The translations under genes and the position numbers were made by a program. Shown piece by piece: positions 1 to 64,000 of a stretch of 64,000 bases of DNA (position 1 is its first letter; each line of letters starts with the position of its first letter). The notes beneath the pieces were generated by a model. That model did no database searches and was not told the DNA's origin. It saw only the letters and a program-made list of their open reading frames with translations. The stretch is taken from NCBI GenBank assembly GCA_002712715.1, contig PAUF01000007.1:201286-265285 (forward strand), written 5' to 3'. The stretch comes from Flavobacteriales bacterium (lineage in GTDB: Bacteria; Bacteroidota; Bacteroidia; Flavobacteriales; BACL11).

Positions 1-437
1 GAAAGGGAATTAAGTTTAAATGCATGTTCAAAAATTTCGTAATATTTTAGGTTTCGCTTAAGTTTTAGTGTGCCTGTAGCGCAGAACGCGCAATCCAAAG
101 AGCATCCAACTTGCGAAGATATGCATGCTGTAATTCTATTTTTTGAAGGTATTAAAACCCCCTCGATTAACTCGTTGTCAAACAATCGGAAGCTATATTT
201 AATTGTCCCATCAGTACTTTTAACCTCTTTGTCAATTTTTATTGAGTGGAATATAAAATTTTTTGATAGTGATTCCCTTAGATTAGATGATAATGATGTC
301 ATCTCTTCAAAAGAATTAAATCCTTTCTGCCATATCCATTCATTAATCTGTTTTATTCTAAACTTTTTTATGTTCCGTTTAGTTAAGAAGTCTTCTATTT
401 CTTCTTCAGGTATTTCTCTAAAATCTTTCTGTATCAT
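1..437 (-). CDS. rlmN: 23S rRNA/tRNA (adenine-C2)-methyltransferase RlmN, radical SAM, N-terminal part (runs off window start)
   Basis: Minus-strand translation from ATG at 437: MIQKDFREIPEEEIEDFLTKRNIKKFRIKQINEWIWQKGFNSFEEMTSLS...ITACISSQVGCSLDCAFCATGTLKLKRNL; CxxxCxxC radical SAM motif in RlmN context. Not in the supplied ORF list, which gives the antisense 70..453 instead. Confidence 0.93.
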   Translation of the reverse strand, partial: MIQKDFREIPEEEIEDFLTKRNIKKFRIKQINEWIWQKGFNSFEEMTSLSSNLRESLSKNFIFHSIKIDKEVKSTDGTIKYSFRLFDNELIEGVLIPSKNRITACISSQVGCSLDCAFCATGTLKLKRNLKYYEIFEHAFKLNSL

Positions 438-444
438 AATTAAG

Positions 445-452
445 CAAATATA
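445..452 (-). promoter_or_regulatory. Bacteroidota -7 element TATATTTG upstream of rlmN
   Basis: Exact TAnnTTTG, 7 nt before rlmN ATG. Confidence 0.6.
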
Positions 453-465
453 ATAATCAATTTTT

Positions 466-473
466 TACTTTTG
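466..473 (+). promoter_or_regulatory. Bacteroidota -7 element TACTTTTG upstream of amidohydrolase
   Basis: Exact TAnnTTTG, 4 nt before ATG 478. Confidence 0.6.
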
Positions 474-477
474 TAAT

Positions 478-1611
478 ATGAGATTTATATCAGCAGATTG
501 GATTTTCCCGTTATTTAAAGATCCGATTAAAAATGGAGTAGTTCAAATATCAGAATTAGGAGAAATTATTGAAGTTTTCAGTTCGAAAGATAGATTATCT
601 TTTAAACAAATTGAAGTTTATAATGGCATAATCTGTCCGGGATTTATTAATGCTCATTGTCATTTAGAGCTTAGCCACTTACATAATTTGTACAACAAAG
701 GATCAGATTTTATTGACTTTATTAAGATAGTAAAGAAACGAGATCTTTTTTCAAAAGATCAAATTTATAAGTCTATTCGAAACGCGGAAAATCAGATGAT
801 AAAAAATGGCATAGTTGCAGTAGGCGATATTTGTAATACTAGCGACACAATAGATCAAAAGAAAAAAGCAAATTTGCAGTATCGCAATTTATTAGAAGTA
901 TTTCAAGTAAATAATGAGAAGGTTGAAGAAACAGTAAACAAAGCTAAATTGCTAAAAAGTCAGTTTGTTTCAGAAAATTTAAACGTTAATATTGTTCCAC
1001 ATTCCTCATATAGCGTTACCCCAAAGCTAATGAGTCGAATTAAAGATATGTTGTCAGAAGAATCATCAATATTCTCCATTCATATGCAAGAAACTATTTA
1101 TGAAAAAAAATTATTTAAGGACAAAACAGGGCCATTAAAGGATTGGCTTATCAGTATTGATGCGGATCCGACTATTTGGGAAAGCTTTACAAGCCCGCTT
1201 CACTCAATTTCCCAGATTAATTCTAATAACATTTTATTAGTTCATAATACGTATAAGGAAAAAAAATGTAATAGCAATTATTATTATTGTACTTGCCCTA
1301 ATTCAAACCTCCTTTTAGGATCCAAGTTGCCAAATTATAATTTATTTGATATAGAGAGGCTGTGTGTTGGCACAGATAGCTTAGCCTCTAATGATAAACT
1401 TTCGGTTTTGGATGAATTACTAACTATTCAATCCAACTCTAATTTCAGTTTAGAAACACTCTTAAAGATCGCTTCAAAAAATGGAGCTAAAGCCTTAAAT
1501 TTTAATAAGCTAGGAACTTTTGAGAAAGGAATGATTCCCGGAATCAACTTGTTACAGAATATCAAAAATTTTGAGTTAACAGAAGAAAGTAAGGTTGTAA
1601 AATTATTATAA
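478..1611 (+). CDS. Amidohydrolase family protein (SAH/chlorohydrolase-like deaminase)
   Basis: Motifs PGFINAHCHLELSH, IHMQE, CVGTDSLASND. Confidence 0.85.
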   Translation: MRFISADWIFPLFKDPIKNGVVQISELGEIIEVFSSKDRLSFKQIEVYNGIICPGFINAHCHLELSHLHNLYNKGSDFIDFIKIVKKRDLFSKDQIYKSIRNAENQMIKNGIVAVGDICNTSDTIDQKKKANLQYRNLLEVFQVNNEKVEETVNKAKLLKSQFVSENLNVNIVPHSSYSVTPKLMSRIKDMLSEESSIFSIHMQETIYEKKLFKDKTGPLKDWLISIDADPTIWESFTSPLHSISQINSNNILLVHNTYKEKKCNSNYYYCTCPNSNLLLGSKLPNYNLFDIERLCVGTDSLASNDKLSVLDELLTIQSNSNFSLETLLKIASKNGAKALNFNKLGTFEKGMIPGINLLQNIKNFELTEESKVVKLL

Positions 1612-2256
1612 ATACAAGTTTAATAATTTCAAATCAGACTTTGTTGTAATTTTAATATTTGATTCTTCGCCTTCGATGGTGATTAATTGCCCCCCTTTAG
1701 AAATAAAAGCAGAAGCGTCATCAGTAAAGTTTTTAAAATCATGTTTTTGATATAGATCTTTAATTTCGAGGCTGTTGAATACTTGAGGGGTTTGAACTTT
1801 GGAAATGTTATCTCTATCCAAATAGTTTATTTTTCTATTTTGGGTGATAATTATAGAATCTTTAGATTTGATTATTGGAATTACGGCATGCCCAGATAAG
1901 TAATTGTCATATAATTTCTTAATTAATTTTATAGAAATATTGGGCCTTACGCCATCGTGAATTGCAACAATAGATTCTTTGTCAATTTCATTTAACCCTT
2001 CTCGAACTGATTCAAATCGGTTATTTCCTCCTGTTATAACTTTATGTATAAGATTAAAGGAGTGTTTTTCACATAGCTTTTTCCAAGTTGATAAATGAGA
2101 TTTAGGTATTACAAGAATTATTTCATTTACAAAAGAAAACTTATGTAAAGTATTCATTAGTATTGGAATACCATTATACTCAACAAACTGTTTTGGTGTC
2201 TTTGATTTAAATCTACTACCAACACCTCCAGCAACAATTAAAGCTGTTCTTTTCAT
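1606..2256 (-). CDS. ispD: 2-C-methyl-D-erythritol 4-phosphate cytidylyltransferase
   Basis: ALIVAGGVGSRFKSKTPKQF, HDGVRP, VQTPQVF motifs. Confidence 0.93.
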   Translation of the reverse strand: MKRTALIVAGGVGSRFKSKTPKQFVEYNGIPILMNTLHKFSFVNEIILVIPKSHLSTWKKLCEKHSFNLIHKVITGGNNRFESVREGLNEIDKESIVAIHDGVRPNISIKLIKKLYDNYLSGHAVIPIIKSKDSIIITQNRKINYLDRDNISKVQTPQVFNSLEIKDLYQKHDFKNFTDDASAFISKGGQLITIEGEESNIKITTKSDLKLLNLYL

Positions 2257-2257
2257 T

Positions 2258-3316
2258 TTAAGGCAAAATTAGCATTGCGTCTCCAAATGTGAAAAAATTA
2301 TATTTCTTTTTAATTGCTTCTTGATAGGCTTTCATGATGTTTTCATATCCTCCAAATGCGGCTACTTGCATTAAGAGGGTAGATTTTGGAAGATGAAAAT
2401 TTGTCACCATACAATTTGCAACTTTAAAGTTGTATGGTGGAAACATAAATTTATTTGTCCATCCCTTCATAGGTATTACCAAATTGTTAGTAGTTGTAGA
2501 GCTTTCTATCGTTCTATTTACAGTGGTCCCAATAGAACAAATTCTTCTGTTACTTACCTTTCCCTCGTTTATAATTTTTGCTGCATTTTCTTGAATTTCA
2601 ACTTCTTCGGAATCCATTTTATGTTTTGACAAATCCTCTACATCAATTGATCTAAATGTTCCAAGACCCACATGCAGAGTGATTTTAGGCAACATTACTC
2701 CTTTTATTTCTAACCGTTTCATTAGTTGCTTACTGAAATGAAGTCCTGCGGTAGGCGCCGCAACAGAACCATTAGATTCAGCAAAAATTGTTTGATATCT
2801 ATCGTTATCTCTAGCTGTAGGTTTTCTGTCTATAAATTTTGGAAGCGGAGTTTGACCAAGCGAGTCTAAAGTTTCTTTAAATTCTTCATGAGTGCCATCA
2901 TATAAGAACCTTAGTGTCCTTCCTCTGGAAGTTGTGTTGTCAATAACTTCGGCAACCAAATCGTCATTTTCTCCAAAATATAATTTGTTGCCAATCCTGA
3001 TTTTTCTGGCAGGGTCTACTAATACATCCCATATTCTATTTTCTTGATTTAATTCTCTTAATAAAAAGACTTCAATTCTTGCTCCGGTTTTTTCTTTATT
3101 ACCAAACATTCGAGCTGGGAAAACTTTAGTATTATTGAAAACCATTATATCTTTTTCTTCAAAATAGTTGATTATGTCTTTAAAACGTTTGTGTTCAATT
3201 TCTCCACTGGATTTATGAAGCACCAGCAGTTTAGACTCGTCTCTTTCCTGAGCAGGCGTTTGTGGAATCCTTTTTTCAGGAAGATTAAAATTAAAGTGAG
3301 ATAGTTTATATTTCAT
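2258..3316 (-). CDS. queA: S-adenosylmethionine:tRNA ribosyltransferase-isomerase
   Basis: [53 protein letters not shown]. Confidence 0.96.
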
Positions 3317-3343
3317 AATAAGTTTTTTTTAGAAAAGAGATTA

Positions 3344-3351
3344 CAAATATA
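3344..3351 (-). promoter_or_regulatory. -7 element TATATTTG upstream of queA
   Basis: Exact TAnnTTTG, 27 nt before ATG. Confidence 0.55.
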
Positions 3352-3398
3352 CAGTATGAAAACACAGAAGTCAATGAAAATTTGCATTTTATATGAGT

Positions 3399-4097
3399 TT
3401 ACAAGAAATCTTTCATTGTTAAGGAGTTAGATAATTTATAGTCGCCTATTTGAGTTCTTTTTAGAGAGGTTAAATATGAACCACTATCAATTTTTTTTCC
3501 AAAATCATGAACTAAAGTTCTAATATATGTGCCAGAACTGCATTCTACTTCGAACATTACATGAGGGATTTTAATATTAGTAATATGAAAATTGTGAATT
3601 TGAATTTCTCGAGGATCAATGTTAAGATTAATGTTTTTTCTCGCTAACTTATATAATCTCACCCCATTTTTTTTTATAGCAGAAAACATTGGAGGCTTTT
3701 GATAAATCATTCCTAAGAAGTTATCAACATTGTTTCGAATTATTTCAGGATTTATATGAGATATAGGGTATATTTGATTTTCATAAGTTTCTCTATCATA
3801 TGATGGAGTAGAGGCCCCCAACTTCATTTCCCCGCAATATTTTTTTTTTAATTTTTGAATTTCAGATATTCTTTTTGTTAGCTTCCCAGTGCAAATTATT
3901 AATAACCCTTCAGCTAGCGGATCTAATGTTCCAGCGTGACCAACTTTAATTTTTTTTAAATTACAAGTTTTCTTAATAAAAGATCTGATTTTTTTAACAA
4001 CATCAAATGAAGTCCAGCCAATCGGTTTATTTACTAATATTAGGCAGCCTTCAATATAATCTAAATCAGAATTAATTTTGGTAACAGGTTCAATCAT
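3399..4097 (-). CDS. truB: tRNA pseudouridine(55) synthase TruB
   Basis: GCLILVNKPIGWTSFDVV, KVGHAGTLDPLAEGLL, SSGTYIRTLVHDFG. Confidence 0.95.
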   Translation of the reverse strand: MIEPVTKINSDLDYIEGCLILVNKPIGWTSFDVVKKIRSFIKKTCNLKKIKVGHAGTLDPLAEGLLIICTGKLTKRISEIQKLKKKYCGEMKLGASTPSYDRETYENQIYPISHINPEIIRNNVDNFLGMIYQKPPMFSAIKKNGVRLYKLARKNINLNIDPREIQIHNFHITNIKIPHVMFEVECSSGTYIRTLVHDFGKKIDSGSYLTSLKRTQIGDYKLSNSLTMKDFL

Positions 4098-4900
4098 AAT
4101 TTTACTAGTAGATAAATTATAGCGCCAATAGAGATGCAGTAAAATGAAAAGTATTTAAGTTTGCTGTGTTTAACTAGGGAAATCATCCATTTGCAAGCCA
4201 ACATACCAGTAATAAATGCGCTTATAAAACCCAGTAATAGTGGGAAAAACCAATCCACCCCTTCAATCATCATTTTATCTGAAAAGTCAATCGATAGAAT
4301 ATCTTTCCCCATTTTTCCAAATATGATAGGAATTACCATTAAGAAAGAAAATCGAGCAGCTTTTTCTTTATCAATTCCCAATAGTATAGCTGTTGATATT
4401 GTAGCTCCTGATCTAGAAATTCCGGGTAAAATCGCGATAGCTTGAGCTATCCCTAAATAAATTGAATCGACAGGGCCAACTTGTAATTGTTTTTTTTGTA
4501 CTATATCTGAAATAAACAGCAAAACTCCTGTAAGGATTAGCATTATCGAAACAAGGTCTAAGCGGTCATTAAATAAACTTTCGATTTTCTCTTCATATAT
4601 TAGTCCAATAGCAACAGCTGGAATTGTAGATATTAAGATATTGAGGGTAAAATTTACAGATGACTTATCATTTCTAAAAACACCTAAAAATAGAGTCTTA
4701 ATGTCTTTCCAGAAAACAACTATCGTGCTTAAGGCTGTTGCAAAATGAAGAGTTACCGTCATCATCAAACTATCTTCAGGAATACTCTCATCTCCAAGCA
4801 GATATTTTCCTATTTCTAAATGGCCACTGCTACTTACAGGCAGAAACTCGGTTAACCCTTGAATGATTCCAAGAATGATTGATTCAAAAAGGCCCAGCAT
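4094..4900 (-). CDS. uppP: Undecaprenyl-diphosphatase UppP/BacA
   Basis: GIIQGLTEFLPVSSSGHL and PGISRSGATIS motifs; stop overlaps truB start (ATGA). Confidence 0.95.
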   Translation of the reverse strand: MLGLFESIILGIIQGLTEFLPVSSSGHLEIGKYLLGDESIPEDSLMMTVTLHFATALSTIVVFWKDIKTLFLGVFRNDKSSVNFTLNILISTIPAVAIGLIYEEKIESLFNDRLDLVSIMLILTGVLLFISDIVQKKQLQVGPVDSIYLGIAQAIAILPGISRSGATISTAILLGIDKEKAARFSFLMVIPIIFGKMGKDILSIDFSDKMMIEGVDWFFPLLLGFISAFITGMLACKWMISLVKHSKLKYFSFYCISIGAIIYLLVKL

Positions 4901-5146
4901 TTATATTTCTTTTTTTTGCGCAAAAATAGCTATTAGATTTATAATAAATCCAAGAATAATTAATATTACAGATAGGGTTAATTTTGATCCAAACATCATG
5001 TCCTTATCAAATACACTTCTGTCTACAGAAGCTTCCCCAGGCATAATAAGTAGCCCAATTATAATAAGTACAATTCCGCCAACAATTGTAAAATAACTTC
5101 TTTTTGTTAGTGCAAATTTGTCAAAAGATTCATTTTGTTTTTTCAT
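4901..5146 (-). CDS. DUF3098 family small membrane protein
   Basis: 81 aa, two TM segments, located between ftsX and uppP as typical in Bacteroidota. Confidence 0.75.
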   Translation of the reverse strand: MKKQNESFDKFALTKRSYFTIVGGIVLIIIGLLIMPGEASVDRSVFDKDMMFGSKLTLSVILIILGFIINLIAIFAQKKEI

Positions 5147-5155
5147 ATTCTTGAT

Positions 5156-6049
5156 TCAATTAAAAAGTTCATTTTCATTAGTGCTTAGGTATTTTTTAAC
5201 TGCAAATAAAGTGGAGATCCAAGCGATTATAATCCCAAAGATAATAATTGATACAAATATAACACCAATTTTAAAAAAGTCTTGAGGCTCAATTATATTT
5301 GGGGCAAACCACTGGAGTGTTTCTAAAGATAGGATTAATAAAATCACAGAAAAAATGCCACCAATAAGACCTTGATACATTCCATCTTTCAAATATGGTC
5401 TTTGAATAAATAAGTTTGTCGCTCCTACTAATCTCATAGTTTTAATTAGCATTTTTTTGGAATAGATTGATAATTGAATGGTATTATTAATTATGCCATA
5501 TGAAACAATTATCAAGATAAGACTAAATATTAATAGGATTATATTTATTGTATTAATCGAGTTATCAATGTTTTGAATTAGTATTTTATCATAGCTAAAT
5601 TCATGTATAATCTGTTGATGATTAAATTTGCTGATATAATTTTTCATGATATCGGCTCCTTTACTGGATACAAATTCGGAATGTAGATTAATGTCAAAAT
5701 GCGATAGTAAAGGATTAAATCCATCTAATATAGTTATAAAGTCTTCTCCAATATTATTTTGAAAATCAATTGATGCTTCATTTCTAGATTTGAAGTTTAC
5801 TATACTATCTTTAACTAGAGGTGATTTTGAAAGATAATCATGTAGATCACTCCTCCAAACTTCATAGTCCTCATGATTTGAGAAATCTTCTTTATTCTGC
5901 AAATAAATCGTGAAGTCAATATTTTCTTTAATTCTATTCGAAAAGTCCGGCCATAGAGCTAAAAACACAAAAACTAAGCCTATAATAAAACATACAAGAG
6001 ATAAGCTTGTAATGGTAGAAATTGAAATAGATGATTTATATCGGCTCAA
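5156..6049 (-). CDS. ftsX: Cell division ABC transporter permease FtsX
   Basis: N-terminal TM, periplasmic domain, C-terminal FtsX-type TM with TMRLVGATNLFIQRPYLKDGMYQGLIGG; TTG start as supplied. Confidence 0.85.
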   Translation of the reverse strand: MSRYKSSISISTITSLSLVCFIIGLVFVFLALWPDFSNRIKENIDFTIYLQNKEDFSNHEDYEVWRSDLHDYLSKSPLVKDSIVNFKSRNEASIDFQNNIGEDFITILDGFNPLLSHFDINLHSEFVSSKGADIMKNYISKFNHQQIIHEFSYDKILIQNIDNSINTINIILLIFSLILIIVSYGIINNTIQLSIYSKKMLIKTMRLVGATNLFIQRPYLKDGMYQGLIGGIFSVILLILSLETLQWFAPNIIEPQDFFKIGVIFVSIIIFGIIIAWISTLFAVKKYLSTNENELFN

Positions 6050-6111
6050 ATTATTATAAAAATTTATTAGCTAAAATAAAAAATAGAATTCATTAATTCA
6101 TCTTATTGTAC

Positions 6112-6119
6112 TAACTTTG
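6112..6119 (+). promoter_or_regulatory. -7 element TAACTTTG upstream of leuS
   Basis: Exact TAnnTTTG, 17 nt before ATG. Confidence 0.6.
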
Positions 6120-6136
6120 CGTTAATATAATTAGTA

Positions 6137-8899
6137 ATGGGGTATAATTTTTCAGAAATAGAAAAAAAATGGCAAAACTTTTGGAAAGAACAAAAGGTTT
6201 ATAAAGTTTCAGAAGACAGTTCAAAGCCAAAATATTATGTTTTAGACATGTTCCCATATCCTTCGGGATCAGGATTGAGTGTTGGTCACCCATTAGGATA
6301 TATCGCTTCTGATATAATCGCTAGATACAAAAGACTTAACGGCTATAATGTTTTGCACCCGATGGGATACGACTCCTTCGGACTACCTACTGAACATTAT
6401 GCGATTCAGACCGGGATCCACCCTTCAATAGCAACAAAAAATAATACATCAAGATATAGAGATCAATTAGACAAAATAGGATTTTCATATGATTGGGATA
6501 GAGAGGTTCAAACTTCAAATCCTAAATATTATAAATGGACGCAGTGGATTTTTAGACAACTATTTGACTCATGTTATGACACACATTTACAGAGAGCTTT
6601 TCCAATACAAAATTTAGTTAGAGATTTTGAAGAAAATGGAAATTTTTCATCAAAGTATTTTACTCATGAGGATGTTGAGAAATTTGATAATAATAAGTGG
6701 AAATTGTTTTCAGAAGAAGAAAAACAAAAGATCCTTCTAAAATATAGGCTAGCCTATATTTCTAATACTTTAGTTAATTGGTGTCCAAAACTGGGGACAG
6801 TTTTAGCAAATGATGAGGTAAAAGATGGAGTTTCTGAAAGAGGAGGTTATCCTGTTGAACAAAGAATGATGAAACAGTGGTCGTTGGGAATTACAGCGTA
6901 TGCTGAGAGGTTATTATCAGCACTTGATAGATTAGATTGGACTGACTCAATGAAAGAAACACAACGAAATTGGATAGGAAAATCTGAGGGATGTGTTGTT
7001 AGTTTTGAAGTCATCGACTGTAGTATAGCTATAGAGGTTTTTACAACAAGACCAGATACAATTTATGGAGTTAACATTATTGTTTTATCTCCCGAGCACC
7101 CCGAATTATTAGGAATTACCAATAGCGAATATTTAACAGAAGTGAAAAAGTATGTTAAAAAATCCGGATTAAAATCAGAATTGGATAGAAAATCAAATAA
7201 AGAAATTACCGGGGTTTTTATAGGAGCTTACGCTACTCACCCATTTACTAAACAAAAGATTCCTATTTGGGCTGCTGATTATGTACTGCCTTCATATGGA
7301 ACTGGAGCTGTGATGTCAGTTCCCTGCGGCGATGCAAGAGATTGGGATTTTGCACATCAATTTAATTTGGATTTCGTTAATGTATTTGATAAAGTTAGTG
7401 TAGAGTCGGGAGCGTATACTGAAAAAAATGTTAAAATTACAAATTCTGAATTTTTAAATGGACTAAATTGTGATGAGGCAATAGGCGTAGCAATAAAAAA
7501 GATTCAGGAATTGAACATAGGACATTCTAAAATTAATTATAGACTACGAGACGCTGTTTTTAGTAGGCAAAGGTATTGGGGAGAACCTTTCCCAGTTTAC
7601 TATAAAGATAACATTCCTTATTTAATCGATGGTGACGTTAATCTTCCTAAAGTAGATAAGTATTTGCCAACCGATGAAGGAGATCCTCCTTTAGCTCGGG
7701 CAAAAAAAGAAGACTGGAATATCTTTAACGGAGATAGAATGGAACACAGTGTGATGCCTGGTTGGGCTGGCAGCTCTTGGTATTTCTTGCGATTTATGGA
7801 TCCTCATAACAAACAAACTTTTTGCTCTAAAGAAAAATCTGATTATTGGAGAGAAGTAGATTTGTATATTGGAGGAGCTGAACACGCTGTTGGGCACTTA
7901 TTATATTCTAGATTTTGGACTAAATTTTTATTTGATAGAAAATTCATATCATTTAACGAGCCTTTTTTAAAGCTGATAAATCAAGGAATGATTTTAGGAA
8001 GATCAAATTTTGTATATAGAATAAAAGACACCAATACATTTGTTTCATATGATTTGAAAGAATCTTATGAAACATCAAAGATCCATGTTGAAATAGGGAT
8101 TGTTGAAAATGACATCTTAAATATTGAAAAATTTAAAGAAATTAGAGAAGAATATAGAAATGCAGAATTCATTTTGAATAAAGATGGGGAGTATTTATGT
8201 GGGTATGAAGTTGAGAAAATGTCAAAATCAAAATTTAATGTTCAAAGTCCAGATGAAATCGTTGAAAAATATGGTGCAGATACATTAAGACTTTATGAGA
8301 TGTTTCTTGGACCTTTAGAACAGTATAAGCCATGGAATATTAACGGCATTAGTGGTGTACATAATTTTTTAAAAAAAACATGGAAATTGTTGCACGATCC
8401 TCAAGGTGATTTTCAAATCTCAAATGAACCTCCTAATAAAGAAGATTTAAAAATTATACATCAAACAATTAAAAAAGTAAAAGAGGATATTGAGAGATAT
8501 TCATTTAATACTGTAGTCAGTACATTAATGATATGTTTAAATAAACTTATAGAAACTAACTGTATTAACAGAGAGATTATCCAGGATTTCATTATTTTAT
8601 TGTCTCCATATGCTCCACATATTTCTGAAGAAATATGGAGCAAGATGGGTAATGACTCCTCAATTGTTGAAGCAAATTTTCCTCTATTTGATGAATCATA
8701 TATAATCGAAGAAGAATACGAGTATCCGATTTCTTTTAATGGAAAAACTAGGTTTAAAATCTCTTTGTCACTTCAGTTAACTAAGGATCAAATTAAATCG
8801 AAGGTTTTGAATCATGAAAAAACTATTAATTTTCTTGAAGGAAAAGTTCCTAAAAAAACTATCATTATTCCTAATAGAATAGTAAATTTTGTAGTATAA
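6137..8899 (+). CDS. leuS: Leucyl-tRNA synthetase
   Basis: DMFPYPSGSGLSVGHPLGY, FTTRPDTIYGV, GCPKLG-like and EKMSKSKFN motifs, 920 aa. Confidence 0.97.
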   Translation: MGYNFSEIEKKWQNFWKEQKVYKVSEDSSKPKYYVLDMFPYPSGSGLSVGHPLGYIASDIIARYKRLNGYNVLHPMGYDSFGLPTEHYAIQTGIHPSIATKNNTSRYRDQLDKIGFSYDWDREVQTSNPKYYKWTQWIFRQLFDSCYDTHLQRAFPIQNLVRDFEENGNFSSKYFTHEDVEKFDNNKWKLFSEEEKQKILLKYRLAYISNTLVNWCPKLGTVLANDEVKDGVSERGGYPVEQRMMKQWSLGITAYAERLLSALDRLDWTDSMKETQRNWIGKSEGCVVSFEVIDCSIAIEVFTTRPDTIYGVNIIVLSPEHPELLGITNSEYLTEVKKYVKKSGLKSELDRKSNKEITGVFIGAYATHPFTKQKIPIWAADYVLPSYGTGAVMSVPCGDARDWDFAHQFNLDFVNVFDKVSVESGAYTEKNVKITNSEFLNGLNCDEAIGVAIKKIQELNIGHSKINYRLRDAVFSRQRYWGEPFPVYYKDNIPYLIDGDVNLPKVDKYLPTDEGDPPLARAKKEDWNIFNGDRMEHSVMPGWAGSSWYFLRFMDPHNKQTFCSKEKSDYWREVDLYIGGAEHAVGHLLYSRFWTKFLFDRKFISFNEPFLKLINQGMILGRSNFVYRIKDTNTFVSYDLKESYETSKIHVEIGIVENDILNIEKFKEIREEYRNAEFILNKDGEYLCGYEVEKMSKSKFNVQSPDEIVEKYGADTLRLYEMFLGPLEQYKPWNINGISGVHNFLKKTWKLLHDPQGDFQISNEPPNKEDLKIIHQTIKKVKEDIERYSFNTVVSTLMICLNKLIETNCINREIIQDFIILLSPYAPHISEEIWSKMGNDSSIVEANFPLFDESYIIEEEYEYPISFNGKTRFKISLSLQLTKDQIKSKVLNHEKTINFLEGKVPKKTIIIPNRIVNFVV

Positions 8900-8901
8900 T
8901 A

Positions 8902-9342
8902 ATGAGTACAATAAGAATAACAAAAGAATTCAAGTTTGAGATGGCTCACGCTTTATATGGCTATGATGGTTTATGTGCTAACATTCATGGACATTCTTAT
9001 AGGATGTGGGTGACAATTATAGGCAAAGTTTGTCACAAAGGCGGATATGCAAAGGACGGCATGGTTATAGACTTTTCCGAGTTAAAAAAAATTGTCAATA
9101 CACATATAATAGATAAATTTGATCATTCTTTGGTGCTAAACGGCAAATCTCCACACTCTAATATAGACCTATCATTATTCCAAAAAGTTTACCACTTGCC
9201 TTATCAGCCAACTTCAGAAAATTTAGTTGCTGATTTCGCTTCAAAAATTCAGAGAAACTTACACGAAAATCATCAACTATATAAAGTAGTTTTATCTGAA
9301 ACACAAAGCTCATATGCTGAATGGCACTGTAAGGACAATTAA
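8902..9342 (+). CDS. queD: 6-carboxy-5,6,7,8-tetrahydropterin synthase / 6-pyruvoyl-tetrahydropterin synthase
   Basis: FEMAHALYGYDGLCANIHGHSYRMWV, DFSELKK, FDHSLVLN. Confidence 0.9.
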   Translation: MSTIRITKEFKFEMAHALYGYDGLCANIHGHSYRMWVTIIGKVCHKGGYAKDGMVIDFSELKKIVNTHIIDKFDHSLVLNGKSPHSNIDLSLFQKVYHLPYQPTSENLVADFASKIQRNLHENHQLYKVVLSETQSSYAEWHCKDN

Positions 9343-9419
9343 TTTTATCTAGTATTAGTTTCTTTTTATTTTATTAAAAAAATTATTCAATATTACTAGT
9401 TTATGCATACAGTATTTTT

Positions 9420-9427
9420 TAATTTTG
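9420..9427 (+). promoter_or_regulatory. -7 element TAATTTTG upstream of coxB
   Basis: Exact TAnnTTTG in the queD-coxB intergenic gap. Confidence 0.6.
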
Positions 9428-9446
9428 CACTGATAAAAAAAAATAG

Positions 9447-10535
9447 ATGATTTATTTATTAATAGGAGGCCTTCTTTTCTTAGCCATTGTAACCTTTGTT
9501 CAGATAATTAGAGTAAGCGAATTATTATCTAAGATTAGAAATAAGGATGTTAATGAAGTGACTGAAAATGATAATAATATTCAAGGTAAAATATTGTTAG
9601 TTGTTGGGTTTGGGTTTTTAGTATTTGTTATATGGCAAATTGTTGCTTGGAAACATTTAATCTTGCCTCCTGCAAGCTCTCTACATGGGGTAGAGATCGA
9701 CTCACTAATGAATACAACGATGATGTTAATATTGGTCGTGTTTTTCATTACCTCTATCATATTATTTTTCTTTGGGTTTAAGTATCGAGGCATCAAAGGC
9801 AGAAAAGCTTTTTTCTATGCTCACAATAATAAGCTTGAAATAGTTTGGACTATTGTACCTGCGATTGTGCTATCTGGACTTATAGTATCGGGTTTAAAAG
9901 TTTGGGACTCTACAATGAATGTGACTTCTGAAAACTCGCAAATAATCGAATTGCACTCTAGACAATTTCAGTGGGCCGCTCGTTATGCCGGAGAAGATAA
10001 TATTTTAGGAAAACATGATTTTAGGTTGATAGATCGAGCGACTAATCCATTGAGTTTAGATAAGGGTGATAAATATACTATTGATGATAAAATAACTAAT
10101 GAAGTACATTTGGTTGTTGGCAAGCCAGTTATGCTCAAGTTTAGATCAGATGACGTTATACACTCTGCTTACATTCCACATTTTAGGGTGCAAATGAATT
10201 GTGTGCCTGGAGTTAGAACACAATTTGGATTCACCCCAACTAAAACAACTCAAGAAATGCGAGAAGACCCGCAAATTATTAGGCAGATGCAGGAATTGAA
10301 TGATCGAATTGACGCTATGTCATTGATAGAAAAAACGGTTTTTCTTGATGAAAACTTCGCTAAAACTGTAGATGATCTTCCCCTTAAGTTTGATTATCAG
10401 TTGTTGTGCAATAAAATATGTGGATCAGCACACTATAATATGAAAATGAAGTTTGTAGTAGAAACTCAGGAAGAATTTGATACGTGGATTGCTCAGCAAA
10501 AAGAGGTTGGAGGTTTAGTTTTAACAAAAAAATAA
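9447..10535 (+). CDS. coxB: Cytochrome c oxidase subunit II
   Basis: Two N-terminal TMs, WTIVPAIVL, QFQWAARYAG, DDVIHSAYIPHFRVQMNCVPG, CNKICGSAHYNMKM CuA motif. Confidence 0.95.
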   Translation: MIYLLIGGLLFLAIVTFVQIIRVSELLSKIRNKDVNEVTENDNNIQGKILLVVGFGFLVFVIWQIVAWKHLILPPASSLHGVEIDSLMNTTMMLILVVFFITSIILFFFGFKYRGIKGRKAFFYAHNNKLEIVWTIVPAIVLSGLIVSGLKVWDSTMNVTSENSQIIELHSRQFQWAARYAGEDNILGKHDFRLIDRATNPLSLDKGDKYTIDDKITNEVHLVVGKPVMLKFRSDDVIHSAYIPHFRVQMNCVPGVRTQFGFTPTKTTQEMREDPQIIRQMQELNDRIDAMSLIEKTVFLDENFAKTVDDLPLKFDYQLLCNKICGSAHYNMKMKFVVETQEEFDTWIAQQKEVGGLVLTKK

Positions 10536-10539
10536 GTAA

Positions 10540-12291
10540 ATGTCAGATCACCATCATAAAGAAACTTTTATTACAAAATATATATTTTCTCAGGATCATA
10601 AGATGATAGCAAAACAGTTTTTATTAACTGGAATTTTTATGGCGTTAGTAGGAATGTTAATGTCTGCGATGTTTAGGGTTCAATTAGCAAATCCAGGCGA
10701 AACCTCTATTTTATATAACTTGATGCCTAGTAATTGGATGGATCCAGATACTGGGGCTTTATTACAAGACAAGTATCTTGCTCTTGTGACAATGCATGGA
10801 ACTATATTAGTTTTCTGGGTATTAACCGCAGGTTTGTCTGGAACGTTTGCGAATTTTTTAATTCCTTTACAAATTGGAGCTAGAGATATGGCTTCAGGAT
10901 TTATTAACATGCTGTCCTACTGGTTTTTCTTTGCAGCAACTGTTGTTTTAATTTACTCAATATATGTACCTTCAGGACCAGCTTCTGCTGGTTGGACAAT
11001 TTATCCCCCATTAAGTGCGGAGGCCTCATACATAGAGGGATCGGGACTAGGAATGACTTTATGGCTAGTTAGTATTACTTTGTTTATAGTTGGGTCACTA
11101 TTGGGAGGACTGAACTACATAGTTACAATTCTTAATTTAAGAACTAAAGGTATGTCAATGAAACGATTACCACTAACTATTTGGGCTTTGTTTGTAACCG
11201 CTATACTTGGAGTGCTGTCGTTTCCTGTACTTTTATCATGTGGTCTTTTATTAGTATTTGATAGGTCATTTGGCACAAGTTTTTATTTATCAGATTTAAT
11301 TATTGGAGGTGAAGCTGCTCATCATATTGGTGGAAGCCCAATTCTTTTTGAACATTTATTCTGGTTCTTAGGTCATCCAGAAGTTTATATTATTTTATTA
11401 CCAGCTTTAGGAATGACATCAGAAGTAATATCAGTAAATACTCGTAAGCCAATTTTTGGGTATCAAGCGATGGTTTTATCTCTGCTAGCAATAGGATTCT
11501 TGTCATTTATTGTTTGGGGGCATCATATGTTTATGACTGGAATGAATCCCTTTCTAGGATCAGTTTTTGCATTTACGACCTTGTTGATTGCAATTCCATC
11601 AGCTATTAAGGTATTTAATTACCTCACAACATTATGGAGAGGTAATATTAGATTTACTCCCGCCATGCTCTTTGCGATTGCTATGGTTTCAACTTTTATT
11701 ACGGGGGGATTAACGGGTTTAATATTAGGAAATGCGCCGCTTGATATTAATGTCCATGATACATATTTTGTTGTTGGTCATTTTCATATTGTGATGGGAC
11801 TTTCTGCAATTTATGGAATGCTTGCTGGTGTATATCATTGGTTTCCTAAGATGTATGGAAGAATGATGAATAAGAACTTAGGATATTTACATTTTTGGGG
11901 TACATTTATTTGTGCTTATGGAGTGTTTTTTCCAATGCATTTCCTAGGACTCGCGGGACTTCCTAGAAGGTATTATGCGAATCCTGTTGATATGGGGCAG
12001 ATAACAGATATAAATGATATAATAACATTTTTTGCTCTTGCCGGAGCCGTTATTCAGTTTATTTTTGTGTTTAATTTCTTTTATAGTATTTTTAGAGGGT
12101 CACCCGCATCTAAAAACCCATGGAAAGCAAACACATTAGAGTGGACTACACCAGTCGAAAGGATTCATGGTAATTGGCCAGGAGATCTTCCAGAAGTACA
12201 CAGATGGGCATATGATTATTCTAAGCCGGGAGCAGAAGAAGATTATATTCCTCAAAACGTTCCATTAAAAGAAGGAGAAAGTGAGCACTAG
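10540..12291 (+). CDS. coxA: Cytochrome c oxidase subunit I
   Basis: WFLGHPEVYIILLPALGM, HHMFMTGMNP, HDTYFVVGHFHIVMG. Confidence 0.97.
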   Translation: MSDHHHKETFITKYIFSQDHKMIAKQFLLTGIFMALVGMLMSAMFRVQLANPGETSILYNLMPSNWMDPDTGALLQDKYLALVTMHGTILVFWVLTAGLSGTFANFLIPLQIGARDMASGFINMLSYWFFFAATVVLIYSIYVPSGPASAGWTIYPPLSAEASYIEGSGLGMTLWLVSITLFIVGSLLGGLNYIVTILNLRTKGMSMKRLPLTIWALFVTAILGVLSFPVLLSCGLLLVFDRSFGTSFYLSDLIIGGEAAHHIGGSPILFEHLFWFLGHPEVYIILLPALGMTSEVISVNTRKPIFGYQAMVLSLLAIGFLSFIVWGHHMFMTGMNPFLGSVFAFTTLLIAIPSAIKVFNYLTTLWRGNIRFTPAMLFAIAMVSTFITGGLTGLILGNAPLDINVHDTYFVVGHFHIVMGLSAIYGMLAGVYHWFPKMYGRMMNKNLGYLHFWGTFICAYGVFFPMHFLGLAGLPRRYYANPVDMGQITDINDIITFFALAGAVIQFIFVFNFFYSIFRGSPASKNPWKANTLEWTTPVERIHGNWPGDLPEVHRWAYDYSKPGAEEDYIPQNVPLKEGESEH

Positions 12292-12859
12292 TTATACTTT
12301 AGAAAATATACGTAAGGAAAAAGCGACTATGCAATTACTTTGGATAGGAATGGTAAGTATTTGCATGTTTTTCGCTGGATTAACTTCCCTCGTTTTTGTT
12401 GATAATATGGAAATTCCTTCTGAATCAGACTGGTTTTTATACTCAACAGTGATCGTCCTTTTTAGTAGTTTGGTTTACTTGATAGTAAGTAGAAATATCA
12501 AGAGGGACAAGCCGGTATCTTTTTTAATATTCATGGTTTTTATATTAGGACTTATTTTTACCTATTGCCAATTCCAAGGATGGTCAGACATGAGAAATAA
12601 TTATGGTATAATTTTCACCGGAGAAAACCCTGAAACCGGGCAAGCGACTCCAAAGGAACATTCTTATTTCTACGCTATAACCGTTGCTCATTTTGCTCAC
12701 CTAATTTTCGGATTAATTGCTTTATTTATTACATTTTTTAATGCTCTTAGGAATAAGTATAGCTCCAAAAAATTCTTGGGCATTAAATTAGCTGGAACTT
12801 ATTGGCACTTTTTAACTATTCTTTGGGTATACATATATTTATTTATCAACTATACATAA
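12281..12859 (+). CDS. Cytochrome c oxidase subunit III family protein (short, 192 aa)
   Basis: ITVAHFAHLIFGL...TYWHFLTILWVYIYLFI subunit III signature. Confidence 0.85.
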   Translation: MSTSYTLENIRKEKATMQLLWIGMVSICMFFAGLTSLVFVDNMEIPSESDWFLYSTVIVLFSSLVYLIVSRNIKRDKPVSFLIFMVFILGLIFTYCQFQGWSDMRNNYGIIFTGENPETGQATPKEHSYFYAITVAHFAHLIFGLIALFITFFNALRNKYSSKKFLGIKLAGTYWHFLTILWVYIYLFINYT

Positions 12860-12862
12860 TTT

Positions 12863-13810
12863 ATGGAAGAACTAGAAAACAACAATCACGGAGAAGCTTG
12901 GAAAGGAGGAGACAGGCCATTTAAGTCCAGTTATGGAAAGTTAATGATGTGGTTCTTTTTAATTACTGACGCTTTGACTTTTTCGGCGTTTTTAGTATCA
13001 TATGGATTTTTCAGATATACCGCGGTTGAGCCAGTGACAGAAAAATCTTTATGGCCAGTTCCAGAAGAAGTATTCTCACACTTTCCGTTTCTAACTGGGG
13101 AGCATCCGTTATTGTTTGTTGCGTTAATGACTTTTATTTTAATTATGAGCTCTGTAACTATGGTATTAGCTGTTAATTATGGTCATAAAATGCAAAAAAA
13201 GAAAGTTGTATTGTGGTTATCATTAACAATAATTGGAGGAGCTACTTTTTTAGGATCTCAAGCTTGGGAATGGGGACACTTTATTCATGGTGATAAAGGT
13301 GCTATCCAGTTAAATAGAAATCTTGAAGTTGTACATATAGCTAAAGAAGATGTTATTGATGGAAAAGATACTATGGTACTATCGTCTGTATATGAATTAA
13401 TGAATGCTGATAAATACGGGCATCATGATTTTAGCATTGATACTGTTTTAAATCAGCTTAGAGAAAGACCGAGTTTTGGAATTAGACTAGCAAATAAAGA
13501 CTATAAAAGTAATTTAGAGACGTTCGAATACTTTGAAACTAGTGAGCCTTTAGAGATAATTTTGGGAGCAGGATTGAAAAAAAATGAATATGGAACACAA
13601 GATTTTGGTGATTGTTTTTTCTTTATCACAGGTTTTCATGGGTTTCACGTTTTTAGTGGAGTAATCATATTAATAGTAATTTTGATTAATGTTATTAAAG
13701 GAACTTATCAGAGAAGAGGTCATTATGAAATGGTAGAAAAGGTAGGGCTATATTGGCACTTTGTAGATTTAGTTTGGGTATTTGTATTTACATTTTTCTA
13801 TTTAGTTTAA
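12863..13810 (+). CDS. coxC: Cytochrome c oxidase subunit III
   Basis: KLMMWFFLITDALTFSAFLVSYGFFR, ITGFHGFHVFSGVI, YWHFVDLVWVFVFTFFY. Confidence 0.92.
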   Translation: MEELENNNHGEAWKGGDRPFKSSYGKLMMWFFLITDALTFSAFLVSYGFFRYTAVEPVTEKSLWPVPEEVFSHFPFLTGEHPLLFVALMTFILIMSSVTMVLAVNYGHKMQKKKVVLWLSLTIIGGATFLGSQAWEWGHFIHGDKGAIQLNRNLEVVHIAKEDVIDGKDTMVLSSVYELMNADKYGHHDFSIDTVLNQLRERPSFGIRLANKDYKSNLETFEYFETSEPLEIILGAGLKKNEYGTQDFGDCFFFITGFHGFHVFSGVIILIVILINVIKGTYQRRGHYEMVEKVGLYWHFVDLVWVFVFTFFYLV

Positions 13811-13819
13811 AATTATATT

Positions 13820-14158
13820 ATGTCAGAAAACAATAAAAGTAATTGGTGGATTTGGAAAGTGTTTTGGATTCTATTAGGATTAACAACTGTTGAGGTTGCG
13901 CTAGGTATATTCAAAGTGAATGGATTTTTACCTCATGCTTTAGTGCATGATCATTTCATAGGATTAAAGTGGTTAACTCACATATTTATAATTTTAACTC
14001 TTATTAAAGCCGCTTATATTGTTATGACTTTTATGCATTTAGGATTCGAAAAAAAATCACTTAGATGGACAATTTTACTTCCAGCATTTATTTTGATTCC
14101 CTATTTACTGTTTATTGTTCTAAGTGAAGCCTCACACCATTTTCTAATGAATGGATAA
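13820..14158 (+). CDS. Cytochrome c oxidase subunit IV (cytochrome C oxidase subunit IV family)
   Basis: Three TMs, FIILTLIKAAYIVMTFMHLGFE; operon position. Confidence 0.85.
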   Translation: MSENNKSNWWIWKVFWILLGLTTVEVALGIFKVNGFLPHALVHDHFIGLKWLTHIFIILTLIKAAYIVMTFMHLGFEKKSLRWTILLPAFILIPYLLFIVLSEASHHFLMNG

Positions 14159-14160
14159 TT

Positions 14161-14880
14161 ATGAATAGATCTAGAATATTTTCTTTGATTTTCATATTAG
14201 GTCTAATGATAACTCCGGCATTTTTTCTTAGCAAGTGCATGAATGATCATACTAAAAATCTGCCGTCACTAGCTATATTAAGAGACAATTTTAAAAATGA
14301 AAGAACCATTCCACCATTTAGTTTTATCAACCAAAATAATGATACGGTAACGAATGATTATTATAAAGACAAAATTTATATAGCCAACTTTATATTTACA
14401 ACATGTCCTACTCAATGTAAAGACATGACATTTAATATGGAATATCTACAAGGAAAATTATCAAAATATGATGATGTTTACTTCTTGTCTCATACAGTTA
14501 ATCCAGAATACGATACTCCAGAAGTTTTGAATCAATACGCTACAAGATTAGAAAAAGAATTAGGAGCTGATTTAAGTAAATGGAATTTTGTTACAGGAAA
14601 TAAAAAAGAAATATACGAAATAGCTAAATCTTATTTAGTTTCAGCTGGAGTGGATACTAGCGGAATGGGTCATAACGGCTTTATACATGATGATATTTTT
14701 ACTTTAGTTGATGGTCAGGGAAGAATACGAGCAGGTTGGCAAGAGACAAGTAACCCAATGGATTCAAGTATAAGAATATATTACGGTACTCAAATCCCAA
14801 TGATTAAAGAGATGGTGAGAGATGTTGGAGTTTTAGTTTCAGAAACAAAAAGATTACAGAGAAATGCGAAAAATCAGTAA
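14161..14880 (+). CDS. SCO1/SenC family copper chaperone
   Basis: IANFIFTTCPTQCKDMTFNM CxxxC and downstream His region; cox operon. Confidence 0.92.
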   Translation: MNRSRIFSLIFILGLMITPAFFLSKCMNDHTKNLPSLAILRDNFKNERTIPPFSFINQNNDTVTNDYYKDKIYIANFIFTTCPTQCKDMTFNMEYLQGKLSKYDDVYFLSHTVNPEYDTPEVLNQYATRLEKELGADLSKWNFVTGNKKEIYEIAKSYLVSAGVDTSGMGHNGFIHDDIFTLVDGQGRIRAGWQETSNPMDSSIRIYYGTQIPMIKEMVRDVGVLVSETKRLQRNAKNQ

Positions 14881-15103
14881 AACAGTTATTCTAGTTATAA
14901 GTTTTTTAATTAGTCATAGCGTATATCCTCAAGGATGTGCGATGTGCAAAGCTTCTCTTGAAACTAGCATACAGTCCGGTGGAGAAAAGGGAGCGGGGAT
15001 TAATGAAGGAATTTTATATTTAATGTCTATGCCGTATATCGCCTTATTGTTATTCGCTACATTTTGGTATATTCAAAATAGAAAAAAAATAAAGAATAAT
15101 TAA
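14864..15103 (+). CDS. Small conserved membrane protein with signal peptide and CAMC motif
   Basis: 79 aa, [15 protein letters not shown], single C-terminal TM, overlaps sco end. Confidence 0.7.
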
Positions 15104-16845
15104 TTTTTCAGTTTTAAATTCAAATCATCTAATTGTTCATGGTTAATATAAGAAGGGGAGTCTATCATGGTATCCCTCGCAGAATTGTTTTTAGGAAAAG
15201 CAATAAAGTCTCTAATGGACTCTTTTCCTCCAATAACAGAGCATAGTCTATCTAATCCAAAAGCTATACCTCCATGAGGAGGAGCTCCATATTCAAAAGC
15301 ATCCATTAAAAACCCAAATTGATTTCTAGCTTCTTCTTGATTAAACCCTAGGTGTTCAAAGATGATTTTTTGAATTTCCTTATTATGTATTCTAATAGAT
15401 CCGCCTCCAATTTCATTTCCGTTTATAACTAGATCATACGCGTCAGCAATGAGATCATTTGGATTGTTTTTTATATGATCAATATCTGAACTTTTTGGAG
15501 ATGTAAAAGGGTGGTGCATAGAGTGGTACCTATTAGATTCTTTATCCCATTCGTATAATGGGAAATCTACTACCCAAATAGGAGCAAATTCGGAGTTGTT
15601 CCTAATTTCTAAATTTTCCGCGACTAAAAGTCTTAACTCAGATAATGCATTCCTAGTATTACTTTCTTCTCCAGCTATTATTAGAATCAGATCCCCCGGA
15701 GATGATTTACAGGCTTCAGACCAATTATTTAGCTGTTCTTGATTAAAAAATTTATCTACCGAAGACTTGAATGAACCATCTTCATTATATTTACAGTATA
15801 CTAAACCTTTTGCATTAATTTGAGATGATCTAATAAATTCCGTGTATTTATCAATATCTTTTCTTGAAAATGAAGATCCTCCCTTTACATTAATTCCTAT
15901 AATTAATTCTGCTTCGTTAAAAACATTAAATTCGGTTCCTTTGCATAGATTCGTTAAATCAACAAATTTCATTCCAAACCGAATGTCAGGTTTGTCAGTG
16001 CCATAAGTACTTATAGCTTCTTTGTAAGTAATTCGGGGAAATTGAGAGAGTTCTATTCCTTTAATTTCTTTGAATAAGTTTATTATTAATCCTTCAAAGG
16101 TATTCAACACATCTTCTTGGTTTACAAATGACATTTCACAGTCAATTTGGGTAAATTCTGGTTGTCTATCAGACCTAAGATCTTCATCTCTAAAGCACTT
16201 AACAATTTGATAATATTTATCCATTCCACCCACCATCAATAATTGTTTAAATGTTTGAGGTGATTGAGGAAGTGCGTAAAATTGTGTAGGGTTTACTCTG
16301 CTTGGAACAATAAAGTCTCTTGCTCCCTCTGGAGTAGACTTAATTAAATACGGTGTTTCTATTTCACAAAACCCTTTTAAATCTAAATAATTTCTGGTTT
16401 TTGATGTTATGCGGTGTCTTAAAATAAGATTGTTTTTAATAGGATCTCTTCGGATGTCTAAATATCGGTATTTCATTCTTAGCTCTTCCCCGCCGTCAGT
16501 TTTGTTTTCAATAGTAAATGGTGGTAATTTTGACTCATTTAAGACATTAATTTTGGAAACATTTATCTCAATTTCACCAGTAGGGATGTTTAAGTTTTTA
16601 GCAGACCTTTCAATAACCTCTCCAACAATTTGGATAACAAATTCTCTTCCTAAATTTCTTGCTATATCGCATAATTCAGCATTTATTTCCATATCAAAAG
16701 CAAGCTGCGTTACACCATACCTGTCTCGAAGGTCTATAAATGTCATCCCTCCTAGGTTTCTGTTTTTTTGAACCCATCCAGCAAGCTTGACAATTTTACC
16801 AACATCGTGAACATTTAGGTCTCCACATGTGTTTGTTCTCAACAT
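15100..16845 (-). CDS. aspS: Aspartyl-tRNA synthetase
   Basis: [72 protein letters not shown]. Confidence 0.97.
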
Positions 16846-16899
16846 ATTTAGTTATTTTGTAATTGCGAAAGTACAAAATGGAACTATATTTATAGCTAT

Positions 16900-17343
16900 A
16901 TGAAGAATAATACTTTTTCTCATGAGTTTTTTATGAAAAAAGCGTTGGAACAAGCTGAAATCGCATATTTGAATGATGAGGTTCCTGTTGGCGCAGTAGT
17001 TGTTTGTAAAAATCAAATAATTTCTAAAGGATACAATTTTGTTGAACATTTAACTGATGCTACAGCTCATGCCGAGATACAAGCGATGACGTCTGCTTTT
17101 TCATTTTTAGGAAGCAAATATTTGAATAATTGTACACTTTATACAACCTTAGAGCCGTGTGTTATGTGCGCGGGAGCTGCAAATCTTGCAAGAATTGATC
17201 AAATAGTTTATGGAGCAGATGATAATAAGAAGGGGTTTTCAAAACACTTAAAATTATTAAATCCAAATATTAAATTGGTTAGCGGAATATTAATTGAAGA
17301 TTGTAGAAAAATATTAAAAGACTTCTTTATTGAAAAAAGATAA
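16900..17343 (+). CDS. tadA: tRNA-specific adenosine deaminase
   Basis: DATAHAEIQAM and TTLEPCVMCAGA zinc deaminase motifs. Confidence 0.94.
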   Translation: MKNNTFSHEFFMKKALEQAEIAYLNDEVPVGAVVVCKNQIISKGYNFVEHLTDATAHAEIQAMTSAFSFLGSKYLNNCTLYTTLEPCVMCAGAANLARIDQIVYGADDNKKGFSKHLKLLNPNIKLVSGILIEDCRKILKDFFIEKR

Positions 17344-17350
17344 TTATATT

Positions 17351-17358
17351 TACTTTTG
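17351..17358 (+). promoter_or_regulatory. -7 element TACTTTTG upstream of brxA/B-like gene
   Basis: Exact TAnnTTTG in intergenic gap, 22 nt before ATG. Confidence 0.6.
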
Positions 17359-17380
17359 CAAGTAAATAAAACTTACAAAT

Positions 17381-17800
17381 ATGAATTATCCAGAACAATT
17401 ATGTGAGCCAATGAGAAAAGACTTAACCTCTGTAGGCTTTGTGGAAATGAGAACTTCCGAAGATGTTGACACTTATTTAAGTAAAAAAGAAGGTACAGTA
17501 TTGGTAATGATAAATTCTGTATGCGGATGTGCAGCTGGAAATGCAAGACCCGCTGTTAAAATGTCTACTCAGTTTAGTCCAAGGCCAGATGTGTTTACAA
17601 CAGTGTTTGCTGGTCAAGATAAAGAAGCTACTAATAGAGCTAGGGAATATATGAGTCCTTATCCACCATCATCACCCTCGATTGCTTTATTCAAAGATGG
17701 TCAATTAGTTCATTTTATAGAGAGACATCATATTGAGCGTAGAACACCTCATATGATCGCGGACAATCTTAGAGACGCTTTTGTTCAATCTTGCGATTAG
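17381..17800 (+). CDS. BrxA/BrxB family bacilliredoxin
   Basis: MINSVCGCAAGNARP CGC active site, family-specific N-terminus. Confidence 0.92.
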   Translation: MNYPEQLCEPMRKDLTSVGFVEMRTSEDVDTYLSKKEGTVLVMINSVCGCAAGNARPAVKMSTQFSPRPDVFTTVFAGQDKEATNRAREYMSPYPPSSPSIALFKDGQLVHFIERHHIERRTPHMIADNLRDAFVQSCD

Positions 17801-17810
17801 CGTTTTTACA

Positions 17811-18725
17811 ATGAATAAGATAAATCTATTTTTTCAACTTACAAAATTCAGGTTGACGTTAACTGTTGTTTTCTCCGCTATCGCGGGGTATTTGTTAGGT
17901 TTAAATGACTTTAGTTTAAACTCTCAAGTAGACTTGTTATTATTAGTAATTGGAGGATTTTGCGTTACAGGTTCTGCAAATGCATTTAATCAGATTTTAG
18001 AAAGAGATTATGACAGGATGATGAAGAGGACTAGTAATCGACCGCTAGCTATGAAAAAAATAAGTGTTTTACATTCAGTTTTCTTTGCTTCGATTTTGTC
18101 GATTTTAGGCATATTCCTTTTATTTATTATTAATCCATATTGTAGTTTATTTGGGTCAATATCAATCTTGATCTATGTTTTGTTTTATACACCGTTGAAA
18201 AGATTTTCTTCATTTTCAATATTTGTAGGAGCGATCCCAGGAGCTCTTCCTTTTCTTATAGGTTGGGTCGCTGCTTATGACTATAGTTTGTTAAATTCTT
18301 CTATTCCTTCAGGCTTCGAGTTAGATTCGGGAGCTCTTTTTGCGATGCAATTTTTTTGGCAATTCCCACACTTTATAGCTATTGCTTGGGTGCAAGATAA
18401 GGATTATAAACAGGCGGGTTTTAAAATGATGATTGGTGAGAAGAAAGGTAATGTCGCGGCATTTTCAGCGATTGTGTCTACTATCTTGTTAATTGTGTGT
18501 TCTATTTCTCCGTATATGTATGAAATGAACAAGCTTGATATGTCTTATTATACCTTATTATTAGTGTTATTGTTAGGTGCGTGGTTTTTGTATTTTTCTA
18601 TTAAATTATTAGTTGACCATGAAGATTCATCTGCTAGAAAACTCATGTTTTCATCGTTTATTTATTTACCTTTGCTTCAAACCATTTTAATACTTGATAA
18701 GTATTTTTTAAACACTAGTTTGTAA
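17811..18725 (+). CDS. ctaB: Protoheme IX farnesyltransferase (heme O synthase)
   Basis: NAFNQILERDYDRMMKRTSNRPL and FWQFPHFIAIAW motifs; ATG at 17811 preferred over supplied start 17781. Confidence 0.94.
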   Translation: MNKINLFFQLTKFRLTLTVVFSAIAGYLLGLNDFSLNSQVDLLLLVIGGFCVTGSANAFNQILERDYDRMMKRTSNRPLAMKKISVLHSVFFASILSILGIFLLFIINPYCSLFGSISILIYVLFYTPLKRFSSFSIFVGAIPGALPFLIGWVAAYDYSLLNSSIPSGFELDSGALFAMQFFWQFPHFIAIAWVQDKDYKQAGFKMMIGEKKGNVAAFSAIVSTILLIVCSISPYMYEMNKLDMSYYTLLLVLLLGAWFLYFSIKLLVDHEDSSARKLMFSSFIYLPLLQTILILDKYFLNTSL

Positions 18726-19255
18726 TGAAAAAAAAAGATACTGTATTTGTACCTGTTATTATAGCTTTATCTATAATTATCCCGTTAGCTGTTGCGGCCC
18801 TTATGTATCTACCAGAAACATTGCGTATCACTACTAATAATGACCTAAGTTTTTTACCAACTGTTCATGCTGTTCTAAATGGATCAACTGCTATTTTATT
18901 AATGTTGGGATATTATTTTATTAAAAACAAAAACAGTAAAAATCACAGGATAATGATGATGACAGCTTTTATATTTTCATCAGTTTTTCTAGTGTCTTAC
19001 GTCATATCAAAATTATCAAATGATCCTATACCATATGGGGGAGAAGGGTCGATGAGATATTTATATTTTTTTATATTGATTTCTCACATAGCGCTTTCAG
19101 TACCAGTGTTGCCATTAGCTTTATTCTCAATGTATCGGGGAATGACGGGTGAGTTCGAAAAGCATAAAAAAATCGTTAAATGGACATTTCCAATATGGAT
19201 GTATGTTACAGTTACAGGCGTGCTAGTATATATATTTATGTATCCTTACTACTAG
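18725..19255 (+). CDS. DUF420 family membrane protein
   Basis: Multi-TM, HAVLNGSTAILLMLGYYFIK, adjacent to ctaB. Confidence 0.8.
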   Translation: MKKKDTVFVPVIIALSIIIPLAVAALMYLPETLRITTNNDLSFLPTVHAVLNGSTAILLMLGYYFIKNKNSKNHRIMMMTAFIFSSVFLVSYVISKLSNDPIPYGGEGSMRYLYFFILISHIALSVPVLPLALFSMYRGMTGEFEKHKKIVKWTFPIWMYVTVTGVLVYIFMYPYY

Positions 19256-19354
19256 TATATAACGGTTTTTTCAATTAATCCTTTGAGATAAATTTCATCT
19301 TATTGTAATTGAGATTTTTATTTGTATCTTGCGCTATTAAAATTTTATTACAAG

Positions 19355-22300
19355 ATGAAAAAAATACTAGTTATAGGAATAGCATTTATTGTTTCGTTAA
19401 TGTCTATTAATCTTAACGCTCAAACAATTCAAAGTGTTACTATTACATCGCCTATTTCATGCTATGGTGATCTAGCTAATATAAATATCCAGGTAAATCA
19501 AACTAATCCACCAACTATTCTTAAGGTAATTGTTGGGTATAATCTGTTTGGTACTTTTATACCAATTACATCAACTAATAACACTACTGTTAATAACATA
19601 AATGTGCCAGGTTTAGCGGCTCAAAATTATACAGTTAGATTAGTAGACTCTTCTTCTTATTATGGAACAAACCCTCAAGGCTCAACCCCAGGGTCTATAT
19701 ATGATGTAGCTTCAGTAAATATAACCCAACCTTTACAATTAACAAATACAGCTGTGCAAATGAGCACACTACTTTGTAGGGGAGATTGTGATGGTTCAGC
19801 TATTATTAATGTTTTTGGAGGCACTCCCCCATTCTCTGTGTCTTTTAATGGAGGAGGACTTACTTCTCTATCAGCATTTGATTCAACTTATGTTAACTTA
19901 TGCGCTGGAACATATTCTATTTTTGTTACTGACGCTAATTCTTGTAGTGTGAACGCTAGTTCACCTACTAGCATTACTATCAATGAACCTTCATTTCTAA
20001 CACCTTCGGGGATAGTTTCATCTAATTTTAATGGGCAGGATATTAGTTGTTTTGGAGCAAATGATGGAGAAATTACAGCATCTGTTACAGGAGGAAGCCC
20101 TCCATACACCTATTCGTTTGATGGGGTCAATTATTCTAGTAATGTCATTTTGAATTCACTTTCGGCTGGAACATATACTGTATATTATAGAGATGCAAAT
20201 GGGTGTGATACATCAGAATTAATTACCTTAAGCAATCCACCTGATCTTTCTGGAACTATTGCTATAACTCAGCCGGTTTCATGTTTCGGAGTATGTGATG
20301 GAGAATTAGAATTTCAAGTAAACAACATTCTAACTGGAACCGCTCCCTATACGTATTCTGTCGGTGGAGGACCTTTTCAAAACTCTAATTTGTTTACTGG
20401 ATTATGCGGTAACACATCATATTCTATAACAATTCAGGATGTTAATAATTGTATATATAATGCGAATTCGTATTTGCCAGAGCCTTCTCAAATATCATTT
20501 TCTGATTCGGTATCTAATTATAATGGATTTAATATTAGTTGTAATGGTCTAAATGATGGTACTATTCATTTCATTAACCCATCTGGAGGGAATCCTCCAT
20601 ATACATATTCTATTGATGGAAGCACGTTTAATACGGCTATGGATTATTCAGGTCTTAATGCGGGCAGTTATAATTTAGTAACTCAGGATGGTAATGGATG
20701 TTCATCTAGTATGAACATAATTTTGAATGAGCCAAATCAATTTACAATCACTTATTCTATTGATAATAATATTTCGTGTAATTCTATTTGTGACGGAGGG
20801 ATTACTGTTTCCCCGTCTAATGGAGTGAATCCTATAATCTATACATTAACTGGTTATTCATCTCAGTCTGCACAATCATGGACAGGCCTTTGCGGAAGCT
20901 TAACTTTTGGTTCCTATTCATTAACCGCTTCTGATGCAAATGGCTGCTCTTCAAGTATTAATATTTCATTAAATGAACCTTTACCCTTTGTATATTCTGT
21001 TGATTCCACTCCAGAGTATTGTGGGGACTCCAATGGAACAGCTAGCGTATTAGTAAATTTAGGAGGAACACCACCTTATTTATATTTGTGGGATGACCCT
21101 GCGGCACAAACAACTTCTGTTGCTTCAAATTTGGCGGATGGATTATATGTTATAAGAGTTACTGATGCAAATGGGTGTGAGTTTTTAGAAGACATCTTGG
21201 TTTCCGAAGCGGACATCACATTAAATTTTGACAGCATTCCTCCATGCAACAATAATAATGATGGTTCTGCTACTGTATATCCAAATGGAGTGCCTCCTTA
21301 TACTTATTTGTGGTCCAATGGATCTACTTCTAATACAGCTACGGGATTAAGTCCTGGATATTATAGCGTTACTGTAACTGATCAAAATAATTGCTCTGTT
21401 ACAGATTCTGTTGAAATACCCGCTTCATCTATTGTAGATGTTAATTTAGATGTAATTAACTCAAATTTAAATGTTAATTGTAATGGATTTCAGTCTGATA
21501 CAATAACAATTTTAGCAAGCGGTGGTACTGGTGCAGGTACATACCAGTATTATATACCAGGAATATTTCCTAACCCTCAGTATAATAATATTTTTAGCGG
21601 ATTGTATGCTGGAGTTTATGATGTTTATGCATTTGACGCTAATGGATGTCAGGATTTTGTTACCGTGACCATTAATGAACCAGATGTTATTTACTTTTCT
21701 GCGACTTCGAGCGATGTTAGTTGTAATTCAGGAAGTGATGGAGTGGTTTGGGTTGACTCTATTTCTGGAGGTACCGCTCCTTATTTTTATTCCTGGAGCA
21801 GTGGTCAAAACACCTCTATTGTTAATAATCTTTCAGCTGGAAACTATACTTTATCAGTGACTGATGTCAATGGATGTTCTTCGAATCCTAATTCAGTAAC
21901 CGTTACAGTAAATCAGCCTTCGCTTTTAACAAGCAGTACTAACATTTTAAATCACTCTTCATGCTCTGGCTCGCAAACAGCGGCTAATGGTGAGGCTGAA
22001 GTTATCGTGAATGGAGGAACTCCTGGATATACTTATTTTTGGTCAAATGGTTCAAGTGGTGATAATATCTCTTTATTGTTCCCTGGAACATATGCAGTGC
22101 AAATAACTGACGCGAATGGATGTACGGTAAATGATACAGCTATAATTAATCCTGGTGCTAATCCACAATTAGATGTAGTTGTACAAAATGTTTCTTGCTT
22201 TGGAGCTAATGATGGATCTATTACTACTGCAGCTATTTCAGGAACTCCACCATACTTATATTCTTTTGATGGAGGTACATCTTTTGTGCAAAATGGAACT

Positions 22301-25300
22301 TCATTTGGACCTACAGGTGGAGCTTCATATTATGTAACTGTTATAGATGATGAAGGCTGTACTGATAGTGATTCGATTTTTGTAAATGAGCCAGATCTAC
22401 TAGAGATATCTTCAATTGATATACAAAATGTTTTATGTTTTGATAGTGCTAATGGCCAAATGACTGTTAATATAATAGGAGGAACTTCTCCATATACATA
22501 TTTATGGAATAATGGGCAAACAACACAAACAACGATTAATTTAATGCCTGCTGTTTATAATGTTACTGTCACAGATTCTATGGGATGTACTGTTGTTTCT
22601 GGAAACGAAATCATATCTCAGCCTGATAGTTTAACTATTAGTTCAATTATCACAACTCATGTCAGTTGTTTTGGAGGAAATAACGGATCTTCACAGGTTA
22701 CTATTGATGGAGGAACTCAGCCATATAGTTATTCTTGGAGTGGAGGATCTAATAGTGGATTGTTAGCAGGGGCTTATTCGGTAACAGTAACAGATACAAA
22801 TGGATGCGTTATAAATTCGAATTTTTCTATTAATGAACCTAGTGAAATTTCTATTCAGTTTATTAAAGATTCTGTTACTTGTTTAGGTGGATCTGATGGT
22901 ATGGCAACTTCTATTATTAATGGTGGAGTTTCACCATATAGCTTAACTTGGGATAATGGAGACACTACTTCCATGGTAAGCACTTTTGACGCAGGTTATC
23001 ATACATTAGTTGTTACTGATTTTAATAACTGTATATTTATGGATTCGGTTAATATTTTAGAACCTTCTGAATCTATAGAAATAGACTCGCTAATTGTTTC
23101 GGAGATTACTTGTAATAATGCTAATAATGCTTCTATTACAGTACTTGCTACTGGTGGAAGTTTACCATATTTATACTCTAATACTAATGGATTTGTTACT
23201 CAAAATGGAATATCATTCATTAATTTATCACCTAATCAATATATAATTTATGTAAGAGATCAGGATGGATGTGTAGATAGAGATACTATTACGATTGATC
23301 AACCTGATTCTATTTATATTGATACTACAATTTTTTCTCATATTACTTGTTATGGAGCTAATGACGGATTTATACAATCAATAAGCGCATTTGGAGGAGT
23401 TCATCCATATCTGTATTCTGTAAATGGAGGAGCTTATCATTCTAACATGGCTTATTTTAATAATTACGGCCCTGGAGTTTATACAGTGGAAGTAATGGAT
23501 TCTAATAATTGTACGGCTCAGGATATAATAATTATTGAAGAACCTGATGAGTTAAATGTTACTATAAATCAGTCCTTGTGGAATGGATTTAGCATTAAAT
23601 GTCATGGTGATAATTCAGGATATATCGACATTCTTGTTTCAGGAGGAAACACTCCATATACCAAAACTATTTTAGATGCAAATAATTCGATTTTTTATAG
23701 TGGAACCTCTAATAATATCACTGGATTTTCGGCTGGCATTTATAGTTTAACTGTTACTGATAATAATGGATGTAGTACTCAAGAATTTATTACTTTTAAT
23801 GAGCCAAACCCTATATCTCATAATTTTGTTATTGATCACATAACATGTACAGGCTGGTCTAATGGATCAATAACGGCTATAATTAGTGGAGGAGTTGGAA
23901 ATTCTTCTACATATGAATATTTATGGTCCACCGGTGACAGTACATATAGCGTTGACAGTTTAGGAATTGGAAATTATACTATTAATGTAATAGATGAGAA
24001 TAATTGTTTTTACTCAGCTATTGCTAATATAAATAGTAATAGTGTATTATCTGCTAGCATTGGCAATACTCAAGATCCTACTTGTTGGAATTATTGTGAT
24101 GGAGAAATAGAGATTTTAGCTAATGGAGGTGTGCCAAATATTAATTCAAACGGTAATAATGTATATAATTATCAATGGAATGATGTTCTGTCACAAACAA
24201 CTCAAACTGCAATCGGTCTATGTGTTGATCCGGTTTCTAATGTAACTAGTTTTAGCTGTACTATTTCTGACGCTTTGGGTTGTGTAGTTTCACAATCATT
24301 TATACTTAGTCAACCAGAAAAATTAGAGGTTAGCTTACAGCAGACTAGTGATATATTATGTTTTGGTAGTAATGAGGGATCATTGTCAGCTACTTCTATT
24401 GGAGGTAATAGTGGAAATGTCTTATATAGCTGGAATACAGGTCAGTCTTCAAATTCATCTTCTTTGAATAATTTATCTTCAGGTAATTATGTTGTAATAG
24501 CTTCTGATCAATTAGGATGTACTGATACAACCGAATATTTTGTTTCACAACCTAATTTGCTTACTGCTGATATTGCAGATACAGATATTATTGATGTTGA
24601 TTGTTATGGTAATTTTACTGGAAAAATTTCTGTCAAGGTTACGGGAGGAACCGTAAATGTTAGTAATCAATATATTTATAATTGGGTTCCTAATTTTGGA
24701 AACGCTAGCTCTTCTTATGACTTTAATAGTCAGGAGGGATTAGGTAGTATTACGGATATAGATACGGGTATTTATTATGTAGAGGTTACTGATATAAATG
24801 GATGCTTAGCAAGTAGTAATATTGTTTATGTCGCTCAACCAACAAATCCATTAACAATTTTTACAGATTCAATAGATCAAACATGTGTTACTGAGGGTTC
24901 AGCCACAGCGTATGTACTTGGAGGAACGCCGAGTTATAGTTATTTATGGTCTCCAGGAGGTCAGACTAATGTAACAGCAAATAATTTAGACCCTAATACA
25001 ACTTATGTGGTTCAGGTTACTGATGATAATGGCTGTGTAGTTTATGATACTACACATATTAATGGATATAAGAATATATTTCTGCCAAATAATACAGATT
25101 CATTTGAAGATACTATTTGTTATGGTAAAAGTATACTTATTTCAGTAGAAGATCAGGGTCATGATTATTTGTGGAGTTCAGGACAAACCACTCCTTCAAT
25201 AACCGTAACGCCAACTGATCCGTTTTCAGTGTTTACATTGCAAATTACAGATCCTAATTGTCCTTCATCATATGAAGTCACAGCAATTATTCATGTACCT

Positions 25301-25804
25301 CAATTAGTAATATCTCCAATAGCCACTCCAAACCCTGTAGTATTAGGTCAGGAAGTTTTTATAGAATCTTCTAATAATTATAGTTCTTTTCTGTGGACTT
25401 GGAATGAAGGTTTAGATAGCGCTACTGGAATAAGCATCAGCGATTATCCTGAGGAATCACAGTGGTATTACGTAGAAGCTACTAATAGTATTGGATGTAA
25501 AGGAGTTGATTCAGTTTACGTAACATTAGGAGTTATGCCATACGATGCAATTACCCCTAATGGAGATGGATTAAACGATGTTTGGGAGATACTTGATATT
25601 GAAAGGTATCCTAATGCAGTCATACAAATATTTAATAGATGGGGATCTTTAATATTTAGTTCTTCAGGCCAAAACTATAATGATAATAAATGGAATGGGG
25701 AATTTGAAAACAAAATTCTTCCTGTAGGAACATATTACTATACTATTAATTTAAACGATAATGGTTCTGAGTTGCAAACTGGGGCTGTTACTATTGTTAG
25801 ATAA
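19355..25804 (+). CDS. Giant secreted SprB-repeat protein with gliding-motility/T9SS type B C-terminal domain
   Basis: Signal peptide MKKILVIGIAFIVSLMSINLNAQ; >=22 repeats of form (I/V)(S/T)C..NDG...GG(T/S)PPYTYSW..G....L.AG.Y.V.VTD.NGC...INEP; C-term ITPNGDGLNDVWEI...IFNRWG...VGTYYYTINLN. ATG at 19355. Confidence 0.95.
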   Translation: MKKILVIGIAFIVSLMSINLNAQTIQSVTITSPISCYGDLANINIQVNQTNPPTILKVIVGYNLFGTFIPITSTNNTTVNNINVPGLAAQNYTVRLVDSSSYYGTNPQGSTPGSIYDVASVNITQPLQLTNTAVQMSTLLCRGDCDGSAIINVFGGTPPFSVSFNGGGLTSLSAFDSTYVNLCAGTYSIFVTDANSCSVNASSPTSITINEPSFLTPSGIVSSNFNGQDISCFGANDGEITASVTGGSPPYTYSFDGVNYSSNVILNSLSAGTYTVYYRDANGCDTSELITLSNPPDLSGTIAITQPVSCFGVCDGELEFQVNNILTGTAPYTYSVGGGPFQNSNLFTGLCGNTSYSITIQDVNNCIYNANSYLPEPSQISFSDSVSNYNGFNISCNGLNDGTIHFINPSGGNPPYTYSIDGSTFNTAMDYSGLNAGSYNLVTQDGNGCSSSMNIILNEPNQFTITYSIDNNISCNSICDGGITVSPSNGVNPIIYTLTGYSSQSAQSWTGLCGSLTFGSYSLTASDANGCSSSINISLNEPLPFVYSVDSTPEYCGDSNGTASVLVNLGGTPPYLYLWDDPAAQTTSVASNLADGLYVIRVTDANGCEFLEDILVSEADITLNFDSIPPCNNNNDGSATVYPNGVPPYTYLWSNGSTSNTATGLSPGYYSVTVTDQNNCSVTDSVEIPASSIVDVNLDVINSNLNVNCNGFQSDTITILASGGTGAGTYQYYIPGIFPNPQYNNIFSGLYAGVYDVYAFDANGCQDFVTVTINEPDVIYFSATSSDVSCNSGSDGVVWVDSISGGTAPYFYSWSSGQNTSIVNNLSAGNYTLSVTDVNGCSSNPNSVTVTVNQPSLLTSSTNILNHSSCSGSQTAANGEAEVIVNGGTPGYTYFWSNGSSGDNISLLFPGTYAVQITDANGCTVNDTAIINPGANPQLDVVVQNVSCFGANDGSITTAAISGTPPYLYSFDGGTSFVQNGTSFGPTGGASYYVTVIDDEGCTDSDSIFVNEPDLLEISSIDIQNVLCFDSANGQMTVNIIGGTSPYTYLWNNGQTTQTTINLMPAVYNVTVTDSMGCTVVSGNEIISQPDSLTISSIITTHVSCFGGNNGSSQVTIDGGTQPYSYSWSGGSNSGLLAGAYSVTVTDTNGCVINSNFSINEPSEISIQFIKDSVTCLGGSDGMATSIINGGVSPYSLTWDNGDTTSMVSTFDAGYHTLVVTDFNNCIFMDSVNILEPSESIEIDSLIVSEITCNNANNASITVLATGGSLPYLYSNTNGFVTQNGISFINLSPNQYIIYVRDQDGCVDRDTITIDQPDSIYIDTTIFSHITCYGANDGFIQSISAFGGVHPYLYSVNGGAYHSNMAYFNNYGPGVYTVEVMDSNNCTAQDIIIIEEPDELNVTINQSLWNGFSIKCHGDNSGYIDILVSGGNTPYTKTILDANNSIFYSGTSNNITGFSAGIYSLTVTDNNGCSTQEFITFNEPNPISHNFVIDHITCTGWSNGSITAIISGGVGNSSTYEYLWSTGDSTYSVDSLGIGNYTINVIDENNCFYSAIANINSNSVLSASIGNTQDPTCWNYCDGEIEILANGGVPNINSNGNNVYNYQWNDVLSQTTQTAIGLCVDPVSNVTSFSCTISDALGCVVSQSFILSQPEKLEVSLQQTSDILCFGSNEGSLSATSIGGNSGNVLYSWNTGQSSNSSSLNNLSSGNYVVIASDQLGCTDTTEYFVSQPNLLTADIADTDIIDVDCYGNFTGKISVKVTGGTVNVSNQYIYNWVPNFGNASSSYDFNSQEGLGSITDIDTGIYYVEVTDINGCLASSNIVYVAQPTNPLTIFTDSIDQTCVTEGSATAYVLGGTPSYSYLWSPGGQTNVTANNLDPNTTYVVQVTDDNGCVVYDTTHINGYKNIFLPNNTDSFEDTICYGKSILISVEDQGHDYLWSSGQTTPSITVTPTDPFSVFTLQITDPNCPSSYEVTAIIHVPQLVISPIATPNPVVLGQEVFIESSNNYSSFLWTWNEGLDSATGISISDYPEESQWYYVEATNSIGCKGVDSVYVTLGVMPYDAITPNGDGLNDVWEILDIERYPNAVIQIFNRWGSLIFSSSGQNYNDNKWNGEFENKILPVGTYYYTINLNDNGSELQTGAVTIVR

Positions 25805-25815
25805 ATTTGAATAAC

Positions 25816-26739
25816 ATGAAAAAAATAAATTTATTATATATTTTAATCTCTTTAACAATTACTGTTTCATCACAGCAATTACCACAGTTGTCCCAGTATA
25901 TGATTAATGATTTTAGTGTAAATCCTGCAGTTGCAGGAATGAAAGATTATTATCAGATTAAAACTTCGGTTAGAAATCAGTGGGTAGGAATAAATGACGC
26001 TCCCAAGACCACTTTACTTAGCGTATATGGAAGAAGCTCTGATAATGTCGGTTTAGGAGGCTCGGTTTTTAATGATCAAGTTGGACCTACTAGCAGAGCT
26101 GGAGCGTCTTTAACTTATGCATATCATTTTAAGTTGTCTCCTTTCATTAAATTATCCCTTTCTTTATCAGGAGGGTTCACTCAGTTTAAAATTGATAAGC
26201 AAGGATGGAATGTAGCTAATGCAGGCGACCCATTAATGGATGGTGATGTTTTGGTTGATTTAGTTCCTGACGCAACATTTGGATTCAACTTATATAGCGA
26301 AGACAAATGGTATATTGGCTGCGCAGTTCCGCAATTATTAAATAGTCAATTATCCCTAATTGATGATGATTTTGCTAATAATGTTTCTAGAGATCTGGAT
26401 GGAAGTTTAACACGACATTTATATGTAATGGGATTATATAATTTGGATTTAAATCCATATTGGGATTTACAGCCATCTATTTTGTTTAAATCAGTTACGT
26501 CTGTACCTTCTCAATTCGATATAGGAATAAAAACAATATATAATGAAAAGTTTTGGTTAGGTATGGATTATAGAAATAATGGGGACATGTCCGCTTTACT
26601 AGGATTTTACATTCAGGAAAGATATATGATAGGCTATTCATATGATATACCTAATTCCGATCTTAATCAGTATACTAATGGTTCTCATGAATTCATGTTT
26701 GGATTAACTTTTCAGCCTTCAACCACGAAAATTAGATAG
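25816..26739 (+). CDS. PorP/SprF family type IX secretion system membrane protein
   Basis: QQLPQLSQYMINDFSVNPAVAGMKDYYQIKTSVRNQW; directly downstream of SprB-like gene. Confidence 0.94.
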   Translation: MKKINLLYILISLTITVSSQQLPQLSQYMINDFSVNPAVAGMKDYYQIKTSVRNQWVGINDAPKTTLLSVYGRSSDNVGLGGSVFNDQVGPTSRAGASLTYAYHFKLSPFIKLSLSLSGGFTQFKIDKQGWNVANAGDPLMDGDVLVDLVPDATFGFNLYSEDKWYIGCAVPQLLNSQLSLIDDDFANNVSRDLDGSLTRHLYVMGLYNLDLNPYWDLQPSILFKSVTSVPSQFDIGIKTIYNEKFWLGMDYRNNGDMSALLGFYIQERYMIGYSYDIPNSDLNQYTNGSHEFMFGLTFQPSTTKIR

Positions 26740-26752
26740 TGAGATAAAATAA

Positions 26753-26778
26753 AAAAGCCCTTTTTTTAAAGGGCTTTT
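26753..26778 (+). terminator. Rho-independent-type terminator hairpin
   Basis: AAAAGCCCTTT-TTTT-AAAGGGCTTTT, 11-bp perfect stem, 14 nt after sprF-like stop. Confidence 0.85.
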
Positions 26779-26908
26779 ATGTTGTACTATTAATCTGGGA
26801 AAGAAATGTACAACCAAAACAAGTATTACGACTTGTCGCTAAATTATAAGAAATATACCCATGAATAAATCCGAAGTTTATATTTTATAAACATTTTTTT
26901 GTTAGCCG

Positions 26909-27613
26909 ATGAAATACATCAGAATTTTCAAGTTTACTTTAATTCTAGTTACATTAATTTTAAGTTGTAACTCTAACAATATCAATAAAAACTTAAATGC
27001 TACTAGTTTTTATGAATTAGTAAATGAAGGTAATGGAATTATTCTTGATGTAAGAACTAAAACAGAATATGATAATGGGCACTTAGAAAACGCATTGAAT
27101 ATTGATTACTGGAGTTCTGATTTAGAAGAGCAACTTCTTAATCTTTTACCTAAAAATATGTCAATATATGTATATTGCAGATCTGGCACGAGGAGTTTAA
27201 AAACTATTAATATATTATATAAGTTGGGTTATACAGATGTTTATGGTTTAGATGGAGGAATCTTATCTTGGAAGGAAAATAAATACCCGATAGCAGAAGG
27301 GGTCTTAACTCAGAGCGAATTAATCATACAAAGTGATTTATTAGAAGTAATTTCAAGTGATAAAAAAGTGTTTATTAGTATTGGAGGTGATTATTGTCCT
27401 CCATGTAGGAAAATGAAGCCAATTATAGATTCGCTTGAATCATTGAAGACAAGCGTAAAGTTTGCTCGGTTTAATTTAAGTCATTTAGATGAGGATGTCA
27501 TAAGTTCTTATGAAGCTAGTTCAATACCACTATTTATCTTTTTCAATGAAGGAATTGAAGAGTGGAGACATTATGGTTTAATTTCGAAGAATGAGTTGTT
27601 AAATAAGTTTTAA
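26909..27613 (+). CDS. Lipoprotein with rhodanese domain fused to thioredoxin-like domain
   Basis: LILSCNSN lipobox; rhodanese VYCRSGTRS; thioredoxin GDYCPPCRKMKP. Confidence 0.88.
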   Translation: MKYIRIFKFTLILVTLILSCNSNNINKNLNATSFYELVNEGNGIILDVRTKTEYDNGHLENALNIDYWSSDLEEQLLNLLPKNMSIYVYCRSGTRSLKTINILYKLGYTDVYGLDGGILSWKENKYPIAEGVLTQSELIIQSDLLEVISSDKKVFISIGGDYCPPCRKMKPIIDSLESLKTSVKFARFNLSHLDEDVISSYEASSIPLFIFFNEGIEEWRHYGLISKNELLNKF

Positions 27614-28737
27614 GTATAGAATAAATCAGAAATAACACTATCAGAAATAAATTTCCCTCTATTGGTTAGAAAAATTTTATGTTTATCATTATACAAATGA
27701 CCGCTTTCTCTCCATTTAGTGGTTTCTTTTATCAGGTGTTTAACAAATTTTCTTCCATGGTTTTTTTCTATATATTCAATATTACTTCCCCATCTTGTCC
27801 GCAGTGTCTTCATTATATATTCGTTATATAAGTCTTTATTAGACAGCTTTTCTGTTTCAAAAATTAATTTATTTTCTTTTAAGTTATGTATGTATAATTT
27901 GTTGTTTGATACATTCCATTGACGACTTTTTTTGTTATACGAATGGGCAGAAGGGCCTATACCTAAATATGAATTATTGCCCCAGTATGAGACATTATGT
28001 TTAGAATAGAGATTATCTTTACAGAAATTAGAGATTTCATATTGAGAAAAACCATGAGATTTACATTTTTCAATAAGAATTTCGAAATGTTTTGCTGATG
28101 TTATATCATCTGCGATAACCACTTCATTCTGTTTAATTTGTTTTTGGAGTTTAGTTTTTTCTTTGACGGTTAGTGAGTAGCAAGAAATATGCTGTATATC
28201 TAGATTTAGGGCAGTGTTCAAATTTTCTTCCCAATTAGATAAATTTTGATTTGGCAAAGAATACATTAAGTCAATTGAGATGTTTTCAAAATTCATTTTT
28301 TTACATAATTTAATAGCGTTTATAGCTTGTTCCGCATCGTGCGACCTGTCTAAAAATATTAAGTCATGATTATTAAATGATTGAACACCAATGCTAATTC
28401 TATTTATTCCTAATTTCTTAAAGTTCTTAAGTTTTATTTTTGTAATATCTTCTGGATTACATTCAATCGTAACTTCAGTATTTTCGGATAATATGTAGTT
28501 ATGATTCATCGCGATGAATATTTTTTCTAAAAGTTCATCCTTAAGAATAGATGGAGTTCCTCCACCTAAATATATACTATTAATTTTTTGACTCTCCAAA
28601 TAATCTCTCCTAATGACAAGTTCATTAATAATAGCTTCAACTAAATCCGTAGCATCATTCAAACTGGTTTTAATAAAGAAGTTACAATAGCTACACTTTC
28701 GTGTGCAATAAGGTATGTGAATATATATTGCTGACAT
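27610..28737 (-). CDS. hemW: Radical SAM family heme chaperone HemW
   Basis: YIHIPYCTRKCSYCNF, IYLGGGTPS, GVQSFN motifs. Confidence 0.92.
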   Translation of the reverse strand: MSAIYIHIPYCTRKCSYCNFFIKTSLNDATDLVEAIINELVIRRDYLESQKINSIYLGGGTPSILKDELLEKIFIAMNHNYILSENTEVTIECNPEDITKIKLKNFKKLGINRISIGVQSFNNHDLIFLDRSHDAEQAINAIKLCKKMNFENISIDLMYSLPNQNLSNWEENLNTALNLDIQHISCYSLTVKEKTKLQKQIKQNEVVIADDITSAKHFEILIEKCKSHGFSQYEISNFCKDNLYSKHNVSYWGNNSYLGIGPSAHSYNKKSRQWNVSNNKLYIHNLKENKLIFETEKLSNKDLYNEYIMKTLRTRWGSNIEYIEKNHGRKFVKHLIKETTKWRESGHLYNDKHKIFLTNRGKFISDSVISDLFYT

Positions 28738-28780
28738 ATGTTATGCGAATATATGATTTTTAAATAATTCTTCTTTTTAG

Positions 28781-28788
28781 TATATTTG
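28781..28788 (+). promoter_or_regulatory. -7 element TATATTTG upstream of sugar transferase
   Basis: Exact TAnnTTTG, 33 nt before GTG. Confidence 0.55.
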
Positions 28789-28821
28789 TAATAGACTAAT
28801 ATTTTTTAAATATCTATAACA

Positions 28822-29535
28822 GTGAACGAACCAAAAGAAGCCTTTCCGTATCGCCCGCCTTCTAAATTTATTTTAGAAAAATACTCGCACATATTTGAGA
28901 TTAAAGAAAAATTACCAAGTAGGTGGTTTAAATTGATTTTCGACAAGTTAGTTTCTATAGTTCTCTTACTAATAGGTTTGCCTATTTTAATATTATTGCA
29001 AATTGCATATATAATTGAAGGGTTTTTAATTCCTGAAAATAAAGGGCCTCTTATTTTCAGCTATAATGCAGTAAGCGCGGGAAAAACTTTCCCAAAATTT
29101 AAAATTAGGATTATTAAGCAGTCTGCAATTGATATTGAAGCAGCTTCCAGAGGTGAATGGATCGCGTACTCTGGAGAATGGAATCCTAAAAATAGAACTT
29201 ATGTAGGTTCATTTGTTAAAAAATTTTATTTGGATGAGATACCACAATTATTTAATATACTTAGTGGCACAATGAGCATCGTAGGCCCTAGACCGCTTGC
29301 GATTTTACATTATGAAAGAGATTTGAAACAAGGAAATATTACAAGAAAATTATTGAAAGGAGGACTGTTAGGATTAGGCCATATTATGAAAGGTAAGCCA
29401 GATTTTGGGGACCCAATTTATGAATATGAATATATTCATAAATACTTAAATAGTACTGATCTTGGATTACTAATATTAGATCTTAAAATAATATATCGAG
29501 GTTTAATTGTTGTATCTAAAGGTAAAGGATTGTAG
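28822..29535 (+). CDS. Bacterial sugar transferase (undecaprenyl-phosphate sugar transferase-like)
   Basis: GTG start; IRIIKQSA, LDEIPQLFNILSGTMSIVGPRPL. Confidence 0.88.
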   Translation: MNEPKEAFPYRPPSKFILEKYSHIFEIKEKLPSRWFKLIFDKLVSIVLLLIGLPILILLQIAYIIEGFLIPENKGPLIFSYNAVSAGKTFPKFKIRIIKQSAIDIEAASRGEWIAYSGEWNPKNRTYVGSFVKKFYLDEIPQLFNILSGTMSIVGPRPLAILHYERDLKQGNITRKLLKGGLLGLGHIMKGKPDFGDPIYEYEYIHKYLNSTDLGLLILDLKIIYRGLIVVSKGKGL

Positions 29536-29540
29536 TTTTT

Positions 29541-30356
29541 ATGTCTAAAGATTTTTTCAAAAAATTAAGCGATCGAGAAAAAGAAATAATTTGTAATAAG
29601 GGCACCGAGGCTCCGTTTTCAGGTAAATATAACTTTCACTTTGACGCAGGAATTTTTGTTTGTAAAGCTTGTGAATCTCCACTATATGAATCAAATAGTA
29701 AGTTTGATTCTGGATGTGGATGGCCTTCTTTTGATGATGAAATTCCTAATGCTATAGTTCGCTATGATGACAATTCTCTAAATAGGAAGCGTATTGAGAT
29801 TTGTTGCGCTAATTGCGGAGGACATCTAGGTCATGTGTTTCATGGTGAGAAAATAACAAAAAAGGATACAAGGCATTGTGTAAATTCTTTAAGTATAAAG
29901 TTTGTTCCTTATAATAATCTTAATGAAATCTTTATAGGATATCGCAGTTTTTGGAAAATCCAAGAAATTTTTCATAATAAGCCAGGTATTTATATGACCC
30001 AGGCTGGGTTTATGAAAAGCATTGATAATGATGGCTCTAACATAATATTAGATGAAGTGTTAGAAAATCTAGAAGTTTCACAAGTATTTTATGATGAAAA
30101 AATAATCTCTTTGAGTGAAATATTAGATCATGTATTCGAATTGCATGAAACTAATATAGAGTCCGAATTAGAGGATTTGGATATTTTAAATGATTTATTT
30201 TGCTTTTTTACTAACAAAGATCAAAAAGTATCATTAGAACAGATAAAGTCAATGTATTCATTAAGACGAGATATTAATATATGGATTCTCCCAAAGACAA
30301 AATTTGATAGAGCTGATGAGTTTCATCAAAATTATTTTGAGAAAAATGCTCGCTAA
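29541..30356 (+). CDS. msrB: Peptide methionine sulfoxide reductase MsrB fused to degenerate MsrA-like domain
   Basis: MsrB: CKACESPLY, GCGWPSFDD, CCANCGGHLGHVF, RHCVNSLSIKF. C-terminal half: IGYRSFWKIQEIF...GIYMTQAGF...VFYDEKIISLSEILDHVFELHE...EFHQNYFEKN resembles MsrA with GCFW changed to RSFW. Confidence 0.85.
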   Translation: MSKDFFKKLSDREKEIICNKGTEAPFSGKYNFHFDAGIFVCKACESPLYESNSKFDSGCGWPSFDDEIPNAIVRYDDNSLNRKRIEICCANCGGHLGHVFHGEKITKKDTRHCVNSLSIKFVPYNNLNEIFIGYRSFWKIQEIFHNKPGIYMTQAGFMKSIDNDGSNIILDEVLENLEVSQVFYDEKIISLSEILDHVFELHETNIESELEDLDILNDLFCFFTNKDQKVSLEQIKSMYSLRRDINIWILPKTKFDRADEFHQNYFEKNAR

Positions 30357-31831
30357 CTTTTATTTATATTAATAGGAAGCTCAATACAAAATGTTGTTTT
30401 ATTTTTCTCGCTTCTATTTTGGACGGAAATTTTTCCGTTGTGGTAATCTTCAATTATCCTCTTCACCAAAGACAATCCTAATCCCCATCCTCGTTTTTTA
30501 GATGTAACACCAGGCATAAAAATTGAATTATAAATTTCTTTGTCGATTCCTTTGCCGGTATCAGATATGAAAATTATAATATTGGAATCTGTTTTTTCAC
30601 ACTGTACTATAATGTCCCCAACACCTTTCATGGCGTCCGCAGCATTCTTGCAGATGTTTTCAATAACCCAAGTAAATAAAATTTTATTGATATAAGTATG
30701 ATAATTTGTATTTTCTAAGTTATGATGAAACTTGATTTTTTTGGAGAACCTTCTTTCTAAATAGATAATAATATTTTGAATTATTTCCGACAAATTTTCT
30801 TTTTGCAGTTCTGGTTTGGAACCTATTTTAGAAAATCTATCTTTAATAATTTTGAGTCTATTCAAATCTTTTTCCATTTCACTGGAAATTTCTAAGGCAT
30901 TATTTTTTTCTTTTAATATTTGAACCCACCCAATCAAGGAGGATAACGGAGTGCCTATTTGGTGAGCGGTTTCTTTGGCCATTCCTGCCCAAATAAAATT
31001 ACGTTCAGATCTTCTCGCGGCATTGAATATAAAGTACGCTATAAAAGCAAACAAGATAATTATAAAAATTTGTAGTATTAGAAATAATAGCGTGTTATTA
31101 AGCGCCTCTGAGCTTTCTGTGTATATTTGTTTTTGAGTATTTATGAGATCTTGATTTCTCGTTTCTAATAGGTCAATTTGTGTTAGAAAATTTCTAGCCT
31201 CTCTTAAAGCTTTAGTTTCCCGATAATAAACTTTTTGAGTATCATTATTTGGAAGAATAATATAGAAGGGTTTGTTTTCTTTTTTCATTAAATCTAACTG
31301 GTCTTTCAGATGATTGTTTTTTAATGAATCAATATTTATTTCTAGATTGGTATTTTGGATTTGATTTGGAAAATTTATGTTCTTATTTTGAAGAATGTCA
31401 TCACACGCGTCTACAACAATTATTGGTATTTTTTTCTCTTCTCTAACAATTGTCATTGCTGAATCGAAAGTCATTAGAGATGCTTTATTTGGAGATGATA
31501 TGAATGGATCATTTAAGTTTTGATTATTCGCAACACTTTGAATGAAACTCATAGCGAAACTCCATCTATTAATTCTCATTTCTTCAATTGAATCTAACTT
31601 TTCGATTGCAATTTTTATTGAGTCAATGCCATTTTGTAACCCCTCAGTAGCTAATTGTATTTTTTCTCCTTTTTTTTGAAGGTCTTTTGCCTTGGTATTA
31701 AATGAGTTTATTAACCACCAGTTAAAAACAATAGAAAGTATAATGGTAATCGAAGATATAATTATCAAGAGCCATTTCTGTCTTTCTTTTTTTTTATGAA
31801 AATTTATTTTATTAGTCATCATCCCATTCAA
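30353..31831 (-). CDS. Sensor histidine kinase (orphan)
   Basis: TAHQIGTPLSSLIGW H-box, NICKNAADAM N-box, DTGKGID and GWGLGLSLVKRII G-boxes; two TMs. Confidence 0.93.
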   Translation of the reverse strand: MNGMMTNKINFHKKKERQKWLLIIISSITIILSIVFNWWLINSFNTKAKDLQKKGEKIQLATEGLQNGIDSIKIAIEKLDSIEEMRINRWSFAMSFIQSVANNQNLNDPFISSPNKASLMTFDSAMTIVREEKKIPIIVVDACDDILQNKNINFPNQIQNTNLEINIDSLKNNHLKDQLDLMKKENKPFYIILPNNDTQKVYYRETKALREARNFLTQIDLLETRNQDLINTQKQIYTESSEALNNTLLFLILQIFIIILFAFIAYFIFNAARRSERNFIWAGMAKETAHQIGTPLSSLIGWVQILKEKNNALEISSEMEKDLNRLKIIKDRFSKIGSKPELQKENLSEIIQNIIIYLERRFSKKIKFHHNLENTNYHTYINKILFTWVIENICKNAADAMKGVGDIIVQCEKTDSNIIIFISDTGKGIDKEIYNSIFMPGVTSKKRGWGLGLSLVKRIIEDYHNGKISVQNRSEKNKTTFCIELPININKS

Positions 31832-34292
31832 TAATAATCCCAGATTCTTTCAGGCTATCTTTTTTTATTTTATTAGTGTTATCTAATATGTCATCTTTAA
31901 TGATTTTTTTAATATTCTTTGTTTCTTTAATTATTCCTTCAACAACATCCTTTTTTAATTGTATTTTATCTAAAGATATTTTAGGATCTTTGACATTTCC
32001 TGTCATTTTAAATTGAATACTGGTCTTCCCTGATTCAGATTGTGGATTGATTGATTTCAAATCCTTTTTCTCAGTTTTTTCTTTCACTTTTTTAGCTAAA
32101 AGATCAGAAATTAATAGTCTGATTTTATAATCCATATTATTTTTCAAGTCATGAATGCCTGAAATTTGCATATCCATCGCATTTGATTTAATCTCCATTT
32201 TAGGAATAATTATTTTTGAACCCTCAAGCCTAATCTTGTTTTCTAATGTTGCAAATTTAATGTTTTTCAATTCTTCTAGACTAACATAATTAGATAGGCT
32301 ATACATTGGAGAAAATTTAATTAACTGCCCATTATTTATTTTAACATCAGCATTTATATTTAATGATTCTTCATATAAATTATATTCTCTATCCCATATT
32401 GACTGAATATACAAATTCATATTGGCATTACCTTTAATATTATTAGATTCTATAAAATCTTGGTTAAAATTTTCAAAGTTTTCGAAAGCTTTTGAAATAT
32501 CAATTTTTGTCAGATTTAAATTTGCTTTTAATATTAAGTCATGTATTTTGTTTTCATAGTAATTAATTTCTCCATCGATATTTCCATTTAATGAATTCAT
32601 CTTAGTCTTACGAGCTGATAAGTGGTGTTTTTTACTATCGTATTTTATTTCACTTTCTAAATTATTACTTTCGAATTTACCATATTTAAAGTTATTTGCT
32701 TTTATTTTCAAATTAACGTCTAGCCAATCAGGAAATACGTACTCATCATTTTTTTCTTCTCCTCCTGTGTCAAGGATCTTCATAAGTTCTTTAAAATCAG
32801 TATTAGATGAAAACAAGTAACCATTAATATAAATTTTCTTTGAAACCCCAAAAATATATAGTAGAAGATTCTCTACATTTCCATCAAAATTCAAATTAGA
32901 TTTAGAGACTATAAATGAGTTTGGAGAGATATTTATTATATTATTAACAATTTTCCAAGCAGCTTGTTTAAATTTAAAGTTTAGTGGTGAGTTCTTATAA
33001 TTAAATTCAGCATTTCTAAACTCCCAATTGCATATATTTTCTGATTTCTTAATGTGACTAAACATCGTTGAGTCAAAGCTTAGCCGCCCCTTATAATGTG
33101 TATTTCCAAAAATTTCTCCGCTAACATTCTTGAATGGAGATTCATTTATAAATTCATTAATCTCTTGAAGTTCCCATTTAGAATCTATTTTTGCTTCTAT
33201 GCGCGGAAACAGTAGGTTTTCTATTATAGCACTTCCGTTAATGTGTCCAGTGGACTTTTTAGAGTTAAATTCTTCAATTTTTATTATCGAGCTAGCAAGA
33301 CATCTTTTATCTCCATTCTCAACGCTTCCATTCATTGAGACTTCTTCAAGCGTAAAATCCTGGATATTTAAATGTCCTTTATGAATTTTAAAATCAGCTT
33401 TTATTCTTGGCACATTAATTAATGTGTCAAATTTAACAGAGCAATTAATATCTATCCCTCCCCCTATTTTTATTTCATTTATTAGATGTGTGTAATTTTT
33501 CGGCACTAATTTTATAACTTCACTTATTTTTTGATTTGTTAGTCTTATATCAAGATTAAATTCATTTCTTCTATATAGCAAGTTCAAATTATCTAAAGTC
33601 AGACTCCCATTAGTTAATTGATTAGCTTTCAGGGTTATATTATCGCCATATTTTTTTAATTCTATCTCCCCATAAATTTTTTCTTCTGATAAAAATTTTG
33701 TGTTTTGAGACTCAATAATATTTGCATTTATCGTTCCGTCGAAAAATATTTCTACAGTATCTCTATGGCTATTGATGCTTAATTTTGATTTTTCAAAATA
33801 TAAGTCATAGTTATGACCCTCTTTAATATTTTCATATTGTATTTGAAAATTATCAGCATATATTTTTTTAATCAGAAATTCTGTTTTGTTAATTTGCGTA
33901 TTTTCAATGTAGATATTAGAACTATCCAAATCATATTGTATAATCTTTATCCCGCCATCGTTAATCGCTACATCTTTGATATTGTAATCCTGCATCAATA
34001 AATTTAGCATGCTAATTTTAACAACTACGCTGTTCGCGTTAAATATCTCATCATCATTTTTGATGATTGATGCGTTAGATATATTTACCGCAGCATATGG
34101 AAAACTTCCCCAAAATGAGAAATCTAATTTAGTTTCTGGAGAAATCTCTGCATTCAAAGATTTTTCAATCTTTTCTAGAATGGCTAATTCGATTTTTTCG
34201 CTTAGAAATGAGTCAAAAATTAATCCTAAGATGAAATATATTATAAAAAACAATAATGTGATACCAATCAATATTTTTGAAATTTTTTTCAT
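31812..34292 (-). CDS. AsmA-like family protein, 826 aa
   Basis: N-terminal TM then long beta-rich region, AsmA-like C-terminus (MQISGIHDLKNNMDYKIRLLISDLLAKK...FKMTGNVKDPKISLD). Confidence 0.75.
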   Translation of the reverse strand: MKKISKILIGITLLFFIIYFILGLIFDSFLSEKIELAILEKIEKSLNAEISPETKLDFSFWGSFPYAAVNISNASIIKNDDEIFNANSVVVKISMLNLLMQDYNIKDVAINDGGIKIIQYDLDSSNIYIENTQINKTEFLIKKIYADNFQIQYENIKEGHNYDLYFEKSKLSINSHRDTVEIFFDGTINANIIESQNTKFLSEEKIYGEIELKKYGDNITLKANQLTNGSLTLDNLNLLYRRNEFNLDIRLTNQKISEVIKLVPKNYTHLINEIKIGGGIDINCSVKFDTLINVPRIKADFKIHKGHLNIQDFTLEEVSMNGSVENGDKRCLASSIIKIEEFNSKKSTGHINGSAIIENLLFPRIEAKIDSKWELQEINEFINESPFKNVSGEIFGNTHYKGRLSFDSTMFSHIKKSENICNWEFRNAEFNYKNSPLNFKFKQAAWKIVNNIINISPNSFIVSKSNLNFDGNVENLLLYIFGVSKKIYINGYLFSSNTDFKELMKILDTGGEEKNDEYVFPDWLDVNLKIKANNFKYGKFESNNLESEIKYDSKKHHLSARKTKMNSLNGNIDGEINYYENKIHDLILKANLNLTKIDISKAFENFENFNQDFIESNNIKGNANMNLYIQSIWDREYNLYEESLNINADVKINNGQLIKFSPMYSLSNYVSLEELKNIKFATLENKIRLEGSKIIIPKMEIKSNAMDMQISGIHDLKNNMDYKIRLLISDLLAKKVKEKTEKKDLKSINPQSESGKTSIQFKMTGNVKDPKISLDKIQLKKDVVEGIIKETKNIKKIIKDDILDNTNKIKKDSLKESGIIIEWDDD

Positions 34293-34351
34293 GGATTAAC
34301 TACTTGACTCTATCTTATATTGAGAACGAAAAATAAAAAACATATTGTGTT

Positions 34352-35035
34352 TTAAATTCTTTTTAGTAAATTTATTTCTTCTATTGATAAGTATCTATAT
34401 TCATTTCGAGGCAAGTCTTTTTTAGTAATATTTGCGAACATTGATAGTTCTACCGAGATAATTTTACTTTTTATTTTTTCAAATATTGAATATATTATAC
34501 CAATATCATTGTAACATTTTATTCCTATCTCTATTTTATTTTCTTCTTTAATATAGGATATATTGTTTTTGTTATTTATATCTGTTAACATTTCTTGGGC
34601 AGATTGCAAATCTATACATGAAATCTCCTTTTCTAATAATACTTGGAAAACACGGATTATTTTTTTTTTAATTCGTATTTTTTTTATGAGATGTTCATCA
34701 TTGGTATATATGTTTATTCCTGATGATTGCTTCATTTCTGAAGACATTGATTGGAGCGAGTTTTCTTGAATTAAGTTTTTCAATTCTTTTTGCTTAAGTC
34801 TTTTATGGTGATTGTTGTGTACAATATAGATTAGTTTGCTGGTAATTATCGAGTTTTTATATTTAATTATGTCAGAAAGCTTGATTTTTACCCCCATTTG
34901 AGTAATACTTTTTCCATTAACACTAATTAATCCTGATTTTATCAAAAAATCAGCTTCTCTTCGAGTGCAATTTCTAGACTTAGCAATAAATTGATTTAGT
35001 CTAAGAGGTTTGTTTATTGATTGATTGTTCTCCAT
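34352..35035 (-). CDS. S4-domain protein resembling RsuA/RluB pseudouridine synthase, probably catalytically dead
   Basis: LRLNQFIAKSRNCTRREADFLIKSGLISVNGKSITQMGVKI S4 domain; then SSGINIYTNDEHL and C-terminal RNEYRYLSIEEINLLKRI in RsuA-like order, but GRLD motif replaced. Confidence 0.75.
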   Translation of the reverse strand: MENNQSINKPLRLNQFIAKSRNCTRREADFLIKSGLISVNGKSITQMGVKIKLSDIIKYKNSIITSKLIYIVHNNHHKRLKQKELKNLIQENSLQSMSSEMKQSSGINIYTNDEHLIKKIRIKKKIIRVFQVLLEKEISCIDLQSAQEMLTDINNKNNISYIKEENKIEIGIKCYNDIGIIYSIFEKIKSKIISVELSMFANITKKDLPRNEYRYLSIEEINLLKRI

Positions 35036-35065
35036 TAGGAAATGGTTAGATATTTAAAAATAAAT

Positions 35066-36172
35066 TTATTTTAATTTCATTTTTTTCTCTACACTACCAT
35101 CAGAATATATTAAAAGGTGAATATTATTTTTGTTTTTTTCATTAATATCTCTTCCTAAAATGTCTACAGATTTTACAAGGATTTTTTCTTTCGATATAGC
35201 TGAAATATAAGTGGTATTACAAGGCAGAAGGGGATATAAAAAGTTAGTTGTAAAATCAAGAGCTTGTACAAATAATGGATTTCCATTTCCCGAAAGAAAC
35301 CAACTATGAGCTTCTCCAGGAAAAAGTAAATGACTATTATTTACTCCAACCTCATCTGCTTTTGGATGCATTTCTCCAGATCCACATAATGTTAATACGG
35401 TTGATTGATTAAGTCCAGGTCCGCAGTTATAGTTAACTGTTAAATCATTATCTCCCTGGCAGCTTACCAGAGGTTCATCATAGCTGTCAATCCAATCAAC
35501 ATCATTAATTCCTCCAGCAAAGCTAATTACTCCATTTACATGTGAGCTATATCCAACATTTCCAGCATCTCCCTCAAGTCCTCCAAATGAATTCACAATG
35601 TTTTGAACATTTATTGGGATAACTGGCAAATCATTAATATGATCAATATACGCTAAATGTATAGCTATAACAGCTCCAGCAGATGTTCCTCCAGCAAAAA
35701 TAGTATTAGGATCTATCCCATATGAATTTCCATTTTCATAATAATCTTTTCGAAAAAACCTAATAGCTGACTTGGCATCAGCCACCGCTTTTAACACAAC
35801 TTCGTATTGGGTAGCATTGTAGGTCAGGAAATTTACAATGTCAAGAAAACCAACAAGTCTATAGTTAAGAGAGGCGGTTACATATCCTTTTTTTGCAAAA
35901 GATTCACAGAAGTGCTGACAATCAATTTCATCTTTGTCTCCTCCATAAAATGATCCTCCATGCATAAATATTATCAGAGGGCGATTTGTTTCCGAATCTC
36001 CGACAGGTGAATATACATCCATTGTATGATATGAATCATTGTAAACATCTGAGTAATTCACGGAAGTCTTACTTACATTGTTAAAGATTTCATTTATATA
36101 TCTGCCTTCGCATTGAGAGAGGGTAGAGTAATTAATTAAAATAACAAACACTAATAGTAAAGATATTCTCAT
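35066..36172 (-). CDS. Secreted alpha/beta hydrolase (carboxylesterase-like) with T9SS type A C-terminal sorting signal
   Basis: HGGSFYGGDKDE, AGGTSAGAVIA, EAHSW; C-term KSVDILGRDINEKNKNNIHLLIYSDGSVEKKMKLK. Confidence 0.87.
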   Translation of the reverse strand: MRISLLLVFVILINYSTLSQCEGRYINEIFNNVSKTSVNYSDVYNDSYHTMDVYSPVGDSETNRPLIIFMHGGSFYGGDKDEIDCQHFCESFAKKGYVTASLNYRLVGFLDIVNFLTYNATQYEVVLKAVADAKSAIRFFRKDYYENGNSYGIDPNTIFAGGTSAGAVIAIHLAYIDHINDLPVIPINVQNIVNSFGGLEGDAGNVGYSSHVNGVISFAGGINDVDWIDSYDEPLVSCQGDNDLTVNYNCGPGLNQSTVLTLCGSGEMHPKADEVGVNNSHLLFPGEAHSWFLSGNGNPLFVQALDFTTNFLYPLLPCNTTYISAISKEKILVKSVDILGRDINEKNKNNIHLLIYSDGSVEKKMKLK

Positions 36173-36217
36173 TGGACAAATAATATATTACTGCTAATTT
36201 AGATAAATATTTCTCTT

Positions 36218-37921
36218 TTAATTTGTTTGATGAAGTTTATTTATTTGTTGTTCTATGATATCATCTTCTATTTTTTTAAATAAATGATCGGCAGTTTTGA
36301 TTTTGTGGCCAGGGATTAATAAATTGGACTTTCCTGCATCGTCCCATTTTTTAGGTTGAATATCAATCATTTCATATAATTTTTTAGAAGTGAATGGCAT
36401 AAATGGTTCACATAGAATAGTGATTGATCCCGCTATTTGTAAAGCAATGTTCATTATGCTAGCTGTTTTTTCTGGATTTTCTCGATGAATTTTCCATGGT
36501 TCATTATCTGCTAAAAATTTATTTCCTAATCTACATAAGTTCATTAATTCTGAAAGAGCAGATCTGAACTTATATTTTTCGAGTTGATTTCCAATTTTTT
36601 CAGGATATTGAGCTAACTTTGAAATGCACGAGTCAATAACATCATCAGTATAAGTTATTTCAGGAACAATTCCATTATAATATTTATTTGTTAATACCAA
36701 TACTCTATTAATAAAATTTCCAAAAATTGATACGAGTTCGTTATTGTTTTTAGCTTGAAATTCTTTCCAAGTAAAATCGGTGTCTTTAGTTTCTGGAGCG
36801 GTAGCGCATAGACTATATCTAAGAGAGTCTTGTTGATTTTTAAAATCATTTAAGTATTCATGTAGCCAGATCGCCCAATTCCTGCTTGTAGATAATTTCT
36901 TTCCTTCTAAATTTAAAAATTCATTAGCGGGCACATTTTTAGGCAGAATATATTTATTTTTACTTGATTTTAATAGTATTGGAAAAATAATACAATGAAA
37001 AACAATATTATCTTTGCCTATAAAATGTACAAGTTCAGAATTATTATCAGTCCAATAATCTTCCCAATTCTTATTTGAATTAATTGCCCATTGTTTCGTG
37101 GCTGAAATATACCCTATTGGAGCGTCCATCCATACATATAATACCTTATTCTTTAAATTTTTTATTGGAACTTTTACTCCCCAGTCTAAATCTCTTGTCA
37201 TTGCTCTGGGTTTTAGCCCACCCTCAATCCATGATCGACATTGTCCAATAACTTGCGACTTCCAATTATTTGGGTTATGGGTTTTCGTGTTTTCCAACTT
37301 CCCATTATTAATCCACTCATTAAGCCATTTCTCATGATTGTTCATTGGTAGATACCAATGTGTAGTTTCTTTTTTAATAGGAGGCTCTCCAGAAATAGTG
37401 GATTTCGGATCAATTAATTCATTGGGACTTAAAGTACATCCACACGATTCACACTGATCACCAAATGCATCAGTAAATCCACATTTAGGGCAAGTTCCGC
37501 GAATATATCTGTCAGCTAAAAATTGTTGATTTTTCTTATCAAAAAATTCTTCAGTTATTTTTTCGCTTAGGTGATGATTGTCATATAAATCCTTAAAGAA
37601 TTCTTGGGATGTTTCATGATGAATTTTTGAAGAGGTCCTATGAAAAATATCAAAATTAATTCCAAATTCTTTAAAAGATTCTTTATTTAATGAATGATAT
37701 TTTTCAATTATTTCTTTAGGAGAAACATCTTCTTTTTTTGACTGTATAGTAATAGCTGCGCCATGTTCATCTGATCCACTAATAAACGCAACGTCATGGC
37801 CTTTTAACTTTAGATATCTTGAATATATATCAGCTGGCAAATAGGCTCCTGCTAAATGCCCTATATGTATAGGGCCATTTGCATAGATTAAGGCTGAGGT
37901 AATTGTATATCGTTTTCTCAT
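36218..37921 (-). CDS. metG: Methionyl-tRNA synthetase
   Basis: TSALIYANGPIHIGHLAGAYLPADI, CPKC/CESC zinc knuckle, LEGKKLSTSRNWAIW; ATG at 37921. Confidence 0.95.
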   Translation of the reverse strand: MRKRYTITSALIYANGPIHIGHLAGAYLPADIYSRYLKLKGHDVAFISGSDEHGAAITIQSKKEDVSPKEIIEKYHSLNKESFKEFGINFDIFHRTSSKIHHETSQEFFKDLYDNHHLSEKITEEFFDKKNQQFLADRYIRGTCPKCGFTDAFGDQCESCGCTLSPNELIDPKSTISGEPPIKKETTHWYLPMNNHEKWLNEWINNGKLENTKTHNPNNWKSQVIGQCRSWIEGGLKPRAMTRDLDWGVKVPIKNLKNKVLYVWMDAPIGYISATKQWAINSNKNWEDYWTDNNSELVHFIGKDNIVFHCIIFPILLKSSKNKYILPKNVPANEFLNLEGKKLSTSRNWAIWLHEYLNDFKNQQDSLRYSLCATAPETKDTDFTWKEFQAKNNNELVSIFGNFINRVLVLTNKYYNGIVPEITYTDDVIDSCISKLAQYPEKIGNQLEKYKFRSALSELMNLCRLGNKFLADNEPWKIHRENPEKTASIMNIALQIAGSITILCEPFMPFTSKKLYEMIDIQPKKWDDAGKSNLLIPGHKIKTADHLFKKIEDDIIEQQINKLHQTN

Positions 37922-37936
37922 TTTAGTTGTAAAATG

Positions 37937-37944
37937 CAAATATA
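37937..37944 (-). promoter_or_regulatory. -7 element TATATTTG upstream of metG
   Basis: Exact TAnnTTTG, 15 nt before ATG 37921. Confidence 0.6.
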
Positions 37945-37986
37945 TGTTTTAGTGTTTAGTAATATTAAAAAATTATAATAAAAGTG

Positions 37987-37994
37987 TAATTTTG
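37987..37994 (+). promoter_or_regulatory. -7 element TAATTTTG upstream of class V aminotransferase
   Basis: Exact TAnnTTTG in divergent gap. Confidence 0.6.
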
Positions 37995-38010
37995 TATTAA
38001 TATTAATAGC

Positions 38011-39480
38011 ATGAATTTAGAAAATTATTTTGAGAAATATCGAGAAAAAACTATCGGAGTAAATCATGAATTTGTTAGCCCATATGGTACAAAAAAAATT
38101 ATCTACGCTGATTGGACCGCTAGTGGTAGAATTTATTCTCCAATAGAAAACAGGTTAAATGATGAAATTTATCCCTTTATTGGTAATACTCATACAGAAA
38201 CCTCTGTTACTGGAGCTACTATGAATTTAGCCTTCCATCAGGCTCTTAGAGTCATTAAAGATAGTGTAAATGCTAATTATGATGATGTTATAATTTCAGC
38301 TGGAGCTGGAATGACAATGTTAATTAATAAATTTCAAAGAATTTTAGGACTAAAAATACATGAGCGTTATAAGAATGATATTAATATAAGTGAAAGGCCT
38401 ATAGTTTTCGTTACCCACATGGAGCATCATTCAAATCAAACTACTTGGCTTGAGACTATATGTGATGTGCAAATAATCAACGCTAATCAGGAAGGTTTAG
38501 TAGATTTAAATTCTTTATCCAAATTGTTAGATAAATATAAAGATAGAAAATTGAAGATTGCGGCTATCACATCATGTTCCAACGTAACAGGTATTATGAC
38601 CCCATATCATAAAATAGCAGAAATGATGCATAAAAAAAATGGATTATGTTTTGTTGATTTTGCTTGTTCTGCCCCGTACATTGAAATTGATATGCATCCC
38701 AAAAACAAATTACAATCGTTAGATGCTATATATTTTTCTCCGCACAAGTTCCTAGGAGGGCCTGGATCTACAGGGATTTTAATCTTCAATAAAAATCTAT
38801 ACAAAAATAGAGTACCTGATAATCCTGGAGGCGGTACTGTAAAGTGGACTAATCCTTGGGGTAATCATGGATATGTGGATGATATTGAATCAAGGGAAGA
38901 TGGAGGAACCCCCGCCTTTTTGCAAACTATTAGATCGGCGTTGTGTTTTAAACTAAAAGAACAAATCGGAATTGATAAAATAATGGCTAGAGAAAAGGAA
39001 TTGCATAAGCTAGTGTGGCCTAGCTTATCTAATATACCAAATCTACATATTCTAGCTAAAAATATTAGCGAACGATTATGTATTTATTCATTTTACATTG
39101 ATGACCTACATTATAATCTAGGAGTTCAGTTGTTAAATGATAAGTTTGGCATACAAACTAGAGGAGGATGCTCTTGCGCTGGAACTTATGGTCATTATTT
39201 ATTAAATGTGGATTACAAAACTTCATGTAATATAACAAACAATATTGAAGAAGGCCTTTTAGACTCTAAGCCTGGATGGATCAGGATGTCGTTACATCCC
39301 ATTATGACTAATAAAGAAGTTAATTTTATAATTAGTTCGATTCAAGAATTATGTGAAAATCATAAAGAATGGTCAAAGGATTATCGATATAATCCAAATT
39401 CTAATGATTTTTCATTTGTAAAAAGTAAAGGAGAAAATAATTTATTAAGAGCTAAAGAATGGTTTGATACTATTATTTAA
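38011..39480 (+). CDS. Class V aminotransferase / cysteine desulfurase-like PLP enzyme
   Basis: IYADWTASGRIYSPIE, VTHMEHHSNQTTWLE, FSPHKFLGGPGSTGIL. Confidence 0.88.
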   Translation: MNLENYFEKYREKTIGVNHEFVSPYGTKKIIYADWTASGRIYSPIENRLNDEIYPFIGNTHTETSVTGATMNLAFHQALRVIKDSVNANYDDVIISAGAGMTMLINKFQRILGLKIHERYKNDINISERPIVFVTHMEHHSNQTTWLETICDVQIINANQEGLVDLNSLSKLLDKYKDRKLKIAAITSCSNVTGIMTPYHKIAEMMHKKNGLCFVDFACSAPYIEIDMHPKNKLQSLDAIYFSPHKFLGGPGSTGILIFNKNLYKNRVPDNPGGGTVKWTNPWGNHGYVDDIESREDGGTPAFLQTIRSALCFKLKEQIGIDKIMAREKELHKLVWPSLSNIPNLHILAKNISERLCIYSFYIDDLHYNLGVQLLNDKFGIQTRGGCSCAGTYGHYLLNVDYKTSCNITNNIEEGLLDSKPGWIRMSLHPIMTNKEVNFIISSIQELCENHKEWSKDYRYNPNSNDFSFVKSKGENNLLRAKEWFDTII

Positions 39481-39485
39481 TCAGT

Positions 39486-39776
39486 TTATTTTTTTATAAT
39501 TTTAGGTACTTTGAAATAGTCAGAGTCTTTCTGGGGAGCACTTTGTAGAGCGTCATGCTGACCATAATTTTCACTACAGATATCTTTTCTTAGAATATTC
39601 TTTTCTTCACTTACATACACTAAAGGCTTGGTCTCATCTGTATCAACTTCATTTAATTTTTCAATGAATTCAAGTATTTTGACAAGATCTTCTTTCATTT
39701 TTTGAGAAGAATTTTTATCAAATTGAATTTTTGATAGAATTGACAATTCCTTAATTAAATTGTTATTAACTTTCAT
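39486..39776 (-). CDS. gatC: Asp/Glu-tRNA(Asn/Gln) amidotransferase subunit C
   Basis: IKELSILSKIQFDKNSSQKMKEDLVKILEFIEKLNEVDTDETKPLVYV. Confidence 0.9.
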   Translation of the reverse strand: MKVNNNLIKELSILSKIQFDKNSSQKMKEDLVKILEFIEKLNEVDTDETKPLVYVSEEKNILRKDICSENYGQHDALQSAPQKDSDYFKVPKIIKK

Positions 39777-40494
39777 GGTTTTTTAATTCTTCAAAGATAG
39801 TATTGTATGCTGATTTTTTAAGATCTTCGATAGATTTTTTGTCAGAACTTATTGGCTTATGAATTTTAATCCTTACATTTCCCGGAAAACCCTTATAGTA
39901 TTGAGAAGGAAATTTCTTTTTTATATCACAAATTGTAATAGGTATAATTTCAATATTTTTTTCATAAGCTAATTTAAAAGCACCATTCTTAAAATTTCTT
40001 AGCTGAATTTTTGGTTCAGGAATACCTCCCTCTGGGAAAATACATACACTAAAACCCTTGTCTATAGCTTCACTTGCTTGGATATAAGCAGAATAAGAAT
40101 CCTTAATACTCTCTCTATTTACCATTATGGAATTATGTTTATAAAAATATCCAAAAATTGGAATCTTCACAAGTTCTTTTTTCCCTATAAACAACAATGG
40201 CATTTGAAGGGCCGTTGAAATTATAGGTATATCTAGGGTTGATGTGTGGTTAGAGCAGAGTATATATTGTTTTGAATCATTTAGTGGTTGTTCTATTTCT
40301 AATTTAATGTTAATACCTGCCAATAGTAAAGTAATATACGAAAGATACTTGGTAATATAATTAATTATTATTTGACTTTTATAGAAAGAAGTGAATAAAA
40401 AAAGTATAGGAATTAGTGAAACAAAAGAAAAACAAAAACTTAGGAAAACCCATAATCTCCACAATAAACTAAAAAGAAATTTAATCCAATTCAT
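39766..40494 (-). CDS. plsC: 1-acyl-sn-glycerol-3-phosphate acyltransferase (PlsC family)
   Basis: CSNHTSTLDIPI and FPEGGIPEP motifs. Confidence 0.9.
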   Translation of the reverse strand: MNWIKFLFSLLWRLWVFLSFCFSFVSLIPILFLFTSFYKSQIIINYITKYLSYITLLLAGINIKLEIEQPLNDSKQYILCSNHTSTLDIPIISTALQMPLLFIGKKELVKIPIFGYFYKHNSIMVNRESIKDSYSAYIQASEAIDKGFSVCIFPEGGIPEPKIQLRNFKNGAFKLAYEKNIEIIPITICDIKKKFPSQYYKGFPGNVRIKIHKPISSDKKSIEDLKKSAYNTIFEELKNHES

Positions 40495-40498
40495 ATAG

Positions 40499-40506
40499 CA
40501 AATATA
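40499..40506 (-). promoter_or_regulatory. -7 element TATATTTG upstream of plsC
   Basis: Exact TAnnTTTG, 4 nt before ATG 40494. Confidence 0.6.
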
Positions 40507-40540
40507 AAAATCATATTTTTACAGCATAAATTTATTATCA

Positions 40541-41509
40541 ATGGCTAGAATTTTAACTGGTATTCAGAGCACAGGAGTTCCACATTTAGGAAACTTGCTT
40601 GGGGCAATTATCCCAGCAATTAATTTATCAAAAGATAGTGATAATGAGTGTTTGTTTTTTATTGCAGACATGCATTCCTTTACTACTGTTAGGGATCCAA
40701 GAGTATTAAAAAATAATACTTATGCAACTGCTGCCGCTTGGTTGTCTTTTGGATTTGATACAGATAGGAATATATTTTACCGGCAATCAGACATTACTGA
40801 AGTTTGTGAATTAGCTTGGTACTTAAATTGTTTTACCCCGTACCCAATGCTTGCTAATTCTCATTCATTTAAAGATAAATCAGATCGATTAGCTTCAGTT
40901 AACGCTGGTTTATTCACATACCCTGTATTAATGGCCGCTGATATCCTTCTATATGATGCGCAAATAGTTCCTGTTGGAAAAGATCAGTCCCAGCATTTGG
41001 AAATAACTAGAGATTTAGCTAATGCATTTAACTATATTTACAAGGACACGTTTACTATTCCCGAAATAGACTTAGATAAAAAAAGTATGATAGTTACAGG
41101 AACAGATGGGCAGAAAATGAGCAAATCGTATAATAATGATATTAATATTTTTCTTCCAGAAAAACTTTTAAAAAAACAGATTATGTCAATTAAAACTGAC
41201 TCTATTCCACTTTCAGATTCAAAAAATCCAGAAACTTGTAATGTATTTAAGATATATAAATTAATTGCAAATGAAAATCAACTTAATCAAATGAAAAGCA
41301 ATTACATTAATGGTAATTATGGATATGGCCATGCTAAAAACGAGCTGTTAGAACTTATACTTACTAAATATAAAAAACAGAGAGTGGAATTTGTACGATT
41401 GATGAAGAATAAAAATTTAATTGATGAAAAATTAAAATTAGGTTCTACTAAAGCAAGGTCTATAGCTGAAAGTGTATTGCAGAGAGTCAGAAGTAATATT
41501 GGTTACTAG
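40541..41509 (+). CDS. trpS: Tryptophanyl-tRNA synthetase
   Basis: TGIQSTGVPHLGNLLGAI, PVGKDQSQHLEITRDLA, GQKMSKSYNN. Confidence 0.96.
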   Translation: MARILTGIQSTGVPHLGNLLGAIIPAINLSKDSDNECLFFIADMHSFTTVRDPRVLKNNTYATAAAWLSFGFDTDRNIFYRQSDITEVCELAWYLNCFTPYPMLANSHSFKDKSDRLASVNAGLFTYPVLMAADILLYDAQIVPVGKDQSQHLEITRDLANAFNYIYKDTFTIPEIDLDKKSMIVTGTDGQKMSKSYNNDINIFLPEKLLKKQIMSIKTDSIPLSDSKNPETCNVFKIYKLIANENQLNQMKSNYINGNYGYGHAKNELLELILTKYKKQRVEFVRLMKNKNLIDEKLKLGSTKARSIAESVLQRVRSNIGY

Positions 41510-41512
41510 TAA

Positions 41513-42781
41513 TTATTTTCGATATTTTTCATACAGTTCTTTTTGATGATTGTATAAATCAATTTCCTCTCCTTTAATATACGCGGCTTCTACTTGATTA
41601 GTCTTCATGTCTAAGGCATCTCCATTACTAATAAAAAATGTGGCATTTTTACCTTCTTCTATTGATCCTTCTTTTTCAGAAATCCCTAAGATTTTTGCAG
41701 CGTTAAGTGTTAAAGCGGTTATAGCGGATTCCTTATCAAGCCCATACGCTACTGCAGTGCCAGCTGTAAAAGGTAGGTTCCTAGAGCCCATTGCTTCCAT
41801 GTCTCCTGAATAGGAAAAACAAAAGGTAATATCCTCTTCATATAGTTTTGAAGGTAGATTATAAAATTCATCAATCGGAGAGTCTTCGCTACTAGGCAAG
41901 CTATGCGTTCTTATGAGTATTATTGGAACTTCATATTCTTTAATTATATTAATCGCATTTATCGCGTCTTTTCCTCCAACTAGAATAATGTTTTTAACAC
42001 CTATTTTTGAAAAAAAACGTATAGACTCTCTTATTTCTTTGGCATAATTTGCATGAATATATAAATTACTACTTCCGTTAAAAATGTTTTCAAGAGACTT
42101 CATTTGTAGATCAATTTTTTCAGAAAATTTAAAATAAGCATAGGCTTTTTTGAAGTATTGTTTAATCTTTTCAACATCAGCTTCATAACTTTTATTTTGT
42201 TTGGTGTTGCCTGGCTCAGCCCACCAACCGGAATATTTAAAAACACTCGGCCAATTTAAATGTATCCCATCATTTTCTATAGCACTTGCATCTTCCCAAT
42301 TCATCCCATCTAAATACATTACTGAAGAAGCTCCCGAAATTATACCGCCTCTAGGAGTAACTTGAGTTATAAGCACGCCGTTGCTTCTGATTGTTTTTAA
42401 TATTCGTGAATCAGTATTATAAGCCGTTAAAGATCTTACATTAGGATTGAAATCTCCGACTTCATTATAGTCATTTGTTGCTCTAACAGCGCCTATTTCT
42501 GTAATTCCTAAAGTGTTATTTGGAGAAATAAACCCAGGATAAATATGTTTCCCATGAAGTTTTATAATTGTGTCATAGGAGGTCGGGTCTATTCTTATCT
42601 TATTCGCTTCAGTTACAATATCAAATTTGTCATCTTTAAAACTAATCAAAGAATTTTCTATTATTTCACCATTTCCTATGTGCGCTGTAGCTCCAATAAG
42701 TAAAATAGGTTTGTTAGCATTGGAATTAATCGCGATGAGGCATATTGCTAAATAGCTTATAAGTTTAAATTTTTTAATCAT
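41513..42781 (-). CDS. Amidohydrolase-family protein, HxH motif not recognisable
   Basis: KHIYPGFISPNNTLGITEIGA; C-term ALTLNAAKILGISEKEGSIEEGKNATFFIS amidohydrolase signature. Confidence 0.8.
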   Translation of the reverse strand: MIKKFKLISYLAICLIAINSNANKPILLIGATAHIGNGEIIENSLISFKDDKFDIVTEANKIRIDPTSYDTIIKLHGKHIYPGFISPNNTLGITEIGAVRATNDYNEVGDFNPNVRSLTAYNTDSRILKTIRSNGVLITQVTPRGGIISGASSVMYLDGMNWEDASAIENDGIHLNWPSVFKYSGWWAEPGNTKQNKSYEADVEKIKQYFKKAYAYFKFSEKIDLQMKSLENIFNGSSNLYIHANYAKEIRESIRFFSKIGVKNIILVGGKDAINAINIIKEYEVPIILIRTHSLPSSEDSPIDEFYNLPSKLYEEDITFCFSYSGDMEAMGSRNLPFTAGTAVAYGLDKESAITALTLNAAKILGISEKEGSIEEGKNATFFISNGDALDMKTNQVEAAYIKGEEIDLYNHQKELYEKYRK

Positions 42782-45764
42782 AGTCTTCTATAGTTTCACA
42801 GTGGTATATTTTCTCGTATTCTAATTCTATCTCCTTAAAATTTTTATTTGAGATGTCTTCCCCCATTTTTTTAATTAATCTCATACGTTCTATTAAATCT
42901 CTATCTTCCATTTGTTTTGATTTTTTAATGCAGTACATGAGAACGCCATCAACATATGTTTGTTCTACTTTAGCATATACAGATAAGGGATTACCACTCC
43001 AAATCACAATATCAGCATCTTTTCCTTTAGTAATACTGCCAATCTGATTGTCCAGATGCAAAAGAATAGCGGGATTTAGGGTAATCATTTTCCATGCTTC
43101 TTCTTCAGATACGTTTCCATATTTTATAGCTTTTGCAGCTTCATGATTTAATCTTCTACCCATTTCTGCATCATCAGAATTAATTGCGGTTACAATTCCG
43201 TTTTCATTGAGGATTGCTGCATTATATGGAATCGCATCATTGACTTCAAATTTATAGGCCCACCAATCTGAGAACGTCGAAGCTCCTGCTCCATGAATCT
43301 TCATTTTTTTTGCAACTTTGTATCCCTCAAGTATATGAGTAAATGTATTAATAGTAAACCCCATAGAGTCAGCTACATGCATGAGCATATTAATTTCTGA
43401 TTGAATATAAGAATGGCATGTAACGAATCTTTCTGAATTTAGAATTTCTACTAATGCGTTAAGCTCCATGTCTTCTCTAGGGGGAGAGGTGTTTCGTTTT
43501 ACATGAGGGCGTAAATTATTATAAGTGTCCCATTCTTTTTTGTACTCTTTTGCTCTTAAAAAGGCATCATAGAATACTTGTTCAACCCCCATTCTTGTTT
43601 GTGGGAATCGTATGGTGTTGTTGTCACCCCAATTACTTTGTTTTACATTTTCCCCTAATGCAAGCTTAATAAATCCTTTAGCATTTTTGATTTTCATGTC
43701 TTCAGCATTGCTACCCCATCTAAATTTAATTATTGCTGATTGGCCACCAATAGGATTTGCTGATCCATGCAAGAGCTGAGCGGTAGTAACTCCCCCCGCT
43801 AACTGTCTATATATGTTATGATCCTTAGGATTGATTACATTTGCAATACTTACTTCTGCCGTTACAGCTTGGCTACTTTCATTTACACCTTTACTAATAG
43901 CTATGTGAGAATGTTCATCAACAATTCCGCAGGTTAAATGTTTTCCTTTCAAATCAATTGTTGAAAACGCATTATTTTTGAATAATATTTTTCCATCGAT
44001 TTTTTTCCCAACAGCTATTATTTTCCCATCTTTAATTGCAACATCAGCTTCATCTAAAATGCCAGACTCTTCATTTGTCCAAATGGTTGCGTTGGTAAAT
44101 AGGATTGGTAGTTTTTCTTTTTTAAGTTGAATTCCGTAAGCTTTGTTTGGACTTAAGATAGTAGGTATTATAGTATCGATTAATTTTTTAGACTCGTTTT
44201 TATTCTCAATTAGTGTTGAGTCAAGCTGCAATTTGAAATCAATCATATCTCCAAAATCATTTTCATAAAACCCAATAAAAACACCGTCTACATATTCAGA
44301 CATTCCTCTAAATGACATGTCATTATTCGAGAAGAGCAAAGTAGTATTTTGGAGGTCTGTTTTATAAGCAACTAGCGAAGTGTCAGATGTGATTTCATGA
44401 ACTTTGATTTTATCTATTGAACCAGATAATTTAAAATTTCTAATTTCATTTATTTCAGAATGAAATGTATAATATCCTCTAAAATCATTAATAGGTTTTT
44501 TATTAATTATATGTCTTTTCCCATTAGTCCAGTTTTCATAGATTTTTCCATCATCAAATAAGTCGCCGCTACATATTAAAAAATTAGCTTTTTTGTTTTT
44601 TGCTATTGAACCAATTGTTTCTTCTTGATTGATTATAGTAGATGGGATATGTGTTAAAGCTTTAATAGCTATTTTTTTAGGAAGACCTTTATTAATTGCT
44701 GTTTTGAGGTTGTTGAAGAACTCCTCTGATTTTTCAATTCCTTCCATTGTGATACAGAATTTAATATCGTTTTCATAAAGAATCCTAGGATTAAAGGGAG
44801 CGGTCTCCCATTGTTTTAATTTTGATAAAGTTAAAGATCTATTTAGCTCAGGATTGCTGACATTGTATTTTTTTGGAAAATTAATTGGAAGGATAATTGG
44901 AAATCCAAATGTTTTTATGTCGTTCACATATTCATATTCTTCACCATTTCCTTTAATAATAAAATCTAATTCGAATTCATTCGCTATTTCGTTTATCCTG
45001 CTATAATCTAGTACATTATTAGTCTCAAATATGTGTGGCAAGTTGATATTCTCATTATAAGAGATATAAGACAGATTAATAACATCTTTCTGATTTTTGT
45101 ACCAATAAGCATCCAAGAAGAATTGTTTTATAAGAGCAATACTTCCCATTAAAGAACTAGGATAGTTTTGACTAGATGAACCTTTTTTAAAAGAGAATGC
45201 CAATGCTGTTTTAGGGTTTAAAATCACATTACTTTCTTGTTCCTGAGACAGAGAGACTAAAGAAGCGGTTCCTCTTACAATACCATCTTGTTGATGAGTC
45301 AGAACTACTCCAAACCCAGATGACAAATAATTTTTTATTTGCTCATTGTTAATTGAAAATTGATCGCATGCGTTTATTTCTGGATGAACAGCTTCATTCC
45401 AGTGATATGCCCCTTCTTTATTTGAATCAAATTGTGGATACATGCTTGGTTTTTTCTTAATACTTTTTTTAATACCATAGCTAGAGTATAAATCAATAAA
45501 AGATGGATAAATATAGCCCCCATCAAGATTAACAATTATAGCTCCCTTAGGGATTTCAATATTTTCGCCAACATCAATGATTTTATCTTGTTTGACAATT
45601 AGTATTCCATTTTCTATTTGATTTTTGTAATCAATAATTATATATGCATTAGTAAATGCATAAGTTGGATAGAAATTTTTTGATACGCTATTTACAGGAG
45701 TCATCTCTTGTGACATCAGGCTGCAACTAATTAGTATAAAAATAAAAAATTCAAGGTTTCTCAT
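42774..45764 (-). CDS. Large secreted amidohydrolase, two amidohydrolase domains (N-terminal degenerate, C-terminal intact HxH)
   Basis: N-domain YIYPSFIDLYSSYG; C-domain LTCGIVDEHSHIAISKG, TCHSYIQ, AINSDDAEMGRRLNHEA, GSITKGKDADIVIW. Confidence 0.87.
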   Translation of the reverse strand: MRNLEFFIFILISCSLMSQEMTPVNSVSKNFYPTYAFTNAYIIIDYKNQIENGILIVKQDKIIDVGENIEIPKGAIIVNLDGGYIYPSFIDLYSSYGIKKSIKKKPSMYPQFDSNKEGAYHWNEAVHPEINACDQFSINNEQIKNYLSSGFGVVLTHQQDGIVRGTASLVSLSQEQESNVILNPKTALAFSFKKGSSSQNYPSSLMGSIALIKQFFLDAYWYKNQKDVINLSYISYNENINLPHIFETNNVLDYSRINEIANEFELDFIIKGNGEEYEYVNDIKTFGFPIILPINFPKKYNVSNPELNRSLTLSKLKQWETAPFNPRILYENDIKFCITMEGIEKSEEFFNNLKTAINKGLPKKIAIKALTHIPSTIINQEETIGSIAKNKKANFLICSGDLFDDGKIYENWTNGKRHIINKKPINDFRGYYTFHSEINEIRNFKLSGSIDKIKVHEITSDTSLVAYKTDLQNTTLLFSNNDMSFRGMSEYVDGVFIGFYENDFGDMIDFKLQLDSTLIENKNESKKLIDTIIPTILSPNKAYGIQLKKEKLPILFTNATIWTNEESGILDEADVAIKDGKIIAVGKKIDGKILFKNNAFSTIDLKGKHLTCGIVDEHSHIAISKGVNESSQAVTAEVSIANVINPKDHNIYRQLAGGVTTAQLLHGSANPIGGQSAIIKFRWGSNAEDMKIKNAKGFIKLALGENVKQSNWGDNNTIRFPQTRMGVEQVFYDAFLRAKEYKKEWDTYNNLRPHVKRNTSPPREDMELNALVEILNSERFVTCHSYIQSEINMLMHVADSMGFTINTFTHILEGYKVAKKMKIHGAGASTFSDWWAYKFEVNDAIPYNAAILNENGIVTAINSDDAEMGRRLNHEAAKAIKYGNVSEEEAWKMITLNPAILLHLDNQIGSITKGKDADIVIWSGNPLSVYAKVEQTYVDGVLMYCIKKSKQMEDRDLIERMRLIKKMGEDISNKNFKEIELEYEKIYHCETIEDYD

Positions 45765-45849
45765 AAATACTTATAATTAAAGTTGTAAAAATACAATTTT
45801 TAAAAAATAAATTTTTGTTTCTTTGCTTCAGAGTTTAATTATTTTGTGA

Positions 45850-46026
45850 ATGAGTTTTCTTAAGCCAAAGTTTATTGTCAAATATACTAAGATTTATAAA
45901 GAAGGTGGGTTTAAAGCGGTAGCTAAGGAGGGAGGCTGGACAGTTTTAATTTTATTATTCTTGTTTTTTTTGATTAAAGGTTTATTGTGGTTAATCATTC
46001 CATATTTAATTGCTAGGGGAGTATAA
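45850..46026 (+). CDS. Small (58 aa) membrane protein, possibly DUF4492-like
   Basis: Own translation: MSFLKPKFIVKYTKIYKEGGFKAVAKEGGWTVLILLFLFFLIKGLLWLIIPYLIARGV; not in supplied ORF list. Confidence 0.6.
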   Translation: MSFLKPKFIVKYTKIYKEGGFKAVAKEGGWTVLILLFLFFLIKGLLWLIIPYLIARGV

Positions 46027-46042
46027 ATTAAAAATAAATATT

Positions 46043-46399
46043 ATGAAAACACACGCGTTAAATTTAATTAATAGTTTTTCTTTAATGTCTATAGGACTAT
46101 GGGGATTGTATGTTTCTAATGCGCCAACATCTTTAATTCCAGTAGCTTTTGGATTATTTTTGTTTTTATGTTCTGATGGAATAAAGAATGAAAACAAGAA
46201 AATTGCTCATATTGCTGTTTTGTTAACCGTGGTTATTATTGCAGCTTTGTATTTCATGCCTCTTTCTAAGGAGTTAGCTTTAGAAGCTAGCCAGCAGGAC
46301 AGTAATAAGATTTACAGATTATTAGCAATGATTGGAACATCAGTATTAGCTATGATTGGTTTCGTTAAAAGCTTTATCGACGCTAGAAAAAACAAATAA
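46043..46399 (+). CDS. Conserved small multi-TM membrane protein
   Basis: MKTHALNLINSFSLMSIGLWGLYV... four hydrophobic segments; ATG at 46043 preferred. Confidence 0.7.
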   Translation: MKTHALNLINSFSLMSIGLWGLYVSNAPTSLIPVAFGLFLFLCSDGIKNENKKIAHIAVLLTVVIIAALYFMPLSKELALEASQQDSNKIYRLLAMIGTSVLAMIGFVKSFIDARKNK

Positions 46400-46410
46400 T
46401 GATTTAAAAT

Positions 46411-47573
46411 TTGAAGGAAAGAGCTGTTTTAATTGGATTAATAACCAGTGATATTTCCAAAGAACTTATTGAGGAATATTTGTTGGAATTAGCTTTTTTG
46501 GCAAAAACAGCGGGAGCTGATACTATAAAATCCTTTACACAAAAATTACCTCATCCAGATAAATCTACTTTTTTAGGAAAAGGAAAAACAGCTGAGATAA
46601 GCGAATTTGTAAAATCTAATGATATCAGTTTAGTTATATTTGATGATGAGCTGTCTCCTACTCAATTAAGAAATGTAGAAAAAATTTATGGCTGTAAGAT
46701 TTTAGATCGAAATAATCTTATTCTAGATATTTTTGCTACTAGAGCGCAAACATCTAAAGCTCGAACTCAAGTAGAGCTTGCTCAATATCAGTATTTGTTG
46801 CCAAGACTTACTAGAATGTGGACACATTTAGAAAGGCAAAAGGGGGGCATTGGAATGCGAGGACCAGGTGAGACTCAGATCGAAACAGATAGAAGAATTA
46901 TAAAAGATAAAATTTCTTTATTAAAAAAGAAAATTAAAAAAATAGATAAGCAAGGTTTTACACAACGCAAACAGAGGCATCAGTTAATAAGGGTTTCTCT
47001 AGTAGGATACACAAATGCAGGGAAATCAACTTTAATGAATCAACTTAGTAAAGCAGAAATTTTTGCTGAGGACAAGCTTTTTGCAACATTAGATACAACA
47101 GTTCGAAAAGTTGTAATTGAAAATTTACCCTTTTTACTCACAGACACAGTTGGTTTTATCAGAAAACTTCCTCACGAACTTGTTGATTCATTTAAGTCAA
47201 CTTTAGATGAAGTTAGAGAATCCGATTTATTATTACATGTAGTAGATATTTCTAATAAGTCTTTTGAAGATCATATTAAAACTGTTGATAAAACTATTTT
47301 AGATATAGGAGCTTCTGACATTCCATCAATTATAATTTTCAATAAAATTGACAATTATAAATTTGTGGAAAAAGAGGATGATGATTTAACTGAAAAAACA
47401 AATGAAAATTATTCTCTCAAGGATCTAGAGTCTACTTGGATGTCTAAAATTAATACTGAAGTTATTTTCATTTCATCTACTCAAAAATATAATTTTGACA
47501 TTTTAAGAAATACTTTATATAATAAAATAAAGGATTTGCATATAAAAAGATATCCGTATAATAACCTTCTTTA

Positions 47574-47577
<4 letters not shown>
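46411..47577 (+). CDS. hflX: GTPase HflX
   Basis: GMRGPGETQIETDRR, GYTNAGKSTLMNQL, DTVGFIRKLPHELVDSFKSTLDEV; TTG start. Confidence 0.95.
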
Positions 47578-49394
<1,817 letters not shown>

Positions 49395-49428
49395 TGATGC
49401 AAATGTAATGATAAGAAAATAGAAAAGC

Positions 49429-49436
49429 TATCTTTG
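49429..49436 (+). promoter_or_regulatory. -7 element TATCTTTG upstream of rbfA
   Basis: Exact TAnnTTTG, 4 nt before ATG 49441. Confidence 0.6.
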
Positions 49437-49440
49437 CAGT

Positions 49441-49779
49441 ATGGAAACTACACGACAGCAAAAGGTATCTAAGGCTATTTTAAAAGAATTATCTTTTATT
49501 TTTCAAAAGGAAACAAGACAGTTTTTAGGAAATATTCTAGTGACAATAACATCAGCAAGAGTCTCTCCAGATTTGTCTGTTGCTAAAATATATCTCAGCA
49601 TTTTCCCAGCAAAGGATCCTGATGAATCTTTACAAGTTTTAAATAATAACAAGAAGTATTTTCGAACTATTTTAGCGCAATCTGTAAAAAATCAATTGAG
49701 AATTATACCAGAGTTAATATTTTACTTGGATGATTCCGCTGAGTATGCTGAGCAAATTGAATCGTTATTAAAAAAATAA
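49441..49779 (+). CDS. rbfA: 30S ribosome-binding factor RbfA
   Basis: RQQKVSKAILKELSFIFQKE...VTITSARVSPDLSVAKIYLSIFP. Confidence 0.92.
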   Translation: METTRQQKVSKAILKELSFIFQKETRQFLGNILVTITSARVSPDLSVAKIYLSIFPAKDPDESLQVLNNNKKYFRTILAQSVKNQLRIIPELIFYLDDSAEYAEQIESLLKK

Positions 49780-49789
49780 TAATTCAATA

Positions 49790-51007
49790 ATGATATCCTC
49801 ACTTTATATAGCTCTTAAATATTTTGGCAATTCAAAAGTCAAACATGTTGTTAATTTAGTATCATACATTTCATGGGTAGGGGTTGCCATAATAACAGCT
49901 TGTCTAGTAATTATTTTATCTGTAGTCAATGGATTTGAAAAGCAAGTTGTTAAGACTTATAACTCGTATTACCCTGATATTGAAATCAAATCGGTTAACT
50001 ATAATACATTTGATGCTGAGAGGTTAACTCATATCTTATTAGAATTAGGAGATCATATTAAGGTATCGTCATCTATTTTAGAAGAAAGAGCTCTTTTATT
50101 TTATAATAATGTGAGAGTTGTTTCTAATATTATTGGGGCTGATAGAAAATATTTGGAGATTTTAACTAACCAAGACACTTCTTTAATTAAAGGTTTTTTA
50201 GATGAGAAATCCGAAACTTCTATTTTAGGAAACACTTTGATGTTTAGTATTGGAGCAAATGTTTTTGCAACAGATGAGATAGAGTGTTATGTTCCTAAGT
50301 CAGAATCAAAAGTGCTAACATCTCTAGATGACTTTAAGATATTTTTTGTTCGGCCTACATCGTATATTACTAAGCCCGCTAGAGTTGATGATAACTTTAT
50401 AATAATGCCATTGACTAATGTTCAAAAAATTTTAGATAAAAAAAATCAAATTTCGTCAATTCAAATAGATTTTAATGAGGGCTCAGACCTTACTAACATC
50501 AAAGAAAAAATTGCTAGCATGCTTGAGGAAGAATTTGTAGTCATAACGAAATATGAACAGAATAAATTTCTTTATAAATTGTTAAATTCTGAGAAATTAA
50601 TTACATTTATAATACTAATATTTGTGTTGTTATTAATTTTTTTCAACGTTATAAGCTCTATTAGCATGTTGATTATTCATAAGAAGTCTGATATTAAAAT
50701 TTTATCTTTTTTAGGAGCTTCAAAATCCTTTATTCGTTGGGTGTTTTTTTATAAAGGTTTTCTTGGGGTGTTTTTTGGCAGCATTATTGGAATTTCATTT
50801 GGGATATTAATTTCTTTTGTTCAGAGCTATTTTAGCATAATTAAATTCAGGGGAGCTGGAGATGGTTCTTTAATTCCATATCCAATAAATATTTCTTTCT
50901 ATGATGTTTTTTTAATAGAACTGATTGTTCTTATAATGGGAACTTGTATTACATTCATTCCTACAATTTTATTAGTAAATAAGATAGTTAGAAAACAAAA
51001 TCTTTGA
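49790..51007 (+). CDS. LolC/E-type ABC transporter permease (FtsX-like)
   Basis: VVNLVSYISWVGVAIITACLVIILSVVNGFEKQV; four TM topology; KKSDIKILSFLGASKSFIRWVFFYKG. Confidence 0.9.
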   Translation: MISSLYIALKYFGNSKVKHVVNLVSYISWVGVAIITACLVIILSVVNGFEKQVVKTYNSYYPDIEIKSVNYNTFDAERLTHILLELGDHIKVSSSILEERALLFYNNVRVVSNIIGADRKYLEILTNQDTSLIKGFLDEKSETSILGNTLMFSIGANVFATDEIECYVPKSESKVLTSLDDFKIFFVRPTSYITKPARVDDNFIIMPLTNVQKILDKKNQISSIQIDFNEGSDLTNIKEKIASMLEEEFVVITKYEQNKFLYKLLNSEKLITFIILIFVLLLIFFNVISSISMLIIHKKSDIKILSFLGASKSFIRWVFFYKGFLGVFFGSIIGISFGILISFVQSYFSIIKFRGAGDGSLIPYPINISFYDVFLIELIVLIMGTCITFIPTILLVNKIVRKQNL

Positions 51008-51980
51008 ATTTCTCTTTGACCTCTTCTAAAGTTTCAATGATTTCTTGAGTTGATTCGGCAGTTACCATTCTGATGCGATAGTTTTTAAAATTAGGAATTG
51101 CTTTAAAATAATTAGTATAATGCCTTTTCATTTCGGCAATTCCTAATGTTTCCCCTTTCCATTTAATTGAGTGTATGAGGTGTCTTTTACATGTCTCAAT
51201 TCTTAAATTTAAGCTGGGTTTTTTTAAGTAAGTATCGGTTTTCAAGTAGTGCTTTATTTCATTAAAAATCCAAGGATAACCAATTGAAGCTCTGCCAATC
51301 ATAGCTCCATCAAGTCCGTAAATGTTTTTCATTTCTTTTGCTCTTTCGGGCGTATTAACATCTCCATTGCCAAATACTGGAATATGCATTCTTGGATTAT
51401 TTTTAACTTCCGCAATTAAAGTCCAGTCAGCAACTCCTTTATACATTTGTTTTCTAGTCCTTCCATGAATAGATATTGCTTTTATGCCTACATCTTGAAG
51501 TCTTTCAGCTACTTCAACAATATGCATTGAGTTTTCATCCCATCCCAACCTAGTTTTAACTGTTACAGGTATTTTTGTTGAATTAACAATCTGCTTAGTC
51601 ATTTCAACCATTTTTGGAATATCTCGAAGTATTCCCGCGCCTGCGCCTTTATTTGCAACTTTTTTAACTGGGCATCCGTAATTAATATCAATGATTTCAG
51701 GATTTGCTTTTTCACAAATTTTGGTAGCTTCTTTCATAGAGTCAATGTTGTTGCCAAAAATTTGAATCCCTATTGGTCTTTCAAAATCATATATATCAAG
51801 TTTTTGAGTGCTTTTTTCAGCATCTCTGATTAATCCTTCAGATGAGATAAACTCAGTGTACATTACATCAGCACCATTTTCTTTACATAAAGCTCTAAAT
51901 GGAGGATCACTGACATCTTCCATAGGAGCAAGTAGAAGAGGAAACTCTCCTAATTCTATATTTCCTATTTTTACAGACAT
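50988..51980 (-). CDS. dusB: tRNA-dihydrouridine synthase (DusB-like)
   Basis: LLLAPMEDVSDPPFRALC, DINYGCPVKKVANKGAGAGIL, FGNGDV, DGAMIGRASIGYPW. Confidence 0.93.
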   Translation of the reverse strand: MSVKIGNIELGEFPLLLAPMEDVSDPPFRALCKENGADVMYTEFISSEGLIRDAEKSTQKLDIYDFERPIGIQIFGNNIDSMKEATKICEKANPEIIDINYGCPVKKVANKGAGAGILRDIPKMVEMTKQIVNSTKIPVTVKTRLGWDENSMHIVEVAERLQDVGIKAISIHGRTRKQMYKGVADWTLIAEVKNNPRMHIPVFGNGDVNTPERAKEMKNIYGLDGAMIGRASIGYPWIFNEIKHYLKTDTYLKKPSLNLRIETCKRHLIHSIKWKGETLGIAEMKRHYTNYFKAIPNFKNYRIRMVTAESTQEIIETLEEVKEKFKDFVF

Positions 51981-51987
51981 ATTACTA

Positions 51988-51995
51988 CAAAAATA
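51988..51995 (-). promoter_or_regulatory. -7 element TATTTTTG upstream of dusB
   Basis: Exact TAnnTTTG, 7 nt before ATG 51980. Confidence 0.55.
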
Positions 51996-52004
51996 AGTAA
52001 ACCA

Positions 52005-52892
52005 ATGAAGCTAAAAACTTTTTTATTAAATAAATCCCAAGGATTTAAATTAACTTTTTTCTTTGTGATTGTTTTATGTGTAGCTTTTTTTACGTCTCTT
52101 TTTATGGGTTTTTTTATTGAAGATGACATAAAAAAATTAATCAGCAATATTTTTGATCAAAGGGTTCATATAATAATTAATTTTTTGTTTATACTCATTT
52201 TACCAGTGTATATTTTATCTTTTTTTGAGAGGACTAGAATGAGTGATTTAGTAGGGCTGAATAGCAACTTTATTAATAAACAAGTTTTATTTTTAATAAT
52301 GTCAATTATCAGTATCCAACCTTTTATTGTATACACTGTATATTTAAACTCTGAATTTATATTTTCGGTTTTTAGTCAATTACCTGAAATGATCTCTTTC
52401 TTTGAGAAGATGGAAGAGCAAGCGAATGCATTTATACAGAACTTATTGAATCAGGAAGGTTACCATAATCTAACTATCAATATTGTGTTATTAGCGATTT
52501 TGCCTGCAATTGGTGAAGAGCTATTTTTTAGAGGCATTATTCAGAAAAAACTAACTTATATAATTATTAATCCTCATCTAGCTATTCTAATTACCTCAAT
52601 TGTTTTTTCAGCTATTCATTTGCAGTTTTTTGGATTTCTTCCTCGATTAATTTTAGGATTGGCCTTGGGATACTTTTTTTATTATTCTAAAAATTTATGG
52701 ATGCCCATATTAGCACATTTTACACATAACGCTTTATCCGTATTTGCTTTATTTTTTACGAAACATGAATTGAGTGAGACCCCATTAGAATTAAATGAGG
52801 ATAATATTAATCTTCCACCAGTTTTTGCCAGTATATTCTTTTTTGTGATTTTCTTTTATTTATTTATAAAAGTATATAAAAATGAAAAATAG
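52005..52892 (+). CDS. CPBP family intramembrane metalloprotease
   Basis: IGEELFFRGIIQKKL, SAIHLQFFGFLPRLILGLALGYF, HFTHNALS. Confidence 0.92.
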   Translation: MKLKTFLLNKSQGFKLTFFFVIVLCVAFFTSLFMGFFIEDDIKKLISNIFDQRVHIIINFLFILILPVYILSFFERTRMSDLVGLNSNFINKQVLFLIMSIISIQPFIVYTVYLNSEFIFSVFSQLPEMISFFEKMEEQANAFIQNLLNQEGYHNLTINIVLLAILPAIGEELFFRGIIQKKLTYIIINPHLAILITSIVFSAIHLQFFGFLPRLILGLALGYFFYYSKNLWMPILAHFTHNALSVFALFFTKHELSETPLELNEDNINLPPVFASIFFFVIFFYLFIKVYKNEK

Positions 52893-53369
52893 CTATTCTC
52901 TTTTTTTGGTAGAGTAGTTAATTTTGAGAGCTTCTGCTTTTCTCAACTGAGTTTTTACTTCGGTTACTATACCCATAGTTACGTCTTCATCTGCTTTTAT
53001 TGATGTTGTCATTCGAGAAATGAGCTTCTCATCTTTTTTTGCTTGCTCGTCTTTAACCCACTGATAGATTTTGCTAACATCTTTTCTTCTATATAGTTTA
53101 TCATCAAGTTGAATACAAGGAAGTCGTCCAAATTTATCTTGTTGTGATTCTATTGGGCTCCCAATATAAATATAATTTACTAGGGATTTTTTTTCTAATT
53201 TTTTCACCTCCGACGCTTTTGGTTGTGATACAGTCATTTGAAGCGTAACTTCACGCAAAACAGTTGTTACCATAAAAAAGAACAATAGCATAAAGACTAT
53301 GTCTGGCAATGAAGCTGTTGAGATTGCCGCCATTTTTTTACCATTATTTCCTTTTTTAAATTTACTCAT
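52893..53369 (-). CDS. ExbD/TolR family biopolymer transport protein
   Basis: ISTASLPDIVFMLLFFFMVTTVLRE TM with conserved Asp. Confidence 0.9.
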   Translation of the reverse strand: MSKFKKGNNGKKMAAISTASLPDIVFMLLFFFMVTTVLREVTLQMTVSQPKASEVKKLEKKSLVNYIYIGSPIESQQDKFGRLPCIQLDDKLYRRKDVSKIYQWVKDEQAKKDEKLISRMTTSIKADEDVTMGIVTEVKTQLRKAEALKINYSTKKRE

Positions 53370-53370
53370 T

Positions 53371-54210
53371 TTAGTTTGCTTTAGTTTCTGCCTCAGAAAT
53401 TTTCATTGGATACCTTTTCTTAATATACTCTTGATCACAATTTGGAAGTTGAGAGAACTCCATTCCGTATTTTTCTATTGCATACTCTCTTCTTATTTCG
53501 TTATATGCTTGAGTCAGCAAATTTTGCACTTCTATATATACTTTATAAGATGTGCCTTCTTGATTTTGAAGAGAGACAATAGCTTTTTGAGGATTATCTG
53601 AAGACGACTCATCCGCCAAAGGATTTAATTTATAATTATATTCATATCTAACTTTACCTTTAAAGGGACTTTTCTGCCATGAAATATTTCCTTCATCATC
53701 TGTTGTTCTAACTTGCTTCTTATTTTTATTTAGTTCTTTAATTAAAGGTTCATTTCCGCACAAACCATCACAACTTACAAAAACATCATTTTTCGTCAGG
53801 TCACCGTACCAACATCCATTAACAACTTTTGCGCATTTATCTTCACTTGGTGCGTATTGAAATTCGCTAATATTTCTTCTGTTATTTATGAATTTCTTTA
53901 ATTCTTCTAATAGAGGTTTTTTTGCTCCATTTTCGATGATGTTATATGTCCCTGATGCATCTATTTCTACTTTATTTGTTGGAACTCCCTGTCCAGCTAA
54001 AACCTTATTATTTTTATTTACAAGAACAACAAATATATTTCTTTTGTGAACTTCAGGCGTTTCAATTTTTTCTTCAGGCATTGGAGGTAGTTTTCTTGAA
54101 ATACCACTATCAACATCCATTGTTGTAGTTGCTAAAAAGAAAATAAGTAACAAGAAAGCTATGTCTGCCATCGATCCTGCGTTTATTTCTGGTAATCCTC
54201 TTCTTGCCAT
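53371..54210 (-). CDS. ExbD/TolR family protein with long Cys-containing periplasmic insertion (279 aa)
   Basis: LPEINAGSMADIAFLLLIFFLATTTMD TM; insertion DKCAKVVNGCWYGDLTKNDVFVSCDGLCGNEP. Confidence 0.88.
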   Translation of the reverse strand: MARRGLPEINAGSMADIAFLLLIFFLATTTMDVDSGISRKLPPMPEEKIETPEVHKRNIFVVLVNKNNKVLAGQGVPTNKVEIDASGTYNIIENGAKKPLLEELKKFINNRRNISEFQYAPSEDKCAKVVNGCWYGDLTKNDVFVSCDGLCGNEPLIKELNKNKKQVRTTDDEGNISWQKSPFKGKVRYEYNYKLNPLADESSSDNPQKAIVSLQNQEGTSYKVYIEVQNLLTQAYNEIRREYAIEKYGMEFSQLPNCDQEYIKKRYPMKISEAETKAN

Positions 54211-54212
54211 AT

Positions 54213-55439
54213 TTATATGTTTGTATTTATTGTTCTAACAAAATATGCAATCATCCCCCAGACTATTAACAGGCACGCTATTAAAATTAGATACAGGGTC
54301 ATAGTGATTAATATTCCTCCAATAGTTCCATCGGAAGAAATTATAGAGAAGCTAACCACTGATATTAATCCTAAAAATGTAAATAGAATTTTTCTAATAA
54401 ATTTCCAACCTAGATTAATAATATTCATAATAATTTTAGTTATTAAACTAACAAAAACCCCTAGTAATGAGGATATTATTGCAATTATAAATACCCCTAA
54501 TAACATATTTATAATTGTAGTATTGTAGACGTCATTGAATAGCCAAACATCCCCAATAATCCATCCTATTAAAATAGCTCCGCATATAATCCCAAAAGAA
54601 GTCAAAAGTCTTATAAAATAAGATGATCCATGGTTAGTAAAATTTTTAATCAGATTTAGTATAATGCTAATAAAAATTCCAATTATAGCTAAAACAAATG
54701 TAAAAGTGAATATCCCTAGTAATGAACTAATGAAACCAGTATCATTCGCATTTATAAAAGTTCTTGTGTCTCCTTGACCAAGAACTACATCAAATTCGCC
54801 AAATAACCACAGATCTCCAATAATCCATCCGAATAAAATAATTAAACCCACCACTCCAAACTTTATAGATGAGATTACCATATGTTTAGCTCCAAAGAAT
54901 GAGATTTTAGAAAACCAACTAATTCCACCAAAACTAATAATGCTTAAGAAAACGGTTACTAATAACATTATAGGATTCCATATAGGCCCCATAATTGAAG
55001 TTACTGTTAGTTTTTCGCTATCATTTATTTCAGGGTTTATTGATTCAGGATTAGTCCAGTGATTCCATTCTAAAGGAACAGCCTCATCTATATTTAAAGC
55101 TAATTTAGTCCATTCATGTGGTTGAGAAACAAACATTGTCTCATTACATAATTCAAAGAAACTTAGTTTGTTAGGCATATCGGAATTTATAGGATTATTC
55201 ATAATTAGAATCACATCTAGAAGAAAAATCCAATATACTAATCCCCATAGTGATCCGAATATTAGCTGTTTTCCAGCCTTTGGGTCTCTACTCTTGATAA
55301 TAAATCCTGCTGGGAGCGCGAAAAAAGGAAGCAATCTGGATATTAATCCATAAGGCTTTTTATTCGCTAGATTAACTATAACTGTAGCAAAAATAAATAT
55401 TAATGCAAGGGATAATATTATCCAAAGTATTACAGTCAT
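54213..55439 (-). CDS. Multi-TM membrane protein with internal duplication, between exbB and exbD
   Basis: Repeated GWIIGDLWLF / GWIIGDVWLF segments, many hydrophobic helices. Confidence 0.75.
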   Translation of the reverse strand: MTVILWIILSLALIFIFATVIVNLANKKPYGLISRLLPFFALPAGFIIKSRDPKAGKQLIFGSLWGLVYWIFLLDVILIMNNPINSDMPNKLSFFELCNETMFVSQPHEWTKLALNIDEAVPLEWNHWTNPESINPEINDSEKLTVTSIMGPIWNPIMLLVTVFLSIISFGGISWFSKISFFGAKHMVISSIKFGVVGLIILFGWIIGDLWLFGEFDVVLGQGDTRTFINANDTGFISSLLGIFTFTFVLAIIGIFISIILNLIKNFTNHGSSYFIRLLTSFGIICGAILIGWIIGDVWLFNDVYNTTIINMLLGVFIIAIISSLLGVFVSLITKIIMNIINLGWKFIRKILFTFLGLISVVSFSIISSDGTIGGILITMTLYLILIACLLIVWGMIAYFVRTINTNI

Positions 55440-55446
55440 TTAATTA

Positions 55447-56493
55447 TTATTTTCTTCTTTTTCTAGAAGGTTTGTTACTATGAACTACTAATAGGTCAAC
55501 TAAACTGATTGATGCATCTTCCATTTCATTAACAATACCATCTACTTTAGAAATTAGATAATTATAAAATAATTGTAATATCATAGCAACTATAAGACCA
55601 AAAACTGTAGTAAGTAAGGCTACTTTGATACCACCTGCTACTAGAGAAGGTGAAATGTCTCCAGCTCCTTCTATCGCATCAAAAGCTCCGATCATTCCAA
55701 TAACTGTTCCCATGAATCCTAACATGGGAGCTAATGCTATAAATAATGAAATCCAAGAAAGACCTTTTTCTAATTGTCCCATTTGGACTCCTCCATATGC
55801 AACGATAGATTTTTCTACTTGATCTATGCCTTCTGAAGATCTGTCTAGTCCTTGATAGAAAATTGAAGCAATAGGGCCTCTAGTATTTCTGCAAATTTCT
55901 TTAGCTGATTCTAGTCCTTTTTTGTTTAAGGCTTCTTCAACATTTCCTAGTAATTTTTGAGAATTTGTTGAAGATAGGTTTAAATAAATTATTCTTTCAA
56001 TTACAAGAGCTAGTCCAAAAATTAAACAAAGAAGAACTATTGACATGAAGAACGCTCCTCCCTCATAAAATTTATCTTTTAAAACTCGAGTCCAACTTTT
56101 TTCCTCAATGACTTCTTCTCCACTATCATTCATCATATCTTCTCCACCATTACTAATCACATCTTCACTGCTGTCACTAATCATTATATCTTCTCCGCTG
56201 TCACTCATCATCTCATCTTCAGTTTCATCACTTATTAACGCCTCCTCAATTTCATCATTAAACTCATCAATAATTTCCTCCATTTCAGCTTCCATCTCTT
56301 CTGAAATAGCTTCAATTTCTTCAGAGAATTCTTCAATAATATCCTCCGTCTCGCTAATGATGTCTTCCATCTCTTCAGCAGCCTCTTCTAAACTTTCTAT
56401 CTCTTCAGTTCCAAAAATACTAAATTGAGATTTTGACTCTATAGAGGTAAAAAAGAATGCGAACAAAGTTATTAATACTAGTAATTTTTTCAT
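55447..56493 (-). CDS. MotA/TolQ/ExbB proton channel family protein with signal peptide and acidic N-terminal region
   Basis: ExbB core: LERIIYLN...GPIASIFYQGL...APMLGFMGTVIGMIGAFDAI...ISPSLVAGGIKVALLTTVFGLIVAM. Confidence 0.92.
   Translation of the reverse strand: MKKLLVLITLFAFFFTSIESKSQFSIFGTEEIESLEEAAEEMEDIISETEDIIEEFSEEIEAISEEMEAEMEEIIDEFNDEIEEALISDETEDEMMSDSGEDIMISDSSEDVISNGGEDMMNDSGEEVIEEKSWTRVLKDKFYEGGAFFMSIVLLCLIFGLALVIERIIYLNLSSTNSQKLLGNVEEALNKKGLESAKEICRNTRGPIASIFYQGLDRSSEGIDQVEKSIVAYGGVQMGQLEKGLSWISLFIALAPMLGFMGTVIGMIGAFDAIEGAGDISPSLVAGGIKVALLTTVFGLIVAMILQLFYNYLISKVDGIVNEMEDASISLVDLLVVHSNKPSRKRRK
56114..56215. repeat. Short tandem repeat, 4 units of 24/24/27/27 bp (coding, ExbB acidic region)
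   Basis: TCTTCTCCACTATCATTCATCATA / TCTTCTCCACCATTACTAATCACA / TCTTCACTGCTGTCACTAATCATTATA / TCTTCTCCGCTGTCACTCATCATCTCA. Confidence 0.85.
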
Positions 56494-56521
56494 TTTATAG
56501 TTATTTTATTTATTAGATACG

Positions 56522-56529
56522 CAAATGTA
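56522..56529 (-). promoter_or_regulatory. -7 element TACATTTG upstream of exbB operon
   Basis: Exact TAnnTTTG, 28 nt before ATG. Confidence 0.6.
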
Positions 56530-56549
56530 TAAAAAATATACATTTAATT

Positions 56550-57152
56550 TTAGCTTGTATATGAATTAAACTTTCTATTAACTTCTTCCCAATTTATTAG
56601 GTTAAAGAAAGCTTCAATATAATCAGGCCTTCTATTTTGATAATTAAGATAATAAGCGTGTTCCCAAACATCTAAACATAAAATTGGATTTCCACCACAT
56701 GAAGATGGCATCAGCGGATTATCCTGATTAGGAGTAGAACAGACACAAAGTTTACCTTCTTTCACACATAACCACGCCCAACCAGAACCAAACCTTGTTG
56801 CAGCGGCATTGGAAAACTCAGTTTTAAAGTTTTCAAAACTTCCAAAGTCTCGTTTTATAGCTTCCGCTATGTCTCCAGAAGGAATTCCTCCACCATTAGG
56901 AGAAATAATAGCCCAAAAAAGGCAATGATTATAATATCCTCCACCGTTATTTCTAACCGCATTATTGATATTAGGATTTTGACAAATTTCTTCAATAGTT
57001 TTACCTTCTAGTTCGGTGTTCTTAATAGCGTTATTAAGATTATTAGTGTATCCATTGTGATGTTTGCTATGGTGAATTTCCATAGTTCTAGCGTCTATAT
57101 GCGGCTCTAAGTCCTCATAATTATATGTTAATTTTGGTAATTCGAATGACAT
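56550..57152 (-). CDS. sod: Superoxide dismutase (Fe/Mn family)
   Basis: [63 protein letters not shown] at 57152 preferred over supplied 57233. Confidence 0.95.
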
Positions 57153-57178
57153 AAATTTTATTTTTAAGTTATTAAAAG

Positions 57179-57186
57179 CAAAGATA
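57179..57186 (-). promoter_or_regulatory. -7 element TATCTTTG upstream of sod
   Basis: Exact TAnnTTTG in sulfotransferase-sod gap. Confidence 0.6.
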
Positions 57187-58020
57187 CTAAATTGGAGAAT
57201 AGGAATCATTAATTGAGCTAGATAAAAAATCACCTCCCAATTCTTTTAGATTTTCAGATTGAGTGGATCTAATAATATTATTACTTCTTCTAATTTTTTT
57301 TGTCGCTCTAATGATTAATTCATCCGAAAAACTAAGTTCTAAAAAAGTAAATATGTTTTGTAAAATCATTTTAGGTTGCTTAACAAAACTTTCATAAGAA
57401 AAATGCAAGTAACTGTGGCGATTAAAATTTTTAAAAAATTTGTGAGAGTGCTCCATACTCAATCTCCATTCAAGCATTCCTTTTTCTTGATTATTAATAT
57501 TAACTGGGAATTCAATTTTATTTTTATGAGCTAAATTCATAAGTAAATTTTCTTTTTCTCCAGTGTGCCAATTTTCCTTTTCAATTTTTTTGGAAATTGA
57601 ATAACTAACTTCCAATCCATTTCTAGTGATATAAATATATTTTGCATTTGGAAAGCTTTGGTGCAAAAAATTTAACCTAAAGCAATTAATAGGCAATTTT
57701 TCGAGTAATAATTTGCTGTTGGAGATCACTTGCTCTTTAAAAAAAATAGTTTTTAATTGATTAGTTTTCTTTAGGCAAATGTCTTCTGTTTGCACTTGTA
57801 ATTTCGGCTTAGTAAAATTGTGTTCCCAAATGTTAAATTCTGGGTACACTTTATGCCAAATTTTTCGAGGCTCATTTAAATATCGAATTTCAGGATGGTG
57901 AGAAATTGTATTGCCCAATAAAGTGGTTCCAGATCTTCCGCATCCAATTATGAATATAGGTGAGAATATATATTTATTTTTATTACAAATAAATTTTATT
58001 TCATCAATAAAATTTGCCAT
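57187..58020 (-). CDS. Sulfotransferase family protein
   Basis: [36 protein letters not shown] 5'-phosphosulfate loop; [17 protein letters not shown]. Confidence 0.87.
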
Positions 58021-58844
58021 GCTTCTTCTACTAGATTTTTGTTTATAAGTTTTTTGGCTTGTAAATGTTGTTCCTCGTCAGAATTAAATTCTGTATTGAT
58101 TTGTTTTGTGTCTATATTCGGAATAGAATCGTATGAAGCTAGTATTGCTAGGTCGTTTCCAGTTAAAACATTTGATGATTTTATTATATCAGGCAAATTA
58201 TCTATTCCCATGCCAATTTTGGATACAGGTTTAGGGATTTTGTATAGAGAATCTATATGAGTTTTCCCATACCAACTTCCACCCAATCTACTTACTATAT
58301 CAAGTTTGAACGGGTCTATATTTTCATATTCATCAAGAATGGATCTATTTATATGAATAGTACAAATTTTTGCTAAAATTAAGGCTCCTGATCCACCTTC
58401 TGAGCCAAGTTCAATAATATCTTGAATTTTACATTCAAAGTTAATTGGAGATTCTCCAACTCTTGAGGGAGCAACATTTATTGAAGCAATCTCAGTAAAT
58501 CCGGCTTTCTCAAATTCATTAGTGCCTTCAGGGAAATCACACGAGGCTAAAGATACTTGTTGGTCAATGCTTTTAGTAACTAATGCAATTGTACATTCTT
58601 TTGTTTCTTTAATATTTTGTAAAGTATGTTTAGTAGTATTGTCTCTAACCCTTCTAACAGGAGAAAAAACTAAAATAGGAGGATTGACTGAAAACACATT
58701 AAAAAATGAAAATGGAGCTAAATTTTTATTTCCTTGTGCATCAATAGTGCTTACTAAAGCTATAGGTCTTGGAGTAACAGATGAGGAAAGATATTTGTAA
58801 ATTGTTGATGTATCTGTTTCTTGAATGTTTATTGATTTAATCAT
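57996..58844 (-). CDS. Flavin reductase family protein (FMN-binding split barrel)
   Basis: SSVTPRPIALVSTIDAQGNKNLAPFSFFNVFSVNPPILVFSP. Confidence 0.9.
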   Translation of the reverse strand: MIKSINIQETDTSTIYKYLSSSVTPRPIALVSTIDAQGNKNLAPFSFFNVFSVNPPILVFSPVRRVRDNTTKHTLQNIKETKECTIALVTKSIDQQVSLASCDFPEGTNEFEKAGFTEIASINVAPSRVGESPINFECKIQDIIELGSEGGSGALILAKICTIHINRSILDEYENIDPFKLDIVSRLGGSWYGKTHIDSLYKIPKPVSKIGMGIDNLPDIIKSSNVLTGNDLAILASYDSIPNIDTKQINTEFNSDEEQHLQAKKLINKNLVEEAWQILLMK

Positions 58845-59818
58845 TTTTTAACATTTAAAATAGAGTGATTAGAATTGGCTTTGAAAATCTTGTTTGAAAT
58901 AGTTCCTAATCCTTCTATGGTCATTTTGATTTCATCTCCAGGATTTACCCACTTGCTTATATGATTTTCATTATTTCTTTTTTGTGTTCCATTTATTTCT
59001 AATAGACATCCAGTTCCTACAGTTCCCGACCCAATAACATCTCCAGGATAAAGAGTTGCCCCATAAGACGCTCTTTCAATTATCTCTTCAAAAGTCCAAT
59101 TCATGTCGGAAGCATTCCCTTTTGAGATTAACTGATCATTTAAATAGCATTCCATTTGTAAATTGTACTTGTTTCCAAAGTTAGTTTTTATTTTTTTAGA
59201 ATAAATTTCTTCAGGAGTTACTAAATATGGTCCTAAGATATTTGCAAAGTCCTTCCCCTTTGCGGGTCCTAAATTTAACTTCATTTCTTCTCTTTGGAGT
59301 CTCCTAGCGCTAAGATCATTATAAATACAGAACCCCCCTATGTATTGTTCAGCATCTTTTGAAAGGATGTTTCGGCCTTTTTTACTAATTACAATAGCGA
59401 ATTCAAGTTCAAAATCTAATTCTTCAAAGTGATCAGGCATTAGATATACATCTTGTTGATCAGCATAGATTTCATTGTGGTTTGAAAAATAAAATACAGG
59501 GAATTCGTCGAATTCAGCAATCATTGTTTTATTGCGATTTTTTCTGCAAGTTTCCACGTGTTCTCTAAATGCATAAGCGTCTCTTAATGAATTAGGTTTA
59601 TATATAGCTGGAAGAGGTACTATTTCTTCATATTTATGAATGTCACATAGATTTTTTTCTAAGTGATCTTTAATAGATTTTTTATAATCATTAATTTGGA
59701 TTAATTCAATAGAATTTATTCTTCCAAAACAACTATTAAGATTATAAATTAAATCTTCTTTTAGAACACCAATCAAATGCTCTTCAGAGGATTTTAATTT
59801 ATAAGAAATAATTTTCAT
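58841..59818 (-). CDS. Fumarylacetoacetate hydrolase family protein
   Basis: DAYAFREHVETCRKN, ELDFELEFAIVISKKGRNI, GFCIYNDLSARRLQ, GDVIGSGTVGTGCLLE. Confidence 0.9.
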   Translation of the reverse strand: MKIISYKLKSSEEHLIGVLKEDLIYNLNSCFGRINSIELIQINDYKKSIKDHLEKNLCDIHKYEEIVPLPAIYKPNSLRDAYAFREHVETCRKNRNKTMIAEFDEFPVFYFSNHNEIYADQQDVYLMPDHFEELDFELEFAIVISKKGRNILSKDAEQYIGGFCIYNDLSARRLQREEMKLNLGPAKGKDFANILGPYLVTPEEIYSKKIKTNFGNKYNLQMECYLNDQLISKGNASDMNWTFEEIIERASYGATLYPGDVIGSGTVGTGCLLEINGTQKRNNENHISKWVNPGDEIKMTIEGLGTISNKIFKANSNHSILNVKK

Positions 59819-59824
59819 TGATTA

Positions 59825-59832
59825 CAAAAATA
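59825..59832 (-). promoter_or_regulatory. -7 element TATTTTTG upstream of FAH-family gene
   Basis: Exact TAnnTTTG, 6 nt before ATG 59818. Confidence 0.55.
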
Positions 59833-59882
59833 GAATTTTTATTTGACCTTTAATATAATTTATTTTTCTTTCTAATTTCTTT

Positions 59883-59890
59883 TATATTTG
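59883..59890 (+). promoter_or_regulatory. -7 element TATATTTG upstream of hmgA
   Basis: Exact TAnnTTTG, 16 nt before ATG. Confidence 0.6.
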
Positions 59891-59906
59891 CTAAAAACGA
59901 ATTCTT

Positions 59907-61064
59907 ATGCCGAGATACCATAAATTAGGAAAAATACCTCATAAAAGACACACCGCCTTTAGAAAACCAAATGGTGATATTCATTACGAAGAGCTTTTTG
60001 GGATGGTTGGTTTTGATGGTATGTCATCATTATTATACCACTTGTATAGACCTACTCAAGTAAAAGCAATTAAGGAAGCTTATTCAGTATATCCGGAAAT
60101 TGCTGTAGAAAAGAATTTAAAATCATATTTGCTAAAAGGATTTGAAGCTCCAAAGAAAAAAGATCATTTAAACAGTAGAATATCGATTATGATCAATAAT
60201 GATTTAAATGTTTTATTATCTGCTCCAACTAATCTTCAGGAAGATTATTTTTACAAGAACACCGATGGGGATGAAGTTATTTTTGTTCATAAAGGGTCAG
60301 GAATTTTAAGAACATTTGTTGGTAATATAGAATTTTCGGAAGGAGATTATTTAGTCATACCCAGAGGAATCATTTATACACTTAAATTTAATACTGATAA
60401 TAATAGATTGTTCATTGTTGAGACGTATTCTCCAGTTTACACTCCAAAGCGATATCGAAATTATTTTGGACAGTTATTAGAACATTCTCCATATTGTGAG
60501 CGTGATTTACGATTCCCCACTGATTTAGAAACTCATGATGAAAAAGGAGATTTTATTATTAAGATAAAGAAAGAACATATGATACATGAGTATACATATG
60601 CATCTCACCCTTTTGATGTTGTAGGAGTGGATGGATATAATTTTCCATACGCGTTCTCTATTCATGATTTTGAGCCTATTACAGGTAGAGTTCATCAACC
60701 TCCTCCTGTACACCAAACATTTGAAACAGCAGGTTGTGTAATATGTTCTTTTTGCCCAAGAATGTATGATTATCATCCTGAATCTATTCCTGCTCCTTAT
60801 AATCATTCAAATATAGATTCTGATGAAGTTTTATATTATGTAGATGGAGACTTTATGAGTAGAAATCATGTGGAAGAAGGATATATTTCTCTGCATCCTG
60901 CAGGTATACCTCATGGACCTCATCCTGGAGCTGCAGAAAGAAGTATTGGTCAGAAATCTACTGATGAACTTGCTGTAATGATTGATACATTTGCTCCATT
61001 AAAATTAACTAAGTCAGCAATTGAGTTGTCTGACGGTAAATATCATAAATCTTGGATTGAATAA
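59907..61064 (+). CDS. hmgA: Homogentisate 1,2-dioxygenase
   Basis: MPRYHKLGKIPHKRHTAFRKPNG, FVHKGSGILRT, YHHES-type metal region PHGPHPGAAERSIG. Confidence 0.93.
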   Translation: MPRYHKLGKIPHKRHTAFRKPNGDIHYEELFGMVGFDGMSSLLYHLYRPTQVKAIKEAYSVYPEIAVEKNLKSYLLKGFEAPKKKDHLNSRISIMINNDLNVLLSAPTNLQEDYFYKNTDGDEVIFVHKGSGILRTFVGNIEFSEGDYLVIPRGIIYTLKFNTDNNRLFIVETYSPVYTPKRYRNYFGQLLEHSPYCERDLRFPTDLETHDEKGDFIIKIKKEHMIHEYTYASHPFDVVGVDGYNFPYAFSIHDFEPITGRVHQPPPVHQTFETAGCVICSFCPRMYDYHPESIPAPYNHSNIDSDEVLYYVDGDFMSRNHVEEGYISLHPAGIPHGPHPGAAERSIGQKSTDELAVMIDTFAPLKLTKSAIELSDGKYHKSWIE

Positions 61065-61068
61065 AATT

Positions 61069-62226
61069 ATGAAAGAAGATCTATCAAAAATTAATACGAA
61101 AACTTATAATTTAGAGAAGATTTTTTCTAAAGCAAAGGATTTTTTGCCTTTATATGGAACGGATTATGTGGAATTTTATGTAGGAAATGCAAAGCAAGCA
61201 GCTCATTTTTATAAGACCGCTTTAGGGTTTCAGTCTTTAGCGTATGCAGGATTAGAAACAGGAGTTAAAGACAGGACTTCTTATGTGGTTTATCAAGATA
61301 AAATTCGATTAATGTTCACTACTCCAATGTTAACTGGAGGTGAAGATATTCATGATCACATTAAAAAACATGGTGATGGAGTTAAAGTTATTGCATTATG
61401 GGTTGAAGACGCTACAAAAGCTTGGGAGGAAACTACAAATAGAGGAGCTGAATCATATTTTTCTCCAAAGGTGACATCTGATGAAAATGGAGAGGTAGTT
61501 TGTTCTGGAATAAAAATATATGGAGATACAGTTCATGTTTTTGTTGAAAGAAAAAATTATAAAGGAACTTTTATGCCAGGTTTTGAAAAATGGGAATCTA
61601 ATTATAATCCTCCTAATTGTGGATTAAAATATATAGACCATATGGTTGCAAATGTGGGATGGGGAGAGATGAATGTTTGGGAAGATTTTTATAATAAGGT
61701 CATGGGTTTTGCGAACTTAATTACATTTGATGACAAAGATATTTCGACGCAATACACTGCTCTAATGAGTAAGGTTATGACAAATGGCAATGGAAGAATT
61801 AAATTTCCAATAAATGAACCTGCTGAGGGATTAAAGAAGTCTCAAATAGAAGAATATTTAGATTTTTATAATGGTCCAGGTTGTCAGCATATAGCTGTTG
61901 CTACTAATGATATTGTCAGTACGGTATCTGATATGAAAAAAAGAGGTATTGAATTTCTTTCAATTCCAGACACCTATTATGACACTTTATTAGATAGAGT
62001 TGGAGATATTGAAGAGGATGTCATAACACTGAAAAAACATGGAATCTTAGTAGATAGGGATGATGAAGGATATCTATTACAAATATTTACAAAGCCACTA
62101 ACAGATCGCCCAACATTATTTTTTGAAATTATACAAAGAAAAGGAGCTCAATCATTTGGGAAGGGTAATTTCAAAGCGTTGTTTGAATCAATTGAAGCTG
62201 AACAAGCTCGAAGAGGAACGTTATAA
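61069..62226 (+). CDS. hpd: 4-hydroxyphenylpyruvate dioxygenase
   Basis: DYVEFYVGNAKQAAHFYKTALGF, YIDHMVANV, GCQHIAVATNDI, FFEIIQRKGAQSFGKGNFKALFESIE; ATG at 61069. Confidence 0.95.
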   Translation: MKEDLSKINTKTYNLEKIFSKAKDFLPLYGTDYVEFYVGNAKQAAHFYKTALGFQSLAYAGLETGVKDRTSYVVYQDKIRLMFTTPMLTGGEDIHDHIKKHGDGVKVIALWVEDATKAWEETTNRGAESYFSPKVTSDENGEVVCSGIKIYGDTVHVFVERKNYKGTFMPGFEKWESNYNPPNCGLKYIDHMVANVGWGEMNVWEDFYNKVMGFANLITFDDKDISTQYTALMSKVMTNGNGRIKFPINEPAEGLKKSQIEEYLDFYNGPGCQHIAVATNDIVSTVSDMKKRGIEFLSIPDTYYDTLLDRVGDIEEDVITLKKHGILVDRDDEGYLLQIFTKPLTDRPTLFFEIIQRKGAQSFGKGNFKALFESIEAEQARRGTL

Positions 62227-62249
62227 AAATTAATTTAAAAATTAAAAAA

Positions 62250-62705
62250 ATGAACAAACTATCAATTGGAGATAAAGCTCCTTCTATTAACTCGATAGAT
62301 CAAAATGGTGAAAAGATTTCGTTAGATAATTTTCTTGGCAAGAAGGTAGTATTGTATTTTTATCCAAAGGATATGACTCCCGGATGCACTGCTCAATCAT
62401 GCAATCTTCGTGATAATTATGAGAATCTCTTAAATTCAGGATATGTTATATTAGGATGTTCTGCAGATAGCCCACAGAAGCACAAGAAATTCATTGAAAA
62501 ATATGACTTGCCTTTTAATTTAATTTCTGACGAAAATAAAGTTGTTTTGAATGATTATGGTGTTTGGGGCCTGAAGAAGTTTATGGGTAAGGAATATGAG
62601 GGGATTATAAGAACAACCTTTATTATTAATGAACAAGGTATAATTGATGACATAATTACTAAAGTTAAAACTAAGGACCATACTTCACAGATTATCCCCT
62701 CTTAA
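62250..62705 (+). CDS. bcp: Thioredoxin-dependent thiol peroxidase (BCP family peroxiredoxin)
   Basis: VLYFYPKDMTPGCTAQSCNLRDNY. Confidence 0.94.
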   Translation: MNKLSIGDKAPSINSIDQNGEKISLDNFLGKKVVLYFYPKDMTPGCTAQSCNLRDNYENLLNSGYVILGCSADSPQKHKKFIEKYDLPFNLISDENKVVLNDYGVWGLKKFMGKEYEGIIRTTFIINEQGIIDDIITKVKTKDHTSQIIPS

Positions 62706-62715
62706 GTATATCGAT

Positions 62716-63735
62716 ATGTTAAAAATGAAAAAAATATTACCATTATTAATATGTATAATTTTTATATTTTCTTGTGGAAATCATGATAATGAGAAAACTA
62801 TTTTTATTTTAGATTTGTCTAATGAAAGTTTGTTAAAATCATCTCCTTTAGAAGGAGTTGATGATGAATCGGATAGTTTAATTAATTTATCTTCTACTAT
62901 ATTAAAATCAAGATTAGATAGGTATATATATGAGAATAAATCTAGTTATTTTGGAGGTAATCTTCCAAATCTTAATAGAGGGGAGGTGTCAAATCAAATT
63001 ATTATAGATTTCCCTCTAGCCTTTACTGATTTAGAAATAGCAAGGATTAAAGATTTAATAGAATGTAAAGGGAAAATTGAATTTTGGGAAACTTATAATT
63101 TTTCTGAAATTTATGATGATTTTTTAAATGCTTTCGAATCATCTCCAGAGTTTTCATCTTTAATTTCTAAAGGGTTTTTTATTCCCAATATAACATCAGA
63201 AGGCACCATTTCAGAGAGTCCTGTAATTGGCGATATACATGTTGAAGCCAAAGATTTGTTCGATTCTTTAATTAATGAGGATTATTTTTTAAACTTATGG
63301 GACAAAGATCTTTACTTGGCTTATGGTGCTAAGAATCATAATTCCATGGGAGAGGATTTTCATCCTGTTTTAGCTCTAAAAATGAATGGGATTGAAGGTT
63401 ATAGATTGGATGGTTCTGTGATTAGCTATGCTAGTGTTACTAGAAGTGAGTATGATCCATCACAGATAGTGATAAATTTGGAGATGCTTGCCCCTGGTAA
63501 GAATGGAGAGCGAAAGTGGTTTGATATTACTGAAGATAATGTTGGAAGATCTGTTGCTGTTGTTTTAGACGGCGAGGTTAAAACATTTCCTAATATAAAT
63601 GAACCTATTAGTGGAGGGCGTAGTCAAATTTCAGGTGTTTTTTCCCTCCAAGAAGCTCGAGATATTGCAAATGTTTTGTCACTTGGTGAGTTGCCATTAG
63701 ATGTTAAGGTTTCAGATTATATTATTAAGAAATAA
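62716..63735 (+). CDS. Lipoprotein resembling the SecD first periplasmic domain, without SecD transmembrane bundle
   Basis: IFIFSCGNHD lipobox; GKIEFWETYNFSEIY and VAVVLDGEVKTFPNINEPISGGRSQISGVFSLQEARDIANVLSLGELPLDVKV match SecD P1 motifs; ends without TM helices. Confidence 0.75.
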   Translation: MLKMKKILPLLICIIFIFSCGNHDNEKTIFILDLSNESLLKSSPLEGVDDESDSLINLSSTILKSRLDRYIYENKSSYFGGNLPNLNRGEVSNQIIIDFPLAFTDLEIARIKDLIECKGKIEFWETYNFSEIYDDFLNAFESSPEFSSLISKGFFIPNITSEGTISESPVIGDIHVEAKDLFDSLINEDYFLNLWDKDLYLAYGAKNHNSMGEDFHPVLALKMNGIEGYRLDGSVISYASVTRSEYDPSQIVINLEMLAPGKNGERKWFDITEDNVGRSVAVVLDGEVKTFPNINEPISGGRSQISGVFSLQEARDIANVLSLGELPLDVKVSDYIIKK

Positions 63736-63743
63736 AAAGTTTG

Positions 63744-63830
63744 CGGTGAGGAAGGGATTCGAACCCCCGAAACGATTTCTCGTTTACACGCTTTCCAAGC
63801 GTGCGCCTTAAGCCACTCGGCCACCTCACC
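63744..63830 (-). tRNA. tRNA-Ser (anticodon GGA)
   Basis: Revcomp GGTGAGGTGGCCGAGTGGCTTAAGGCGCACGCTTGGAAAGCGTGTAAACGAGAAATCGTTTCGGGGGTTCGAATCCCTTCCTCACCG: 7-bp acceptor stem, GGTTCGAATCC T-arm, long variable arm, CTTGGAAAG anticodon loop. Confidence 0.96.
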
Positions 63831-63859
63831 ATTGAATTGCAAAATTAGCTAAATTTAGA

Positions 63860-64000
63860 TTAATTTGAGAGATCAAATAATTTATTTGCGTTTAGAGTAG
63901 TTTCTTTAATCACACTTTCTAAACTAATGTTTTTAATTTCAGCAAGTTTCTCAGCGATTATTAATAAATATTTTGGAACGTTTCTTTTTCCTCTGAATGG
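63860..64000 (-). CDS. TatD family hydrolase, C-terminal fragment (runs off window end)
   Basis: Own minus-strand translation: PFRGKRNVPKYLLIIAEKLAEIKNISLESVIKETTLNANKLFDLSN*, TatD C-terminal pattern. Confidence 0.8.
   Translation of the reverse strand, partial: PFRGKRNVPKYLLIIAEKLAEIKNISLESVIKETTLNANKLFDLSN

Follow-up and report, generated by a model that had tools for sequence, protein, structure and literature searches.

The window considered here, a stretch of 64,000 nucleotides from a metagenome-assembled genome of the order Flavobacteriales, contains a gene encoding a stand-alone SecD P1 protein with no translocase motor, and the observation that led to this study is confirmed as real. 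The gene is a lineage-specific partial duplicate of the host's own secDF, and this account of anatomy and origin, taken as a joint claim, is well supported and can be held with high confidence. The reading favoured beyond this, at about even odds, is that of a maintained duplicate (complete P1 behind a lipoprotein signal peptide, motorless) whose lipid-tethered SecD head would have as its periplasmic partners polypeptides in export, chaperones, or SecDF/BAM.

The protein and its genomic setting

The features of the locus are as follows (positions are those of the window).

59907..61064, forward strand: homogentisate 1,2-dioxygenase-like gene (hgd), operon neighbour
61069..62226, forward strand: 4-hydroxyphenylpyruvate dioxygenase-like gene (hppD), operon neighbour
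62250..62705, forward strand: bcp-type peroxiredoxin gene (AhpC-TSA), 10 nt upstream of the stand-alone gene and presumed to share its operon
62716..63735, forward strand: stand-alone SecD-P1 lipoprotein gene, 339 aa (open reading frame list, Pfam, NCBIfam, PDB, AlphaFold2/Foldseek)
62716..62775, forward strand: type II signal peptide with lipobox FIFS-C20 (from the sequence)
62788..63081, forward strand: P1 base part, aa 25-122, with at most 38% identity to every SecDF; LGLDLKGG motif lost
63406..63696, forward strand: SecDF_P1_head (PF22599), aa 231-327
63743..63830, reverse strand: tRNA-Ser(GGA), facing the gene and closing the variable slot on its right

The gene starts with ATG (a second ATG lies at codon 4, 62725), and its product consists of a type II signal peptide ending at Cys20 followed by a complete SecD P1, with nothing beyond: there is neither TM2-6 nor SecF. 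The original prediction, which had proposed a lipobox followed by SecD P1-like sequence, is thus borne out by the sequence, Pfam, NCBIfam, the PDB and the predicted fold alike; its description of the protein as a SecD head alone holds as far as the head is concerned, while the base is in fact retained too. The profile check that it suggested gave a clear match to PF22599 (E 4.3e-20) together with two NCBIfam matches, both partial (SecDF, 3.6e-39; SecD, 5.9e-20), the score of 134.5 bits falling well short of the whole-protein cut-off of 1037. The best solved relatives in a PDB sequence search are the P1 structures of Thermus SecDF (3aqo, E 9.4e-13). An AlphaFold2 model, built from 61 P1 sequences that include SecDF and so not independent of SecDF homology, has a pLDDT of 85 and a pTM of 0.82, and when compared with the PDB using Foldseek it found only SecDF at E ≤ 0.001, over some 315 alignment columns that take in both base and head, a likeness that is more than chance.

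What is shared with the Thermus structures (3aqo, 3aqp, and the I- and super-F-form entries 5xam, 5xan, 5xap and 5yhf) is therefore the base and head fold and the conserved head motifs. Thermus SecDF also has TM helices, a proton relay, SecF, the LGLDLKGG motif and TM1, whereas the stand-alone protein has none of these and carries a lipid anchor in place of TM1. The membrane-proximal LGLDL(K/R)GG motif is absent, only 3 of the 12 conserved positions of its region being kept and the GG missing. Tested as a SecD translocase, the protein has the P1 periplasmic domain with its P1 head but lacks the RND-type motor (six TM helices in SecD, twelve in SecDF) and its proton-relay Asp; in domain content it is SecD P1, yet with motor and motif both absent it is not a member of SecD. 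The reading frame stops, as predicted, without the six-TM bundle, at the point where SecD would pass into TM2, and tRNA-Ser(GGA) starts 7 nt on, so no TM segment can be hidden downstream by a frameshift, a possibility already thought unlikely at the outset.

The N-terminus reads MLKMKKILPLLICIIFIFSC-GNHDNEK, with an n-region, an h-region and then Cys20 (nt 62773-62775); with the cysteine marked it is MLKMKKILPLLICIIFIFS-C20-GNHDNEK. The signal peptide and lipobox Cys were called by eye, and the Phe at lipobox position -2 is atypical. The mature N-terminus, CGNHDNEK, contains none of the surface-export motifs with which it was compared (K-(D/E)2, Q-A-(D/E)2, SDDDD and SDDFE, as described for Bacteroidota lipoproteins in PMC5080379), for which reason the protein should face the periplasm. 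From these features we infer that it is probably exported by Sec, lipidated and oriented towards the periplasm.

Lying on the same strand as bcp and 10 nt from it, the stand-alone gene is probably the last of an hgd-hppD-bcp operon. The order of these three genes is kept in the family genomes where it was read, but the content after bcp differs: between bcp and tRNA-Ser(GGA) one genome (G011) has an unrelated 170-aa lipoprotein and another (G014) an unrelated 234-aa secreted protein. Given these differing contents, the stand-alone gene is best described as the occupant of a variable slot, and one might speculate that its signal peptide came from a former occupant. Differing, unrelated secreted or lipoprotein genes fill this slot in the window (62706-63742) and at two loci in other genomes (L166, L169). 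Integration at the tRNA-Ser seems unlikely: bcp is only 10 nt from the gene and no integrase occurs among the neighbouring genes read.

Origin from the host secDF and exchange of sequence

The genome does encode a full-length SecDF elsewhere, as the original prediction suggested checking, at a locus (L002) on a separate contig of 30.7 kb (C18). This is the closest relative of the stand-alone protein, with 63% identity over aa 75-332, compared with about 28-37% for the SecDFs of other family genomes, and a phylogeny of 38 P1 domains makes the two sisters (support 100/99). The host SecDF is itself unusual: relative to its counterparts it shows roughly 80% identity in TM2-6 and only 17-47% in the head, and in most head segments it is less similar to those relatives than they are to one another. 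The stand-alone copy carries the lineage-specific changes of this head, including a three-residue APG insert that is common to both copies and occurs in no other sequence of the alignment. The two differ in that the copy is motorless, is separately encoded and has a faster-evolving base; its branch length is 1.56, as against 0.19 for the host SecDF. Divergent SecDF heads, like that of L002, are also seen in one genus (g6).

Similarity between the two copies is mosaic, with near-identical stretches that constitute the marks of gene conversion in two tracts.

63082..63219, forward strand: gene-conversion tract 1, aa 123-168, EFWETYNFSEIY...SESP; 87% amino-acid identity to the host SecDF, 40-nt exact run
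63445..63636, forward strand: gene-conversion tract 2, aa 244-307; 79% amino-acid identity to the host SecDF, 54-nt exact run

Third-position identity between copy and SecDF is as high as 0.93 within the two tracts and 0.36-0.60 between them; correspondingly, dS is 0.16 over aa 125-168, 1.31 over aa 169-240 and 0.23 over aa 241-307. Compared with shuffles, the clustering of synonymous identity gave p values of 0.0009 for the lowest window, 0.0065 for the longest run and 0.04 for the highest window. Across the unconverted middle (aa 169-240) dN/dS is about 0.25. One would naturally ask whether the placement in the tree is a mere effect of conversion; this is rejected, as unconverted columns taken by themselves still pair the copy with the host SecDF (100/97), implying that the SecDF lineage of the host is the true source of the gene, part of which was overwritten afterwards, unless the two exchanged sequence. 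Conversion is not evidently a general habit of such pairs, there being no sign of it in the three other copy/secDF pairs tested (genomes G138, G402 and G387).

Distribution and constraint in the class

The suggestion that a phylogeny might reveal a conserved paralog fails at this point, since the sister of the gene is the host's own secDF, with which it has undergone conversion, and none of the 51 other family genomes (several of them incomplete) has a stand-alone P1 gene; from this absence it follows that the gene is not essential to the family. When 198 genomes of the order were examined, PF22599 matched a second time in six others: as another full SecDF in G028, as a match divided over two contigs in G311 and, in the remaining four, as short proteins or fragments with the head only, of which two (L157, L158) have no complete reading; no P1 lipoprotein occurs among those that were read.

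At the level of the class, where 148 Bacteroidia genomes of at least 95% completeness were surveyed, P1 lipoproteins (lipobox, base and head) were found in six other genomes: G182, G198, G138, G091, G147 and G116, the last having two. Loci bearing the P1 lipoprotein genes of other Bacteroidia, here and in the genus described next, are L113, L114, L115, L118, L137, L141, L143 and L220-L226. Like the protein of the window, they have a lipobox, a P1 base and head, and a frame ending at the P1/TM2 junction; unlike it, some adjoin secDF, at least one has a separate origin, and the marks of conversion are absent from the pairs tested. The genus of G138 has a P1 lipoprotein in 8 of 36 genomes, always with a lipobox, and in G138, G402 and G387 (loci L113, at 669-5466 on the minus strand, L222 and L226) the gene lies directly upstream of a full secDF on the same strand. 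At L141 (in G147) a gene for homogentisate dioxygenase is found close by, a resemblance to the window that is probably a coincidence. In the counterpart in G099 of the G182 gene (L116, 2637-3764, minus strand), one in-frame stop codon interrupts the sequence.

Six of the proteins from the genus of G138 form one clade (99/99). A tree forced to unite all stand-alone proteins is worse by 91 log-likelihood units with 7 rows (AU p 8e-7) and by 106 with 12 rows (AU p 6e-4), by which a single family is rejected, several of the rows being long branches. Since these proteins and that of the window do not belong to a single clade, the architecture arose at least twice, with vertical persistence in places; how many further origins there were is unsure, given the long branches of G091, G198, G147 and G116. 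A viral origin was also considered and dropped, no relative being found among viral contigs. A scan of genome contigs returned secDF genes only, although such scans favour well-conserved peptides and distant stand-alone genes could escape them. Quite separately, short PF22599 proteins of another type occur (L117, L119, L142, L155), consisting of the head only with no recognisable base and mostly having a type I signal peptide; L117 has an extra C-terminal region.

Where pairs of stand-alone genes could be compared with the SecDF P1 of the same genomes, dN/dS was 0.21 against 0.05 (G382-G404) and 0.25 against 0.12 (G138-G402), values by which the stand-alone genes look functional, although less tightly constrained than SecDF. 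A clean estimate of purifying selection comes only from the genus of G138, since conversion blurs that for the window gene. The positions kept in at least 85% of SecDF P1s were also counted in five stand-alone proteins. All five keep 25-29 of the 37 such positions in the C-lobe of the head (a count raised by conversion in the window gene, though not in G138, where conversion was tested for and not seen), while only 0-6 of 12 are kept in the LGLDLKGG region. Of the 35 in the base, four of the five retain 8-12 (the window protein 12), G138 being the exception with 22. In short, the head is retained in stand-alone proteins while the membrane-coupling motif and the base erode.

Possible function and alternative readings

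The head of SecD is thought to hold the polypeptide, its motion being driven by the membrane part (PMC8082313); in E. coli, P1 of SecD is needed for contact between Sec and BAM (PMC7695460), and its head is a predicted docking site for SurA (PMC9987972). P1 may be able to bind polypeptide even when separated from the motor. Having no motor, the protein could not use the proton gradient, and with the head kept, membrane coupling lost and a lipid anchor gained, it should be a passive, membrane-tethered holder or docking site. Such a head might bind polypeptides leaving SecY, or those chaperone and BAM partners for which SecD P1 is a docking site, and would thereby add to or tune the SecDF-dependent handling of envelope proteins; through sequence exchange with secDF it would keep pace with the host SecDF head, which changes fast. 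The role originally suggested, that of a secretion accessory factor or chaperone, may likewise apply. The original prediction knew of no described role, and likewise no published account of stand-alone SecD P1 lipoproteins was found in the open-access papers searched. They are nonetheless already visible, in that an annotation pipeline using PF22599 could give them a label; it is a functional account that was not found.

Several of the observations above point the other way, and might be taken to mean that the gene is a transient duplicate on its way to being lost, having gained a signal peptide but no lasting function and kept its likeness to SecDF through chance conversion. Presence across genomes is patchy, the branch is much longer than that of the host SecDF and the base is eroded, while the in-frame stop in G099 and the variability of the slot count against a maintained role, as does the fact that no operon partner conserved across genomes, which might have named a function, was found. 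Nevertheless, all 339 codons are intact behind what looks like a working signal peptide, dN/dS is about 0.25 where conversion has not intervened, a clade persists within another genus at dN/dS values of 0.2-0.25, and the combination of signal peptide and P1 has emerged repeatedly; transience is accordingly possible, if on the whole doubtful.

It could also be that the tethered head acts as a decoy, binding SecY, chaperones, BAM or SecDF itself so as to damp or redirect SecDF. This would suit a protein having the same domain as the partner-binding part of SecDF without the motor, kept matched in sequence to the host SecDF here and, in G138, G402 and G387, encoded immediately ahead of secDF; there is, however, no sign of dosage control, and in the genome of the window the gene is not linked to secDF, making such a role distinctly improbable. 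That the gene is an artefact of assembly or binning is scarcely credible, for while the host secDF is on another contig and completeness of the genome is about 91%, the gene is embedded in a contig of 590 kb, occupies a slot known from relatives, differs from SecDF at 40-60% of third positions in places, which no misassembly could produce, and has an architecture seen in other genomes.

To return to the tethered accessory factor, a bolder version, which we consider unlikely, would make stand-alone lipid-anchored SecD heads a class of export factors that Bacteroidia have invented repeatedly and that has gone unrecognised, with the two heads co-evolving by exchange in the present genome, where the copy could even be a donor that diversifies the SecDF head. 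The envelope of Bacteroidota is rich in lipoproteins and outer-membrane complexes. Having arisen more than once among Bacteroidia and being maintained by selection, these P1-only proteins probably serve a real purpose in the transport or protection of exported proteins, and they indicate that part of the core translocase has repeatedly been shed and reused in Bacteroidota. For the working of the SecD head without its proton-driven motor, natural head-only proteins offer test objects, whether for binding to preproteins, to SurA-type chaperones or to BAM. Some parallel exists in SecD2F2 of Vibrio, controlled by VemP (PMC11470409), which is likewise paralogous SecD material beside a housekeeping set, but which consists of complete motors, unlike the stand-alone protein of the window.

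Elsewhere in the window (53371-56493) there is an ExbB/ExbD-type cluster, in which the ExbB-like protein has a long acidic N-terminal extension and is separated from ExbD by a 408-aa multi-TM protein with no Pfam match.
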